From Luteibacter aegosomatis (GTDB lineage Bacteria; Pseudomonadota; Gammaproteobacteria; Xanthomonadales; Rhodanobacteraceae), in the NCBI RefSeq assembly GCF_023078455.1, contig NZ_CP095740.1, forward strand, positions 4,080,001 through 4,144,000: a stretch of DNA of 64,000 nt, written 5' to 3'. The notes below the pieces were generated by a model. It saw only the letters and a list, made by a program, of their open reading frames with translations. It was not told the origin of the DNA and made no database searches. Made by a program: the position numbers and the translations under genes. This document shows positions 1-64,000 of the stretch, piece by piece. Position 1 is the first letter of the stretch, and each line of letters opens with the position of its first letter.

Positions 1-68
1 GCTGGGGCGTGGACATCAAGCGGCAACTGCTCGCGGACGAGCGCGGCATGAAAGCCGTTAAAGGCTGA
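1..68 (+). CDS. C-terminal fragment of an unidentified protein
   Basis: The window opens inside a plus-strand reading frame that runs from base 3 to a TGA at 66-68. The readable tail is WGVDIKRQLLADERGMKAVKG. It is charged and basic at the end, as in a cytoplasmic protein or domain. Nothing in so short a piece identifies the family. The upstream part lies outside the window. The next gene starts about 90 bases further on, on the same strand. Confidence 0.4.
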   Translation, partial: WGVDIKRQLLADERGMKAVKG

Positions 69-161
69 CCTTCGCAGGTTTCGCTACCGCGCGCCGCGCG
101 GCGGCGATATCGTGAACGTTCGCGCCGCACCCCACGCGCGCTTGCCCCTGGATCGCGCCCC

Positions 162-1070
162 ATGTCCGACACCGCCTGTACCGCCACGCCATCTTCGACG
201 CTCACCGATCCGCGCTGGATGGTGCCGATCTCGCTGCTGTCGATGTACGTCATCTGGGGTTCCACCTACCTCGGCATCCGCTACGCGCTGGCGAGCTACC
301 CGCCCTTCCTGCTCGCGGCCATCCGCTTCGCGATCGCGGGCGTCCTGCTCTTCGCCGTGTTGCGGCTCCGTGGCTTCGCACTTCCCACGACGCGGCAATG
401 GCGCAACGCCGCCATCGTCGGCACCTTGTTGCTGGCGGGCGGCAACGGGCTGGTGTGCTTCGCCGAGCAGACGGTGAGTTCGGGTATCGCCGCCGTGGCG
501 GTGGCGAGCATGCCCCTGTTCGCGGCGGTGTTCGCTGGCCTCTACGGCGAGTGGCCGTCGCGTGGCGAAACCGTGGGCCTGCTGCTGGGCTTCGTCGGCG
601 TGGTGGTGCTCAACCTCGGCGCGGGCCTCTCCGGTTCGCCGCTCGGCGCCGTGGCGCTGATCGGCGCGGCGATGGCCTGGGCGTTCGGCTCGGTGTGGTC
701 GAAGAAGCAGGACATGCCGGCCGGACCGATGAACACGGCGGCGCAGATGCTGTGCGCGAGCGTATCGCTCACCGTCATCGCCCTGCTTCACGGCGAGCGG
801 CTGCCGGCGCATCCGCAGGCCAGCGCCACCGCCGCGCTGGCTTACCTCATCGTGTTCGGGTCGATCGTCGCGTTCAGCGCGTATCTCTACGTGCTGAAAA
901 CCGTGCGGCCGGCGCTGGCCACGAGCTATGCCTACGTCAACCCGCCGGTGGCCGTGCTGTTCGGCGTGGCGGTGGCGGGCGAGCACGTGGGGCCGTTCGA
1001 TCTCGCGGGGATGGCGATCATCCTCGTCGGCGTGGGCATCATCACGATGATGCGAACCCGGAAAGCCTGA
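162..1070 (+). CDS. EamA/DMT-family inner-membrane transporter (YedA-like)
   Basis: A 302-residue polytopic membrane protein with about ten hydrophobic segments arranged as two EamA repeats, the normal architecture and length of drug/metabolite exporters. The N-terminal repeat has the motif YVIWGSTYLGIRYAL (residues about 29-43), which is typical of YedA/RhaT-like members. The second repeat ends in the usual basic tail (RTRKA). Members export amino acids or other small metabolites. The substrate cannot be told from the sequence. The ATG at 162 gives a short soluble N-terminus of about 20 residues before the first membrane segment. The gene stands alone: the next genes on the right face the other way. 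Confidence 0.85.
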   Translation: MSDTACTATPSSTLTDPRWMVPISLLSMYVIWGSTYLGIRYALASYPPFLLAAIRFAIAGVLLFAVLRLRGFALPTTRQWRNAAIVGTLLLAGGNGLVCFAEQTVSSGIAAVAVASMPLFAAVFAGLYGEWPSRGETVGLLLGFVGVVVLNLGAGLSGSPLGAVALIGAAMAWAFGSVWSKKQDMPAGPMNTAAQMLCASVSLTVIALLHGERLPAHPQASATAALAYLIVFGSIVAFSAYLYVLKTVRPALATSYAYVNPPVAVLFGVAVAGEHVGPFDLAGMAIILVGVGIITMMRTRKA

Positions 1071-1254
1071 GGCCGGTGCCCACGCGACGAGCATGGTTTT
1101 CGCGGTGCCGCACCTACGGAAACGGCACGACAGCGCACGATGTGAAGCGTGTCCCACGCTCTACCGCCCGCGACGATTTTTGAGAATCCTTCCATATCCC
1201 CCGGCGGCGCGGACGACCTAGCCTCCTCGCTTTTCGCCAGCGGGATAACCCCAC
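1071..1254. other. Intergenic stretch before a possible small ORF
   Basis: About 180 bases between the EamA transporter and the short ORF at 1255. I see no reading frame with coding character, no T-run terminator and no convincing promoter. An AT-richer patch at about 1178-1200 could hold a weak promoter for the small ORF, but no -35/-10 pair with good spacing is visible. Confidence 0.3.
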
Positions 1255-1431
1255 GTGACGTCCAACACAGTTTCACCGCGAGCGCGCCTCCATCTCTGCG
1301 CGGCCCGGGCGGCGACGGTCTTCGGAGTAGCGATGGCCGCGCTCGCGTCGTGCCATGCGTCCGACGATGCATGGCAGCCGCACCCGGCGGAAACGAACGA
1401 CGCCCCACTCGCCGCCGAGGGGGCGTCATGA
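1255..1431 (+). CDS. Possible small lipoprotein (58 aa, GTG start)
   Basis: A short frame starting GTG at 1255 encodes 58 residues. It has the layout of a bacterial lipoprotein: a basic N-terminus with several Arg, a hydrophobic stretch (TVFGVAMAA), then a lipobox LASC at about residues 32-35, followed by HASDDAW, which would follow the lipidated Cys. The mature part would be only about 25 residues, rich in Pro, Ala and Asp/Glu. No strong ribosome binding site precedes the GTG. It ends four bases before the convergent ABC-permease stop codon. The signal is good but the ORF is short, so it may be chance in high-GC DNA. Confidence 0.4.
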   Translation: MTSNTVSPRARLHLCAARAATVFGVAMAALASCHASDDAWQPHPAETNDAPLAAEGAS

Positions 1432-1434
1432 TCG

Positions 1435-2748
1435 TCACAGCTCGCGCAAGGCCGTCGTTACCGGCAGGCGAGCCGCGCGTAGCGCGGGAAACAGCCCGCC
1501 GATGAAGCCGATGGCGAGTGCCCACTTGATACCGGTCCAGAGCAGCGCGCCGCTGACGTGGAAGCGGAACACCACCTGGCTGAAGTTCGCGCCGAGCGTC
1601 GACGCCGAATAGCCGTTGAAGATGATCCACACGATGCCCGCGCCGATCAGCCCGCCGAGCAACGCCAGCAACATCGTCTCCAGCATCACCGACACCACCA
1701 CGGGCACGCCGCGGAAACCGATCGCACGCAAGGTGGCGATCTCCCGGGCACGCGCCTGGATCGCGGCGAACATGGTATTGAGCGCGCCGAACACGGCGCC
1801 GATCGCCATGATGATGCCCACGGTGATGCCGACGATGCGCAGCACCTTGGTCAGGCCTTCGGACTGCTTGCTGAAGTACTCGCGCGTGGTGGTGGCGTCG
1901 ACCTTGAGCCGCGGGTCGGCGGCGAGGTTGGCCTTGAACGCGTCGAAGGCCTTGGGCGAATCGAGCAGCACCGTCACCGAGGCGACGCTGCTGCCCCGTC
2001 GATAAGCCGACGCGACGCTCTGCGTGTCGCCCCACAGCTCCGATTCGAGCGCGTCGCCCGAGGCGAAGGTGCCGACGATGGTCCAATCCTGCCCGGCCAG
2101 CCGCAGCGACTTGCCGACATCCAGCCCTTCGAACTGCGCCTTGGCGCCCTTGCCGACGATCAGCTCGCGCAGACCCGGGTTGAACTTGCGACCCTCGACG
2201 ATCTTCACCTGATCGCGCAGCGCCCACACGTCGCCGCTCACGCCGCGAATGGGCACGTTGGAGTCGCTGTTGGGATCGCCTTTGCGCGGCAGGTTGGCCA
2301 CCACCACCAGCTCGCTCGACGCGATCGGCTTGCCGTCGGCGCCCTTTTTCACGCCAGGCGCCTGGATCACCACGTTGGCGCTATCGCGGTCGAGCACGGA
2401 GTTGAGTTCCGCCTGCGAGCCGCCACGCAGCACGATGGCCGTATGGTCGTTGCCCGTGGCGCGCAGTGTTTCGGCGAATCCCTCGCTCATCGCCAGCATC
2501 GCGACGAGCACGCCCACCACCCCGGCGATGCCCACCACCACGACCGACGACGAACCCAGCCGTTGCCACACCGTCGAAAGGCCCACGCGGGTCACCTGCC
2601 AGGTCTGCCGGCCACGCCGGGTGAGGGTCATCCACAGCGCCAGCAGCACCGCGAGCACGACCACGCCCTGCCAGGGCAACGCGATCCACAGCGCGAGGAA
2701 CGCCGCGACGACGAGCAGCATGAGCAATCCGGTACCGAAGCTCTTCAT
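1435..2748 (-). CDS. FtsX/MacB-type ABC transporter permease
   Basis: A 437-residue membrane protein with a hydrophobic N-terminal hairpin, one more membrane segment at about residues 80-100, a large periplasmic domain, and three C-terminal membrane segments. This is the FtsX/MacB permease fold. The C-terminal core contains ATLRAIGFRGVPVVVS, the coupling-helix region of the family. The ATG at 2748 (MKSFGTGLL) sits just after the stop of the upstream permease gene; a longer frame to 2835 exists but overlaps that gene. It is the last gene of a four-gene minus-strand operon (adaptor, ATPase, permease, permease), so the pair probably forms a heterodimeric channel. The substrate is unknown. Confidence 0.85.
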   Translation of the reverse strand: MKSFGTGLLMLLVVAAFLALWIALPWQGVVVLAVLLALWMTLTRRGRQTWQVTRVGLSTVWQRLGSSSVVVVGIAGVVGVLVAMLAMSEGFAETLRATGNDHTAIVLRGGSQAELNSVLDRDSANVVIQAPGVKKGADGKPIASSELVVVANLPRKGDPNSDSNVPIRGVSGDVWALRDQVKIVEGRKFNPGLRELIVGKGAKAQFEGLDVGKSLRLAGQDWTIVGTFASGDALESELWGDTQSVASAYRRGSSVASVTVLLDSPKAFDAFKANLAADPRLKVDATTTREYFSKQSEGLTKVLRIVGITVGIIMAIGAVFGALNTMFAAIQARAREIATLRAIGFRGVPVVVSVMLETMLLALLGGLIGAGIVWIIFNGYSASTLGANFSQVVFRFHVSGALLWTGIKWALAIGFIGGLFPALRAARLPVTTALREL

Positions 2749-2761
2749 GAGGTCTCTCCCT

Positions 2762-3928
2762 TCAGCGCCCGGCGAGCGCGTCGACGATGTTGAGGCGCAT
2801 GGCGCGAATGGCGGGCAAGGCACCGACGAGCGCACCGATGACCACCATCAGCCCGAGGCCGAGCAGCCAGGTCTGCGTGCCGATCGGAGGCAGGTTGAGC
2901 ATGCCGCCGCTGCCCTTGGCCACGATCGGCACCAGCACGGCGGCGATGGCCAGGCCGATCACGCCGCCCAGCACGAGCAACAGGATGCCTTCGGCCAGCA
3001 CCATGCCCAGCACGCTGCGACTGGAGAAGCCGATGGTCTTCAGCACGGCCAGTTCGTTCGTGCGCTCGCGCACCGCCTGCGCCATGGTGTTGCCCGTGAG
3101 CAGGATCAGCGTGAAGAACACCGCACCCATGATGGCCGAGACGATCAGCCCGATGTCGCCGAGTTGCTTGGCGAACGAGGCGTTGAAGGCCTGTTCGGTC
3201 TGCGTCTTGGTTTCGTGATCGGAATTGGCCGAGAGCGCGTCGATGGCCTTCGCCACCTGGTCGGCCTTGTCGGACGACGTGAGCTGCACCACGTACCAGC
3301 CCACGGTGTTGCCGATGCTCTGGTAGGCGTTGGCCTCCTGGAAATATTTGTAGTGGAAGAAGAACTGCTGGTCGGTGCCGTTGGCCGCGCCCTTGGCGGG
3401 CGTGTAGATGCCCACGATGTCGAAGGGCCAGGTCTTGTCGCCGTTGCGCTGCGGGAAGATCGTCGATTGCAGCGGGATCTTGTCGCCCACCTTCCAGCCG
3501 AACCGCTTGGCCAGCGCTTCGCCCACGATGGCGCCGGTGCGCGTGGTCTCGAAGGCCTTGCGCTGCTCGGGCGGCAACTGGACCTCATGGTAGATGTCGA
3601 GGTAGTTGTCGCTGACGGCGAAGCTCAGCACGAAATTCTTCGGATCCTGGTAGATGCCGCCGAACCAGTTCGCGTGGCCCACCGCCTTCACGCCGGGAAT
3701 GGCCTGCATGCGCGTGGCGAGGCTCGAGGGCAACGACTGGATGATCGAATAACGCGAGGTGGTGAGCAGGCGATCCACGCCGATCACGCTATCCCCCGAG
3801 GAAAACGCCGCACGGGTGGCGTCGAGCATGCCGAACAGCAGGAACGCGGCGAGGATCGACACCAGCGTGAGGAAAGTACGCAACTTGCGCCGGAACAGCG
3901 CCGCCCAGATGAGGTGCAGGTATTTCAT
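2762..3928 (-). CDS. FtsX/MacB-type ABC transporter permease
   Basis: A 388-residue permease starting MKYLHLIWAALFRRKLRTFL, the positively charged N-terminal anchor typical of MacB/FtsX permeases. A large periplasmic domain and a three-helix C-terminal bundle follow, with the conserved ELAVLKTIGFSSRSVLGMV segment. It lies 14 bases downstream of the ATPase gene and 13 bases upstream of the second permease. Two different permeases with one ATPase suggest a heterodimer. Tripartite export with the HlyD-like adaptor encoded first in the operon is the likely role; peptide, lipid or drug substrates are all possible. Confidence 0.85.
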   Translation of the reverse strand: MKYLHLIWAALFRRKLRTFLTLVSILAAFLLFGMLDATRAAFSSGDSVIGVDRLLTTSRYSIIQSLPSSLATRMQAIPGVKAVGHANWFGGIYQDPKNFVLSFAVSDNYLDIYHEVQLPPEQRKAFETTRTGAIVGEALAKRFGWKVGDKIPLQSTIFPQRNGDKTWPFDIVGIYTPAKGAANGTDQQFFFHYKYFQEANAYQSIGNTVGWYVVQLTSSDKADQVAKAIDALSANSDHETKTQTEQAFNASFAKQLGDIGLIVSAIMGAVFFTLILLTGNTMAQAVRERTNELAVLKTIGFSSRSVLGMVLAEGILLLVLGGVIGLAIAAVLVPIVAKGSGGMLNLPPIGTQTWLLGLGLMVVIGALVGALPAIRAMRLNIVDALAGR

Positions 3929-3942
3929 GCCGGCATCTCCGT

Positions 3943-4626
<684 letters not shown>

Positions 4627-4644
4627 CGGTATCTCCGTGCGCTA

Positions 4645-5895
4645 TCAGGGGGCCGGCTTGGCGGGTTGGACGGCGTTGCCGTCGGCGAGGTCGTCGGGAG
4701 GCGAAACGATCACGGTGTCGCCGGCGTTCACGCCGGTCGTGACGAGGCGAAGATCGCCGCTCGCGGCGGCGGCGGTGACGTCGTGGCGCCGCGCATGCCC
4801 GTCGGCCACGATGAACACCACGTCGTGCCCGTCGCGCTGCACGATGGCGGCCGCGGGCACCATGACGCCCTTGGGCGCGGCGGACGCCGTGGGCGCGCGA
4901 CGCTCGAGGAACGACACGCGCACGCCCATGTCGGGCACGATGCGCGCGTCCTTCGCTTCCAGCGCCACGCGCACCTTCACGGTGGCCTTGCCACGATCGG
5001 CGGCGGGCACGATGGCGATGACGTGCGCGGGAATCTTCCAGTCCGGGTACGCGTCGAGCACGGCCTCGGCCGGCATGTCCGCCTGCACGCGGCCGATGTA
5101 GGCCTCGTTGACGTCCACGTCGATCTCCAGCGAGTCCATGTCGACGATGGTGCCCACGCCGGTCCGCGTGAAGCCGCCGCCGGCGGACAGCGGCGAGACG
5201 ATTTCGCCCACCTGCGCGGCCTTGTCGGTGATCACGCCATCGAACGGCGCGCGCACCACGGTGTAGTCGAGGTTGACCTGCGCCACGCCCACCTGGGCGT
5301 CGGCCGCCCCGGCCTGGCGGCGGGCCGTCTGCAACTGCGCGCGGTAGGTGTCGGCCTGGGTGCGCGCCTGCTCGGCGAGCTGCCGCGATACCAGGCCCCG
5401 CCCGACCAGCGCCTCCTGACGGTCGGCGTCGCGCAGGGCCTGGGTGAGCTGGGCTTCGCTCTGCGCCACCGTCGCGTGGGCGGCGGCGGCGCTGGCCTGG
5501 GCCGATTGCAGGTTGGCGCGCAGCGCGTTGTCCTCCAGGCGCGCCAGCACCTGGCCCTTGCTCACGCGGTCGCCTTCCTCGATCAGCACCTCGGTCAGCG
5601 TGCCCGTGATCTGCGCCGACACCGTGGCCTGGCGCCGCGCGGTGACGTAGCCGGTGGCCTGCAGGACCGCACCGGCTTCGGCGGCGCTCGCGGGAGCCAC
5701 GGCCGTGGCGGTGCGAACCTCGACGGGGCGCCGGGCCAGGAATACCCAACCGCCGCCGGCCAGGGCCAGCAGCGCGAGCACGACGGCGAGCACGATCCAG
5801 ACGGTACGCATGCCCCCGCCGTTGCCGCCACCCGGCGTGTCCTTGTGCGATTTGTCGATCTTCAGCTGCCGCAGCAGCTCGGCGTTCGAATTCAT
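4645..5895 (-). CDS. HlyD/MacA-type periplasmic adaptor of the ABC exporter
   Basis: A 416-residue membrane-fusion protein. It has a short cytoplasmic N-terminus, one membrane anchor (TVWIVLAVVLALLALAGG, about residues 31-48), a biotinyl-lipoyl-like half-motif (QITGTLTEVLIEEGDRVSKG), a long alanine/glutamine-rich coiled-coil hairpin (about 125-205), then the second lipoyl half and beta-barrel domains. I chose the ATG at 5895 because a GGGGAG ribosome site lies directly upstream; a longer frame to 5958 lacks one. As first gene of the operon it would link the inner-membrane permeases to an outer-membrane channel, which is not encoded nearby. Confidence 0.88.
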   Translation of the reverse strand: MNSNAELLRQLKIDKSHKDTPGGGNGGGMRTVWIVLAVVLALLALAGGGWVFLARRPVEVRTATAVAPASAAEAGAVLQATGYVTARRQATVSAQITGTLTEVLIEEGDRVSKGQVLARLEDNALRANLQSAQASAAAAHATVAQSEAQLTQALRDADRQEALVGRGLVSRQLAEQARTQADTYRAQLQTARRQAGAADAQVGVAQVNLDYTVVRAPFDGVITDKAAQVGEIVSPLSAGGGFTRTGVGTIVDMDSLEIDVDVNEAYIGRVQADMPAEAVLDAYPDWKIPAHVIAIVPAADRGKATVKVRVALEAKDARIVPDMGVRVSFLERRAPTASAAPKGVMVPAAAIVQRDGHDVVFIVADGHARRHDVTAAAASGDLRLVTTGVNAGDTVIVSPPDDLADGNAVQPAKPAP

Positions 5896-6016
5896 GCTCC
5901 CCTGGTCCCCGTCGTCGCCCATGGCAAGATCATGCGATCGACGCAGACCGTGAACCACTTGCCGCCATCAGTCATCTGCCGTGACAGGTGTCACCCGGGA
6001 CCGTTAACCTAGCCGC

Positions 6017-6703
6017 ATGAATACCGTCATCCCTTCGCCGGCCCAGCCGAGCATCCCCGTCGCCGGTCGAGCCGAGCGCTTTCCCGTCCGCCGCATCTTC
6101 TGCATCGGCCGCAATTACGCCGACCACGCGAAGGAGATGGGCGCGACGCCCGACAGGACGAACCCCATGTTCTTCACCAAGCCCGCAGACGCCGTCGTCA
6201 CCGACGGCGCGGACGTGCCCTACCCCTCGGCTACCGAGGATCTCCACCACGAGGTGGAGATGGTGGTGGCTCTCGGCGCGGGCGGTTCGGACCTCTCGCC
6301 CGACGAGGCCGGCAAGCTCGTCTGGGGCTACGGCATCGGCCTGGACCTCACCCGCCGCGATCTCCAGGCGCAGGCGAAGGCCAAGGGCGCGCCGTGGGAC
6401 GTGGCCAAGGCCTTCGATCATTCGGCTCCCATCTCCGCCCTCGTACCCGCCACCGAGGCGCACCCTTCCGCCGACACGCGCATCGCGCTGGTGGTCAACG
6501 GCGAGGTGCGCCAGTCGGCGACCCTGGGCGACATGCTGTTCACCGTGCCGGAAATCCTCTCGCACCTGTCGCGCCTGTTCGAGTTGAAGGCCGGCGACGT
6601 CGTCTATACCGGCACGCCCGCCGGCGTGTCGGCGTTGGTGCGCGGCGACCGTTTTCGTGCGACGCTCGGCGACATCGCGACGCTCGAGGGGCGCGTCAGC
6701 TGA
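6017..6703 (+). CDS. Fumarylacetoacetate hydrolase (FAH) family protein
   Basis: A 228-residue single-domain FAH-fold enzyme. Family landmarks: CIGRNYADHAKEMG near residue 31, MFFTKPADAVV, the metal-ligand segment LHHEVEMVV (about 77-85, Glu ligands), GIGLDLTRRD with a further acidic ligand, and the C-terminal GDVVYTGTPAGVSALVRGD. Small stand-alone members act as acylpyruvases, oxaloacetate decarboxylases or isomerase/decarboxylases in aromatic breakdown. No catabolic genes surround it, so a housekeeping acylpyruvate or oxaloacetate role is more likely. It is divergent from the ABC operon, with about 120 bases between start codons. Confidence 0.85.
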   Translation: MNTVIPSPAQPSIPVAGRAERFPVRRIFCIGRNYADHAKEMGATPDRTNPMFFTKPADAVVTDGADVPYPSATEDLHHEVEMVVALGAGGSDLSPDEAGKLVWGYGIGLDLTRRDLQAQAKAKGAPWDVAKAFDHSAPISALVPATEAHPSADTRIALVVNGEVRQSATLGDMLFTVPEILSHLSRLFELKAGDVVYTGTPAGVSALVRGDRFRATLGDIATLEGRVS

Positions 6704-6776
6704 ATTCGCGAAGTCCTGACATGCGGGCCTTTAACCTCGACGATTCGTCACACCGCCAACGAAGGAGAACAACCCG

Positions 6777-7184
6777 ATGAGCTTCATCGCGGAATTCAAG
6801 AAATTCGCCCTGCGCGGCAACGTGGTCGACCTCGCCGTCGGTGTGGTCATCGGCGCGGCGTTCGGCAAGATCGTCACCTCGCTGGTCGACAACATCATCA
6901 TGCCGCCGCTCGGCTGGGCCATCGGCGGCATCGACTTCTCCGACTGGAAATGGGTGCTCAGACCGGGCGACGCGGCCGCGAAGATTCCCGAAGTGGCCAT
7001 CCAGTACGGCGTGTTCATCAACGTGCTGATCCAGTTCATCATCATCGCCTTCGCGATCTTCCTGGTGGTCAAGGCGATCAACAAGCTGACCCGCCACGAG
7101 GACAAGCCGGCCGCGACGCCCGCCGACGTGGTGTTGTTGCAGGAGATTCGCGATCTGCTGAAGCAGAAGGACCGCGCTCCCTGA
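6777..7184 (+). CDS. mscL: Large-conductance mechanosensitive channel MscL
   Basis: A 135-residue MscL, the usual family length. It forms a pentameric inner-membrane pore that opens under membrane tension during hypo-osmotic shock. The N-terminal amphipathic helix and TM1 are typical ([20 protein letters not shown], residues 7-26), followed by [19 protein letters not shown], a periplasmic loop, TM2 ([19 protein letters not shown]) and a charged C-terminal helix ending [10 protein letters not shown] clear AAGGAGAA ribosome binding site lies upstream of the ATG at 6777. It follows the FAH gene by 73 bases. Confidence 0.97.
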
Positions 7185-7199
7185 GGCGGTTCGCATTCC

Positions 7200-7221
7200 C
7201 ATCGCGGACAGGGTCCGCGAT
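7200..7221. repeat. Short palindrome related to the dispersed inverted repeats
   Basis: An ATCGCGGAC/GTCCGCGAT palindrome lies just downstream of mscL. Its core matches the arms of the long inverted repeat at 55831-55905, so this looks like a short or degraded copy of that family at another gene end. Confidence 0.5.
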
Positions 7222-7293
7222 TCGTGACTTCCGGCCTACTCGCCCTCCCCACCCCGGCGCAATAATCGGACCTTTCCGTCCCCGGGGGTTACC

Positions 7294-8736
7294 ATGCGCC
7301 ACACCTTCCGCCTGCACGCGCTCGCCGCGTGCGTCGCGTTCGCTTTCTCCGCCCATGCCGCCGCCAAGGACACGGTCATTCCCGCGAAAGCCGTCGCCGC
7401 CGCGACCGAGCTGCGCGATAGGGCGATGAATGACAACACCGGCTACGACTTCGTCGCCGGGCTCACCACCGAAGTCGGTCCGCGCCTGGCGGGCAGCCCC
7501 GCCGACAAGCGCGGCGTGGAATGGACGGTGGCGAAGTTCAAGGCCATGGGTTTCGACAAGGTCTACACCGAGAAGGTGAGTTACCCGCTGTGGGAGCGCC
7601 ACAGCGAACACGCGCAGGTCGTCGCGCCTTACCCGCAGCCGCTCACGCTGACCGCGCTGGGTTATTCCGCCGGTACGCCGAAGGGCGGGCTCACCGCCGA
7701 GGTGGTGGCCTTCGACGATCTCGCCGCGCTGAAGGCGGCCGATCCGGCGACGGTGAAGGGCAAGATCGTCTACGTCAGCACGCACATGACCCAGCAGAAA
7801 GACGGCCACGACTACGGCATGGGTTCGGCTACGCGCACCGGTGGCGCGGTGATCGCCGCGAAAATGGGCGCCGCCGCCTACCTGCTTCGTTCGGCCGGCA
7901 CCGACCCGCACAGCCGCACGCCGCACACGGGCGTGACCGGCTTCCGGGATCCGAAGGAGGCGATTCCCGCCGCCGCGCTGTCGCTGCCGGATGCCGACCA
8001 GCTCGAGCGTATCGTGAAGCAGGGCAAGCCCGTCACGCTCAAGCTCGACCTCGATGTCGGCTTCAACGGCACGTATGAAGGTTCCAACGTGATCGCCGAG
8101 GTCACGGGCCGCAAGCACCCGGACGAAGTCGTCGCCATCGGCGGACACCTGGATTCGTGGGACCTGGGCACGGGCGCCATCGACGACGGCGCGGGCGTGG
8201 CCATCGCCGCGGCGGCCGCGAAGCTCATCAAGGACATGCCGCAGCGTCCGGATCGCACCATCCGCGTGATCGCCTTCGCGAACGAGGAAATGGGCCTGTG
8301 GGGCGGTCGCGCGTATGCCGAGGCGCATGCGAAAGACGTATCGAAGTTCCAGCTCGGTACGGAGTCGGACTTCGGTTCGGGACGCGTGTGGCGCATGAGC
8401 GCGTCGGTGAAGCCCGAGGCACGCAACGCCATCGCGCAGATCGCCAAGGTGCTCGAACCGATCGGCGTGGCTTACGACACCACGAAACCTGGCGGTGGCG
8501 GTTCGGATCTCTCGCAGATGCATGCCAAGGGCATGGCCGCGCTGTCGCTCACGCAGGACGGCACGACGTACTTCGACTACCACCACAACGCGAACGACAC
8601 GCTGGACAAGATCGACCCGAAGGATCTCGCGCAGAACGTGGCGGTGTATGCGGCGTTCGCGTACATGGCGGCGCAGGCGGACGGGAATTTCGGCTCGGCG
8701 CCCGGGGCGTTCGCGAAGGATGGGGCGCACGACTGA
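7294..8736 (+). CDS. Secreted M28-family metallopeptidase
   Basis: A 480-residue zinc aminopeptidase/carboxypeptidase-like enzyme of peptidase family M28, exported by a Sec signal peptide (MRHTFRLHALAACVAFAFSA, cleaved near residue 24). A protease-associated-like insert lies at about 125-225. The co-catalytic dizinc site is complete: His285 in GGHLDSWDLG, Asp297 in AIDDGAG, Glu331/Glu332 in ANEEMG, Asp359 in ESDFGSG and His430/His431 in DYHHNAND. It should trim peptides in the periplasm or outside the cell; exact specificity is unknown. It is a single gene followed by a repeat array. Confidence 0.92.
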   Translation: MRHTFRLHALAACVAFAFSAHAAAKDTVIPAKAVAAATELRDRAMNDNTGYDFVAGLTTEVGPRLAGSPADKRGVEWTVAKFKAMGFDKVYTEKVSYPLWERHSEHAQVVAPYPQPLTLTALGYSAGTPKGGLTAEVVAFDDLAALKAADPATVKGKIVYVSTHMTQQKDGHDYGMGSATRTGGAVIAAKMGAAAYLLRSAGTDPHSRTPHTGVTGFRDPKEAIPAAALSLPDADQLERIVKQGKPVTLKLDLDVGFNGTYEGSNVIAEVTGRKHPDEVVAIGGHLDSWDLGTGAIDDGAGVAIAAAAAKLIKDMPQRPDRTIRVIAFANEEMGLWGGRAYAEAHAKDVSKFQLGTESDFGSGRVWRMSASVKPEARNAIAQIAKVLEPIGVAYDTTKPGGGGSDLSQMHAKGMAALSLTQDGTTYFDYHHNANDTLDKIDPKDLAQNVAVYAAFAYMAAQADGNFGSAPGAFAKDGAHD

Positions 8737-8783
8737 GCGCGGCCGAAGAGCGCCCGGGTAAGTGGGTCGCGCCCGGGCGTCGA

Positions 8784-9063
8784 GACGCTGGGTTCCTGCC
8801 TTCGCAGGAACGACGAGCTATACGCTTGACCGCATCGCGTATTCCCCTCACGTCATTCTTGCGAAGCTCAAGACGCTGGGTTCCTGCCTTCGCAGGAACG
8901 ACGAGCTATACGCTTGACCGCATCGCGTATTCCCCTCACGTCATTCTTGCGAAGCTCAAGACGCTGGGTTCCTGCCTTCGCAGGAACGACGAGCTATACG
9001 CTTGACCGCATCGCGTGTTCCCCTCACGTCGTTCCTGCGAAGGCAGGAACCCAGCGTCTTGCG
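8784..9063. repeat. 88-bp tandem repeat built on a palindromic core
   Basis: Three copies begin at 8784, 8872 and 8960, an exact 88-base period. Each starts with GACGCTGGGTTCCTGCC, contains the hairpin TTCCTGCCTTCGCAGGAA, and ends in a degraded inverse copy (CATTCTTGCGAAG). The last unit ends in an intact inverse arm (GTTCCTGCGAAGGCAGGAAC). It fills the gap between the M28 peptidase and the convergent RND gene. The same core recurs at 49001-49103 and 60709-62083. Confidence 0.9.
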
Positions 9064-9070
9064 CCCACCG

Positions 9071-12000
9071 TCAGTGATGCGCCACCGGCTCCCCACCCAC
9101 TGCCTTCGGCGCGATCCGCTCCTGCAGGCGGTTCATGTACAGATAGATCACCGGCGTGAGGTAGAGCGTCAGGATCTGAGACACCACCAGGCCGCCGACC
9201 ACGGCAAGACCCAACGAACGACGGGTCTCCGCGCCCGCGCCGATACCGAGGGCGATCGGCAGGGTGCCCGCGAACGCCGCGGCCGTCGTCATCATGATGG
9301 GGCGAAAACGCACGCGGCACGCTTCATAGATGGCGTCGAACGGCGCCACGCCCTCGTCGCGCTGACGTTCCAGCGCGAAGTCGATCATCATGATCGCGTT
9401 CTTCTTCACGATGCCCACGAGCATCACGATGCCCACGAAGGCGAAGAGATCGAGCGACGCGTCGAAGATCACCAGCGTGAGCAACGCGCCCACCGCCGCC
9501 GCCGGCAGGCCGGAAAGGATGGTGAGCGGATGGATGAAGCTCTCGTAGAGGATGCCCAGCACGAGGTAGATCACGAACACGGCGAGCAGCAGCAGGAAGC
9601 CCATGCCCTTGATCGAATCCTGGAACGCCTGCGCCGTGCCCTGCACGCTGCCGCTCAAGGTGGCGGGTAGCTTCATCTCGGTGGTGGCGCGATCGATGCT
9701 CGCCACCGCGTCGCTCAGCGACACGCCCGGCGCGAGGTTGAACGACACCGTCACCGCGGGCAGTTGCCCCTGATGGTTGACCGTGAGCACCTGCGGCTTG
9801 CGCTCGAACCGGGCCACGGTGCTGAGCGGAATGAGCTTGCCGCTATCCGACGTGACGTACAACTTGGACAGCACCGCCGGATCGTCCTGCATGCGACGTT
9901 CCACCTGCAGGATCACCCAATACTGCGTCGCCGCGCCGTAGATGGTGGAAATCTGGTTCTCGCCGAACGCCGTGCCCAGTGCCGTCTGCACCTGGTCCAT
10001 CGTGAGGCCCAGCGGCGCCAGCTTGTCGCGGTTGACTCGCACGATCATCGACGGGCTGTTCAGATCCAGGTCGGTCGTGACGTCCTGGAAACCCGGCAGC
10101 TTCTGGAACGCGGCGACCAGCTTGCCCGACCAGTCGTACAGTGCCTGCAGGTCGGTGGACTGCACCGTGTACTGGTACTGCGCCTTCGACTGGCGGCCGC
10201 CGACCTGGATCGCCGGGGGATTCTGGATGTAGGTACGGATGCCCGGCACCTGCGCGAACTTGCGCCGAAGCTCCTGGATGATCTCGTCGGGCGTGGTGTA
10301 ACCGCGCGCGCTTCGCTCTTTCAGGCGGAGCAGGATGGAGCCGGAGTTGATCGTGGTGCGCGGTCCGCCCGCGCCCACGGTCGACATGTAGCCCTCGATG
10401 TTCGGATCGTCGCCGGCGATCTTCGCCAGCGCCTGCTGGCGTGCCGACATCGCGGCGAACGAGATGTCCGTGGGGCCTTCGGTGGTCACGCGGAGCTGGC
10501 CGCTGTCGCCCGACGGGATGAAATCCTTCGGCGTGATCGCGAAGAGTACGCCGGTGGCCGCGAGGCTCAGCACGAACACGCCGATGACGACGAGCGGCCG
10601 GCGCATGCACCAGCCCAGCGTGCTCGTGTAGCCGTTGCTCATCGCGGCGAAACCCCTGTCGAACCAGGCCACGACGAAGCTGCGCTTGCCGTGGTCGTGC
10701 GCCTTGACGAAACGGCTGCAGAGCATCGGCGTCAGCGTGATCGATACGAAACCCGAGATCAGGATCGACACGCTGATGACCACGGCGAACTCATGGAACA
10801 GGCGACCGACGATGCCACCCATGAACATCACGGGGATGAACACCGCCACCAGCGACAGCGTCATCGAGAAGATGGTGAAGCCGATCTCGTTGGATCCCTT
10901 CACCGCGGCGTCGAAGGGCCGTTCGCCCAGCTCGATGTGACGCACGATGTTCTCGAGCATCACGATGGCGTCGTCCACGACGAAACCCACGGCCAGCGTC
11001 AACGCCAGCAGCGACAGGTTGTCGAGGCTGTAGCCCAGCGCGAACATCGCGCCGAAGGTACCCAGCACCGAGATCGGCAACGCCACCGCGGGAATCAGGG
11101 TGGCCGAGGCATTGCCGAGGAAGAGATAGATCACCGCCACCACGAGGATGCCGGCGAGGATCAGGGTGAATTGCACGTCGTGCACGGAATCGCGGATGGA
11201 CACCGAGCGGTCGTACATCACGTCGAGCTTGACCGACGGCGGCAGCGTGGCCTTGAAGCCCGGCAGCAGGTCGAAGATGCGATCGACCGTTTCCACCGTG
11301 TTCGCCCCGGGCTGGCGCTGGATCGCCAGCGTGATCGCGCGCGTGCCGTTGAACCAGCTGGCCTTCTGGTCGTCCTGCACGCTGTCGCGCGGCACGGCGA
11401 TGTCGGAGAGGCGCACCGGTGCGCCGTTGCGGTAGGCGACCACCACCTGGTTGTAATCGGCCGCGCGCATCAGTTGGCCGTCCGAACGGATCGACAGCAG
11501 CTGGCGGCTGCCGTTGAGCGAACCGGTGGCCTTGTTGACGTTGGCGGCGGCGATCGCCTCGCGCATCTGATCGACACCGATGCCCGTCGCGGCGAGGCGG
11601 TCGGGATTCACGGCGATGCGCACGGCGTATTTCTGCGAACCGTAGACGTTCACCTGCGCCACGCCGTCCACCATCGACAGGCGTTGCGCGAGCTCGGTTT
11701 CGGCGTAGTCGTCCACGGTGGACAACGGCAGCGTCGACGACTGCATGGTAAGGAACAGGATCGGCGCGTCGGCCGGATTCACCTTGCGGTAGGTGGGCGG
11801 CGTGGGCATGTCCTGCGGCAACTGGCGCTGCGCGGCGGAGATGGCCGACTGCACGTCCTGCGCGGCGCCGTCGATGCTGCGGTCCAGCGCGAAAGTGACG
11901 GTGATGGTGGTGGACCCCAGCGAACTGGTCGAACTCATCTGGTCGATGCCGGCGATGGTCGACAGCTGCGCTTCCAGCGGCGTGGCCACCGACGACGCCA

Positions 12001-12175
12001 TGGTCTCGGGCGAGGCACCCGGGAGGCTCGCACTGATGTTGATCGTGGGAAAGTCGACGTTGGGCAGTTCGTTGACGGGCAGCCTGGGGTACGCGGCGAT
12101 GCCGAAGATCACCAGCGCCGCCATCAGCAGCGTGGTCATCACCGGCCGGCGGATGCAGAGTTCCGGCAGGTTCAT
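9071..12175 (-). CDS. RND-family multidrug efflux permease (MdtB/MdtC/AcrB-like, HAE1)
   Basis: A 1034-residue proton-driven efflux pump with the full 12-TM, two-periplasmic-domain RND layout. It starts MNLPELCIRRPVMTTLLMAA at 12175; the longer frame to 12214 overlaps the adaptor gene. The proton-relay aspartates lie in TM4 (VGFVVDDAIVMLENIVRH) and the lysine pair in TM10 (GIVKKNAIMMIDFALE). The conserved GGIVGRLFHEFA loop is present. Sequence style is closer to MdtB/MdtC than AcrB. It is ten bases downstream of its adaptor gene. No outer-membrane factor is encoded here, so it probably borrows a TolC-like channel encoded elsewhere. Confidence 0.93.
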   Translation of the reverse strand: MNLPELCIRRPVMTTLLMAALVIFGIAAYPRLPVNELPNVDFPTINISASLPGASPETMASSVATPLEAQLSTIAGIDQMSSTSSLGSTTITVTFALDRSIDGAAQDVQSAISAAQRQLPQDMPTPPTYRKVNPADAPILFLTMQSSTLPLSTVDDYAETELAQRLSMVDGVAQVNVYGSQKYAVRIAVNPDRLAATGIGVDQMREAIAAANVNKATGSLNGSRQLLSIRSDGQLMRAADYNQVVVAYRNGAPVRLSDIAVPRDSVQDDQKASWFNGTRAITLAIQRQPGANTVETVDRIFDLLPGFKATLPPSVKLDVMYDRSVSIRDSVHDVQFTLILAGILVVAVIYLFLGNASATLIPAVALPISVLGTFGAMFALGYSLDNLSLLALTLAVGFVVDDAIVMLENIVRHIELGERPFDAAVKGSNEIGFTIFSMTLSLVAVFIPVMFMGGIVGRLFHEFAVVISVSILISGFVSITLTPMLCSRFVKAHDHGKRSFVVAWFDRGFAAMSNGYTSTLGWCMRRPLVVIGVFVLSLAATGVLFAITPKDFIPSGDSGQLRVTTEGPTDISFAAMSARQQALAKIAGDDPNIEGYMSTVGAGGPRTTINSGSILLRLKERSARGYTTPDEIIQELRRKFAQVPGIRTYIQNPPAIQVGGRQSKAQYQYTVQSTDLQALYDWSGKLVAAFQKLPGFQDVTTDLDLNSPSMIVRVNRDKLAPLGLTMDQVQTALGTAFGENQISTIYGAATQYWVILQVERRMQDDPAVLSKLYVTSDSGKLIPLSTVARFERKPQVLTVNHQGQLPAVTVSFNLAPGVSLSDAVASIDRATTEMKLPATLSGSVQGTAQAFQDSIKGMGFLLLLAVFVIYLVLGILYESFIHPLTILSGLPAAAVGALLTLVIFDASLDLFAFVGIVMLVGIVKKNAIMMIDFALERQRDEGVAPFDAIYEACRVRFRPIMMTTAAAFAGTLPIALGIGAGAETRRSLGLAVVGGLVVSQILTLYLTPVIYLYMNRLQERIAPKAVGGEPVAHH

Positions 12176-12185
12176 GGCGCGATCC

Positions 12186-13322
12186 TCAGGCCTCGTCGAC
12201 GCGCACGCGCGCACCGTCGGTGAGCAGCATCTGTCCTTCGGTCACCACCACCTCGCCACCTTGCAGGCCCTTGTCGATCACCACGCGGCTGCCCGAGGTC
12301 GCGCCCGTGGTGACGGACCGCTGCTCGACCGTGTGGTCGGCCTTCACCACGAAGACGAACGCACCGGCCGTGGAGCTCTGCAAGGCCACGACGGGGATGC
12401 TCACCGCGTCGGGCAGGCGCGTGGTGGGCAGGGTCACCTCGGCGAACTGGCCGGGCGTGAGCCGGCCGTCGGCGTTGTCGAACCGGCCCTTCAGGACGAT
12501 GGTGCCCGTGGTCGCGTCCACGGCGTTGTCGATGAATTCCAGCTCGCCCTTGAGCGGCCCCTCCGTGTCACCGGGAATGTGCGCCTCGACGGGTAGCGTG
12601 CCCTTGCGCGCCTCGATGCGCACGGCGGCGAGGCTGTCCTCGGGCACGGCGAACGCCACGCGGATCGGGTCCACCTCGTTGAGCACCACGATGTCGGTGG
12701 TGTCCGCGCTCAGCGTCGCGCCCGGATAGGCCAGCGGCGCCCCGGTGACGCCGTCGAACGGCGCGGTGATGGTGGTGTAGTCCAGTTGCACCTGGGCCGC
12801 GCGAACCGCCGCCTTGTCGCTCTCGAGGTTCGCCCGGGCCACGCCGAGGTTGGCCTTGTAGAGGTCGTAGTCGGCACGGCTGACGAAGCCCTTGCCGAGC
12901 ATGCTCTCGAAACGCTGGAGATCGGCCTCGGCCTTGGCGAGCGAGGCCTGGTCGCGGGCGACATTGCCTTTCGCCGCGTCGAGCGCGGCCTGCAAGGGGC
13001 GCGGATCGACCTGGGCGAGCAGGTCGCCCTTCTTCACGTGGCTACCGGGGGTGAAGGCGAGCTTCTGGATCTGGCCGTTGACGCGCGAACGCACGTTCAC
13101 CGTGGAATAGGCCTCGGCACGACCGATGATCCTCAGCGACAGGTCGATTTCGCCACGGGTGGCGACCGCCGTGGTGACCGGCACCCCCGCGGGGGACGTC
13201 TTGGCCGTGGCTGTCGGGGCATCCTTCGTCTGACCGGTGTGCCGCCAGACGAACGTCACGGCCACCGCGACGAGCAGGAGGCCGATGACGAGGAGGAACT
13301 TCTTCCCTGGGGATCGCTGCAT
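12186..13322 (-). CDS. RND efflux periplasmic adaptor (MdtA-like membrane-fusion protein)
   Basis: A 378-residue HlyD-family adaptor. After a membrane anchor (FLLVIGLLLVAVAVTFVW, about residues 9-26) come the lipoyl half-motif with GQIQKLAFTPGSHVKKGDLL, an alpha-helical hairpin (about 100-160), the second lipoyl half (YTTITAPFDGVTGAP), and beta-barrel and membrane-proximal domains. The ATG at 13322 follows a GGAGAA ribosome site at good spacing. It links the RND pump at 9071 to an outer-membrane channel. It lies between marR and the pump gene on the same strand, consistent with one regulated operon. Confidence 0.92.
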   Translation of the reverse strand: MQRSPGKKFLLVIGLLLVAVAVTFVWRHTGQTKDAPTATAKTSPAGVPVTTAVATRGEIDLSLRIIGRAEAYSTVNVRSRVNGQIQKLAFTPGSHVKKGDLLAQVDPRPLQAALDAAKGNVARDQASLAKAEADLQRFESMLGKGFVSRADYDLYKANLGVARANLESDKAAVRAAQVQLDYTTITAPFDGVTGAPLAYPGATLSADTTDIVVLNEVDPIRVAFAVPEDSLAAVRIEARKGTLPVEAHIPGDTEGPLKGELEFIDNAVDATTGTIVLKGRFDNADGRLTPGQFAEVTLPTTRLPDAVSIPVVALQSSTAGAFVFVVKADHTVEQRSVTTGATSGSRVVIDKGLQGGEVVVTEGQMLLTDGARVRVDEA

Positions 13323-13437
13323 GGTTTCTCCGGCCGATGCCACCTGGATCGGTCGCCGCGCGGGGGAAACGCGGTCATGGGTGAACGGCTATCGTAAGCC
13401 CTAACGCATGCGTTGCGGATCGGTTGACGGCAAGAAT

Positions 13438-13899
13438 TCAGCTTTCTTCGCAGGGGCCGTCGAGAGCCTGGAGGTTTTCCTTCATGCGGTTGAGCGTGTC
13501 CAGCGTGGTCTGGAGGTCTTCCGCCGCGATTCCTCCCACGGCGTCCAGGCGCAGACCCCGGGCGATGTCTTCCATGTCGTCGATGACACCGCGCGCCTGC
13601 TCGGTGTCGTGCAGGCGCCAGGCGCGGCGATCCTTGGGATCGGCGCGACGTTCGACGAAGCCCGCGGCCTGCAGGCGATCGATGACGCGCCCCACGGCGA
13701 TGGGTTCCATGTCCAGTTGCTCGGCCAGTTCGTTCTGGCGCATGCCGGGGCGACGATGCAGCGTCTTCAGCGCCCGCCACTGGGCACGCGTCAGGCCGAA
13801 CTTCACCGCCCGACGGTCGAAGTGCTTGCGGAAGAGCAAGGTCACGTCGTTGATCAAATAGGCGAACGAGATGTCTTCAACTTTGAACTGGTCGGCCAT
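13438..13899 (-). CDS. MarR-family transcriptional regulator
   Basis: A 153-residue winged-helix regulator. The recognition region reads [20 protein letters not shown] followed by [20 protein letters not shown], and the wing contains [17 protein letters not shown], the classic DxRxxxxxLT-like MarR signature. The ATG at 13899 (MADQFKV) follows AGAAGG; a longer in-frame start exists ([11 protein letters not shown]) but has a weaker site. It is encoded about 115 bases upstream of, and on the same strand as, the MdtA/RND pair. It therefore probably represses that efflux operon and responds to a phenolic or drug ligand. That control is inferred from context. Confidence 0.9.
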
Positions 13900-13972
13900 G
13901 GCCTTCTGGGTGATGCTTCTGGTGCGCCCCATCCTAGCCGTTTGCAGCCCGACCGTCATAGGAAAAACCCCG

Positions 13973-14482
<510 letters not shown>

Positions 14483-14496
14483 AAGGACGTTCGTGG

Positions 14497-14645
14497 CGAC
14501 CTGGATTCGCCGATACGATCGGCTCCCACCCCTTCGGTAGGACGTCTGCTACCGAAAAGGAGGCCCATCACATTGGCGAATCCAGCCCCGGCAGGCCCTC
14601 CGCTACCGGAGGGTGGGAGCCGATCGTATCGGCGAATCCAGGTCG
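14497..14645. repeat. Long inverted repeat, family A (copy 1)
   Basis: Two arms of about 43 bases (14497-14540 and 14603-14645) are near-perfect inverse copies. They share the core TTCGCCGATACGATCGGCTC and CCCACCCCTTCGGTAG, and are separated by about 60 bases. The element fills the convergent gap between the macro-domain gene and batD. Related copies lie at 30437, 46369, 53021, 59268 and 59891. Confidence 0.92.
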
Positions 14646-14652
14646 CGAGAGC

Positions 14653-16323
14653 TCATCGGGGATAAAGCGGTGGCAATACGTCTTCCCCTCCGCTCGCCAC
14701 GGACATCCAGTCGAAGCCGTTGGCAAAGGCGTCTTTAAGGGTAATGCCCTGCAACGCCCCGCCGCCGAAACGAGCACGCTGCACCATCGCGATGGCGTCG
14801 CGTTGCGGCCCTTCACGCAATAGCACCGACAAGCCACCCAACGAACGGACGTCCGGACGATGGACCTTCGCCCAGGCGAGCAGGGCACGTTCGATCGACG
14901 CGGCATCGCCCTGCCCGGCCGCCTGCATGAAGGCGTCGCGTGCGGGACCGTCGCGAAGCGGCGGCGGCACCGGCAGCGAAGTCGTCGCCACGACAGGCCG
15001 ACGACGCGAGGCCAGCCACCAGGCCACCAGCGTAAGCACCCAGAGCAACGCCATGCCGATGAAGAGCCACTGCCACGGATGGCCCGTCGCGGTCACCGCG
15101 GGTGGCGCGGACGACGGGGCAGTCGGAGCCGATGCCGATGGCGGGGCGGGCTTCGTCCCGGCCGCTCCGCTACCGGGCGATACGTCGAGGTCGTGCGCCG
15201 GGATGGTCGCGACCTCGGCCTTGTCGGTCACCACGTTCCACCAGTGCAACGTGGTTTCGGGAATGTGCAGCGTGCCGGCCCGCGTGGGCACCACGGCGAA
15301 GCTTTGCTGGCGCCGTCCCGTTACCCAGGAACCGTTCGTGCTCCCGCCCGTGACGGCCTTGTCCGGGTAGATGTCGGCGCCATCGAGCTTCGGCAGGGAA
15401 AGCGCCGGCAAGGCCTCGTAGGGCATGCCGACGGCGTCCAGCCGCATGGTGAGCGTGAGGGGCTGGCCGACCACGGCCTTGCCGTCGGCAGGCAGGCCGT
15501 CGAGGGCGAGTTTCAGCGCGCGCGCCGGAATCCATGCGCCGTCCGCCGCACCGGCGGGGCGCCCGCGTACCTCCACCCGAAGCTTCTCGGCCACGGCACT
15601 GACGGGCGAGCCCGAACCGAAGAAGGCGCCCATGTCGTTGGGATCGACCACGGTGCCCTGGAACGCGGGCGGCTGGACATCGAGCGTGCCCGCTCGCTGG
15701 GGAAAGATCGCGTAATGGCGTTCCACGACGTTGAAACGCCGGTTGCCGCGCATCGTCTGGTAGTTGGCATCCTGGCCGACACGACGCACCTCGGCGCCTT
15801 CGGCCGTGGGGTCGCCGAGATTGCCGTCCGCGAGATTGGTGAAATACAGGCGCAACGTGTAGTCGATCTGCTGGCCCACATAGGCCTGCGCGGGGTCGAC
15901 CTTCGCCTCGAGCTGAACCGGTGCATCGGCATTCGACGGAGCGTCGTGCCCGGCCGCTTCGACGTCCAGTTCGAGCGGCTGCGTCTTCTGCGATCCGATC
16001 ACGAGCGAGGGCACGGTGAGATGGCCTTCGCGCCGCGGACGCAGCGCGATGCCGAGGATCGCATGCGCTTCACGGCGCCCGTTGACGATGCTCAGCGAGT
16101 GGTTGGTCGACGTACCCAGCACGACGAAGTCGGCCGACAACGGCGACAGGTCGGGTGTATCGGCATCGCCCTCGCCCACCTCGATATTGAGCGTCACCGT
16201 CTCGCCCATGCCGATGCGGCTGCGATCGAGCGAAGCGACGGGCGCCGCCTGGGCCAGTGCGAGCATGGGCCACGCCAGCGCCCAGACGAGGGCGAGCATC
16301 ATCGGGTACCGCAAACCACGCAT
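14653..16323 (-). CDS. batD: BatD-family membrane protein
   Basis: A 556-residue exported protein of the Bat ('oxygen tolerance') family. It has a signal peptide (LRYPMMLALVWALAWPMLALA), a long periplasmic beta-rich region with the BatD repeats (GMGETVTLNIEVGEGDADTP at the N-terminus, later AYVGQQIDYTLRLYFTN), and a C-terminal membrane segment (WLFIGMALLWVLTLVAWWLA) with a cytoplasmic tail. I prefer the ATG at 16323, seven bases after GGAGG; an alternative ATG at 16329 overlaps the upstream stop codon by four bases. It is the last gene of the moxR-bat operon and is thought to work with the VWA proteins at the membrane. Confidence 0.88.
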   Translation of the reverse strand: MRGLRYPMMLALVWALAWPMLALAQAAPVASLDRSRIGMGETVTLNIEVGEGDADTPDLSPLSADFVVLGTSTNHSLSIVNGRREAHAILGIALRPRREGHLTVPSLVIGSQKTQPLELDVEAAGHDAPSNADAPVQLEAKVDPAQAYVGQQIDYTLRLYFTNLADGNLGDPTAEGAEVRRVGQDANYQTMRGNRRFNVVERHYAIFPQRAGTLDVQPPAFQGTVVDPNDMGAFFGSGSPVSAVAEKLRVEVRGRPAGAADGAWIPARALKLALDGLPADGKAVVGQPLTLTMRLDAVGMPYEALPALSLPKLDGADIYPDKAVTGGSTNGSWVTGRRQQSFAVVPTRAGTLHIPETTLHWWNVVTDKAEVATIPAHDLDVSPGSGAAGTKPAPPSASAPTAPSSAPPAVTATGHPWQWLFIGMALLWVLTLVAWWLASRRRPVVATTSLPVPPPLRDGPARDAFMQAAGQGDAASIERALLAWAKVHRPDVRSLGGLSVLLREGPQRDAIAMVQRARFGGGALQGITLKDAFANGFDWMSVASGGEDVLPPLYPR

Positions 16324-16325
16324 CG

Positions 16326-18230
16326 TCATTCCTCCGGCTCCGCGCCGTGCCGACGCTGGTACTCGAGCATGAATTTCCTCCGCAGCAGGCCACCCGGATC
16401 GTCCGGAACGCGCATGAGTGAACGACGCACGTCGGCGGGCAGCTTCGACGACGCATCTTCCGCCGACATGGTGCCGAGGTCGTGGCTGCCGTCGTCTTTC
16501 TTGTCCTGTGCCTTGCCGTCCTTGCCCAGCGCGGCGTCCATCTGCTGCTTGAGCGCCGATTGCGCACGCTCGGCCTGCGCGCGTTCCGCCTGCGACTTCG
16601 TGGCGGCATCACCCTGCGGCGATTCGCCCTTGCCCTGTCGTTGACCGGCGTCCTTGCCTTCGCCCTCGCCGGCCTTCGACGGATCGCCCTGTTGGGGCTG
16701 GCCCTCGTTGCCACCCGCGTCGCCGGACGACTGGCCGTCCTTGCCCTGATTCTGCGCATCCTTGTCCTGGCCGCCTTGCGAACCCTGCTGGCCCTGCTGG
16801 CGTTTGGAGGGATCCTTGTCGCCCTGCTTGCCGCCCTGGCCGTTCTTCGAGTCGTCGTTCTTGTTCTGCTTCTGCTGCTTGAGGAAGTCCTCGACGGCCT
16901 TGCGATTGGCAGCCGCATCGGCATCGCCGGGATTCGTTTTCAGCGCACGGTCGTAAGCGGCGATCGCTTCCTCGTAGCGCTGCTGTTTCGCCAACGCGTT
17001 GCCGAGGTTGTATTGCGAATCGGCGTCCTTGCCCTCCTGCAACGCGGCGGCCGCGGCGGCGTAATCGCCGGCGCGATACGCGGCGGCACCGCGCAACGAG
17101 GCGCTGTTCGCGAGCGACTGGGCTGCCGCCGCATCGCCCTTGGCCAGCGCGTGCGCGGCCTGCTGGTCGCGCGTACGGAAAAGGTCGGCCAGGCCGTCGG
17201 CGTGCGCGGGGCGCAGCGGCAAAAGGGCCAACACGAACACGATGAGCCAGCCACGCCGGAACGCCAGCGCGACGAGCGGCAGCAACGGCAGCAGCAACCA
17301 CGCACCGCGATCCTGCCATTGTCCCGACGTGGCACCCGAGACCGCGTTGCCGGCGCCTTCGTCGTGCAGCATCGCCGACAGCGAGGAGACATCGGAGGCA
17401 TCGTTCGCCACCGGCACATAGCGTCCGCCACCGGCGTCGGCGAGCGACGAGAGGGATGCGTCGTCGCGCGGCGCCATCACGATGGCCCCCTGCGCATCCT
17501 TGATGAAGCCGCCGTCCGGGCTGGTGATCGGACCGCCGCGCGAGGTGCCGATGCCGAGCACCGACACGCGATCGCCCGCGGCGCGTGCGCGCCGTGCGGC
17601 CGCGGCGGCATCGGCATCCACCCGGTCGGTCACCAGCACGATGGAGCCGCCATGCAGGTCGGCCCGGCGGATGAGGTCGGCGGCGAGGTCGATCGCCTTG
17701 CCCGCGTCGTCGCCCTCGACCGGCATGGTGTCCGGCGAGAGCGCGTTGAGCAGGTCGTCGACGCTGTGGGCGTCGGTGGTGAGCGGCGCGACGGTAAAGG
17801 CTTCGCCGGTGTAGGCGACGAGCGCGTTGAGGCCGCCCGCATTCGCCTCGTAGAGTTTGCGCACCTTGTAGCGCGCACGACTGAGACGATCGGGCACGAC
17901 GTCGTGGGAGAGCATGTGTTGCGACATCGATACCACCACCACCTGCGCGCTGCGCTCGGCGAACAGCTGCTGCGTCTGCCGGTTCCACGTGGGCCCCGCC
18001 AGGGCGAGCACGGCGAGGATGCCGGCGGCGGCGAGGGCGAACGCGGGAGCGCGCGTCGACGCCGGCGCGCCGTCGAGCAGGTGCGGCAGCAGGGCGGGAT
18101 CGGCGAGCCGCGCGAGTACGCGCGCGCCGGGCTGTCGCCGCGACAGCAGCCATGCCGCCACCGGTACCGCCAGCAGCAGCCACAGCCAACCTGGCTGGAT
18201 GAAATGGAAGTTCGCCAGCAACCCGTTCAT
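16326..18230 (-). CDS. BatB/BatC-type fusion: VWA domain plus TPR, degenerate MIDAS
   Basis: A 634-residue protein: two N-terminal membrane segments, a von Willebrand A domain (about residues 95-290), another membrane segment (LLLPLLPLVALAF), then TPR repeats (about 390-460, QYNLGNALAKQQRYEEAIAA) and a long Gln/Gly/Lys/Asp-rich tail before a conserved charged C-terminus. It thus joins BatB and BatC functions. The MIDAS motif expected as DxSxS reads S101-M-S103-Q-H105, so the metal-binding Asp is missing. The start ATG at 18230 overlaps the batA stop codon by four bases. Role: envelope stress or complex assembly, inferred from the family. Confidence 0.88.
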   Translation of the reverse strand: MNGLLANFHFIQPGWLWLLLAVPVAAWLLSRRQPGARVLARLADPALLPHLLDGAPASTRAPAFALAAAGILAVLALAGPTWNRQTQQLFAERSAQVVVVSMSQHMLSHDVVPDRLSRARYKVRKLYEANAGGLNALVAYTGEAFTVAPLTTDAHSVDDLLNALSPDTMPVEGDDAGKAIDLAADLIRRADLHGGSIVLVTDRVDADAAAAARRARAAGDRVSVLGIGTSRGGPITSPDGGFIKDAQGAIVMAPRDDASLSSLADAGGGRYVPVANDASDVSSLSAMLHDEGAGNAVSGATSGQWQDRGAWLLLPLLPLVALAFRRGWLIVFVLALLPLRPAHADGLADLFRTRDQQAAHALAKGDAAAAQSLANSASLRGAAAYRAGDYAAAAAALQEGKDADSQYNLGNALAKQQRYEEAIAAYDRALKTNPGDADAAANRKAVEDFLKQQKQNKNDDSKNGQGGKQGDKDPSKRQQGQQGSQGGQDKDAQNQGKDGQSSGDAGGNEGQPQQGDPSKAGEGEGKDAGQRQGKGESPQGDAATKSQAERAQAERAQSALKQQMDAALGKDGKAQDKKDDGSHDLGTMSAEDASSKLPADVRRSLMRVPDDPGGLLRRKFMLEYQRRHGAEPEE

Positions 18231-19213
18231 GCGGCGCTTCTCCGCCACGTCAGGCCCGGCAGGGCCGCGAGGGCCAGCAACACGAGGGAGGCGATCAACG
18301 GCCAGCGGAACAGCTCGTAACGCGGCCGCAGGGCGGCGCCTTCCTGCGGCACCGGCTCGAGCTGGTCGATGGCCCGATAGGCGTCGGCCAACTGGCGGGT
18401 GTCGGTGGCGCGGAAGAAGTGGCCGCCGGTCTGGTTGGCGATGTCGGTCAACATGCTCACGTCGAGGTCGGCCGATGGGTTGACCGTATGCGCGCCGAAC
18501 AGATCGTCCACGCGCATCGCGGTAGCACCGATGCCGATGGTGTAGACCTTCACGCCCGCCGCCTTCGCCGCGCGCGCGGCCTCGCGGGGCGAGATCGATC
18601 CGGCGTTGTTCACGCCGTCGGTGAGCAGCACCACCACGCGCACCTGCTCGGGCATGTCGGCCAGCCGCTTGACCGCCACGGCGAGCGCATCGCCGATGGC
18701 CGTTTCGCGCCCGGGCAGGCCGACCACCGCACCGTGCAACTGCGCCCGCACGGCGTCGAGATCGTAAGTGAGCGGCGTGACGAGATACGCCTGCGAACCG
18801 AACAGGATGAGGCCCAGTTCGTCGCCCACGCGGCGGTCGATGAAGTCGCCGGCGATGGCTTCCACCGCGGTGAAACGCGTGACCTGACGACCGGCCAGTT
18901 CCATGTCGTCGAGCGACATGCTGCCGGAGAGGTCCACCGCCAGCATCGTCGCGCGGCCGCTGCGGCGCTGCGGCTCGGGGGGCCCCAGCCACTGCGGGCG
19001 TGCCGCCGCCGTCACCAGGCACAGCCAGGCGAGCACGAGCAATGCCGTGGCGGCGAACGGTGCACGGCCCATCGGTCCCTGCGCCAGCGCCAGGCCGGGG
19101 TGCGGCAGGTTGAGTGCCTGCGCGGGCCGCACGGGACGCAGCACATGGCGCAGCAACCACGGCAACGGCAGTGCGGCGAATACCCAGGGCCAGGCGAACT
19201 CAGGCAGGGACAC
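18227..19213 (-). CDS. batA: BatA-type VWA membrane protein
   Basis: A 328-residue protein with two N-terminal membrane helices, a von Willebrand A domain and a C-terminal membrane helix (WPLIASLVLLALAALPGL). The MIDAS motif is intact: D94-L-S-G-S98, with supporting residues in TPLTYDLDAVR and LLTDGVNNAG. Start: GTG at 19213, placed by an ideal GGAGG seven bases upstream and by overlap with the preceding gene. In the Bat operon such proteins bind partners in a metal-dependent way; MoxR ATPases are thought to act on VWA proteins. The intact MIDAS here contrasts with its neighbour. Confidence 0.92.
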   Translation of the reverse strand: MSLPEFAWPWVFAALPLPWLLRHVLRPVRPAQALNLPHPGLALAQGPMGRAPFAATALLVLAWLCLVTAAARPQWLGPPEPQRRSGRATMLAVDLSGSMSLDDMELAGRQVTRFTAVEAIAGDFIDRRVGDELGLILFGSQAYLVTPLTYDLDAVRAQLHGAVVGLPGRETAIGDALAVAVKRLADMPEQVRVVVLLTDGVNNAGSISPREAARAAKAAGVKVYTIGIGATAMRVDDLFGAHTVNPSADLDVSMLTDIANQTGGHFFRATDTRQLADAYRAIDQLEPVPQEGAALRPRYELFRWPLIASLVLLALAALPGLTWRRSAA

Positions 19214-19682
19214 GTGACGTCCTCCGCATGGCGGCCCGCACCCAGGCTTCGACGTCGCGCGCCGTGGCGGCGACGTCGAGCTCGGCCTTCGGCCGGTACA
19301 TCGTCCCGTCGAGCGCGACGAGGCGATCGACCGCCACGCGCGGCGCCTGCGTCGCGAGCACGCGACGCCAGTCGTCGCCGGACGACGTGACGCTCCGCGG
19401 GTCGCGCAGGCGCGCCACGCGTCGCAACAGCTGGCTCGCGGCGGCGGCGAACGCGGCGGCATCGCCGTCCGTCGCATACCGTTCGCGCGCCGCATGCAAC
19501 TCGGCCACCACGGCATCGGCACGGCGACGGCGTGCCGCGCGGCGACCCCAGGCAAGGGCGGCGACGATGCAGGCAACGACCAGCAACGCGATCAGCGCCC
19601 ACCAACCCGGTGCCAGCGGCCACCACATCGAGACATGGGGCACGTGGATATCGCGCAACGCCGGACCGCTTTGCTGCTGCAT
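19200..19682 (-). CDS. DUF4381 family membrane protein
   Basis: A 160-residue protein with a short N-terminus (IHVPHVSMWWPLAPGWW), one membrane segment (ALIALLVVACIVAALAWG, about 28-45), then an Arg-rich cytoplasmic helical domain. This is the DUF4381 pattern, found almost always between DUF58 and BatA genes. Function is unknown; it probably helps assemble the Bat complex at the membrane. Its ATG overlaps the DUF58 stop codon by four bases and its 3' end overlaps batA, so translation is coupled. Confidence 0.85.
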   Translation of the reverse strand: MQQQSGPALRDIHVPHVSMWWPLAPGWWALIALLVVACIVAALAWGRRAARRRRADAVVAELHAARERYATDGDAAAFAAAASQLLRRVARLRDPRSVTSSGDDWRRVLATQAPRVAVDRLVALDGTMYRPKAELDVAATARDVEAWVRAAMRRTSRVPA

Positions 19683-20596
19683 CACGGCCTCCTCGCACCG
19701 AGCAGGGCCACGACGGCATCCAGCGGATCGGCCGCGGTGTCGATGGCCCGCTGGCGCAGGCCGAGCCCGTTCGCCAAGGCGAGCAGGCGATGACGACCCT
19801 CGCCCATGGCGCGGGTGAAGGCGGCCCGTTCGCGATCGGCGTGCAGCGCCACGTCGTAGTGGACGCCGCGATGAGCGAATGGATAACGCCCGGCGGGAGG
19901 CTCGGTCATCTCCAGCGCATCGGCTACGTTGAGCACGGAGACCTCGGCCTTGCCGACGAGGCCGAGCATGCGGCCGCGCGCGGCCTCGTCGACGCAGAAG
20001 CCGTCGCTCACCAGCAAGACGCGCGATGCGCCATGCATCAGGCGGCCGGCCCGCTGCAACGCGGCGGAAAGGCTTTCGTCCTCGCCCGTGGGCAAGGCAT
20101 CCCAGGCGGCGATGGCACCGGCCACGGCCAACGCGCCGCGCGCACCGCCCTGCGGCTTCACCAGCTGGCGCTGCGCGCCGAAGGCAAGCACGCCCACGCG
20201 ATCGCCGCCGCGTATCGCGTACCACGCGGCCAGCGCCGCGGCGCGCGCGGCCTGCACCGACTTGAAACGCACGCGGGTGCCGAAGCGCATGCTCGCGTTG
20301 GTATCGAGCAGCACCAGAAGGCGGCCTTCGCGTTCTTCCTGGAAGAGCTTGGTGTGGGCCACGCCGCTGCGCGCGGTGAGGCGCCAGTCCATCCGGCGAA
20401 CGTCGTCGCCGGCCTGGTAGACGCGCGATTCGGCGTAGTCCATGCCCCGTCCGTGCAGGCGTCCCGGACGCTGGCCGCTACGCGGCGCGCGGGATACCAC
20501 GGGCGGCGCGGGTGCGCGCATCGCGCGCGAGCGCAAGGCGATCAGTTCGGGCAACGAAACACGTACGCGCCCGTCGGCGGCGGCGACGGCGTTCAC
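19682..20596 (-). CDS. DUF58 domain protein (VWA-like)
   Basis: A 304-residue soluble DUF58 protein. The family hallmark GRGMDYAESRVYQAGDDVRR followed by MDWRLTARSG lies at about residues 47-77, and the VWA-like part starts LVLLDTNASMRFG. DUF58 proteins are partners of MoxR AAA+ ATPases. The start is a GTG at 20596 that overlaps the moxR stop codon by four bases (GTGA). Function in this operon is not established; a chaperoned VWA-type adaptor is the usual view. Confidence 0.9.
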   Translation of the reverse strand: MNAVAAADGRVRVSLPELIALRSRAMRAPAPPVVSRAPRSGQRPGRLHGRGMDYAESRVYQAGDDVRRMDWRLTARSGVAHTKLFQEEREGRLLVLLDTNASMRFGTRVRFKSVQAARAAALAAWYAIRGGDRVGVLAFGAQRQLVKPQGGARGALAVAGAIAAWDALPTGEDESLSAALQRAGRLMHGASRVLLVSDGFCVDEAARGRMLGLVGKAEVSVLNVADALEMTEPPAGRYPFAHRGVHYDVALHADRERAAFTRAMGEGRHRLLALANGLGLRQRAIDTAADPLDAVVALLGARRP

Positions 20597-21585
20597 GGCA
20601 GCGGCACGAGATCCAGCAGGCGGTCGACGATGGTATCCACGCGCACGCCCTCGGCCTCCGCCTCGTAGCTGGGCAGCACGCGATGGCGCAGCACGTCGTG
20701 CGCGACGGCGTGGATGTCTTCCGGCAACACGTAGTCGCGACCGGCGAGCCAGGCATGCGCCCGTGCGCAGCGATCGAGCGCGATGGTGGCGCGCGGGCTG
20801 GCGCCCCAGGCGATCCAGCGGGCCAGTTCCGGCCCGTACTTGCCGGCCTCGCGCGAGGCCACCACCAGTTGCGTCACGTAGAGTTCGAGCGGCGGCGCCA
20901 TGTGCACGGAGAGCACCGCGTCGCGCGCGGCGAAGACATCGTCCGGGCGCAACAGGTGGGCCACCGGCGGCGCGGGATGCATCACCTGGCGGGCCTGGTC
21001 GCGTGCGAGGCGCAGGATCGCCAGCTCCGAAGCCGCATCGGGATAACCGATGGTCACGTGCATCAGGAAACGGTCGAGCTGGGCCTCGGGCAGCGCGAAG
21101 GTGCCCTCCTGCTCGATGGGATTCTGCGTGGCCATCACCATGAACAGCTCGGGCAGCGGCCAGGTGCGCCGGCCGATGGTGATCTGGCGTTCGGCCATGG
21201 CCTCCAGCAGCGCCGACTGCACCTTGGCCGGCGCGCGGTTGATCTCGTCGGCCAGCACGATGTTGTGGAACAGCGGCCCGCGCTCGAACTCGAAGGTGCC
21301 CGTCTGCGGACGGAAGATATCCGTGCCGGTCAGGTCGGCGGGCAGCAGGTCGGGCGTGAACTGGATGCGGTGGAAATCGGCCTCGATGCGGGTGGCGAGG
21401 GCCTTGATGGCCGTGGTCTTGGCCAGGCCCGGCGCGCCTTCGACCAGCAGGTGACCGTCGGCGAGCAACGCGATCAGCAGGCATTCGACCAGGTGGGGCT
21501 GGCCGATGATCCCCCGGGCCAGTTCCTCGCGCAGGCGGACGAAGGCCTCCTGAAGCGGCGTCGTGGCGGTCGGCGTGTCGGACAT
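20593..21585 (-). CDS. MoxR-family AAA+ ATPase
   Basis: A 330-residue AAA+ ATPase of the MoxR group. Walker A is GAPGLAKTTAIKA (about residues 50-62), Walker B NIVLADEINRAPAKVQ (about 109-124), sensor 1 VMATQNPIEQEGT, and a sensor-2/lid region in the C-terminal third. MoxR proteins act as chaperones for VWA-domain partners; three VWA or VWA-like genes follow at once. It is the first gene of a six-gene minus-strand operon in which the starts overlap the preceding stops, so the products are probably made in fixed ratio. Confidence 0.94.
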   Translation of the reverse strand: MSDTPTATTPLQEAFVRLREELARGIIGQPHLVECLLIALLADGHLLVEGAPGLAKTTAIKALATRIEADFHRIQFTPDLLPADLTGTDIFRPQTGTFEFERGPLFHNIVLADEINRAPAKVQSALLEAMAERQITIGRRTWPLPELFMVMATQNPIEQEGTFALPEAQLDRFLMHVTIGYPDAASELAILRLARDQARQVMHPAPPVAHLLRPDDVFAARDAVLSVHMAPPLELYVTQLVVASREAGKYGPELARWIAWGASPRATIALDRCARAHAWLAGRDYVLPEDIHAVAHDVLRHRVLPSYEAEAEGVRVDTIVDRLLDLVPLP

Positions 21586-21684
21586 CGGCGGGTCTCTACG
21601 TGGGCGTCAGGCCCGATCAGACCACAGCAAGGGCGAGAAGTTTAGGGCCGGAAGTCCCGGCGCGACCGGGATCGCCGGCAACCG

Positions 21685-21711
21685 CAAAAAAAAGCCCGCC
21701 GAAGCGGGCTC
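21685..21711 (-). terminator. Intrinsic terminator of the pil operon
   Basis: On the minus strand a GC-rich hairpin (AGCCCGC-TTC-GGCGGGCT, 21693-21710) is followed by eight to nine T residues. It lies 23 bases past the pilQ stop codon and separates the pil operon from moxR. Confidence 0.92.
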
Positions 21712-21733
21712 CATATGTTCCGGGGCGACAGGC

Positions 21734-23959
21734 TTATTGCAGCGTGTCGCTCAGGATGCGCGGCGTCACGAAGATCAGCAGCTCGGCCTTGTCGTTCTGA
21801 CGAGTCGTTTTGCGGAACAGGAAGCCTAGGCCCGGAATGTCGCCCAACCCGGGGACTTTCGTGGTGTTGTTGTTCTTCGTGATTTCGTAGATACCGCCAA
21901 GCACCACTGTCTGGCCGTTGTCGACGAGTACCGAGGTGTTGATCTCTCGCGTGTCGATCTGCGGTACGGAACCGCCGCCCGGGCTGTCAATGAACTGGTT
22001 CAGGGCGTCCTTCTTCACGTTGATCTTCAGGTAGACGCGGCTGTCGGCGGTGATCGTCGGCGTGACGCGCAGTTCGAGCACCGCGTCCTTGAACTGCACG
22101 GTGGCGTTCTGCGCGCCGCCGCCGGAGTTCGAGGCCTGGTAGGTCACGTAGCCGATTTCCGTACCCTGCTTGATCACGGCTTCCTGCTGGTTGGCCGTGA
22201 TGACGCGAGGGCTGGAGATCACTTCGCTGCGACCTTCGGTCTGCGCGGCGGAAAGTTCCAGATCGACGAGGTAGTTCGAGCCCAGGATGGCGAGGCCAAG
22301 GCTGCCGGCCGGCTGCGCCACCGGCAGGTTGACGTTGTAGCCGCCCGGGAACGTCAGGGTGTTGCTCGTAGCGGTGCCGTTGTTCAGGTTATGCACCTGC
22401 GTGGCCAGGTTCGCCGCACCGCCCGCCGTGGTATCCGAACCGCCGCTGCTCAGGTCCGGCGTGGTGCCGATGACCTGGCCGCTGGAGTTGGTCTTGAACG
22501 CCTGCGCGCCCCAACGCACGCCCAATTGGCGGCTGAAGGTGTCGGAGGCCGCGACGATGCGCGACTCGATGAGCACCTGCTGCACGGGGCGGTCGAGCGT
22601 GGAGATGAGCTCGCGGAGGTCGCGGATCTTGTCCGGCGTGTCGTTGATGAGGAGCGTGTTGGTGCGGTCATCGAAGGACACGCTGCCTCGCGCCGAGAGG
22701 AAGCCGCGACTGGTACCGCCCGACGTAGCGCCGCTGCTGTTGCTCTGCAGGCTGCCCTGGGTCAGCAGCTTGGCGATGTCCTCGGCCTTGCCGTAGCTGA
22801 TCGGCACGTAGTCGGACACGAGTTCGGCACTGTCCTCGGCCTTCTGGCGGGCATCGGCCAGGCTCTGCTCGTAGTTGGCGAGCTCGGCCTGCGGCGCGAT
22901 CCAGATCACGTTGCCGCTGCGGCGCTTGTCCAGGCCCTTGGCACGCAGGATCACGTCCAGCGCCTGGTCCCAGGGCGTGTTGACCAGGCGCAGCGTGACG
23001 CTGCCGCCGACGCTGTCGGACGCCACGAGGTTGAGCTTGGCCTCGTCGGCGATCAGCTGCAGCGCGGAACGGACTGGGATGTCCTGGAAGTTCAGGCTGA
23101 AGCGCGTGCCGGAATAGACCGGCTCCTGTCCTTTGGCGGCCTTGCCGGTGGGCGCGGCGGCCTTCTTCGTCGCCACCTCCACCACGTAGTCGCTACCGTT
23201 CTGGTACGAGGAAACCTCGACGTCGCCCTTGGTCTGGACGTCCATCCGGGCACCGCCCGGCGCCGTCTTCGAGGTGATCGAAAGCACCGGCGTGGCGAAA
23301 TCCACCACGTCGAGGCGCTGGGCGAACTTCGGCGGCAACGAGGAACCCGGCAGGCTCACGATGACGTGGTCGCCCTCGCGATGCATTTCCGGGGTGGTGG
23401 TGGCCGACGGGCCGAGCGTGACCATCACCCGGCCCTCACCGTTCTGGCCGCGGCGGAAATCGATGTTGGACACCGGTACGCCGGCGCTGGACGGCAGCGC
23501 CTTGGTGGGATCGGAAACGACCGCCGTGGTGGTCGTGGCACCCGTGGGGCCGTTGTTCACGGTGACGATGAGGTTGTTGCCGTCCACCCGCGTGCGGTAG
23601 GCCGATTCACGGAACAGCTCCACGGTGACACGCGTGCGCCCGCCGGCCGACACGATCGACACGCCCGAGGTCGAACCCTTGCCGATATCGAGGTGGCGGG
23701 TGCTGTAGGCGTTGGTGGTATCCGCCAGGTCGATGGCGATGCGCGGCGGGTTGTTCGTGGTGAACACCTTGGGCGTGGGCGCCTTTTCGGTGAACGCCAG
23801 CGTCAGTTCCACGCGTCCGCCCGGCTGGGCGTCGTAGGTAACGTTGCGCAAGGCATTGGCCGCGGCGGCGTGGCCCGTGAAACCAAGCGTCGCGGCCATC
23901 GCCGCGCCGAGGATCCAGCGGCGAGCGCGTCCCGGCAGGCGGTGGAAAGTGGTGGTCAT
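21734..23959 (-). CDS. pilQ: Type IV pilus secretin PilQ
   Basis: A 741-residue outer-membrane secretin, the pore through which type IV pili extend. Signal peptide MTTTFHRLPGRARRWILGAA onward, two AMIN domains for peptidoglycan binding (about 40-260), STN/secretin N domains (LNFQDIPVRSALQLIADEAK), and the C-terminal secretin barrel (SSPRVITANQQEAVIKQGTE, later FRKTTRQNDKAELLIFVTPR). Start choice is uncertain: ATG at 23959 has GGGG upstream, while in-frame ATGs at 23968 and 23983 exist, the last overlapping the pilP stop codon. It ends pilMNOPQ and is followed by a terminator. Confidence 0.95.
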   Translation of the reverse strand: MTTTFHRLPGRARRWILGAAMAATLGFTGHAAAANALRNVTYDAQPGGRVELTLAFTEKAPTPKVFTTNNPPRIAIDLADTTNAYSTRHLDIGKGSTSGVSIVSAGGRTRVTVELFRESAYRTRVDGNNLIVTVNNGPTGATTTTAVVSDPTKALPSSAGVPVSNIDFRRGQNGEGRVMVTLGPSATTTPEMHREGDHVIVSLPGSSLPPKFAQRLDVVDFATPVLSITSKTAPGGARMDVQTKGDVEVSSYQNGSDYVVEVATKKAAAPTGKAAKGQEPVYSGTRFSLNFQDIPVRSALQLIADEAKLNLVASDSVGGSVTLRLVNTPWDQALDVILRAKGLDKRRSGNVIWIAPQAELANYEQSLADARQKAEDSAELVSDYVPISYGKAEDIAKLLTQGSLQSNSSGATSGGTSRGFLSARGSVSFDDRTNTLLINDTPDKIRDLRELISTLDRPVQQVLIESRIVAASDTFSRQLGVRWGAQAFKTNSSGQVIGTTPDLSSGGSDTTAGGAANLATQVHNLNNGTATSNTLTFPGGYNVNLPVAQPAGSLGLAILGSNYLVDLELSAAQTEGRSEVISSPRVITANQQEAVIKQGTEIGYVTYQASNSGGGAQNATVQFKDAVLELRVTPTITADSRVYLKINVKKDALNQFIDSPGGGSVPQIDTREINTSVLVDNGQTVVLGGIYEITKNNNTTKVPGLGDIPGLGFLFRKTTRQNDKAELLIFVTPRILSDTLQ

Positions 23960-23979
23960 GTGCGTCATCCCCGAGATAC

Positions 23980-24507
23980 TCATTTTTCGCCGACCGAGAT
24001 GCTTGCCGGGCGCTCCATCCAGCCGCCGGCTCCGTTGGGCACCAGCTCGACCAGGTCGATGCGATCTTCGCTCAACGCGGTGATGCGGCCGTAGGCCTGC
24101 CCCATGTATTCGTTGCGATGGACCTTGTGGATCACGCCGCCCGGATCCTGGACCAGCGCCTCCATGCCCGCGCCGGCCCCGAACGTACCCACCATCTTCA
24201 GGGTATCGAGCGCGAACATCTCCAGCGGCTCCTTGGGACGGTTCTCGTCGGGTCGCGGGCCGGAGGTCGCCGAGGTATCCATTTCCGCCGAACTCGGGCT
24301 GAAGGGATCGCGGGCGTTCTGGTCCTGGTAGGCGAAGGTCTCGAAGGTGCGGATCACCGGCAGCGGCGGGATCGGCTCGCCCTTCTTGTGCTTTTCGGCA
24401 TCGACCCATTCGTGCAGGTCGGAGGTACCGCGGGTACAGCCGCCCAGGGCCACCCCGGCGGTCACGGCCAGCAGGACGATGCGTGCGCGTGCGAAAACGT
24501 GGCTCAT
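23980..24507 (-). CDS. pilP: Type IV pilus assembly lipoprotein PilP
   Basis: A 175-residue lipoprotein. The lipobox is LGGC at about residues 21-24 after a hydrophobic signal (ARIVLLAVTAGVA). A proline-rich linker leads to the beta-sandwich HR domain that docks on PilQ; the family motif LEMFALDTLKMVGTF and QDPGGVIHKVHRNEYMG are clear. PilP links the inner-membrane PilMNO platform to the secretin. Its ATG overlaps the pilO stop codon (TGATG). Confidence 0.95.
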   Translation of the reverse strand: MSHVFARARIVLLAVTAGVALGGCTRGTSDLHEWVDAEKHKKGEPIPPLPVIRTFETFAYQDQNARDPFSPSSAEMDTSATSGPRPDENRPKEPLEMFALDTLKMVGTFGAGAGMEALVQDPGGVIHKVHRNEYMGQAYGRITALSEDRIDLVELVPNGAGGWMERPASISVGEK

Positions 24508-25160
24508 CACTTGCCTCCCGCCTTGGCCTTCTTGGCCTCGGCCGCCGCCTCGTCGTCGTCGAGGTAGCGATAGGTCTTGACCGTGCCCTGCAGCACGAGC
24601 TGCCCCGAGGTGGAGCCACCCTTCTTGTCGGCGTCCTTCGGCTTGAGCGACACGTCGTGCAAGGTGAGGATCACTACGCGCGGCAACGAGGCCACGCCGC
24701 TGATGAAGCTGCCGAACTGGTGGTAGGTGCCCACCATGCGCAGCGTGATCGGCTTCTCGGCGTAGAAGTCGCGCGGCGTTTCCGGACCGGGCTGGAACAG
24801 CTCGGTCTCGATGCCGGCGGCCAGTGCCGTCTGAGAGATGTCGATCAGCAGCTCGGGCATTTCGGTCTTGCTGGGAAGCTGGCGAAGCAGCGTGCGCAGC
24901 ATGTCCTTCATCTCGGCCAGTTGCTGTTCCAGGGCTTCGAGATTGGCGGCCTTCGCCTGCTTCTGGGAGAAGTCCTGCTTGAGCGACTCCTCTTTCTGCT
25001 CGGCACTGGCCAGTTCGTCCTGCTGGTCGCTGATGTACAGGTACCAGCCGAGGAACGTGACTAGCACGAAGACCAGGCCGGTGAAGAACATCTTCACCGA
25101 CTTCGGCCATCCGCCGACGTTGTTGCGGTCGAGGTTGCGCAGGTCGTCGAGGAACTTCAC
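24507..25160 (-). CDS. pilO: Type IV pilus inner-membrane platform protein PilO
   Basis: A 217-residue bitopic protein: short cytoplasmic N-terminus (KFLDDLRNLDRNNVGGWP), one membrane helix (MFFTGLVFVLVTFLGWYLYI, about 24-43), a coiled coil (about 45-95) and a periplasmic ferredoxin-like domain containing the YHQFGSFISGVASLPRVV motif. PilO pairs with PilN to form the alignment complex. It overlaps pilN by four bases and pilP by one. Confidence 0.95.
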   Translation of the reverse strand: MKFLDDLRNLDRNNVGGWPKSVKMFFTGLVFVLVTFLGWYLYISDQQDELASAEQKEESLKQDFSQKQAKAANLEALEQQLAEMKDMLRTLLRQLPSKTEMPELLIDISQTALAAGIETELFQPGPETPRDFYAEKPITLRMVGTYHQFGSFISGVASLPRVVILTLHDVSLKPKDADKKGGSTSGQLVLQGTVKTYRYLDDDEAAAEAKKAKAGGK

Positions 25161-25824
25161 GGCTTAGCCCCTCCCGTCGTGGCGGGCGCGGCCGGCGCGG
25201 ACCGGGCCGCGGCGGTCGAGGTCGAGGTCGAGGCCGGTGCCGGTGCCGGTGCCGGTGCCGGCGCACCGTCGCCGCCGCCGTCGGCCGGGGTGTTGAGTTT
25301 CACGTCGAGTCCGAAGGTGTACGGCATGCGCGAGGCGTCGTGGGTGTTCTCGGTCTTGCGCAGGTCGGCATGGCCCATCCAGGGCGAGGCCTCGATGTTG
25401 CGCATGTAGTCGGCCACGCTGGAGTTGGACTGGGCGACGCCGTCGAGCGACATGGAGTCGGCCGACTGCTTCATGCCGGACAGGCGCGCGCTGGGCGGGA
25501 TGGTCTTCACCAGTTCGTCGAACAGGTGGACCATCTGCGAGCGGTTGGCCTGCAGCTGCTCGATGATCTGCTTGCGCTGGAGCAGGTCGGCGCGAACCTT
25601 CTCCAGTTCCTTGATCTTTTCGATGCGCCCGTCGAGTTGGGTGATCTCACCCTGCAGGTAGGTGTTCCGCTCGCCCTGGTTGTCGATGCGGGCGTCCATC
25701 CAGAACGACCAGGCGATCAGCACGACCAGCGCCGCGCCGAAGGCCATGCCCAGTTGGAGGTAGAACTCCCGTTCGCGAAGCTTCCGCCGCTCGGCGCGCC
25801 ACGGAAGCAGATTGATGCGTGCCA

Positions 25825-25825
<1 letters not shown>
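25157..25825 (-). CDS. pilN: Type IV pilus inner-membrane platform protein PilN
   Basis: A 222-residue bitopic protein. The N-terminus RINLLPWRAERRKLREREF is the conserved segment that binds PilM in the cytoplasm. A membrane helix follows (about 23-43), then a coiled coil and the periplasmic domain (about 75-180). The last 35 residues are a low-complexity Ala/Pro/Ser/Thr tail encoded by hexanucleotide repeats (about 25215-25262), longer than the usual family C-terminus and possibly length-variable. It overlaps pilM and pilO. Confidence 0.95.
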
Positions 25826-26892
<1,067 letters not shown>

Positions 26893-26937
26893 CTATTCCC
26901 CGCGCCTTTGTCGGAATTTGTGTCTTGGCGCGATGGC

Positions 26938-26966
26938 ATTAGATCGAAAACTTAACGGATTGGCAA
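26938..26966 (-). promoter_or_regulatory. Predicted sigma-70 promoter of pilMNOPQ
   Basis: On the minus strand TTGCCA (-35, 26966-26961) and TCTAAT (-10, 26943-26938) are separated by exactly 17 bases. Each matches the consensus at five of six positions. Transcription would start near 26931, leaving a leader of about 48 bases before the pilM ATG. Confidence 0.65.
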
Positions 26967-27125
26967 CGGCCGCTCTCGGCCACTTACCGGCACTATTTCA
27001 CAAATCCGATCACCGGGTTAGCGACCACCGCTGACCTAGTGTCTAGCGTTCCGGGCCGGGCGCGGATAGGTGCCTAGGCCCTATACTGCGCCCCGACCCA
27101 CACGGCGGTGACGAAGTCCCCATCC

Positions 27126-29705
27126 ATGCGAATCCTCAAGCGTCTGCTGCGCTACGCCCTGTACCTCGCCCTGGCCGGCATCCTTTTCGTCGTCGGCGCG
27201 GTGGGCGTCGCCTACTGGCTGCTGGCGCCCCGCCTGCCGTCGGTCGCGGTCCTGCGCGACTACCATATGCAGGTTCCCCTGCGTGTGCTGAGCTCCGACG
27301 GCAAACTCATCGCATCGTTCGGTGAGACCCGACGCATCCCCGTCCGCATCGCCGACGTGCCGGCGCGCCTCAAGAATGCTGTCTTATCGGCCGAGGACGG
27401 CGATTTCTATAGCCACCCCGGCATCGATTGGCACGGCATCGTCCGCGCCGGCGTCCACGTGATCCTTTCCGGCGGCGACAAGGGCCCGGGCGGCTCCACG
27501 ATCACCCAGCAGGTGGCCCGCAACTTCTTCCTGAGCCCCGAGAAGCTCTACTCGCGCAAGCTGACGGAGATGTTCATTGCCCTGCGCATGGAGAACGAGC
27601 TCTCCAAGGACCAGATCCTGGAGCTCTACCTCAACAAGATGTTCCTGGGCCACCGCGCCTACGGCGTGGCCGCGGCCGCCTCGTATTACTACGGCAAGAC
27701 CCTCGACCAGCTGTCCGTGGCCCAGTGCGCGACCATCGCCTCCACCTTCCAGCTGCCCTCGGTGGTCAACCCGCTCAACAACCCCAAGCGGATGATCGCC
27801 CGCCGCGACTGGGTGCTGGGCCAGATGTTGTCCAACCGATTCATCACCCAGGCGGAGTACGACGAGGCCATCAAGGAGCCCAACGACGCCTTCCCGCACG
27901 AACAGCAGATCGAGGTCGACGCGCCGTACCTTGCCGAAATGGTGCGCCAGCAAACGCTCGAAAAGCTGGGCAACGACGCCCTGACCGAGGGCTACGTGGT
28001 GCATACCACGGTATCCAGCACCGACCAGACGGCCGCCAACGAGGCCCTGCGCGGCAAGCTCTCCGCCTACGACCGTCGCCACGGCTACCGCGGACCCGAG
28101 GGTCACGAAGAACTCCCTGCCCAGGCCGGCCCGGAGGATTACGACCGCGTTCTCGCCGGCTACACGAGCGTCGCGGGCATGATGCCCGGGATCGTGACGG
28201 AAACCGGTCCGAAGGAGGCGAAGGTGTACCTGTCGGCGAAGGAAACGGCCACGCTGAGCCTGGAATCCATCGCCTGGGCACGTCCCTACGTCAACGAAGG
28301 CCGCGCCGGCGCCACGCCGACCCGGGTCGATGCCGTGCTCAAGCGCGGCGACGTCGTCCGCCTGATCCGCAGCGAGAAGGACGACATCGCCGAGAACGCC
28401 AAGGCCGCCGATACCGCCGCCGGCACCGAAACCGGCAAGGCCGAACCGCAGAAGGGCCCATGGCGCCTGACCCAGATTCCCGCCGTGCAGGCGGCGCTGG
28501 TCTCCCTCGATCCCGAAGACGGTGCCGTGCGCGCCCTGGTCGGCGGCTTCAGCTTCGTGCGCTCGAAGTTCAACCGCGCCGTCATGGCGGCCCGCCAGCC
28601 CGGTTCCAGTTTCAAGCCCTTCCTCTACTCGGCGGCGTTCGAGCGCGGCTTCACGCCCGCGTCGATCGTCAACGACGCCCCCGTGGCCTTCCCCGACCCG
28701 TCGCGCCCGGACGGCGTGTGGACGCCGGCCAACGACGACAACAAGTTCGACGGTCCGATGCGCCTGCGCGAAGCGCTGGTGCAGTCGAAGAACCTCGTGT
28801 CGGTGCGCCTGCTCGATGCCATCGGCGTGCGCTTCGTACGCGACTACGCCACGCGCTTCGGCTTTACGCCCGACGCGCTGCCGCAGAACCTTTCGCTGGC
28901 GCTGGGCACGGCCTCGGTGTCGCCCATGGCCATGGCGCGCGGCTATGCCGTGTTCGCCAATGGCGGGTACCTCATCACGCCGTATTTCATCTCGCGGATC
29001 GACGACCGCGACGGCAAGCCCGTCTACGTGGCCAACCCCGAACGCGCCTGCGCCGATTGCCAGGAGCGCCTGCTCAACCCCACGCCGCCCGGACCGCCCA
29101 CGCAGCCGTCCACCGCGCTCATCCCGGCCAAGCCGGCCAGTGCGGGCAGCACCGGCGGCACGGGTACGGGCGACGCGGTACTGCCGGCCGACGCCCACGA
29201 CAACGCCGCCGAAGCGCCGAAACTCGCGCCCCACGTGATCGACGTGCGCAACGATTACCTGGTCACCTCGCTGATGCTCGACGTTATCAAGCGCGGCACC
29301 GGCTCGGCCGCCAAGGCACTCGGCCGCGACGACCTCGCCGGCAAGACGGGCTCCACCAACGATCATCGCGACGCCTGGTTCGTGGGTTTCAACGGCGACT
29401 ACTCCACGGCCGTCTGGGTGGGCTTCGACGACTTCAGCTCGCTCGGACGCGGCGAATTCGGCGCCAAGGCGGCGCTGCCGATCTGGATGGACTACATGGG
29501 CAGCGTGCTGAAGGATCGCCCGTCGCACACCCTCGCCATGCCCCCGGGCATCGCCACGGTGCAGATCGACCCCGGTTCGGGCCTGCCGTCCGCCGGCGGC
29601 GGCATGAGTGAAATCATGAAGGTCGAGGACGTCGACCGGCTCCGCGAACAGGCACAGCAGAAACAGCAGGAGGAGCAGCAGGACCACGCCTACGACATTT
29701 TTTGA
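27126..29705 (+). CDS. mrcA: Penicillin-binding protein 1A (bifunctional glycosyltransferase/transpeptidase)
   Basis: An 859-residue class A PBP that polymerises and cross-links peptidoglycan. N-terminal membrane anchor (YALYLALAGILFVVGAVGVA), GT51 domain with catalytic Glu90 in AEDGDFYSHPGIDW and GGSTITQQVARNFF, an OB-like insert (about 300-450), then the transpeptidase with Ser494 in PGSSFKPF, the SKN-type motif QSKNLV and K740-T-G in KTGSTNDHRDAWF. A Pro/Thr-rich insert precedes the last motif. ATG at 27126 chosen; an in-frame GTG at 27108 is possible. TATACT at about 27082 could be its -10 box. Confidence 0.96.
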   Translation: MRILKRLLRYALYLALAGILFVVGAVGVAYWLLAPRLPSVAVLRDYHMQVPLRVLSSDGKLIASFGETRRIPVRIADVPARLKNAVLSAEDGDFYSHPGIDWHGIVRAGVHVILSGGDKGPGGSTITQQVARNFFLSPEKLYSRKLTEMFIALRMENELSKDQILELYLNKMFLGHRAYGVAAAASYYYGKTLDQLSVAQCATIASTFQLPSVVNPLNNPKRMIARRDWVLGQMLSNRFITQAEYDEAIKEPNDAFPHEQQIEVDAPYLAEMVRQQTLEKLGNDALTEGYVVHTTVSSTDQTAANEALRGKLSAYDRRHGYRGPEGHEELPAQAGPEDYDRVLAGYTSVAGMMPGIVTETGPKEAKVYLSAKETATLSLESIAWARPYVNEGRAGATPTRVDAVLKRGDVVRLIRSEKDDIAENAKAADTAAGTETGKAEPQKGPWRLTQIPAVQAALVSLDPEDGAVRALVGGFSFVRSKFNRAVMAARQPGSSFKPFLYSAAFERGFTPASIVNDAPVAFPDPSRPDGVWTPANDDNKFDGPMRLREALVQSKNLVSVRLLDAIGVRFVRDYATRFGFTPDALPQNLSLALGTASVSPMAMARGYAVFANGGYLITPYFISRIDDRDGKPVYVANPERACADCQERLLNPTPPGPPTQPSTALIPAKPASAGSTGGTGTGDAVLPADAHDNAAEAPKLAPHVIDVRNDYLVTSLMLDVIKRGTGSAAKALGRDDLAGKTGSTNDHRDAWFVGFNGDYSTAVWVGFDDFSSLGRGEFGAKAALPIWMDYMGSVLKDRPSHTLAMPPGIATVQIDPGSGLPSAGGGMSEIMKVEDVDRLREQAQQKQQEEQQDHAYDIF

Positions 29706-29761
29706 GCGCACGCTGGCTTGGCGTGCGCCTGGCAGACGAACACATCACATGGGGGTGAGTC

Positions 29762-30418
29762 ATGGCACGAGGTGAACACCACAGGATCCATGCCCAGGAC
29801 CGGACGCAGCGCAACCGCGTCCTCGTCGCACAGGAAGCGGCCCGCTTGATGAGCGAGCATGGCATCCGCGACTTCCACCACGCGAAACTGAAAGCCGCCG
29901 AACGGCTCGGCATCGTCGATACGCAAGCCCTTCCCCGTAACAACGAGATCGAGGAGGCCTTGCGCGAACACCAGCGCATCTTCCACGCCGATACCCAGCC
30001 CCAGGCCTTGCGCGCACGTCGCGAGGCGGCCATGGAGGCCATGCGTTTCCTTCGCGGTTTCGACGCGCGCCTGGTGGGTGCCGTGCTCGAAGGCACCGCC
30101 GACGAACACTCGGCCGTCTGCCTTCATGTGTTCAGCGACGATCCCGAGGCCCCCGGCATGTTCCTCCGCGAGCAGGGCATCCCACTCGAAACCCAGACCC
30201 GGCGGCTACGCTGGTCCGACCACGAGCAGAGCGAGCACACGGTGCTGCTGTTCGGCGCCGACGGCATTCCGTTCGACATCACCGTGCTGCCGGTGGACGC
30301 GATCCGCCAGGCTCCGCTGGACCGCGTCGACGAGCGGCCGATGCGGCGCGCCAGCGTGGCGACGGTGCAGCAGCTGCTGGCGGAAGAGGACATGGCGGCT
30401 TACGAGTCGGCGTCTTAG
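29762..30418 (+). CDS. Conserved hypothetical protein, possibly nucleotidyltransferase-like
   Basis: A 218-residue soluble protein. The N-terminal half is helical and charged (HRIHAQDRTQRNRVLVAQEA, then GIRDFHHAKLKAAERLGI). The C-terminal half has alternating strands (LVGAVLEGTADEHSAVCLHV, HTVLLFGADGIPFDITVLPV), which resembles a minimal nucleotidyltransferase-type fold, though no complete GSxxxxxDxD motif is seen. I recognise it only as a conserved type from xanthomonads without known function. It follows mrcA by 56 bases on the same strand, with GGGGTGAGTC before the ATG. Confidence 0.6.
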   Translation: MARGEHHRIHAQDRTQRNRVLVAQEAARLMSEHGIRDFHHAKLKAAERLGIVDTQALPRNNEIEEALREHQRIFHADTQPQALRARREAAMEAMRFLRGFDARLVGAVLEGTADEHSAVCLHVFSDDPEAPGMFLREQGIPLETQTRRLRWSDHEQSEHTVLLFGADGIPFDITVLPVDAIRQAPLDRVDERPMRRASVATVQQLLAEEDMAAYESAS

Positions 30419-30436
30419 CCGCGCTTTCGCAAACCG

Positions 30437-30574
30437 TTCGCCGATACGATCGGCTCCCACCCCTCCGGTAGCAGGTGTCCGATCAGCCCGCTGAAAGGCT
30501 GCCATCGAAGGGGTGAGAGTCAGATCGGCGAGCGCTGGCTACCGAAGGGGTGGGAGCCGACCGTGTCGGCGAAT
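30437..30574. repeat. Long inverted repeat, family A (copy 2)
   Basis: Arms at 30437-30470 and 30541-30574 carry the family core (TTCGCCGATACGATCGGCTC and its inverse), about 90% matched. The interior also contains a partial third arm (about 30505-30525). It fills the convergent gap before gltA. Confidence 0.88.
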
Positions 30575-30603
30575 CCTACGAAGCGTCGCGTTGGCGCTCG
30601 CCA

Positions 30604-30634
30604 TAAAAAAGCCCCGCTTTCGCGGGGCTTTTTC
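30604..30634. terminator. Bidirectional intrinsic terminator after gltA
   Basis: A hairpin GCCCCGC-TTTC-GCGGGGC (30611-30628) is flanked by six A on the left and five T on the right. It can stop gltA transcripts on the minus strand and read-through from the plus-strand genes. It lies a few bases past the gltA stop codon. Confidence 0.92.
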
Positions 30635-30637
30635 GTC

Positions 30638-31933
30638 TTAGCGCTTGTCGCTCGACACGTAATCGCGAACGTCGGGGCCGGTGTAGATCTGGCGCGGGCG
30701 GCCGATGCGCGATCCCGGGGTTTCGTGCTGCTCGATCCAGTGCGAGATCCAGCCGGAGGTGCGGGCGATGGCGAACATCACCGTGAACATCTCGGTCGGG
30801 ATACCCAGGGCCTTGTAGATGATGCCCGAGTAGAAGTCGACGTTCGGGTAGAGCTTGCGCTCGACGAAGTAGTCGTCCTTCAGCGCGGCTTCTTCCAGCT
30901 TCATGGCCACGTCGAGCAGCGGGTCGTTGACTCCCAGCTCCTCGAGCACCTTGTGGCACATCTCGCGAATGATCTTGGCGCGCGGGTCGAAATTCTTGTA
31001 CACGCGGTGGCCGAAGCCCATGAGACGGAACGAGTCGTTCTTGTCCTTCGCGCGCTTGACGGCGGTCTCGACCTTGTCGGCCGAACCGATTTCCTCGAGC
31101 TGCTTGAGCACCGCTTCGTTCGCACCGCCGTGGGCCGGACCCCAGAGCGCGGTGATGCCCGCCGCCACCGACGCGTACGGATTGGCACCGGTGGAACCCA
31201 CCAGGCGCACCGTGGAGGTGGAGGCGTTCTGCTCGTGGTCGGCGTGCAGGATGAAGAGCAGGTCGAGCGCCTTGGCCACCACCGGGTTCAGCTCGAGCGG
31301 CTCGCTCGGCACTTCGAACATGGTGTGCAGGAAGCGGGTGACGTACTCGAGGTTGTTGCGCGGATAACGGGTGGGCCAGCCGATCGAATGGCGGTAGATG
31401 GCGGCCGAGATCGTCGGCATCTTCGCGATGAGGCGAATGGCGGCGAGCTTGCGGTCATCGGGATTATCGACGTCGAGATCGTCGTGATAGAACGCCGAGA
31501 GCGACGCGATCGACGCGGCCAGCATGGCCATCGGATGCGCGTTGTGGTGGAAGCCCTTCAGGAAGTCCTTGAGGTTCTCGTGCATCATCGAGTGATGCGT
31601 GATCTCGTTCTCGAATTTGGTGAACTCGGCCTTGCTCGGCAGCTCGCCGTTGAGCAGCAGGTAGGAGGTTTCGAGGAAGGTCGACTTCTCGGCCAGCTGT
31701 TCGATCGGGTAGCCGCGGTACAGCAGCACGCCCTTGTCGCCGTCGATGTAGGTGATGGCGCTCTTGGTGCTGGCGGTGCTGCCGTAGCCCGGGTCGTAGG
31801 TGAAGTAGCCGGTGTCCTTGTAGAGCGTGCCGATGTCGACGCACTCGGCACCGAGCGTGCCGCCGATGACGGGCAGTTCGCTGACGGGCTTGTTGGATTC
31901 ATCGACCAATTTGACGGTTTTGGCGTCGGACAC
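30638..31933 (-). CDS. gltA: Citrate synthase (type II, hexameric class)
   Basis: A 431-residue citrate synthase that condenses oxaloacetate and acetyl-CoA at the entry to the TCA cycle. Catalytic and substrate regions are visible: [32 protein letters not shown], and [16 protein letters not shown], with the catalytic Asp following in the DPLLDVA segment. The N-terminal beta domain ([20 protein letters not shown]) and the length mark it as the NADH-sensitive Gram-negative class. GAAGAGGAGA lies upstream of the ATG. It has its own transcript, with a terminator at 30604. Confidence 0.97.
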
Positions 31934-32110
31934 GGCGGTCTCCTCTTCTCTAGCTGATGCTCGCCGTCCCGGAGGTTGGAGCGGCGCGGCGCTGTTGGGA
32001 AAACGGCGCCGGGGGAAGGCACCGTACCGGCCGCCATGTGCGACCGAAGTTCCCCATTATCGCATAGAGCCGATTCGAACGTCCGTTAGACAAAATTTAA
32101 TCGCGGACGC

Positions 32111-32149
32111 AAAAAGACACGGGGCAGGCGCTGAGCCTGCCCCGTGTCC
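32111..32149 (-). terminator. Intrinsic terminator of rpmE2
   Basis: On the minus strand GACACGGGGCAGGC pairs with its inverse over a short TCAGC-type loop (32117-32148) and is followed by TTTTT. It begins about 52 bases after the rpmE2 stop codon. Confidence 0.9.
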
Positions 32150-32200
32150 GTCGATCCTCGCGAAACGCCACCCCGCAGGCGGCGCGCGGATGTCGAGGGA

Positions 32201-32446
32201 TTACTTCTTGCCGTAGCGCTGGCGGAACTTGTCGACGCGGCCGCCGACGTCGAGCGTCTTCTGCTTGCCCGTGTAGAACGGGTGCGAATGGCTGGAGATA
32301 TCGAGCTTGATCACCGGGTATTCGTTACCGTCTTCCCACTTGACGGTTTCCTTGCTGCTCATGGTCGAGCGGGTGAGGAAAGCGAAGTCGGACGAGAGGT
32401 CCTGGAAGACCACCGGCTTGTAATTCGGATGGATGTTCTCTTTCAT
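32201..32446 (-). CDS. rpmE2: 50S ribosomal protein L31 type B
   Basis: An 81-residue L31 starting [20 protein letters not shown]. It has no cysteines, so it is the zinc-independent type B (RpmE2/YkgM-like) form, about ten residues longer than the zinc-binding type A. Conserved features are [27 protein letters not shown] and [13 protein letters not shown]. It binds the large subunit near the central protuberance. It lies alone between gltA and a nucleoside hydrolase, with its own terminator. Confidence 0.95.
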
Positions 32447-32523
32447 GGTCGTGACTCGACTAATAGCGGGGTGAAAAGAGCGGCATTGTAGCCGGGGGCT
32501 GGCGGCTTGGCAACCAAACAAGC

Positions 32524-32625
32524 GTCGCGCCGGCGCAGGCCGGTGCCTACGGCGACGAATGGGGTTGTCGCCGTATCGCCCAGGGAGGGGCCGGGACCCC
32601 AGGCACCGGCCTGCGCCGGTGCGAC
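32524..32625. repeat. Inverted repeat, family D
   Basis: Arms 32524-32548 and 32601-32625 match at 24 of 25 positions (core CCGGCGCAGGCCGGTGCCT and its inverse), 52 bases apart. The element lies between the nucleoside hydrolase stop codon and rpmE2. No other copy of this family is seen in the window. Confidence 0.88.
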
Positions 32626-32628
32626 GGG

Positions 32629-33558
32629 CTAAGCCCCCAACGCTTTGGCGATCATCGCCCCGAACCTCGCCTGGTCGACCTCCAGCACGATCCGCGCGTT
32701 CGGCCGGCCACCCAGGCGGTTCTGCCAGTCGACCACGGTGGCGCCACGGGTCAGGCGGCCGTCCAGTTCGATGCCCACGTGACGGGTTTCGGCGCGGGTG
32801 ACGATGGCCGGGTCCAGCGCCACGGCCATGGCCAGCGCGTCGGCGGCGATGAAACCCGTACGCTCGTTGTCGGCGTTGAAGCGCCGGGCCGTCTCGAAGA
32901 TCCGGCCGAAGAACCGGGCGCGCTCGCTGTCGCCCGCCACCCAGCCCTGGTAGTCGGCGTCGGGGAAGGCATGGCGCACGGTGGCTTCCCAGTCGACCAG
33001 ATCGAACAGGGGAAACGTTTCGAAGACCACGTGGGCCGCCTCCGGATCGAAGCCGATGTTGAATTCGGCCGGTATCTTGCCGGTGTTGCCGTGACCGGTG
33101 ACGGCGCCGCCCATGATCACCAGCCGCTTCACGCGCTCCGGCAACGAGGGGTCGAGCCGCACGGCCAGCGCGAGGTTGGTCAGCGGGCCGAGGGCCACCA
33201 GGGTGAGTTCGCCGGGGCGCTCGCGGGTGAGGCGGATGAGCGCCAGCGCGGCATGTTCGGCGTCGGCCGGATGGCGAGGCTCCGGAAAGCCGACGTCGCC
33301 GAAGCCGTCTTCGCCATGCACGAATGCCGCGTCTTCCTCGGGAGCGCGCACCAAGGGCGAGGGGCAGCCCGCGAATACCGGCGTGGCGGCGCCGATCAGG
33401 TCGACCAGGGTACGCGCGTTGCGGACCGTGTGACGGAGGCCCACGTTGCCGGCGGCGACGGTGAGCGCCGCCACGTCGGTATGCGCGTGGGCCATCAGGA
33501 TGGCCAGGGCGTCGTCCACGCCGGGGTCGGTGTCGATCAGCAGGGGAAGTCGGGTCAT
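32629..33558 (-). CDS. Inosine/uridine-preferring nucleoside hydrolase
   Basis: A 309-residue hydrolase that cleaves the N-glycosidic bond of ribonucleosides. The calcium-binding N-terminal motif [15 protein letters not shown] (about residues 6-20) is complete, with [29 protein letters not shown] and [16 protein letters not shown] in order and an aromatic/His-containing active-site segment near [18 protein letters not shown] at 33558 (MTRLPLL). It lies just downstream of glnE on the same strand, with about 50 bases between. Confidence 0.92.
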
Positions 33559-33607
33559 CGTGAAACCGCCTTGAATCGGCCGGACAGCATAGCGCCGCCC
33601 GACGGCT

Positions 33608-36505
33608 TCAGACAGCCTGCCGCTCGTCGGCTGCCGGCGCGTCGAAGTCGAAGCCCAGTTCGGCCGCCACCCGCGACACGCCCTCGCAACATGCATCCAG
33701 CTCCGGCGTGCGCAACGCCACGCGCGGCCGAAGGTCGAGCGTGCAGGCAAGACCCGCCTGGAGCAGGTCGGCGTGGGCCAGGTGCAAGGTGTCGGCCTGC
33801 TCCTGGGTAAGCAACCCGACCGTGCGCAGTACGTCGATCAGCGTGCTGCTCGACGTGGTGTCCAGGATCGTGGGATGCGTGGCCGCGTGGGCGAGCACCA
33901 TGCCCTGCAGGATGAATTCGATGTCGATCAGGGCGCCCCTGCCCTGCTTGAGATCGATCCGCGCCTCGTCGGAACGGTCGCGCTCGGCGCGCCAGCGCAC
34001 CCGCATCGCGCTCACTTCGGAACGAACGCGCGTCGCGTCGCGCGGCTGGGCCAGGATGTGGCGGCGAATGTCCGACAACTGGGTGCCCACCCGTTCGTCG
34101 CCCGCCACCATCCGCGCGCGTTGCAGGGCCTGGTGCTCCCACGTCCACGCGCGGTCGCGCTGGTAGGCCTCGAAGGCATCCACGCTGGCCACCAGCAGGC
34201 CCTTGGAGCCGTCGGGGCGCAACCGCGTGTCGACTTCGTAGAGCTTGCCCGCGTGGGTCTGCACGTCGAGCCAATGCATCACGCGCTGGGCCAGACGCTG
34301 GTACCAGCGCGTGCCGTCGACGGGACGCGGGCCGTCGCTCATGACATGGGCCCGCTTGCCGTCGTAGACGAAGACGAGGTCGAGATCGGAGGCGAAGCCC
34401 AGTTCCTCGCCGCCGAGGCTGCCGTAACCCAGCACGGCGAAACCGCCGCCGTCTCCGGGCAGTCGTCCATGCTGTGCCGCCAGCTCGCGCGTGGCCAGCG
34501 CCAGGACGGCGCCGACCACCGCCTCGGCCAACCCCGCCAGGCGGCGGGCCGTGGCCGTCGCGTCGGCGCGCGCGTCGTTGAACGCGAGGCCGAGGCGGAA
34601 GGCGATGCTCGAGCGGAATTCGTTGATGCGCTCGAGCTCCCGCTCGGCGTCGCGCTCGTCCAGTGCGCCCAGGGTGCGGGCGATCTCGGCCACGATGTCG
34701 GCGCGCTTGAGCGGCAGCTGGTCGATGCGCGGGTCGAGCACGTCGTCGAGCAGCAGCGGCTGCGCGATCACGCGCTCGGCGAGGAAGGCACTGTCGGCGA
34801 ACACGCCAGCGACGCGACGGCGCGCGTTGGGTTGCTCGTCGAGCAAGGCCAGGTACGACGAGCGGCGTGCCACGGCCTGCACCAGCCGGAGCATGCGCAG
34901 CAGGCTCGCGGCCGGCGAAACGCTCGAGCGCGCCGCCCCGATCAGTTGCGGCATGAGCCTTTCGAGCCGTTCGGCCGAACGCGCCGACATCGCGCGCACG
35001 GAAGCGGCATGCGGCAGCTTGCCGAGCGCTTCGGCCACCTCGGCACCGGGCGAGAAACCCGATGCGTCCAGGGTGGCCGCCGTCAGCGAGCCGTCGCGCG
35101 CATGGTTCCACAGCTCGACGTCGGCCGCGGGCGGCGTGGCGGTGTGTCCCGCGTGCGGCACGAGCACGGCGGCGAATTCCGCCGACACGGCCGTGCGATG
35201 GGCCGTGAGCTCGTTTTCGAGCGCTTCCCACGAGTCGTAGTCGAGTCCGAGCGCGAGGCGTTCCCGCGTGAGCGCATCGTCGGGGATATCGTGCGTCTGC
35301 GCATCGCGCAGCATCTGCACGCGGTTTTCCAACCGGCGCAGGAACACATAGGCCGCACGAAGCGACTTCGCCCGTCCGGCGGGAATGTAGCCCCTCGATT
35401 CGCAGGCACGCAGGGCGGGGAGCAGGCCACGCACGCGCAGGGCGGGATCGCGCCCGCCGCGGATCATCTGCGTGAGCTGCACCACGAACTCGATCTCGCG
35501 GATGCCGCCCGGGCCGAGCTTGAGGTTGCCGGCCAGGTCCTTGCGTGCCACCTCGGCGTCGATCAGGGCTTTCATCTCGCGCAGGCCGGCGAAGGCCGTG
35601 TAATCGAGATAGCGGCGATAGACGAAGGGCCTGAGCATGTCCTGCAGTTCACGCCCCGCCGCGCGATCGCCCGCCACGGGGCGGGCCTTGATCCATGCGT
35701 AGCGCTCCCAGTCGCGGCCTTCGCGCTGGTAGTACTGCTCCATCGCGGAGAACGGCAGGGCGAGGCGGCCGGCGTTGCCGAACGGACGCAGGCGGAGGTC
35801 CACCCGCGCGCAGATGCCGTCCACCGTTGGCTCGGCAAGCAGGCGCACCAGTTGGCGCGCTTCGCGGATGAAGTACTCGCCGTTATCGAGCGGCCGCGTG
35901 CCGTCGGTCTCGCCGCCGGACGCATAGGCGAGCACCAGGTCGATGTCGGACGAGAAATTGAGTTCGTTGCCGCCAAGCTTGCCGAAGCCGACCACGACCA
36001 TGCGCTGCTCGTTGCCCGCGGCATCGCGAGGACGGCCATGGCGCGCTCGCAGCGCGCTCTCAGACCAGCGCAGGGAGGCACCGAGCAGGGCCTCGTAGAG
36101 CACGCTCGTGGACGAGAGCGTTTCGTCGAGGTCGTCGAGTCCGTTGACGTCGCGGAACACCAGGCGCACCGCCTCGGCGTGACGGAAACGGCGTAGCACC
36201 CGCATGCAACCGTCCTCGTCGGCGGGCAGGTCGAGCATGGCGCCACGCGAACCCGCGTCGGCGCTGGCCCGAAGCCGCTCCAGGCCGGCGGGCGCGAGCA
36301 GGTCGGGCTGGCGGCGAAAGACGTCGAAGGCGAAGTCCGATGCCATGAGGGTGCGCCGAATGCGTTCGGCCACCCCCGCATCGTCGTAAAGGGGAATCCT
36401 GGCCGCGCGGCAGGCCGCCATCACGTCGGCGTAGCGCTGGTCGATGAGGGCGCGAAGTTCCGCACTTTCGCGCCGGGCCGGCTGGGGAGTGGTCATCCCG
36501 GCCAT
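33608..36505 (-). CDS. glnE: Glutamine synthetase adenylyltransferase/deadenylase GlnE
   Basis: A 965-residue bifunctional enzyme that adds and removes AMP on glutamine synthetase in response to PII and glutamine. It has two nucleotidyltransferase domains, each with its metal-binding signature: GKLGGNELNFSSDIDLVLAY (deadenylylase half, about residue 170) and GYGSLGGEELGFASDLDLVF (adenylylase half, about 695), with helical linkers between. Both DxD motifs are intact, so both activities should be present. The ATG at 36505 follows a GAGG site; MTTPQP at 36496 is an alternative. Confidence 0.96.
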   Translation of the reverse strand: MAGMTTPQPARRESAELRALIDQRYADVMAACRAARIPLYDDAGVAERIRRTLMASDFAFDVFRRQPDLLAPAGLERLRASADAGSRGAMLDLPADEDGCMRVLRRFRHAEAVRLVFRDVNGLDDLDETLSSTSVLYEALLGASLRWSESALRARHGRPRDAAGNEQRMVVVGFGKLGGNELNFSSDIDLVLAYASGGETDGTRPLDNGEYFIREARQLVRLLAEPTVDGICARVDLRLRPFGNAGRLALPFSAMEQYYQREGRDWERYAWIKARPVAGDRAAGRELQDMLRPFVYRRYLDYTAFAGLREMKALIDAEVARKDLAGNLKLGPGGIREIEFVVQLTQMIRGGRDPALRVRGLLPALRACESRGYIPAGRAKSLRAAYVFLRRLENRVQMLRDAQTHDIPDDALTRERLALGLDYDSWEALENELTAHRTAVSAEFAAVLVPHAGHTATPPAADVELWNHARDGSLTAATLDASGFSPGAEVAEALGKLPHAASVRAMSARSAERLERLMPQLIGAARSSVSPAASLLRMLRLVQAVARRSSYLALLDEQPNARRRVAGVFADSAFLAERVIAQPLLLDDVLDPRIDQLPLKRADIVAEIARTLGALDERDAERELERINEFRSSIAFRLGLAFNDARADATATARRLAGLAEAVVGAVLALATRELAAQHGRLPGDGGGFAVLGYGSLGGEELGFASDLDLVFVYDGKRAHVMSDGPRPVDGTRWYQRLAQRVMHWLDVQTHAGKLYEVDTRLRPDGSKGLLVASVDAFEAYQRDRAWTWEHQALQRARMVAGDERVGTQLSDIRRHILAQPRDATRVRSEVSAMRVRWRAERDRSDEARIDLKQGRGALIDIEFILQGMVLAHAATHPTILDTTSSSTLIDVLRTVGLLTQEQADTLHLAHADLLQAGLACTLDLRPRVALRTPELDACCEGVSRVAAELGFDFDAPAADERQAV

Positions 36506-36574
36506 TGTGCCTCAACGGGCCGCGTGCCCACACGCCCCGAAGGCGGAAGGGCAACGACCCTTCCGCCCCGTCCG

Positions 36575-37024
36575 TCAGCGCTTCACTTCGCGCGAGAGGC
36601 GCATGGTCCACGGGCACCACATCCTGCCGGGCAGGATCTGGTCGCCCACCGCCCAGAGGTTTTCCTCGACGTCCTCCGCGCTGAGGGAACACTCATGGAA
36701 CGAGGCATCCGTGGGGGGCTTCAGCGATGCCGGGTCCACGTGGAAGGCCCAGGCCTCGTTATAGGGTGCCCTCCCCGGCAGCACGTTCGCGATGAATGCC
36801 ACGTGCGGCTGTTTCTCGATATTGCGCAGGATTTGCGAATAACGCTCGGCCAGAGCCGGATCGCGGACTTCCACGACGAATTCGTTGGGGGCGTAGGTCG
36901 GCTCCCCGGCATAGTTGATGAACGAAAAATAGCGGGCGCCTGCCGCTTCCGCCATGCCGGCGCCGGCCAGCAGGGTGGCGGCGAGAAGGGTGCGAACGGC
37001 GCCGCGGGTCGTACGTTTTATCAA
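36575..37024 (-). CDS. Secreted BP74-like protein
   Basis: A 149-residue exported protein: signal peptide (RTLLAATLLAGAGMAEA, cleaved near residue 28), then a compact domain beginning ARYFSFINYAGEP. The pattern FVVEVRDPALAERYSQIL, then YNEAWAFHVDPASL, then QILPGRMWCPWTMRL resembles the BP74 N-terminal domain family (named for a calmodulin-binding protein), known in bacteria mainly as small secreted proteins of unknown role. Two Cys (in HECSL and MWCPW) could form a disulfide. It ends 70 bases upstream of glnE on the same strand. Confidence 0.6.
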   Translation of the reverse strand: MIKRTTRGAVRTLLAATLLAGAGMAEAAGARYFSFINYAGEPTYAPNEFVVEVRDPALAERYSQILRNIEKQPHVAFIANVLPGRAPYNEAWAFHVDPASLKPPTDASFHECSLSAEDVEENLWAVGDQILPGRMWCPWTMRLSREVKR

Positions 37025-37225
37025 GGTGAAGCTCCTTGGTTGTCGACGAAGGTGATCGATCCCGATTCCCCGGAACCGACGTTATCACCGCGTCTCACGC
37101 CCACGTGCGCCGGAGCGGGGCGTCTCGACATTTCACGCCGTTGGAACATCCGGCCTGCCCGCCTATTCATGTCCATTCGGTTACAGTCGCCTTCCCCTCG
37201 ATGACAGGCTGTCACAGAGACCGCA

Positions 37226-39118
37226 ATGCTCCGAAACGTCTCAACGTATCGTGATATGGCATCGCGCATCGCCCTGCCGCTGCTGCTGGCGGTGGCTTTC
37301 GTGCTGTACACGGGTTTCATGGATGGCAACCCCGGCGTGGCCAGCGCGCAGTGGGCCGACCGGCCGTGGCACATGTTCGTCAACGCGTTTCCGGGACTGC
37401 TCATCGCGGCTTTGCTGCTCGTGCTCACCCGGCGGGCATGGCTGTCGTTCGGACTGGCGTTCCTCGCGCAGGGCACGGTGCTGGCGGTCAGCGCCATCAA
37501 GATGAAAAACCTCGGCTCGCCCTTGCTGCCGGCCGACTTCCGCATGGTGGGGCAGCTGAAGAACGGCGGACTGCACCTGCTGGGCAGCTATCTGCCGGCA
37601 AACCCCCTGCCTTATCTCGGCATCGTCGCCGCCATCGCGCTCGTGGTGCTTGCCGCGCGCCTCGAGCCGCCGCTGTTCGACCGCCGGACGCACGGCCGCC
37701 GCCTCGTCAGCGGACTCGCCCTGTTCGCCCTGATCGGCACGCTGATGGCCGGCGTCCCCGCGTGGTCGAAGATGTACGACAAGGACCGCCTCGGCATGCA
37801 GCCCTGGTCCGCCGCGGCAAACGCGGGTTACAACGGCGTGGTCACCACGATCATGCAGTTTCGCCTGCAAGACGCCGGCAAGAAGCAGAAAGCCGATCCG
37901 GACGGTGCCGCGCGCTTCATCGCGAGTACCGACGGCCCATTGCGCGAACACATGACCGAAGCCGCCGCCAACCACCGGCAGACGCCCGACATCGTCGTGG
38001 TGCAGAGCGAGTCGTTCTTCGATCCCTCCGTGATCCGCGGAATGGAAGGGCAAGACCTGGCGCCCAACCTGCATCGTCTCGCGGCGCACGCGAGCTTCGG
38101 CCAGCTGCACGTACCGACGTTCGGCGGGGGCACCATCCGCACCGAGTTCGAAGTGCTCACCGGCTTGTCGCTGCGCTATTTCCCGACCATGCAGTTTCCC
38201 TATCTGCAGATGCATTCGGGCGTGATGCCGGGCATGGTCCGCACGCTGCGTTCGCACGGCTACGAGACCATCGCCGTGCACGGCAACGACCCCGGCTTCT
38301 GGAATCGCACCAGCGCCTTCAAATCGCTCGGTTTCGATCGCTTCGTATCGCAGGCGGATTTCCCGAAGGACTTCGCGCGAAGCGGCGAGTACATGGCCGA
38401 CAGCGCGATGACCGACGAGATCATGCGCCAGCTCAAGGGCGACGGCCCGCCGCGTTTCGTTTTCGCCATCAGCATGGAGGCGCACGGCCCGTACGACAAA
38501 TCGCCCAACGTCGACGTCGCGGAACGCGACGCCATCGCCGTGCCGGACGGCCTGAGCGACGCGGCGAAGTTGCAGTTGCGCAACTACGTCTACCACATGC
38601 GCCACGCCGACGCGGAACTGGGACGTCTCGCCGACCTGCTCGCCAAACGCGAGCGCCCCACGCTGCTGCTGTTCTACGGCGACCACCTGCCCGCGTTGAC
38701 GGAAGCCTACGACAAGCTCGGCTTCGTCGATGGCGGCAACATGCTCTCGCAGACGGTGCCCTACATTCTCGTCGACTCGCATGGCGATGGCCCCGCGCCG
38801 CAGCGCGACGACGTGGCCGCATGGATGCTGCCGGGACGCCTGCTCGAACGTGCCGGCATCCACGACGATCCTTATTTCGCGCTCACCCAGGTGATCGGTC
38901 CCCGGCTCGCCGCGCTCACCCACGCACCGGACGCGCCGGCACCGGCGGAGGACAACGTCGAGAAAGCCACCGACACCTCCATGGGCAACGTCGCCTTGCT
39001 GCGCATGAAGCGCAAGCTCGATCCGATCATGGCGCAGTACGCCACGCCCGACATCTCGACGATCGCCCGACAGCCGGGTAGCGCGGAACACGAAGCCGCC
39101 GCCGGCGCCGAGCAGTAA
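37226..39118 (+). CDS. LTA-synthase-like membrane sulfatase (phosphoglycerol transferase)
   Basis: A 630-residue protein with an N-terminal block of about five membrane helices (residues 15-185) and a periplasmic alkaline-phosphatase/sulfatase domain starting PDIVVVQSESFFDPS. Metal and nucleophile motifs: the Glu in QSESFFD, Thr303 in GGGTIRTEFEVLTG, HGNDPGFWNRTSAF, and LLFYGDHLPALT near the end. Gram-negative relatives (OpgB/MdoB, LtaS-like) transfer phosphoglycerol to periplasmic glucans or lipids. ATG at 37226 is kept; 37256 is an alternative. It is a single gene with no glucan-synthesis genes nearby, so the acceptor is unknown. Confidence 0.85.
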   Translation: MLRNVSTYRDMASRIALPLLLAVAFVLYTGFMDGNPGVASAQWADRPWHMFVNAFPGLLIAALLLVLTRRAWLSFGLAFLAQGTVLAVSAIKMKNLGSPLLPADFRMVGQLKNGGLHLLGSYLPANPLPYLGIVAAIALVVLAARLEPPLFDRRTHGRRLVSGLALFALIGTLMAGVPAWSKMYDKDRLGMQPWSAAANAGYNGVVTTIMQFRLQDAGKKQKADPDGAARFIASTDGPLREHMTEAAANHRQTPDIVVVQSESFFDPSVIRGMEGQDLAPNLHRLAAHASFGQLHVPTFGGGTIRTEFEVLTGLSLRYFPTMQFPYLQMHSGVMPGMVRTLRSHGYETIAVHGNDPGFWNRTSAFKSLGFDRFVSQADFPKDFARSGEYMADSAMTDEIMRQLKGDGPPRFVFAISMEAHGPYDKSPNVDVAERDAIAVPDGLSDAAKLQLRNYVYHMRHADAELGRLADLLAKRERPTLLLFYGDHLPALTEAYDKLGFVDGGNMLSQTVPYILVDSHGDGPAPQRDDVAAWMLPGRLLERAGIHDDPYFALTQVIGPRLAALTHAPDAPAPAEDNVEKATDTSMGNVALLRMKRKLDPIMAQYATPDISTIARQPGSAEHEAAAGAEQ

Positions 39119-39284
39119 ACGGCAAGAACCACGCGAACGCCACGCAGGTCACAGTTCGACGCCTACCCCACCGCTAGCCTCGTTCTTCCACCTCATGCAG
39201 GTGGAGGAACACGGGGGCGCGTGCCGACCGGGTCCGGTCGGCACTTCATGGACACTCTTCCACATCAAGGCAGGAGTCGTACGC

Positions 39285-40286
39285 ATGAAGAGGTTCGCTT
39301 CACTCGGCAGGGTCGTGGCGCACGCGGGCATCATGGCGGCCATGTTCTCCCTAGCGATCGCGGCGCATGCCGCCGAATCGCAAGATCTTTCGGCATCCAT
39401 GCAGCTCACCCGGGTCGGCAGCCTGCCGACCTCGGCGAAGCCCGCGGGCATTCCCGACGATTACGTCGTCACGCCCAACGGCTATTTCTCACCCGATTGC
39501 GTGGCTACGGTGCATGACGGCGACCAGGTGCAAACCGACGGCGTCATCCACCGGGCCTCCGGCGCCGTCGAACGGGCACCGGTCTGCACCAAGGCCAACT
39601 TCACGCTACAGGGCCAGCGCATCGAGGCGGATGGACGCCATACCTTCACCAACACGCCACCGCCGGAGCAGAGCGGCTGGGTCCAGGCGGCCAACTACAC
39701 CAGCGGCAAGCCGATCGGACGCATCGTCGCGACGTGGACGGTGCCGACCGCGCCGGCGACCAAGAGCAACCAGGTGATCTATTTCTTCCCCGGCCTGGAA
39801 CAATTGCCCACCGTGCAGTCGATCCTGCAACCGGTGCTGGGCTGGAACGGTTACAACGACAAGGCATGGACCCTGGCGAGCTGGAACTGCTGCGTGGACG
39901 GCACCACCTTCCACAGCGATCCGATTCCGGCGAAGGCCGGCGACGTCGTGGTCGGCGACACCTATTCCACCTGCGCGGCCGGACAGGCGTGCTCGACGTG
40001 GAAGATCGACTCGCGCAACACCACCACGGGACGTACCTCGACGCTCACCACCAATCCCTATGCCGACCTGACCTGGGTTTTCGGTGGCGTGCTGGAGGTA
40101 TACAACGTGGCGACGTGCGGCCAATACCCGGGCGGACCGATCACCTTCAGCAACATCCAGGTGTACGACCGCAACAACACGCGCGTTTCCAATCCGCCGT
40201 GGCAGGGAAGCGATACGTCGGGGATCAATCCGCAGTGCGGGTATGGGTTGAGCACGACGGCGACCAGCGCGACGATTTCGTACTGA
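39285..40286 (+). CDS. Secreted protein of unknown function (possible eqolisin-like beta-sandwich)
   Basis: A 333-residue exported protein with signal peptide (MKRFASLGRVVAHAGIMAAM, cleaved near AHA-AES). The mature part is rich in Thr, Tyr, Trp and Asn. The core GRIVATWTVPTAPATKSNQV, IYFFPGLEQ and ASWNCCVDG recalls the concanavalin-like fold of glutamic (G1) peptidases or lectins, but the catalytic Gln/Glu pair of G1 enzymes cannot be assigned. Six or more Cys suggest disulfides. An AGGAG site precedes the ATG. I do not recognise a characterised relative. Confidence 0.6.
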   Translation: MKRFASLGRVVAHAGIMAAMFSLAIAAHAAESQDLSASMQLTRVGSLPTSAKPAGIPDDYVVTPNGYFSPDCVATVHDGDQVQTDGVIHRASGAVERAPVCTKANFTLQGQRIEADGRHTFTNTPPPEQSGWVQAANYTSGKPIGRIVATWTVPTAPATKSNQVIYFFPGLEQLPTVQSILQPVLGWNGYNDKAWTLASWNCCVDGTTFHSDPIPAKAGDVVVGDTYSTCAAGQACSTWKIDSRNTTTGRTSTLTTNPYADLTWVFGGVLEVYNVATCGQYPGGPITFSNIQVYDRNNTRVSNPPWQGSDTSGINPQCGYGLSTTATSATISY

Positions 40287-40343
40287 AGGTTCGTCGAGAC
40301 GCTTTCGCCACCTCGGACGACACCGTCCCATCGGCTTTCACGA

Positions 40344-40375
40344 CAAAAAAAGAGCCCTGCTTTCGCAGGGCTCCT
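40344..40375 (-). terminator. Intrinsic terminator of groESL
   Basis: On the minus strand AGCCCTGC-GAA-AGCAGGGCT-type hairpin (40352-40371) is followed by eight T (40351-40344). It lies about 32 bases past the groEL stop codon. On the plus strand the T run is weaker. Confidence 0.9.
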
Positions 40376-40406
40376 TCGTTTGCGACGAACGCAGGGAAAG
40401 CCGGAC

Positions 40407-42062
<1,656 letters not shown>

Positions 42063-42151
42063 TCAAAAATTTTGAAATAGGGAACGGGTTCTTGATCTTG
42101 CTCTCGGACCTGCAAGCGCGAATGACGCGCCAGGGGCAGGCCTCACGCAAA

Positions 42152-42445
42152 TCAGCCCTCGAGAATCGCCACGATGTCGTCTTCCTTCAGGAAGACCAGC
42201 TCTTCGCCGTCGACCTTGATCTCCTGGCCGGCATACTTGCCGAACAGGACGACGTCGCCTTCCTTCACGCCCATGGCGCGGACGGTGCCGCTGGCCAGGG
42301 TCAGGCCGGTACCGGCGGCGATCACCTTGCCGCGGGTGGGCTTTTCGGTGGCGCTGTCGGGAATGACGATGCCGCCGGCGGACACGCGCTCTTCTTCGAG
42401 GCGCTTGACGATGACGCGATCATGCAACGGCTTCAGCTTGCTCAT
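42152..42445 (-). CDS. groES: Co-chaperonin GroES (Hsp10)
   Basis: A 97-residue co-chaperonin that caps GroEL. It starts [19 protein letters not shown]; the mobile loop segment [16 protein letters not shown] and the roof region are present, ending DDIVAILEG. It is the first gene of groESL. TTGGAGTAGTC before the ATG gives a clear ribosome site. Confidence 0.98.
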
Positions 42446-42493
42446 GACTACTCCAAGCAGGTGGTTGATGGAAAAGGAAAAAGATACACCCTG

Positions 42494-42520
42494 TTAGCAC
42501 TTGGCCGGGGTGAGTGCCAG
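42494..42520 (-). promoter_or_regulatory. CIRCE operator upstream of groES
   Basis: An inverted repeat TTAGCACTT-N9-GAGTGCCAG matches the CIRCE consensus (TTAGCACTC-N9-GAGTGCTAA) at 15 of 18 positions with the exact nine-base spacer. It lies about 50 bases upstream of groES. CIRCE binds the HrcA repressor, so groESL should be induced when HrcA is titrated during heat stress. Confidence 0.9.
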
Positions 42521-42631
42521 AATTTTGCCAAAGCCCGTCACGAAACGTAAAGGCCCTGGCGCTGACCGACAGATGGCGGCGCGTCGAAACGGTTCAAGGG
42601 CCAGCGGTTCAAATATTCCGAGTAATCGTCC

Positions 42632-42982
42632 ATGACCGACACGAACTGCATCGTCGTCCTCGTCGCCTGCCCCCTCGGCGATGCCGCCGACGCCCTTGCC
42701 AAGGCCATCGTCGAATCCCGCCTGGCCGCGTGCGTGAACCGCTTGCCCGGCGTGCGGTCCACCTACCGCTGGCAGGGGAAGGTCACCTGCGACGAGGAGG
42801 CTCTGCTCATGGTGAAGAGCACGCGCGAGGCGTTTCCGGCGCTGGCCGCCTTCGTGGCGAACCACCATCCCTACGACGTACCCGAGATCGTGGCGCTTCC
42901 CGTGGTGGCGGGCCACGCGCCTTACCTCGATTGGGTGGAAAGCAACGTCGACGTAAGCCACGCGGCACTCACCCGGTCATAA
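42632..42982 (+). CDS. cutA: Divalent-cation tolerance protein CutA
   Basis: A 116-residue CutA1, a trimeric ferredoxin-like protein linked to copper tolerance, though its biochemical role is unsettled. Family motifs: ESRLAACVNRLPGVRSTYRW, EALLMVKSTREAFPAL and the HPYDVPEIVALPV block followed by YLDWV. It is divergent from groES (about 190 bases between starts) and is followed after 30 bases by dsbD, a pairing also known from enteric bacteria, where cutA overlaps the dsbD locus. Confidence 0.96.
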   Translation: MTDTNCIVVLVACPLGDAADALAKAIVESRLAACVNRLPGVRSTYRWQGKVTCDEEALLMVKSTREAFPALAAFVANHHPYDVPEIVALPVVAGHAPYLDWVESNVDVSHAALTRS

Positions 42983-43012
42983 TCACCGACGCCCCCGATC
43001 CACGGAGCCACC

Positions 43013-45256
43013 ATGTCGTCGTTTGCCCGCTTCGCGCGGAACCTGGCCGCCACGGCCACCCTGATCCTCCTCGCCCTGCCGGCCTTCGCGCAGAGCGACG
43101 ACGACCTGCTGCCGGTCACCGAGGCCTTCCACCTCACGTCCGACCCCAGCCAGCCGGGCACGGTGAAGCTGCACTGGCGCATCGCGCCGGACTACTACCT
43201 CTATCGCGGCCGGATCAAGATCAAGGCGGCCGATCCGTCGGCGGTGACGCTGGGCCAGCCCGCGTTGCCCGACGGCATCAAGAAGCACGACGAATACCTC
43301 GGCGACGTGGAGATTTACCACGGCGACATCGAGGCCACCGTGCCCTACACGCTCGCCGACGCCGCCACCAAGACGCTCGCCCTCGACGTGCAGTACCAGG
43401 GCTGCCACGAGGTGGAGCCGAAGATCTGCTACCCGCCGAACACCGAGCACCTGAAGCTCACCGTCGGCGGCGCGTCCACCATTCCGACCTCACCCGCCGC
43501 ACCTTCGGCAGCCGCCTCCGCGCCGCCGGCCGACGGTGCGTCGCTGCTCGGCGCGCCCACCGCCGCCCCCGGCACCGAGGGCGCCGCCCTGCCGGCCGAC
43601 CAGGCTTTCCGCTTCGAGGCGCTGGCGAAGGACGGCAAGACGCTCGTGCTGCGCTGGACGATGCCGAAGGACTACTACCTCTATCGCGACAAGACGCAAA
43701 TCACGGTGACCTCGCCGTCCGGCGTCTCCGCGGGCGAGCCCGACTGGCCCAGCGGCATCGCGCACCACGACGAACACTTCGGCGACACCATCGTCTATTT
43801 CGACCAGGTCGACGTACCGGTGGCGCTGAAAGGCGTCGGCGACGCGGCGAAAAAGGTCGAGCTCGACGTGGCCTACCAGGGCTGCCTCGAGAACGGCATC
43901 TGCTACCCGGTGATGACCCGCCATCTGAGCGCCGATCTCGGTAGCGGCGCGGTCCAGATCGGCTCGGCCGCCGAATCGGCGCCGAAGGCCGGCCCCGCCG
44001 AGGTGGCGCCCACGCCGCCGCCGGCCGGCCTCGAACCCGCCGACGAGGCCAAGGTCGGCATCGTCGCGGCGATCGGCCTCGCCCTGCTCGGCGGCCTCGT
44101 GCTCAACCTCATGCCCTGCGTGTTGCCGGTGCTTTCGCTGAAGGCGATCACCGTGCTGGAAAGCGGCGAGAGCCCGGGCGCCGCGCGCCGTCACGCGCTG
44201 TGGTACACCGCCGGCGTGCTGGTGGCCTTCGCCGCGCTGGGCCTGGTGGTGGTGGGCATCCGCGCCGCCGGCCATGGCGTGCAGTGGGGCGCCCAGTTCC
44301 AGCAACCGGTGGCCGTGGGCCTGCTGGTCTACGTGATGCTCGCCGTGGGCCTGTCGATGTCCGGCGTATTCGAGATCGGCGGTTCGCTGGGCAACATCGG
44401 CAACGGGCTCGCCTCCCGCTCGGGCCCTTCCGGCGACTTCTTCACCGGCGTACTCGCCGTGGTGGTGGCCAGCCCCTGCACCGCGCCCTTCATGGGTTCG
44501 GCCATCGCGTTCGCCTTCGCCGCCCCCATCGGCGTGGCCTTCCTGATCTTCCTCGCGCTCGGCCTCGGCCTGGCCCTGCCCTTCCTGCTGATCGGTTTCG
44601 TACCCGCGGTGGCGCGCCTGCTGCCTCGCCCGGGACGCTGGATGGAAACGCTCAAGCAGGCCCTCGCCTTCCCCATGTACCTCACGGCCGTGTGGCTGCT
44701 GTGGGTGCTGACCAAGCAGCGCGGCGCCGACGCCTCGGCCCTGGTGCTGGCCGGTGGCGTGCTGCTGGCCATGGCGCTGTGGTGGTATGGACGCCGTCGC
44801 GGCGGCCTGTCATGGATCTTCAGCGCCGCGCTCGCGGCCGGTGCGGCGTTCGCCCTGTGGACGGTGCACGGACTTCCGGCACAGGCCGCGTCGGCCACCA
44901 CTGCCGCCGACGGCTCGGTGCCGTACTCGCCGGAGAAGCTCGCCGAACTGCGCTCGGCCGGTACGCCGGTGCTGGTCGACATGACCGCCGACTGGTGCAT
45001 CACCTGCAAGGCCAACGAGCGCGCCGTGCTCGACACCCAGGCCTTCCGCGACCTGCTCAAGAAGACCGGCACCGTCTACATGAAGGGCGACTGGACCGAC
45101 GTGAACGCCACCATCGGCGCCTTCCTCGAGCAGTACCACTCGGTGGGCGTGCCGCTTTACGTGGTGTATCCGAAGGGCGGCGGCGACGGACGCAAGCTCT
45201 CCACGGTGCTCACCTACGACCGTGTCGAGCAGGCCCTGGCCGCCGCCACGCGTTGA
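43013..45256 (+). CDS. dsbD: Thiol:disulfide interchange protein DsbD with duplicated N-terminal domain
   Basis: A 747-residue DsbD, much longer than the roughly 565 of the E. coli protein. It carries electrons from cytoplasmic thioredoxin to the periplasm. After a signal peptide there are two alpha (nDsbD) domains: the first with Cys131/Cys139 (YQGCHEVEPKICYPP), the second with Cys291/Cys297 (YQGCLENGICYP). The membrane beta domain (about 345-600) has Cys369 (NLMPCVLP) and Cys489 (SPCTAPF), and the gamma thioredoxin-like domain has Cys662-I-T-Cys665. All catalytic cysteines are intact. It overlaps tlpA by one base. Confidence 0.95.
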   Translation: MSSFARFARNLAATATLILLALPAFAQSDDDLLPVTEAFHLTSDPSQPGTVKLHWRIAPDYYLYRGRIKIKAADPSAVTLGQPALPDGIKKHDEYLGDVEIYHGDIEATVPYTLADAATKTLALDVQYQGCHEVEPKICYPPNTEHLKLTVGGASTIPTSPAAPSAAASAPPADGASLLGAPTAAPGTEGAALPADQAFRFEALAKDGKTLVLRWTMPKDYYLYRDKTQITVTSPSGVSAGEPDWPSGIAHHDEHFGDTIVYFDQVDVPVALKGVGDAAKKVELDVAYQGCLENGICYPVMTRHLSADLGSGAVQIGSAAESAPKAGPAEVAPTPPPAGLEPADEAKVGIVAAIGLALLGGLVLNLMPCVLPVLSLKAITVLESGESPGAARRHALWYTAGVLVAFAALGLVVVGIRAAGHGVQWGAQFQQPVAVGLLVYVMLAVGLSMSGVFEIGGSLGNIGNGLASRSGPSGDFFTGVLAVVVASPCTAPFMGSAIAFAFAAPIGVAFLIFLALGLGLALPFLLIGFVPAVARLLPRPGRWMETLKQALAFPMYLTAVWLLWVLTKQRGADASALVLAGGVLLAMALWWYGRRRGGLSWIFSAALAAGAAFALWTVHGLPAQAASATTAADGSVPYSPEKLAELRSAGTPVLVDMTADWCITCKANERAVLDTQAFRDLLKKTGTVYMKGDWTDVNATIGAFLEQYHSVGVPLYVVYPKGGGDGRKLSTVLTYDRVEQALAAATR

Positions 45257-45789
45257 TGGCGCGCGGCCCGACGTTCTGGATCGTATCGCTCGCGGTGGCC
45301 GCGGCCGCCGCGGGACTGTGGGTGGAACACCGCCGGCTGCACCCGCCCCCGCCGCAGGGCGTGACCGTGGCCGACGTGGGCGACCTCGCCGCCGACGCGA
45401 CCTTCCTGAGCCTGGACGGCAAGGCCCGCCGCCTGTCCGACTGGCGCGGCAAGCGCGTGCTTCTCAACTTCTGGGCAAGCTGGTGCGCGCCCTGCCGTCG
45501 TGAAATGCCGTTGCTCAGCCAGGCTTACGATCGCCATCGCGGCCGTGGCGTGGCCGTGGTCGGCGTGGCCGAGGACACCGCCGCGGGCGTACGCGGCTAT
45601 CTCGCCGACAGTCCCGTGGATTACCCGGTGGTGATCGTCGACGCGGACGCGCCCGGCGGCTCGCTGTCGTTCGGCAATACGCTGCGGGTGCTGCCCTATA
45701 GCGTGCTGATCGGCGAAGATGGACGCATCCAGCGCCGCAAGATCGGCACCTTCACCGCCCCCGAGCTCGACGACTGGCTCGGCCCCTGA
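45256..45789 (+). CDS. TlpA/ResA-like membrane-anchored thioredoxin
   Basis: A 177-residue periplasmic thiol-disulfide protein: N-terminal anchor (FWIVSLAVAAAAAGLWV), then a thioredoxin fold with Cys77-A-P-Cys80 in FWASWCAPCRREMP and the cis-Pro loop RVLPYSVLIGEDG. TlpA/ResA/DsbE-type proteins reduce specific targets such as apocytochromes. The start codon overlaps the dsbD stop (TGATG), so it is co-translated with DsbD, its probable electron donor. Confidence 0.93.
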   Translation: MARGPTFWIVSLAVAAAAAGLWVEHRRLHPPPPQGVTVADVGDLAADATFLSLDGKARRLSDWRGKRVLLNFWASWCAPCRREMPLLSQAYDRHRGRGVAVVGVAEDTAAGVRGYLADSPVDYPVVIVDADAPGGSLSFGNTLRVLPYSVLIGEDGRIQRRKIGTFTAPELDDWLGP

Positions 45790-45797
45790 GAGTCTCC

Positions 45798-46349
45798 ATG
45801 GACACCCAGCCCACCCACGACGAGGCTATCGACGCGACGCGCCTCTGGCTCGAGCGCGCCGTGATCGGCCTCAACCTGTGCCCGTTCGCCAAGGCCGTGC
45901 AGCGCAAGGGGCAAGTGCGTTACGTGGTCAGCGACGCCGACCAGCCGTTGCAGCTGCATGCCGACCTGGTACGTGAACTGGAGTTTCTGCGCGACGCCGA
46001 CCCGGAGGCCGTGGACACGACGTTGCTGATCCACCCGCGCGTACTGGCCGACTTCGAGGATTTCAACGAATTCCTCGAGGTGGCCGACGACACGGTGGCC
46101 GACCTCGACCTGGAGGGCGACATCCAGGTGGCGAGCTTCCATCCCGACTTCCAGTTCGAGGGCACGGCCCCCGACGACATCACCAACTACACCAACCGCT
46201 CGCCCTTCCCTACCTTGCACCTGTTGCGCGAGGCGAGCATCGACAAGGCCGTGGCGGCCTTTCCGGAGGCTTCGGCGATTTTCGAGGCGAACATGGCGAC
46301 GCTGGACAAGCTGGGGCATGAGGGGTGGCGGAAGCTGTTCGAGCCTTGA
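45798..46349 (+). CDS. DUF1415 family protein
   Basis: A 183-residue soluble protein of DUF1415. The N-terminal ATRLWLERAVIGLNLCPFAK and DDITNYTNRSPFPTLHLLRE are the family signatures; one Cys in NLCPFA is conserved. Function is unknown. It begins eight bases after tlpA and is the last gene of the cutA-dsbD-tlpA group, so a link to redox or metal homeostasis is possible but only by context. Confidence 0.88.
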   Translation: MDTQPTHDEAIDATRLWLERAVIGLNLCPFAKAVQRKGQVRYVVSDADQPLQLHADLVRELEFLRDADPEAVDTTLLIHPRVLADFEDFNEFLEVADDTVADLDLEGDIQVASFHPDFQFEGTAPDDITNYTNRSPFPTLHLLREASIDKAVAAFPEASAIFEANMATLDKLGHEGWRKLFEP

Positions 46350-46368
46350 AGCATCCGCTTCGCGGGGT

Positions 46369-46445
46369 TCGCCGATACGATCGGCTCCCACCCCTTCGGT
46401 AGTGAGTCTCCTACCGAAGGGGTGGGAGCCGATCGTATCGGCGAA
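46369..46445. repeat. Long inverted repeat, family A (copy 3)
   Basis: Two perfect arms of about 34 bases (46369-46402 and 46411-46445) with only an eight-base loop. In RNA this would be a very strong stem without a T run. It lies directly after the DUF1415 gene. Confidence 0.95.
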
Positions 46446-46587
46446 TCAGGCCTCCACCATACGGCACCGTCTGGAAATTCACGATCTCCAGCGAACTGCG
46501 TCGAACGTCACCGAACTGGACAACCTCCCCGGACAGGCGCACACTGCGCGGCGTTCCGGAATCCCGGACCCACGGCACAGGTGAACA

Positions 46588-47037
46588 GTGGCCAGGATCC
46601 TCGTCCTGCACGGACCCAACCTCAACCTCCTCGGCGTGCGCGAGCCGTCGGTCTACGGTCACGAGACCCTGGCCGACATCAACGCGACGCTGTCGGCCCG
46701 CGCCCAGGCGGCCGGCCACGACCTGAGCTGGTTCCAGTCCAACGCCGAGCACGAGCTGATCGCCCGCATCCACCAGGCGCGCGATGAAGGCACGGCATGG
46801 ATCCTCTTCAATCCGGCCGCGTTCACCCATACCTCCGTGGCCATCCGCGATGCGCTGGCCGGCGTGGCGATCCCGTTCATCGAGATCCACCTGTCCAACC
46901 CGCATGCGCGTGAGGCGTTCCGCCACCACTCCTATATGTCCGATCTCGCCGCCGGCGTGATCTGCGGTTTCGGCGGCGACAGCTACCGCCTGGCGCTCGA
47001 AGCCACCCTGCTGCGACTGGCCGTCCCGGCCGCCTGA
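46588..47037 (+). CDS. aroQ: Type II 3-dehydroquinate dehydratase
   Basis: A 149-residue dodecameric dehydratase of the shikimate pathway. Catalytic Tyr lies in [16 protein letters not shown], the His/Asn pocket in [17 protein letters not shown], and [20 protein letters not shown] precedes a conserved [13 protein letters not shown] helix. It starts with GTG at 46588 ([12 protein letters not shown]). It leads aroQ-accB-accC, the usual gammaproteobacterial order, with 58 bases before accB. Confidence 0.97.
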
Positions 47038-47095
47038 TTCGATTTGGAGGCGCCCCGGGAGGGCGCCCGTCCCACCACCAGTAAAGGTTTGTCCC

Positions 47096-47560
47096 ATGGA
47101 CCTGCGCAAGATCAAGAAGCTCATCGACCTGCTCGAGGAATCGAACCTCGCCGAGCTGGAAATCAAGGAAGGCGAAGAAGTGGTTCGCCTGTCGCGCGTG
47201 CCGAAGGGCGGCGTGACCGTGGCCGCGCCGCAGGTGATCGCGGCGCCGGCGGCTGCCGTACCGGCCGCGCCGGCCGTCGCCGCTCCCGCGCCCGCCGCCG
47301 CACCTGCGGACAGCGGCCTTCCGGCGGGTCATGTGGTGAAGGCCCCGATGGTCGGCACCTTCTACGCTTCGTCCACGCCGGGCGCCCCGGCGTTCGCCAC
47401 CGTCGGCAAGCAGGTCAAGGCCGGCGAAACGCTGGGCATCATCGAAGCGATGAAGATGTTCAACCAGATCGAGGCCGACGTCTCCGGTACGGTCGTCGCC
47501 ATCCTGGTCGAGAACGGCCAGCCGGTGGAATTCGACGAACCGATGTTCGTCATCGCCTGA
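47096..47560 (+). CDS. accB: Biotin carboxyl carrier protein of acetyl-CoA carboxylase
   Basis: A 154-residue BCCP: N-terminal dimerisation helix ([20 protein letters not shown]), an Ala/Pro-rich flexible linker (about 45-75), and the biotinyl domain with Lys120 in [12 protein letters not shown] as the biotin site. It carries carboxyl groups between AccC and AccAD in the first step of fatty-acid synthesis. accC starts ten bases downstream. Confidence 0.98.
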
Positions 47561-47570
47561 GGCCCTCGCC

Positions 47571-48941
<1,371 letters not shown>

Positions 48942-48943
48942 TG

Positions 48944-48976
48944 AAAAAATCCCGCCGTGAGGCGGGATCTTTTCTT
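48944..48976 (+). terminator. Intrinsic terminator of aroQ-accBC
   Basis: The hairpin AATCCCGCC-GTGA-GGCGGGATC is followed by TTTTCTT. It starts right at the accC stop codon and ends the plus-strand operon before the inverted prmA gene. Confidence 0.88.
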
Positions 48977-49000
48977 GCGGGTTGTCGCCCCTTCGTGCTC

Positions 49001-49103
49001 AAGGCGCTGGGTTCCTGCGTTCGCAGGAACGACGTGAGGGCTATTAGGTGGCGCTCCAATCTTGTAGCTCGTCGTTCCTGCGAACGCAGGAACCCAGCGC
49101 CTT
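49001..49103. repeat. Inverted repeat, family C (copy 2)
   Basis: Perfect 33-base arms (49001-49033 and 49071-49103) share the core GGTTCCTGCG and CGCAGGAAC, each arm itself partly palindromic. The element sits between the convergent ends of accC and prmA. The same core is in the 88-bp tandem array and in the IS-interrupted copy near 60.7 kb. Confidence 0.95.
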
Positions 49104-49121
49104 GCGTCCGAGCGATATCGC

Positions 49122-50024
49122 TCAATCGCGCTTTCGCACGCCGCTGATCCGCACCCAGTCCTCCAGCGTGCGAACTTCCAGCCCCTCGAACCACTCCGCA
49201 TAGCGCACGAGCAATTCCTCGTGCTGCCCCTGCAGGATGCCCGACAGCGCGAACGGCGCACCCGGCTTCACGGCGGCGGCGAAGGTCGGCGCCAGTTCGC
49301 CGAGCGGCCCGGCGAGGATGTTCGCCACGAGTACGTCGGCACGTTCCGCCGGCGCCTCGCCCGGCAGATAGACGTCCAGGTCGCCGTCCACGCCATTGCG
49401 TTCGGCGTTGTCGCGCGACGCGAGCAAGGCCTGCGGATCGTTGTCGATGCCCACGGCGCGACCGGCCCCCAACTTCAGCGCGGCGATGGCGAGGATGCCC
49501 GAACCGCAGCCGTAGTCGAGCACGTGCTTGCCCGCCAGCTGCTGGCCGTCGAGCCATTCCAGGCACATGGCGGTGGTGGGATGCGTGCCGGTGCCGAAGG
49601 CGAGGCCGGGGTCGAGCCGCACCACGACGATGCCGCCGTCCACCGGCGGCTCGATATTCCACGGATACACCCACAGGCGGCGACCGAACGGCATCGGCTT
49701 GAACTGGTCCATCCAGGCCCGCTCCCAATCCTGGTCTTCGACCTCGCGCCAGGCGATGTGCGCGGGCTCGATGAAGGGCAGGTCGTCGGCGATCGCCGCG
49801 GTGAGCCCCCGCCGGTCGGCGTCGGCATCGAACAGCGCGTTGAGCACGATCTGGTTCCACAGTGGGATCTCGCCGACGCCGGGCTCGAAGATCGCCTCCT
49901 CGTCGGGCGTCTCCGCGTCCGCGTCGCGCAAGGTGATCGACAGGGCGCCCAGGTCTTCCAGCGCGGCTTCCACGCGCGGCTGCTCGGCGGCGCGGATGGT
50001 GAGGGACAGTTCGAGCCAGGGCAT
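49122..50024 (-). CDS. prmA: Ribosomal protein L11 methyltransferase PrmA
   Basis: A 300-residue SAM-dependent methyltransferase that trimethylates L11. The N-terminal L11-binding domain (WLELSLTIRAAEQPRVEAAL) leads to the Rossmann core: VLDYGCGSGILAIAALKLGA (SAM motif I), VGIDNDPQALLASRDNAERN and VLVANILAGPLGELAP. ATG at 50024 is chosen; a longer TTG start reads MRDATMPW. The gene faces against accC and the DUF3426-fis-purH genes, unlike the usual co-directional order. Confidence 0.96.
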   Translation of the reverse strand: MPWLELSLTIRAAEQPRVEAALEDLGALSITLRDADAETPDEEAIFEPGVGEIPLWNQIVLNALFDADADRRGLTAAIADDLPFIEPAHIAWREVEDQDWERAWMDQFKPMPFGRRLWVYPWNIEPPVDGGIVVVRLDPGLAFGTGTHPTTAMCLEWLDGQQLAGKHVLDYGCGSGILAIAALKLGAGRAVGIDNDPQALLASRDNAERNGVDGDLDVYLPGEAPAERADVLVANILAGPLGELAPTFAAAVKPGAPFALSGILQGQHEELLVRYAEWFEGLEVRTLEDWVRISGVRKRD

Positions 50025-50088
50025 CGTGGCATCACGCAAAGGGGAAGAGGACCACGATTCTAACGGCCCCGCACGCTATGATCGAACG

Positions 50089-50907
50089 ATGTACACGCAG
50101 TGTCCCGAGTGCCTCACCGTCTACAAGCTCGATGCCCGGCTGCTGGTGCCGGCCTGCGGCTGCGTGCGCTGCCATCGCTGCGACACCGTGTTCAACGCAC
50201 TGGGCACGCTCGCCGAGCAGCTCCCTCCCGAGCCGTTCACGCGCCTGCCCGAGCACGCGCTCGACCGGGATCCGCCACTCGTCGACGTGGCCGTGTTCCG
50301 CCCCCGTCCGCCCGAACCCGAAACCCTTCCGCCACCGCCCGTCGTCGACGAGGTCGCGCCCGCGGAATCACCCGCGGCGGGCGAGGATTTCAGCCAGCTC
50401 ACCTTCACCCCTGCGTTCGCGCGGCGCCGTCGGCGCTCCTGGCGGACCTTCGCCTGGGTGTCCGTCTGCAGCGCGCTGCTGCTGGGCCTGCTGGCCCAAC
50501 TCGCCTGGGCCGAGCGCGACATGCTGGTCGCCGATGCCACCGCCGGCCCGATGCTGGCACGCGTGTGCGACCTGGTCGGCTGCCGTCTCCCGCTCGTCGC
50601 CGCACCCGACCGCCTGCGATTGCTGGCGCGCGACGTCGAGCAGCACCCCACCGTGCGCGATGCCCTGCTCATCACCGCCAGCGTGCGCAACGATGCCGCT
50701 TTCGGGCAACCGTATCCGGTGGTCACCATCGTGCTTTCCGACGCGCAGGGGCAGAAGCTCGCGATGCGCCGTTTCCGGCCCGAGGACTACGTCGGCGATG
50801 CCGCCATCCGCGCGCGCGGGCTGGCGGCGGGGGCGACCACGGCCATGGTGTTCGAGGTGCAAGACCCGGGCCAGCGCGCGGTCGCGTTCGCCTTCAGCTT
50901 CGACTGA
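50089..50907 (+). CDS. DUF3426 zinc-ribbon membrane protein (MJ0042 type)
   Basis: A 272-residue protein: an N-terminal zinc ribbon (CPECLTVYKLDARLL, later CGCVRCHRCDTVFNAL), a Pro-rich linker, a membrane segment (FAWVSVCSALLLGLLAQLAW, about 122-141) and a periplasmic DUF3426 beta domain (about 185-270). The spacing of the first CxxC to the second is a little longer than usual, and an extra Cys (CGC) is present. Function unknown; it is typically encoded between prmA and fis, as here. Confidence 0.88.
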   Translation: MYTQCPECLTVYKLDARLLVPACGCVRCHRCDTVFNALGTLAEQLPPEPFTRLPEHALDRDPPLVDVAVFRPRPPEPETLPPPPVVDEVAPAESPAAGEDFSQLTFTPAFARRRRRSWRTFAWVSVCSALLLGLLAQLAWAERDMLVADATAGPMLARVCDLVGCRLPLVAAPDRLRLLARDVEQHPTVRDALLITASVRNDAAFGQPYPVVTIVLSDAQGQKLAMRRFRPEDYVGDAAIRARGLAAGATTAMVFEVQDPGQRAVAFAFSFD

Positions 50908-51082
50908 CCGTTCGAAAAAATTTCTTTTTGCAAGCCTGCACTTCGCCTTCCGAGGCGAGTACACTCGGTCCCCTTCGCGACTTTCGGCGGCCGACTGACG
51001 GCGTGGCCGTATCGCACTCGTGACCATCGATTAGAACAAGAACTGACCGGAGCCCTGTTCCGGGCTGCGAGAGGGGAATGCC

Positions 51083-51364
51083 TTGAACGCTGTGAGACTG
51101 ACTGCCGTCGAGGCCGCCAACGAGACCTCCATGCAGAGCGCCCTCAGCGAATGCGTCAGCCGCACCGTGCGTCGTTACCTGGCCGACATCGGCGATACCG
51201 AGTGCGGCGAAGGCCTGCACGCCCTGGTCATCCGCGAGGTCGAAGGCCCCCTGCTGCGCGAAGTGCTCGCCTTCCACGAAGGCAACCAGAGCCGTGCCGC
51301 CGCCGCGCTCGGCATCAACCGCGCCACGCTGCGCAAGAAGCTCGCCGCCCACGGCATCTCCTGA
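51083..51364 (+). CDS. fis: Nucleoid-associated protein Fis
   Basis: A 93-residue Fis, a DNA-bending regulator of rRNA and growth-phase genes. The C-terminal helix-turn-helix GNQSRAAAALGINRATLRKK (about 67-86) is near-identical to classic Fis. The N-terminal activation region differs. The start is a rare TTG at 51083 after GAGAGGGGAATG; the next in-frame ATG (51131, MQSALSEC) would remove 16 residues. It precedes purH by 57 bases. Confidence 0.93.
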   Translation: MNAVRLTAVEAANETSMQSALSECVSRTVRRYLADIGDTECGEGLHALVIREVEGPLLREVLAFHEGNQSRAAAALGINRATLRKKLAAHGIS

Positions 51365-51421
51365 GCCGCCCTCGGGCGTCCGGACGGCTATAATGGCGCG
51401 CTTTCCACCCCGGAAGCGCCC

Positions 51422-53011
51422 ATGCCCTCGCCCGATCTCGTTCCCGTCCGCCGCGCGCTCGTCAGCGTTTCCGACAAGCAGGGCCTGACGGAACTCGCCC
51501 GCCGCCTCGTCGCGGCCAACGTCGACATCCTCTCCACCGGCGGCTCCGCGAAAGCGCTGCGCGACGCCGGCATTCCCGTGCGCGACGTCGGCGACCTCAC
51601 CGGCTTCCCCGAAATCATGGATGGCCGCGTCAAGACCTTGCACCCGAAGGTCCACGGCGGCCTGCTCGGCCGTCGCGGCACCGACGACGCGGTGATGGCC
51701 GAACACGGCATCCTGCCCATCGACCTGCTCGTGCTGAACCTCTATCCGTTCGAACGCACCGTGGCCGATCCGTCGTGCACGCTGGAGAACGCCATCGAGA
51801 ACATCGACATCGGCGGCCCCGCGATGCTGCGCGCCGCGGCGAAGAACTGGAACGACGTCGGCGTGCTCACCGATCCGTCGCAGTACGACGACGCGCTCGC
51901 CGAGATCGAAAGCAAGGGCGGCCTCTCGCGCGCCACGCGCTTCCGCCTTTCGGTGGCCGCGTTCAACCGCGTGTCGAACTACGACGGCGCGATCAGCGAC
52001 TACCTTTCCGGGCTCAGCCTCGACGATACGCATACCGCCATCGCCGGACACGCCGAATTCCCCGAACAGTCGAACGGCCGCTTCGTGAAGGTGATGGACC
52101 TGCGCTACGGCGAGAATCCGCACCAGGCCGGCGCGTTCTATCGCGATCTCTACCCCGCGCCGGGCACGCTCGCCACGTTCCGCCAGTTGCAGGGCAAGGA
52201 GCTCTCGTACAACAACATCGCCGACGCCGATGCCGCGTGGGAATGCGTGCGCCAGTTCGACGCGCCCGCCTGCGTGATCGTCAAGCATGCCAATCCCTGC
52301 GGCGTGGCCGTGGCCGCCGATCCGCTGGCCGCCTATGAACTGGCGTACGCCACCGATCCCACCTCGGCGTTCGGCGGCATCATCGCCTTCAACCGCCCGC
52401 TCGACGCGGAAACCGCGAAGGTCATTTTGAAGCGCCAGTTCGTCGAGGTGCTGATCGCTCCCGTCGTCGAAGCCGGCGCGGTGGAAGAAGCCACGAAGAA
52501 AGCCAACGTGCGCGTGCTGGAAATCCCGATGGGCGACGGCCGCAACACGCACGACGTCAAGCGCGTGGGCTCGGGCCTGCTGGTGCAGACCGCCGACCAT
52601 CGCCAGGTGACGCGTGACGAACTGAAGGTGGTGAGCAAGCGCCAGCCGACCCCGGCCGAACTCGACGACCTCCTGTTCGCCTGGCGCGTGGCGAAGATGG
52701 TGAAGTCCAACGCCATCGTCTACGCGAAGGACCATCGCACCGTCGGCATCGGCGCCGGACAGATGAGCCGTGTGGTGAGCGCGAAGATCGCCGGGCTGAA
52801 GGCGGAGGAAGCTGGTCTCGTGGTACCGGGCAGCGTGATGGCGTCCGATGCGTTCTTCCCGTTCCGCGACGGTATCGATGCCGCCGCGGCGGCGGGTATC
52901 GTGGCGGTGATCCAGCCGGGCGGCTCGATGCGCGACAACGAAGTGATCGAAGCGGCCGACGAGCATGGGATGGCGATGGTGTTTACGGGCATTCGCCACT
53001 TCAGGCACTGA
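51422..53011 (+). CDS. purH: Bifunctional AICAR transformylase/IMP cyclohydrolase PurH
   Basis: A 529-residue enzyme for the last two steps of IMP synthesis. The N-terminal cyclohydrolase domain has [20 protein letters not shown] and [17 protein letters not shown]; the transformylase domain has the catalytic [10 protein letters not shown] loop and ends with [19 protein letters not shown]. Purine-operon partners (purD) are not in the window; a family A repeat follows directly. Confidence 0.98.
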
Positions 53012-53020
53012 AGAACATCC

Positions 53021-53110
53021 TTCGCCGATACGATCGGCTCCCACCCCTTCGGTAGGCAGGATCGCGAAAGCCCTGCTACCGAAGGGGTGGGAGCCGATCG
53101 TATCGGCGAA
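53021..53110. repeat. Long inverted repeat, family A (copy 4)
   Basis: Arms 53021-53055 and 53076-53110 are perfect inverse copies (core TTCGCCGATACGATCGGCTC) with about 20 bases between. It separates the convergent purH and transporter genes by only a few bases on either side. Confidence 0.95.
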
Positions 53111-54088
53111 TCAGCGTGCGAAGGCGGCTGTCTCCCGCCGCACCGCATACCGCCGCGCCAGCACCGCGCACGTCATCAGCTGGATCTGGTGGAACAGCAT
53201 GATCGGCAACACGATCAGCCCCAGCGGATGGCCGGCGAACAGCACCTTCGCCATCGGCACGCCCGACGCCAGGCTCTTCTTCGAGCCGCAGAACACGATG
53301 GTGATCTCGTCCTCCTTCGCGAAACCCAGCGCACGCGCGCCGTAACGGGTCGCCAACAGCGCCAGCGCGAGCAGCACCGCGTTCACAACGAGCAGGCCCG
53401 CGAGCACCGGCAACGGCAGCTGATGCCACAGCCCTTGCAACACGGCCGCGCTGAACGCGGTGTACACCACCAGCAGGATCGAACCGCGATCCACGAAGCT
53501 CAGCAGCGTCGCGCGACGGCGCGCCCAGTCGCCGATCCAGCGCTGGGCAACCTGCCCGGCGACGAAGGGAATGAACAACTGCACGACGATGGCACCCACC
53601 GCATGCCACGAGAGCCCGCCGTGCCCGGAGTTCGCGATGATCAGGCCCACCAGCAGCGGCGTGACGAAGATACCGAGCAGGCTCGACGCCGACGCGCCGA
53701 CGATGGCCGCCGGCACGTTGCCCCGCGCGATCGAGGTGAAGGCGATCGACGACTGCACGGTCGAAGGCAAGGTGCACAGGAACAGGACGCCAAGATACAG
53801 ATCGGGCGTGACGAGCGGCGAGAGCACCGGCTTCAGCAGCAGGCCCAGCAGGGGAAACAGCACGAAGGTGCTGGCCAGCACCGTGAGGTGGAGGCGCCAG
53901 TTGGTCATGCCCGCCACCACGGCGTCACGGGACAGCTTGGCGCCATGCAGGAAGAACAGAAGGGCGATGGCGACGTCGGTTGCCACGTCGAACACCCGGG
54001 CCGCCACGCCCTGGCAGGGCAGGAGGCTCGCCAACAACACGGTGGCGACGAGCGACAGGGTGAATCCATCGGGAAGGAAGCGACGCAT
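53111..54088 (-). CDS. Bile acid:sodium symporter-like transporter (BASS/YfeH type)
   Basis: A 325-residue membrane protein with about ten helices. Diagnostic segments: [39 protein letters not shown] and the C-terminal [19 protein letters not shown]. This is the PF13593 (SBF-like) group. Substrate unknown; related proteins move organic anions with sodium. ATG at 54088. It is divergent from a LysR-type regulator that probably controls it. Confidence 0.9.
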
Positions 54089-54139
54089 GACGGGAAAGCC
54101 GGTCGAGGGAATGTCGCTATTGCACCGCCAACCCACTCA

Positions 54140-54158
54140 TAAGACAAATCGTTTTATC
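54140..54158. promoter_or_regulatory. Candidate LysR-type operator
   Basis: An imperfect AT-rich palindrome ATAAGAC-N5-GTTTTAT (six of seven positions paired) lies midway in the 93-base gap between the divergent transporter and LysR genes. Size and place suit an LTTR binding site, though it is not a strict T-N11-A box. Confidence 0.4.
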
Positions 54159-54181
54159 TGATTCAGTGATAGATTAATCGC

Positions 54182-55072
54182 ATGAATGTCTCAATGCGTC
54201 AGCTCCGCGCCTTCCTCGCCGTGGCGGGGCATCGCCATTTCCGGCGTGCCGCCGACGCCCTCCACCTGACCCAGCCCGCCGTGAGCCGGCTCATCGCCGA
54301 CCTGGAAACCGAACTGGACGTGCGCCTGTTCGATCGCAGCACCCGAGAGGTCGTGCCGACCGAAGCGGGCCGTTACCTGGCGCAGGCGGTCGCCCGCGTG
54401 CTCGACGAACTCGACGGCGTGCTCGCCCACGCGCGGACGCAGGCCGACCCCTTGCGCGGCCGCGTGCGCATCGCCGCCGTGCCGACGGTCTCCGCCGGGC
54501 TCGTGCCCGCCTGCATCGCCTTGTGCGCGGCGCGCCACCCCTCGCTGGACATCCTCCTGCGCGACCAGAACCAGGCCCAGGTGCTCGACGCCGTGCGCGG
54601 CGGCGAAGTGGACTTCGGCCTCACGGTGGAGCCGGCCACCCGGGAGGAGTTCGATGCGGAAACGATCCTGCGCGATCCGTTCCGCCTGGTGTGTCGCGAC
54701 GACCACGCCCTTGCCGCGCACCCGTCCACGACATGGCGGACGCTGGTCGACGAGCCGCTGGTGCTGCTCGACTACGCCTCGGGCAGCCGCCGCCTCATCG
54801 ACGCGGCTTTCGCCGAACGGCGGCTGCCCATGCGGGTGGCGCTCGAAGTGGGGCATCCCTATACCGCCTTCCGCATGGTGGAAGCCGGGCTCGGCCTGAC
54901 GGTGACGCCCGCGCTTTCGCTGGACGCCTTGCGGCCGGGGCTCACGGTGCTTCGCCTGGAGCCCGAGGTACGGCGCGAGGTCACCCTGCTACGTCGCCGC
55001 GCCCGCTCCCTGTCGCCTCCCGCGCAGACCGCCTGGGACGCCTTCCGCGAGGTCGCGCTCACGCTCGCTTGA
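54182..55072 (+). CDS. LysR-family transcriptional regulator
   Basis: A 296-residue LTTR. The N-terminal winged helix reads MRQLRAFLAVAGHRHFRRAA then ALHLTQPAVSRLIADLE (recognition helix), with linker helix RYLAQAVARVLDEL. The effector domain follows (VRIAAVPTVSAGLVPACI, GEVDFGLTVEP, LLDYASGSRRLIDAAF). ATG at 54182; MRQLRAF at 54194 is an alternative. It probably activates or represses the divergent transporter gene. Confidence 0.93.
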   Translation: MNVSMRQLRAFLAVAGHRHFRRAADALHLTQPAVSRLIADLETELDVRLFDRSTREVVPTEAGRYLAQAVARVLDELDGVLAHARTQADPLRGRVRIAAVPTVSAGLVPACIALCAARHPSLDILLRDQNQAQVLDAVRGGEVDFGLTVEPATREEFDAETILRDPFRLVCRDDHALAAHPSTTWRTLVDEPLVLLDYASGSRRLIDAAFAERRLPMRVALEVGHPYTAFRMVEAGLGLTVTPALSLDALRPGLTVLRLEPEVRREVTLLRRRARSLSPPAQTAWDAFREVALTLA

Positions 55073-55118
55073 ACGCGCGCCCGCCATGCTCGTGTCTTTC
55101 GGACCACGAGGTGCTTCG

Positions 55119-55817
55119 ATGAGCTACCAGCTGTATTACTGGACCGGATTGCAGGGGCGGGGGGAATTCGTCCGCCTCTGCCTGGAGGATGCCGGGGCGG
55201 CGTACACCGACGTCGCGCGGATCGAGGGCGACGACGCGATGATGCCGTTCCTCGACGGCAAGGAAGACGGCGCCCTGCCCTTCGCGCCGCCGATCCTCAA
55301 GAGCGGACGGCTGGTGATCGCGCAGGTGGCGAACATCCTGCACTACCTGGGGCCTCGCCACGGGCTCGTGCCCGAGAGCGAACCGAAGCGCATCTACGCC
55401 CACCAACTGGAACTGACCATCACCGATCTCGTGGCCGAAGCGCACGATACGCACCATCCGGTAGCGAGCGGGTTGTACTACGAAGACCAGCGCGCCGAGG
55501 CGAAACGCCGTTCGAAGGATTTTCGCGAGTCGCGCATCCCGAAGTTCCTCGGGTACTTCGAGAAAGCGATCGAACGCGGCGGCGGGCGGTTTCCGCTACG
55601 TGAGCATTCCTACGTGGATTTGTCGCTGTTCCAGGTGATGGCGGGACTGGAGTACGCCTTTCCCAAGGCGATGGCGAAGCAGAAGATTCCGTTGCTGCGC
55701 GATCTGGCGAAACGCGTGGCCGATCGGCCGAACGTCGCGGCGTATCTCGCCTCGGAACGGCGCGTGCCGTTCAACGAGACGGGGATCTTCCGGCATTACG
55801 CCGAACTGGATGGGTGA
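55119..55817 (+). CDS. Glutathione S-transferase family protein
   Basis: A 232-residue GST: thioredoxin-like N-terminal domain (YQLYYWTGLQGRGEFVRLCL, with APPILKSGRLVIAQVANILH forming the cis-Pro and glutathione site) and an all-helical C-terminal domain ending in a conserved VADRPNVAAYLAS helix. The Tyr near residue 7 could be catalytic. Class resembles alpha/mu/sigma-like bacterial GSTs. GAGG precedes the ATG at 55119. It follows the LysR gene by 46 bases and may be co-transcribed. Confidence 0.88.
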   Translation: MSYQLYYWTGLQGRGEFVRLCLEDAGAAYTDVARIEGDDAMMPFLDGKEDGALPFAPPILKSGRLVIAQVANILHYLGPRHGLVPESEPKRIYAHQLELTITDLVAEAHDTHHPVASGLYYEDQRAEAKRRSKDFRESRIPKFLGYFEKAIERGGGRFPLREHSYVDLSLFQVMAGLEYAFPKAMAKQKIPLLRDLAKRVADRPNVAAYLASERRVPFNETGIFRHYAELDG

Positions 55818-55830
55818 TCGCCCGATCGAA

Positions 55831-55905
55831 TCGCGGACAAGGTCCGCTCCCACACGTCGTCAGTAGCCTTTGCTACCGAAGGGTGGGAGCGGACCCTGTC
55901 CGCGA
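55831..55905. repeat. Long inverted repeat, family B
   Basis: Arms 55831-55853 and 55881-55905 share TCGCGGACA(A/G)GGTCCGCTCC and its inverse, with a CTACCGAAGGGTGGGAG segment also found in family A. It sits between the convergent GST and DUF2782 genes. Confidence 0.9.
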
Positions 55906-55916
55906 TGCATGCCATC

Positions 55917-56432
55917 TCAGTTTTCCCCGGCGGGCTTGGGCGCATTACCCCACTCGTAAACCTTGTACTGCGTCGGGCTCACCGGCCCATTTCGGCCACC
56001 CACCGCATGACGACGCCCCTCGTCGTCGACCGAGTAGTACTGCGGCACGCCGTTCTTGGGCGTAACGACCACCTGGAAAAGCTTGCCGCCCGAACGGTAC
56101 TCCTCGACGCGGTTGTCGCCCTCCTGGTGAATGGTGACTTCCGGCGGCGGGTTGCCACGGGCGTCCATCGCGGGAAGGTTATCGGCCGACACCGTACGCC
56201 CCATCGCATCGGACGTGGCCGGGGTCGACTGCGTCTCCTCGGCCTGGTCGTACGGCACCGGGCGTTCCACCGGCTTCTGCCCCGAGCGGTCCGGCTCGCC
56301 CGGCTTCACGCCCGGATCGTTCAACGCCGGGGGCGGCAGGGTCTTCAGTTGAGGGGCCTTGGCGGTCTGCGCCGCGGCGGGCAACGCCAGGGCGAGGGCG
56401 AGCGCGGCGACGAGGGCATGCGAGCGGTTCAT
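55917..56432 (-). CDS. DUF2782 family exported protein
   Basis: A 171-residue protein with signal peptide (HALVAALALALALPAAAQ, cleaved near residue 22), a Pro-rich disordered segment (about 25-90), and a compact C-terminal DUF2782 domain (PEVTIHQEGDNRVEEYRSGG, then FQVVVTPKNGVPQYYSVDDE). In related genomes this gene is often next to polA, as here. Function unknown. It is divergent from polA, with about 95 bases between starts. Confidence 0.88.
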   Translation of the reverse strand: MNRSHALVAALALALALPAAAQTAKAPQLKTLPPPALNDPGVKPGEPDRSGQKPVERPVPYDQAEETQSTPATSDAMGRTVSADNLPAMDARGNPPPEVTIHQEGDNRVEEYRSGGKLFQVVVTPKNGVPQYYSVDDEGRRHAVGGRNGPVSPTQYKVYEWGNAPKPAGEN

Positions 56433-56527
56433 GAGGGAGTCTCCGTACGGGGTTGAGAGCATACCAAGCCGATCCCCCGCGGCCACGTGAACAGGCGGTC
56501 GACGCCCCTCCATGCGAGAATCGACGC

Positions 56528-59248
56528 ATGCCTACGCTCACCCTCATCGACGGGTCCTCGTACCTGTATCGCGCGTTCCACGCGCTCCCTCCGCTGACCA
56601 ATGCCCACGGCGAACCCACCGGGGCGCTGTTCGGCATCGTCAACATGTTGCGCACCACCATGAAGGCCGGCTCCGACTACGTGGCCTTCGTGCTGGATGC
56701 GCCGGGGCGCACCTTCCGCGACGACCTCTACCCCGACTACAAGGCCAATCGGCCTTCCATGCCCGACGACCTGCGCGCGCAGGTCGAGCCGATGATGAAG
56801 ATCGTGTCGGCCCTGGGCTTTCCCATGCTCTGCGTACCGGGCGTGGAGGCCGACGACGTGATCGGCACGCTCGCGCACAAGGCCCGCGAGGCAGGCATCG
56901 ACACCGTGATCTCCACCGGCGACAAGGATTTCGCCCAGCTGGTGGGCGCGCACGTGGTGCTCATCAACACGATGAGCAACACCACGATGGACATCGATGG
57001 GGTGATCGAGAAATTCGGCGTGCGCCCGGAGCAGATCGTCGACTTCCTCACCCTCACCGGCGATTCCATCGACAACGTGCCCGGGGTGGAAAAGTGTGGC
57101 CCGAAAACCGCCGCGAAGTGGTTGGCCGAATATTCCGACCTCGACGCGCTCATGGCCAACGCCGACCGGATCGGCGGCAAGATCGGCGAAAACCTTCGCG
57201 CCGCCCTGCCCCGCCTGCCGTTGTCGCGCGAATTGGTGACCATCCGCACCGACGTGCCGCTCGACCACGGGCCCACCGACCTGACCATGCGCGAACGCGA
57301 CGTGGATGCGTTGCGCGAGTTGTACGAACGCTACGACTTCAAGGCGGCGCTGAAGGATCTCGACGCGGCCGCGCCTTCCGAATCCGCGGCACCGCCCGCC
57401 GCGGTGCCCGCGCAGGCGCCGCTCGTTCCGGCCGCCGAGGTCGACGTCGAATACGAACTGGTCGCCACCGAAGAGCGCCTCGCGGCCTGGCTGGAAAAGC
57501 TGGAAACCGCGCCGCTGATCGCCTTCGATACCGAGACCACCAGCATCGACGCGATGATGGCCGACATCGTCGGCCTGTCGCTGGCCGTGGAGCCGGGCAA
57601 GGCCGCCTACGTGCCGCTCGCGCACGACTACCCGGGCGCGCCGTCGCAGCTGCCGATGGACCACGTGCTCGGCGCGCTCAAACCCATCCTGGAAGATCCG
57701 GCTCGCCCGAAGGTGGGCCAGCACGGCAAGTACGACGTCAACGTGCTCTCGCACTACGGCATCGCGCTGCGCGGCCTCGCCCACGACACGATGCTGGAGT
57801 CGTACGTCCTCAACGCCACCGCCACGCGCCACGACATGGATTCGCTGGCGCAGAAGTACCTCGGCTACACCACCATCAAATACGAGGAAGTGGCCGGCAA
57901 GGGGGCGAAGCAGATTCCGTTCTCGCAGGTCGATTGCGACACCGCCTGCCGCTACGCCGCCGAAGACGCCGACATCACCCTGCGCCTTCACCAGGCCCTG
58001 TGGCCGCAACTCGAAGCCGTGCCTTCGCTGCAGTCGGTGTACCGCGACATCGAGATTCCGCTGGTACCCGTGCTGGCGAAGATGGAACGCACCGGCGTGC
58101 TCATCGACGCCAACGAACTGCGCAAGCAGAGCCAGCACCTGGGCAAGCGCATGCTCGAACTGCAACAGCAGGCCTACGCGTCGGCGGGGCACGAGTTCAA
58201 CCTCGATTCGCCCAAGCAGTTGCAGGCCGTGCTCTTCGACGAACTGGGCCTGCCCGCGAAGGTGAAGACACCGAAAGGCCAGCCGTCCACCAACGAGGAG
58301 GCACTGGAAGCCATCGCCGACGCGCATGAGCTGCCGCGCCTGATCCTCGACTATCGGGGCCTCGCCAAGCTGCGCTCCACCTACACCGACAAGCTGGCCG
58401 GCATCGTCAACCCACGCACCGGCCGCGTGCACACCAGCTACCACCAGGGGGCCGTCGCCACGGGGCGAATCAGCTCGTCCGATCCCAACCTGCAGAACAT
58501 CCCGGTGCGCACCGAAGAAGGCCGGCGCATCCGCCAGGCGTTCGTGGCGCCGCCCGGCTGGCGCATCGTCGCGGCCGATTACTCACAGATCGAATTGCGC
58601 ATCATGGCGCACCTGTCGCGGGACGAAGGCCTGGTGCGTGCCTTCACCGAAGGCGGCGACGTGCACCGCGCCACCGCGGCCGAGGTCTTCGGCGTGCCGC
58701 CGGAGGAGGTGACCACCAACCAACGACGCGCGGCCAAGGCGATCAACTTCGGCCTGATGTACGGCATGAGCGCGTTCGGCCTCGCGCGCCAGCTCGGCGT
58801 GGACCGCGGCGAGGCGTCCGATTACATCGGTCTGTATTTCTCGCGGTACCCGGGCGTGCGCCAGTTCATGGACGACACCCGCGAAAGCGCGCACCGGAAC
58901 GGCTACGTCGAAACACTGTTCGGCCGTCGCCTGTACCTGGAAAACCTCAGTTCCCGCAACCAGGCCCATCGCGCCGGCGCGGAACGCGCGGCCATCAACG
59001 CGCCCATGCAGGGCACGGCGGCCGACATCATCAAGCGCGCCATGATCGCCGTGGCCACCTGGATCGAACCGCGCGACGACGTGCGCCTGCTCATGCAGGT
59101 GCACGACGAACTGGTGTTCGAAGTGCGCGAGGATGCGGTCGACGACGTTCGCGCGAACATCGAAAGGCTCATGACCGGCGCGGCGCAACTGAGCGTGCCG
59201 TTGGAGGTGAGCATCGGGGCGGGTGCGAACTGGGACGAAGCGCACTAA
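56528..59248 (+). CDS. polA: DNA polymerase I
   Basis: A 906-residue Pol I with all three activities: 5'-3' exonuclease (TLIDGSSYLYRAFHALPPL, GVEADDVIGTLA, STGDKDFAQLV), 3'-5' proofreading domain with an intact DxE (FDTETTSIDAMMADIVGLSL), and family A polymerase motifs A (DYSQIELRIMAHLSRDEG), B (RRAAKAINFGLMYGMSAFG) and C (LMQVHDELVFEV). It fills Okazaki gaps and repair patches. No terminator is seen; a mosaic repeat follows at once. Confidence 0.98.
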   Translation: MPTLTLIDGSSYLYRAFHALPPLTNAHGEPTGALFGIVNMLRTTMKAGSDYVAFVLDAPGRTFRDDLYPDYKANRPSMPDDLRAQVEPMMKIVSALGFPMLCVPGVEADDVIGTLAHKAREAGIDTVISTGDKDFAQLVGAHVVLINTMSNTTMDIDGVIEKFGVRPEQIVDFLTLTGDSIDNVPGVEKCGPKTAAKWLAEYSDLDALMANADRIGGKIGENLRAALPRLPLSRELVTIRTDVPLDHGPTDLTMRERDVDALRELYERYDFKAALKDLDAAAPSESAAPPAAVPAQAPLVPAAEVDVEYELVATEERLAAWLEKLETAPLIAFDTETTSIDAMMADIVGLSLAVEPGKAAYVPLAHDYPGAPSQLPMDHVLGALKPILEDPARPKVGQHGKYDVNVLSHYGIALRGLAHDTMLESYVLNATATRHDMDSLAQKYLGYTTIKYEEVAGKGAKQIPFSQVDCDTACRYAAEDADITLRLHQALWPQLEAVPSLQSVYRDIEIPLVPVLAKMERTGVLIDANELRKQSQHLGKRMLELQQQAYASAGHEFNLDSPKQLQAVLFDELGLPAKVKTPKGQPSTNEEALEAIADAHELPRLILDYRGLAKLRSTYTDKLAGIVNPRTGRVHTSYHQGAVATGRISSSDPNLQNIPVRTEEGRRIRQAFVAPPGWRIVAADYSQIELRIMAHLSRDEGLVRAFTEGGDVHRATAAEVFGVPPEEVTTNQRRAAKAINFGLMYGMSAFGLARQLGVDRGEASDYIGLYFSRYPGVRQFMDDTRESAHRNGYVETLFGRRLYLENLSSRNQAHRAGAERAAINAPMQGTAADIIKRAMIAVATWIEPRDDVRLLMQVHDELVFEVREDAVDDVRANIERLMTGAAQLSVPLEVSIGAGANWDEAH

Positions 59249-59267
59249 GGCGTTTCGCGTCGCAGGT

Positions 59268-59347
59268 ATCGCGGACACGGTCCCCTCCCACCCTTCGGTA
59301 GCGAGTCAACCCGGCGACCGAGGGGTGGGAGCCGATCGCATCGGCGA
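59268..59347. repeat. Mosaic inverted repeat (family B left arm, family A right arm)
   Basis: The left arm (59268-59300) reads like family B (ATCGCGGACACGGTCC...), while the right arm (59315-59347) reads like family A (GGGTGGGAGCCGATCGCATC). The two arms still pair in their inner CCCACCC/GGGTGGG part. This shows that the two families recombine or share an origin. It lies 20 bases after polA. Confidence 0.8.
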
Positions 59348-59492
59348 GTCCCGCGAAGCGCTTGCTCACCACGCTCCGGCAACGGCGTCCCTTGTACGGG
59401 TTGAACCTCATCGCCCCGGCTAACTCGGCAGCTCAAGCGCGGCGCACGAATGTCCACGACCGGTCGCGCCCTCTTTCCGGGACCCGAATTCA

Positions 59493-59884
59493 ATGAAGCG
59501 TCATGCCGCGCCTTTGCTGCCGCGAATAGCTTCTTTGCTCTTCGAAAGCCAGGTCCTGCGACCGCTGCTCCCGTTTGATCTGTTCGAATCCCTCGTACGA
59601 TCGCTCATACGTCACCGTCATGGCCTGCGCAGCATCCACCGATGCATGCGTTGCAATGAACGTCATCCGGGTCACGACGGTAGGCGATGATTCGGGCGTC
59701 CTCGGCGGCTCGCCCTCCTTCGCGTCATGCCTTGGTTTTCGACGCCCGCTTTGCAAACCGGCGTGAGCGGATTCGGCATCGGTGGCGGGCTGATGCCGGG
59801 TTCGTCGATGTGCTTGCGACGTTGGGCTCGGCGCGATGTTTACGAAACAACTCAAAGTTGTCTCGAATGAGGGGCGTGTGCTTC
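59493..59884 (-). pseudogene. Decayed minus-strand gene
   Basis: Three protein-like pieces in two frames read in one direction: AKHTPLIRDNFELFRKHRAE (from 59883), then after an in-frame TGA, GGRAAEDARIIAYRRDPDD (about 59721-59665), then in a shifted frame TFIATHASVDAAQAMTVTYE continuing to an Arg/Gln-rich tail that ends at 59493. The breaks suggest a gene lost by a nonsense change and an indel. A half copy of repeat A abuts its 5' side. The Gln/Arg-rich tail loosely recalls the C-termini of xanthomonad type IV secretion effectors, but I cannot confirm a family. Confidence 0.35.
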
Positions 59885-59890
59885 GCAGGA

Positions 59891-59925
59891 TTCGCCGATA
59901 CGATCGGCTCCCACCCCTTCGGTAG
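59891..59925. repeat. Single arm of repeat family A
   Basis: One 35-base arm (TTCGCCGATACGATCGGCTC then CCACCCCTTCGGTAG) without its partner. It lies at the truncated 5' edge of the decayed gene, so a deletion or partial insertion event is likely. Confidence 0.88.
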
Positions 59926-60396
59926 CAGGCGTCGGCCGATATGGATATCAGGCGACTACATACAACACGGACGTGTTTTGGTAGTTTCGTGTCGTTGCCT
60001 GCGCCGTGTGTCGAATGCGCTGCGCAGGCAACCATCGCTCGATGCGGTGAGAAGCGCGGGCCAAGGGTGGTAGCACACCGCGAGGCCCGCTGACCCAACC
60101 AACTTGAATGGAGTTGATTCGGCTATGTCGAAGTCTAAGGCATTACCCCGCTTGCCGCTTCCCCGCGGCGACACCCTCAACGGTTACCGGGCCGTCTGGC
60201 GTTCCTCCAGACACGGTTGACGAACCGCGGCGCCCGCCGTTCGGGCTTGAGATGTTTCTTGCCGTTCTTACCCGGCGTAGTCACGTGCGCCCGTAAGACG
60301 CGGTAGGGCGTCGCCTGCTTCCTCGATCAAAGTGCTTCCGGCGCCCGGTCACGGGCGGGCCGGTGAGATCTCATGGCCTTGGGCGATGTGTTTCAT
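59926..60396. other. Accessory stretch without a supported gene
   Basis: About 470 bases of lower coding quality than the surroundings. A 31-codon plus-strand frame (60125-60220) follows a distant GGAG but has no other support. I see no terminator, no tRNA and no recognisable mobile-element end here. Confidence 0.4.
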
Positions 60397-60424
60397 TGCG
60401 GCACGTCGTTGGTGGCGTGCCGCA
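60397..60424 (+). promoter_or_regulatory. Stem-loop directly upstream of the 79-aa ORF's ribosome binding site
   Basis: A perfect nine-base stem TGCGGCACG / CGTGCCGCA with a ten-base loop ends 16 bases before the ATG at 60441 and just before the GGAG site. Without a T run it is not a terminator. A role in translation control or mRNA stability is possible. Confidence 0.5.
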
Positions 60425-60440
60425 CCTTGGAGAAGTTTCT

Positions 60441-60680
60441 ATGGATGAGTGTTTGACGTTCGATGCGGATGCGACGGTGGATGAGCTTTTGAACCGTGCG
60501 GCGGAGTGGTTGCAGTACGCACGTGGGGTGACCGACCTGTTGGTGGAATCGATGCAGGAGACGGAGTTGCCGGATCGGCAGCGGATGGCGTTGGCACTGG
60601 GTGCGGTCAGTACGTTGACGGCGATGGGTACGCGGTGTGCGATGCAGGCGCACGGGCGGATGCAGTGGGACAAGGCGTAG
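60441..60680 (+). CDS. Small hypothetical protein (79 aa)
   Basis: A 79-residue acidic, helical protein starting MDECLTFDADATVDELLNRA, with a Met/Ala-rich second half (RMALALGAVSTLTAMGTRCA). GGAG lies eight bases before the ATG. Codon use is looser than in the core genes (TTG, GAT, CGG common), which suggests acquired or weakly expressed DNA. I recognise a type of short protein that occurs in several copies in xanthomonads and pseudomonads, without known function. Confidence 0.65.
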   Translation: MDECLTFDADATVDELLNRAAEWLQYARGVTDLLVESMQETELPDRQRMALALGAVSTLTAMGTRCAMQAHGRMQWDKA

Positions 60681-60708
60681 GTGAGCGTGTCGCTTGCCCG
60701 CATGCACC

Positions 60709-60791
60709 GCACTGGGTTCCTGCGTGCGCAGGAACGACGTGAGGGGGTTATACGCCACGGTCATTCTTGTAGCCCGTCGTTCCTGCGCACG
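60709..60791. repeat. Inverted repeat, family C (copy 3), left part, interrupted by IS481 element
   Basis: The left arm (60709-60737, core GGTTCCTGCGTGCGCAGGAAC) and the start of the right arm (60776-60791) are here. The remainder of the right arm resumes at 62062-62083 after the insertion sequence. Removing the IS and one 6-base duplication restores a continuous palindrome like the copy at 49001. Confidence 0.92.
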
Positions 60792-60835
60792 TGTATAGAC
60801 CGGACACATAGCTGACAGGTGTGCCAGGACATGGT
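60792..60835 (+). repeat. Left terminal inverted repeat of the IS481 element
   Basis: Starts TGTATAGACCGGACACAT and ends in the CCAGGACATGGT block shared with the right end. Six mismatches to the right end, four of them clustered at positions 19-23. Confidence 0.9.
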
Positions 60836-60878
60836 TTACACCTCGACCGCCAACCTGTGGCGGCCAGAGGCCCATCCC

Positions 60879-62010
60879 ATGCCCTGGAAGGAAGCGTCAG
60901 TCATGAGTTTGCGTGCCGAGTTTCTCGCCCTGGCCCGGCGCCCGGACCAGCCCGTGGCGCCGCTGTGCCGGCGGTTCGGGATCAGCCGGACGACCGGCTA
61001 TAAATGGCTCCGCCGGGAGGCGGCCGCGGAGCCGCTGGCGGACCGGTCACGTCGTCCGCACCGCAGTCCTGGGCAGACGGCGGCCGAGACCGAAGCCCGT
61101 ATCCTGGCGCTGCGGCACACTTATCCCCATTGGGGCGGGCGCAAGCTGGCCAAGGTGCTGGAACGGGGAAGGTTGCGATGCGCCCGCGCCCAGCACGATC
61201 ACCCACATCCTGCGTCGCCATGGCCTGCTGTGGCGCCCCACCGAGGCGGTGATCACGCCCTGGCAGCGCTTCGAGCACAGCGCGCCTAACGATCTGTGGC
61301 AGATGGACTTCAAGGGATCGGTGCCGGTGGGGGCGGGCCAGTGCGATCCGTTGACCGTGCTCGACGATCACTCCCGTTTCAACCTGGTGCTGGCCAACAA
61401 CGCCGATAAGACAGGCCTGACGGTACGACGCCTGCTCACGGCGGCGTTTCGTCGCTACGGGCTGCCGTTGCGCATGAACATGGACAACGGCACGCCGTGG
61501 GGCGTGGGCAACGGCCCGGCACGCCATCTGTCGACCTTGTCGGTGTGGCTGGTGGAGCTGGGTATCCACGTGAGTTTCAGCCGTCCGTTCCATCCCCAGA
61601 CCAACGGCAAGGACGAGCGTTTCCACCGAAGCCTGGACGTGGAGGTGCTGCGCGGCCGGGCTTTCCTCAACCTCAGGGAGCTGGGCCTGGCGCTGGATCA
61701 CTGGCGGGAGATCTACAACCACGTGCGTCCGCACGAAGGCATCGGCATGGTCACGCCGGTGCAGCGTTACCGGATCAGTCCGCGCGCCTTTCCCGAGCGG
61801 ATCGCGGCGTTTGAGTACGGCCCGGATGACTTGCGGTTACATGTCGACCAGCGAGGTCGAACCCAGCTGCTGGGCCATCCTCTGACGGTGTCGTCGGCCC
61901 TGAAGGCCCAGATCATCGCCGCCCGCCCGCAGGACGGGCAGGACGGCATCTATGACCTGTATTTCCGTCATCACTGGCTCGACACCGTCAACCTGCGAGA
62001 CCTGGACTAA
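60879..62010 (+). pseudogene. IS481-family transposase, frameshifted
   Basis: The N-terminal part reads MPWKEASVMSLRAEFLALAR with the helix-turn-helix CRRFGISRTTGYKWLRREA in one frame up to LAKVLERG. The catalytic rve/DDE part continues one frame over, from DAPAPSTITHILRRHGLLWR to the stop: LWQMDFKGSVPVG (first Asp), LTVLDDHSRFNLVL, RMNMDNGTPWG (second Asp) and NGKDERFHRSLDVEVL (Glu). The switch maps to the run GGGG at 61165-61168; one G fewer would restore VLEREGCDAPAPSTI. So it is a single-base indel, a programmed slip site, or a sequencing error. Confidence 0.9.
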
Positions 62011-62017
62011 AGTGTCC

Positions 62018-62061
62018 ACCATGTCCTGGCACACCTGTTCACCATGTGCCCGGTCTGTACA
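62018..62061 (-). repeat. Right terminal inverted repeat of the IS481 element
   Basis: Inverse copy of the left end, finishing in ...GGTCTGTACA. It starts eight bases after the transposase stop codon. Confidence 0.9.
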
Positions 62062-62083
62062 CGCACGCAGGAACCCAGCGCCT
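62062..62083. repeat. Family C repeat (copy 3), right part after the IS
   Basis: Begins with the duplicated CGCACG and continues CAGGAACCCAGCGCC, completing the palindrome cut by the insertion sequence. Confidence 0.9.
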
Positions 62084-62246
62084 CTCGTCCGAGGGAGCGA
62101 CAACGTTCCATCGGCTCTTGATCTTCGCGCCGCGAGCATGTCGCACGCTTGAATCGCCGACGAAATCGTCTCCCACAACATCACCGACTCACCCGACACC
62201 GCACCGCCGAAAGAGCCCCGGCCGCGCGCCCTGTCGGCCGCGTTAG

Positions 62247-62477
62247 GCGCCCGAGGACCTCGAAGCGGAAGAGACCCCGCAGGGGCGCCGGTCAGGATGA
62301 CCGGCGTTCTTCGCCGAGACAGGATGTCGAGTCGAAGAATCCCGCGTAGAGGTCCGCGCTCCGAAGGGGACGGGCGACGTGCGGCCGACAGCGCGCGCGT
62401 CCGGGGCGACCGCCTCGGTCCGCATCGCGCTTCGCGCCGAAGGCGCGTGGATACACGCATTCGCTGGAAGCGAATGA
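62247..62477 (+). other. Run of hairpins, three with GGA loops (possible structured RNA)
   Basis: Within 230 bases there is a chain of short inverted repeats: CGAG-GAC-CTCG (62252-62262), CGCCGGTCA-GGA-TGACCGGCG (62286-62306, perfect nine-base stem), GACA-GGA-TGTC (62318-62328), GACCG-CCT-CGGTC (62408-62420), CGCGCC-GAA-GGCGCG (about 62434-62448) and CATTCGCT-GGA-AGCGAATG (62458-62476), then the palindrome AACCGGTT. No reading frame with coding character crosses it. GGA in hairpin loops is the binding signature of CsrA/RsmA, so a decoy RNA is possible. No promoter or terminator of its own is evident. Confidence 0.4.
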
Positions 62478-62610
62478 ACCGGTTGCAGGCGACAAGGCGT
62501 GGGCCGGGCCACCGCCCCGGTCCAATTCGTTGGCAATACGTTAAATGAACCCCGGGTAACTTTTTTCGCCCTCGCCTGCAACTTTGCCCCGCCCCGGACG
62601 TCTATAGCTT

Positions 62611-62742
62611 CGGACGTACGCAACGGCGTCCGCATCGGTGTGTCCCACCTCCCTGGGACAACCTCGGAGCGACCCGGCTTTCCCCTGGGCCGGCCGCTCC
62701 CCGGGCCCCGGAAGCTCCCCTGGCTTCCGGGGCTTTTTTTTG
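62611..62742 (+). ncRNA. Candidate small RNA with C-rich hairpin loops (sX13-like)
   Basis: Four stem-loops end in an intrinsic terminator with no CDS in front: SL1 CGGACG...CGTCCG (62611-62632); SL2 TGTCCCA-CCTCCC-TGGGACA (62641-62660); SL3 CCGGC-TTTCCCCTGG-GCCGG (62674-62693); SL4, the terminator hairpin, with loop TCCCCTG. Three loops expose C-rich (CCTCCC/CCCC) motifs able to pair with Shine-Dalgarno sequences. TATAGC at 62603 could be a -10 box, but no -35 at good spacing is seen, so the 5' end is uncertain. From memory, xanthomonad sX13 is of similar size, has C-rich loops and lies near polA; I could not check this. Confidence 0.6.
62705..62742 (+). terminator. Strong intrinsic terminator of the sRNA candidate
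   Basis: A perfect 11-base stem GCCCCGGAAGC / GCTTCCGGGGC with a seven-base loop, followed by nine T (62734-62742). It is the strongest terminator in the window, yet no protein gene lies before it on this strand. Confidence 0.95.
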
Positions 62743-62794
62743 CCTTCACATTTGTCAGTGCATCCTCCGTTCCACCCAAACAGGAGGCACATCC

Positions 62795-63013
62795 ATGCGC
62801 GCAGGACTCATCATCGTCGGCGTCATCCTCATCGGCCTGGGCATCTGGGTCGTCGCCGGCAACGGCAGCTACAGCAAGACCGATACCCTGGCGCAGGTCG
62901 GCTCGGCCAAGATCACCGCCACGCACGACAAGTCCGTGCCGCAATGGGTGGGCATCGCCGGCATCGTGATCGGCGGCATCGTCGCGGTGGCGGGCATCGC
63001 GCGGAAACGCTGA
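62795..63013 (+). CDS. Small membrane protein, DUF3185-like
   Basis: A 72-residue protein with two membrane helices (AGLIIVGVILIGLGIWVVAG and VGIAGIVIGGIVAVAGIA) joined by a short polar loop (SYSKTDTLAQVGSAKITATH). The layout and the loop resemble DUF3185 proteins. Function unknown. AGGAGG lies at ideal spacing before the ATG, so it is probably well translated. uvrD follows after 23 bases and may be co-transcribed. Confidence 0.75.
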   Translation: MRAGLIIVGVILIGLGIWVVAGNGSYSKTDTLAQVGSAKITATHDKSVPQWVGIAGIVIGGIVAVAGIARKR

Positions 63014-63036
63014 GCCCGGCCCGTTACAATGGGAGA

Positions 63037-64000
63037 ATGGATGTCTCCCACCTTCTCGACGACCTCAACGAGGCCCAGCGCGAGGCCGTCAGTGCCGCGC
63101 CGGGCCATTACCTGATCCTCGCGGGCGCCGGCTCGGGCAAAACCCGCGTACTCACCCACCGGATCGGCTGGCTCACCCAGGTCGAGCGCGTGCCGCCCTG
63201 GGCGATCCTCGCGGTCACCTTCACCAACAAGGCGGCGGGCGAGATGCGCGCCCGTCTCGACGGCCTCATTCCCGGAGGCACGCAGGGCCTCACCGTGGGC
63301 ACGTTCCACGGCATCGCCCATCGCCTGCTGCGCCGCCATTGGCGCGAGGCCGGCCTCGTGGAGGGTTTCCAGATCCTCGATTCAGACGACCAGCAGCGCC
63401 TGATCAAGCGCGTGGTCGCCGGCATGGGCCTGGACGAGGCCCGCTTCCCGCCGCGCCAGGCCGCCTGGCAGATCAACCAGTGGAAGGACGAAGGCAAGCG
63501 CCCCGACGGCATCGAACATCGCGACCACCCGGTGACGCGCACCTTCGTCGAGATCTACAAGGCCTACGAACAGCAGTGCCAGCGCGCCGGACTGGTCGAT
63601 TTCGCCGAGCTGCTGCTGCGCGCGCACGAGCTGTGGCTGAAGGATCCCCAGGTGCTGCGCCATTACCAGGATCGGTGGCGTTACCTGCTCATCGACGAGT
63701 TCCAGGACACCAACACCCTGCAATACGCGTGGATCCGCGTGCTCGCCGGCCAGACCGGCCAAGCCTTCGTGGTGGGCGACGACGACCAGGCCATCTACGG
63801 ATGGCGCGGTGCGCGCGTGGAAAACGTGCAGCAGTTCCTCAACGACTTCCCCGGCGCGAAGACGATCCGCCTGGAGCAGAACTACCGCTCCACCTCGACG
63901 ATCCTCAACGCCGCCAACGCGGTCATCGCGCGCAACGGCGGCCGCCTCGGCAAGCAGCTGTGGACCGACGGCGACGAGGGCGACCGCATCGCGCTCTACG
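63037..64000 (+). CDS. uvrD: DNA helicase II UvrD, N-terminal part
   Basis: The first 321 residues of a superfamily 1A helicase; the gene runs off the window. It starts MDVSHLLDDLNEAQREAVSA (Q motif) and continues with Walker A ILAGAGSGKTRVLTHRI (motif I), ILAVTFTNKAAGEMRARL (Ia), GLTVGTFHGIAHRLLRRHW (Ib), LLIDEFQDTNTLQYAWIRVL (II), VVGDDDQAIYGWRGA (III) and LEQNYRSTSTILNAANAVI (IV). GTFHG and the GDDDQ form fit UvrD rather than Rep. It acts in mismatch and nucleotide-excision repair. Confidence 0.95.
   Translation, partial: MDVSHLLDDLNEAQREAVSAAPGHYLILAGAGSGKTRVLTHRIGWLTQVERVPPWAILAVTFTNKAAGEMRARLDGLIPGGTQGLTVGTFHGIAHRLLRRHWREAGLVEGFQILDSDDQQRLIKRVVAGMGLDEARFPPRQAAWQINQWKDEGKRPDGIEHRDHPVTRTFVEIYKAYEQQCQRAGLVDFAELLLRAHELWLKDPQVLRHYQDRWRYLLIDEFQDTNTLQYAWIRVLAGQTGQAFVVGDDDQAIYGWRGARVENVQQFLNDFPGAKTIRLEQNYRSTSTILNAANAVIARNGGRLGKQLWTDGDEGDRIALY

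Follow-up and report, generated by a model that had tools for sequence, protein, structure and literature searches.

The closest described systems are small RNAs encoded next to polA. According to the available portion of the sX13 study (PMC3771888), sX13 occurs in Xanthomonas, Xylella, Stenotrophomonas and Pseudoxanthomonas, its C-rich loops act on G-rich motifs close to start codons, and the mRNAs that it represses include that of hfq. The same portion calls sX13 constitutively expressed, reports raised levels at high salt, at 37 C and in MMA medium, and describes its 5' region as unstructured. It also mentions ar7, an alphaproteobacterial RNA that is encoded at polA and displays three stem-loops with C-rich motifs. 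ErsA, according to excerpts of two further papers (PMC8575079, PMC5819304), is located between polA and engB and depends on sigma22.

We analysed a stretch of 64,000 nucleotides of the genome of Luteibacter aegosomatis (64 kb, hereafter the window), in which an sX13-type small RNA gene of about 130 nt occupies positions 62612-62741 of the + strand. Its 5' end was taken from a predicted promoter and its 3' end from the terminator. Fold, covariation and synteny all indicate that this gene looks real, which confirms the orphan small RNA placed at 62611-62742 by the original prediction, with limits now set at 62612-62741. The folding energy of the 151-nt stretch 62600-62750 was -75.6 kcal/mol, compared to a mean of -56.7 kcal/mol among 200 dinucleotide shuffles, none of which folded to an energy as low (z -5.30).

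The RNA is composed of four hairpins, all on the + strand. The first of them, the 5' hairpin (GGACGUACGCAACGGCGUCC, 62612-62631), displays a near-invariant GCAAC loop and corresponds to helix 1 of the covariation analysis below. Hairpin 1 (62641-62660, helix 2) carries the loop CCUCCC (62648-62653) within CACCUCCCUG on a 7-bp stem, and this loop lies within CACCUCC, a sequence that resembles the anti-Shine-Dalgarno of 16S rRNA. Hairpin 2 (62666-62700, helix 3) displays the loop UCCCCU (62681-62686) within UUUCCCCUGG. Hairpin 3 is the intrinsic terminator (62705-62741, helix 4), with an 11-bp stem that pairs 62705-62715 with 62723-62733, the loop UCCCCUG and a run of 8 T at 62734-62741; a terminator finder places it at 62703-62735. 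Hence, the strong terminator described earlier stands in its stem and in its TCCCCTG loop, although its T run has eight bases rather than nine. Likewise, the CCTCCC and TCCCCTG loops stand as described, while the middle loop is TCCCCT and approaches the proposed TTTCCCCTGG once two G-U pairs open. The 5' hairpin, the sigmaE-type promoter and the wider family described below are additions to that account.

The gene is conserved. A DNA search matched the RNA in 31 of 61 genomes, and matching DNA was found in all 23 genomes of the genus Luteibacter, the own one included. The covariation alignment (A1) comprised 24 of the 29 sequences that a script had extracted. In A1, 95.4% of the cells were paired and 22 of 39 pairs displayed changes on both sides, and on each of the five measures used, none of 500 shuffles scored as high. 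When the pairing partners were slid along, the share of paired cells fell to 29-49%. Helix 1 had all cells paired and changes on both sides at 2 of 8 pairs, while such changes affected 6 of 10 pairs in helix 2, 8 of 10 in helix 3 and 6 of 11 in the terminator helix. Compensatory changes in the stems among related genomes, which had been named as a check of the original prediction, are thus present in large number. In the loops, the columns that spell CTCCCT, CCCCTGG and CCC are invariant, and the two bases preceding CTCCCT, A and C, are at least 90% alike. Loops that hardly change, borne on stems that covary, suggest that the RNA acts through its loops. The covariance model built from A1 (R1) matched 171 of the 299 genomes of the order, and 76 genomes of the same family (own included) were among the matches listed.

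No Rfam family reached its gathering score anywhere in the 64-kb window. When the gathering cut-off was lifted, sX13 (RF02232) was the best Rfam match within 62400-62900: positions 62622-62739 align to the complete model (1-115 of 115) with 39.2 bits and an E-value of 5.4e-6 for the 501 nt searched. A match to the sX13 model had been named as supporting evidence, and it was indeed obtained with Infernal over the full length of the model, albeit below the gathering score of 50 bits. We took the family with the best sX13 scores (f2) as Xanthomonadaceae and the family of the window (f1) as Rhodanobacteraceae. Among the 299 genomes of the order, the sX13 model matched 146, of which 83 were above the cut-off, and 16 of these 83 were f1 genomes. 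Fourteen members of the genus, own genome included, were searched with sX13: seven matched, all under the cut-off, and the other seven had no match at an E-value of 0.001. In f2, the matches of R1 and sX13 coincide.

Like sX13, the window RNA is encoded downstream of polA on the same strand, and both have three stem-loops whose apical loops are C-rich and follow the same order, with the terminator last. A further hallmark of sX13 is Hfq-independent repression of mRNAs that carry 4G motifs. It differs in its first loop, which is CCUCCC rather than the CCCC of sX13, in a sigmaE-type promoter that takes the place of the f2-type promoter, and in its 5' hairpin, which is absent from the Rfam sX13 model. 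That model begins inside the loop of this hairpin, and a hairpin like it can be read by eye in the f2 sX13 sequences. The known sX13 5' end may be a processed one, or this stem may serve another role. The full-length match, the shared place and the coinciding models indicate that these are apparently the same gene by descent, with the window RNA falling outside RF02232 as drawn. We therefore propose that the window RNA is the Rhodanobacteraceae orthologue of sX13, although not a formal member of RF02232, and assign a probability of about 0.78 to this explanation taken together with the transcription and loop mechanism postulated below.

The genomic neighbourhood of the RNA is consistent with this proposal. 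The open reading frame of polA (DNA polymerase I; 56453-59248, + strand; Pfam DNA_pol_A, 533 bits) is the conserved upstream neighbour, separated from the RNA in the window by 3363 nt (about 3.4 kb). This gap holds an insertion sequence at 60779-62074 (+ strand), whose inverted ends (60779-60841 and 62012-62074) are 63 nt long and 84% complementary, and which encodes a transposase-like ORF with integrase core domains (60913-62010). The link to polA had indeed been described as stretched to more than 3 kb by an insertion element. As for the linkage itself, it recurs in relatives: of 40 loci with an R1 match, 36 have polA on the same strand at a distance of 78-336 nt upstream, and the remaining four, among them the window, have it at 1.9-3.4 kb. 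In three other Luteibacter loci (L032, L039 and L060), the interval between polA and the RNA spans 1.9-3.0 kb; these intervals resemble each other and gave no blastn match to that of the window at an E-value of 1e-10. Among 18 printed f2 loci, the distance to the upstream polA is 140-351 nt for 17 and 503 nt for the other. Variants of the polA-linked RNA were also observed. Longer forms of about 163 nt occur in L028, L034, L036, L040 and L070, with an extra CCCCUGG hairpin in L028, which shares a contig with L036. Meanwhile, two or more tandem copies are found behind polA in L081, L150 and G477:C33:13150-13909.

Immediately upstream of the RNA lies a predicted sigmaE-type promoter (62578-62606, + strand), identified as a conserved motif at a fixed position. 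In the window it reads GCAACTT (62578-62584), followed by a 16-nt spacer and TCTATA (62601-62606). Of 67 f1 upstream sequences, 66 were distinct, and in 64 of these the GCAAC loop is preceded by G[AC]AACT[TA] at a distance of 41-44 nt (exactly 42 nt in 55), compared to a chance expectation of 0.19 of 66 for a motif at a fixed place. The two remaining sequences carry GAACTT at the same place. A box resembling TCTATA, TCTAAG or TTCCAAT follows 16 nt past the motif. We take GGAACTT-N16-TCTRA to be the consensus of RpoE (sigmaE). The rpoE gene of this genome (322 bits to TIGR02939) is itself preceded by TGAACTT-N16-TCTCAT, which by eye stands some 50 nt ahead of the ATG. Throughout the same genome, the pattern GVAACTT-N16-TCNAW, which leaves the first T of the rpoE motif uncovered, occurs 7 times against 4 times for the reversed pattern, and two of the 7 matches are the window RNA and a second C-rich small RNA. 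This genome-wide count is near chance, so the evidence for the promoter rests on its fixed position. Meanwhile, the strict form GGAACTT-N16-TCTRA has a single match, at the second small RNA.

The recurrence of this motif at one place strongly suggests that the window RNA has a sigmaE promoter. No sigmaE-type motif was found in the printed f2 sX13 upstream sequences, and as far as these are concerned this type of promoter is absent from the sX13 of Xanthomonadaceae. It could be argued that the window RNA is an sX13 orthologue that the housekeeping sigma factor transcribes constitutively from the TATAGC box at 62603-62608, while the GCAACTT box binds something else. This box is TATAAT-like, the f2 sX13 loci have TATA-type boxes (e.g., TTATATCC) without GAACTT, and the available part of the literature has the Xanthomonas sX13 as constitutive (PMC3771888). 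However, no sigma-70 pair was detected in 62000-63100, and the fixed G[AC]AACTT, its 16-nt spacing and the TGAACTT-N16-TCTCAT of rpoE fit sigmaE better. Moreover, related RNAs of other families are likewise preceded by a motif of this kind, and we consider constitutive transcription from TATAGC unlikely.

The second C-rich small RNA lies outside the window at G000:C1:92499-92630 (L143:3500-3631) and was matched by R1 with 46.8 bits. It is preceded by a perfect GGAACTT-N16-TCTAA, which is shared by 22 of 23 Luteibacter loci, and its last two hairpins contain UUUCCCCUG and CUCCUCCCCUGG. Matching DNA was present in all 23 sampled Luteibacter genomes. In two genomes, three tandem matches occur (G015:C2:943391-944159, locus L177, and G020:C1:1283518-1284134, locus L176). 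No Rfam family matched this RNA above its cut-off, the scores being 33.7 of 58.8 for ar14 and 32.6 of 50 for sX13.

We surveyed the 880 nt behind polA (less at contig ends) in the class, where 148 of 176 genomes with a polA match were covered. A sigmaE-like motif occurred within 500 nt behind polA on the coding strand in 26 of these 148 genomes and on the other strand in 4, while 50 mononucleotide shuffles gave a mean of 3.9 and a maximum of 8. At least two C-loop hairpins within 600 nt behind polA were found in 42 of the 148 (8 on the other strand; 34 of 740 shuffles), and motif and hairpins occurred together in 19 of the 148. The recurring layout consists of a promoter, a 5' hairpin, a CCUCCCU loop, a CCCCA-like loop and a C-rich terminator loop. 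From 28 of 41 extracted polA-linked segments, several of them trimmed by hand, we built a second covariance model (R2), whose seeds came from other gammaproteobacterial families and excluded both the order of the window and genome G469. In the R2 alignment, 19 of 20 pairs displayed changes on both sides. Searched against the 64-kb window at E-values up to 10, R2 gave a single match, which is the window RNA (62605-62739, E-value 5.9e-10).

R2 was also searched against 42 loci (257 kb) chosen for holding such RNAs, and at E-values up to 1 it gave 45 matches, with every locus matched. Of these, 44 were at places known from R1, Rfam or the polA survey, with L198 and L281 sharing one ErsA-type RNA, while the other marks an additional place in L210 that has a GAACTT motif of its own and is likely a second copy. 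Genome-wide, 105 of 185 genomes of the class were matched; under the stricter filters of this search R2 misses the own genome, yet it matches the window directly. There were 77 matched non-seed genomes, 69 of them with a polA position, and in 25 genomes the best match is found on the polA strand at most 2.5 kb past that gene, a place that a random match would occupy about 0.04% of the time. Twenty high-scoring matches away from polA were inspected (the matches listed numbered 138 in all), of which 8 face engB within 100 nt and, as a raw count, 14 have a sigmaE motif, an element that lies outside the R2 model. The corresponding raw count for 26 non-seed polA-linked matches, drawn from 28 with G333 and the second G435 match left out, is 12 with the motif and 14 without it, including both f2 matches. 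The second match in G037, which by eye follows a coding frame at its end, looks unrelated, and the weaker R2 matches should therefore not all be counted as members of the family.

These searches connect the window RNA to further described RNAs. The model of the Pseudomonas RNA ErsA (Pseudomon-1, RF01719) matched 8 of 185 genomes of the class with one above the cut-off, and was rejected as a direct detector on this account. The one ErsA-type RNA above the cut-off, in G469, follows polA at a distance of 84 nt and is preceded by a GAACTT-type box, and R2 matched it with 32.6 bits. RF01719 itself gave the window RNA a non-significant 14.8 bits (E-value 2.7), under its 50-bit cut-off, and the middle part of ErsA differs from the window RNA by eye. 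Meanwhile, anti-hemB, or Burkholderia RNA 7 (RF02837), was the second-best Rfam match of the window RNA, with 24.5 bits and an E-value of 0.0014, below the cut-off of 49.5 bits; this model of 81 positions is shorter than the window RNA. Nine genomes of the class were above the anti-hemB cut-off, eight of which had an R2 match at the same place, while the ninth had its match 119 nt behind polA. The Burkholderiales are counted within the Gammaproteobacteria by GTDB. Related RNAs also displayed weak matches to ar7 and ar14, all under the cut-off. The statement that Spot 42 follows polA was borne out by the place of spf behind polA in E. coli. Spot 42 as the same gene was rejected: R2 scored 4.4 bits at spf (E-value 2.7), and the window gave no Spot 42 match at the gathering score, nor did 62400-62900 at E-values up to 10.

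Based on these matches, we regard it as probable that sX13, ErsA, anti-hemB and the window RNA are branches of one old gammaproteobacterial family of small RNAs. Its members would lie in the polA-engB region, often with a sigmaE promoter, and would carry one anti-Shine-Dalgarno-like loop and two CCCC loops, in a fixed order, forming an envelope-stress-induced translational brake whose sigmaE promoter Xanthomonadaceae would have lost and of which Luteibacter would have a second copy with a sigmaE promoter. C-rich RNAs with three hairpins might instead have arisen repeatedly, in which case the four would not be homologous. Columns of the R2 alignment are on average only 46% identical, some R2 matches look unrelated (e.g., G037), Spot 42 occupies the same place and fails to match, and 3 of 14 control genomes yield sub-threshold matches to the anti-hemB model. 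Nevertheless, the order of the loops is identical, in many genomes the RNA follows polA or faces engB, there is an upstream promoter motif that the model does not contain, and no R2 match fell outside RNA-like places in the 42 loci at E-values up to 1. Repeated origin is thus an improbable account, and we favour descent from one family.

Downstream of the RNA, a small ORF of 72 aa (62795-63013, + strand) lies between the RNA gene and uvrD. It is a frequent neighbour in Rhodanobacteraceae, with relatives encoded in 52 loci, and had no Pfam family at an E-value of 0.001. In 13 of these 52 named loci, the flank examined had no R1 match. A 57% identical copy of this Rhodanobacteraceae ORF was observed in L069, a record titled Candidimonas humi, and it is possible that this contig is mislabelled or contaminated. 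That the RNA is a regulatory leader or attenuator of the small ORF/uvrD transcript rather than a free small RNA is very unlikely, since this frequent neighbour does start 53 nt past the T run but the form of the RNA is kept where the ORF is distant (4137 nt in L053, 2432 nt in L070), and in other families the related RNA faces engB.

Beyond the kinship, structure, conservation, polA linkage and fixed promoter motif established here by computation, we postulate a mechanism for this sX13 orthologue. It would be transcribed as a free RNA of about 130 nt and have a promoter of the sigmaE (RpoE) type to itself. Its level would accordingly rise under envelope stress, and transcription would end at the strong terminator. 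Judging from its anatomy and from published work on sX13, three stems would present the near-invariant C-rich loops, one a copy of the ribosome's anti-Shine-Dalgarno and two reading UCCCCU. These loops may pair with G-rich ribosome sites in numerous mRNAs and reduce translation, a multi-target action that is plausible given the near-invariant loops and the available part of the sX13 work (PMC3771888). The first candidate target would be hfq. The hfq comparison covered 28 of 30 loci; of the 23 Luteibacter genomes searched, five had no locus. All 18 printed Luteibacter loci (e.g., L380) displayed AGGGGA, complementary to UCCCCU, shortly before the AUG of hfq. After this AUG, two f2 genomes have GGGG and Luteibacter has AGGG; hfq could still be targeted through a site that has moved. 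GGGG at a ribosome site may, however, be no more than a good ribosome site, which would look the same.

In the available portion of their study (PMC3771888), the authors of sX13 left open whether polA-linked small RNAs elsewhere act alike. With a common place, common loops and a common kind of promoter, these RNAs now form a testable candidate family. Within the limited literature searched, we found no paper in which ErsA and sX13 are named together, and one in which sX13 and RpoE each occur a single time. What is new here are the sigmaE-type promoter, the covarying 5' hairpin and the R2 link between the window RNA, sX13, ErsA and anti-hemB, which may be one family. The prediction is that, outside Xanthomonadaceae, RNAs of the sX13 type are part of the envelope-stress response under sigmaE, like ErsA. 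If so, target data from Xanthomonas and Pseudomonas would become comparable, and there would be a case for an Rfam clan.
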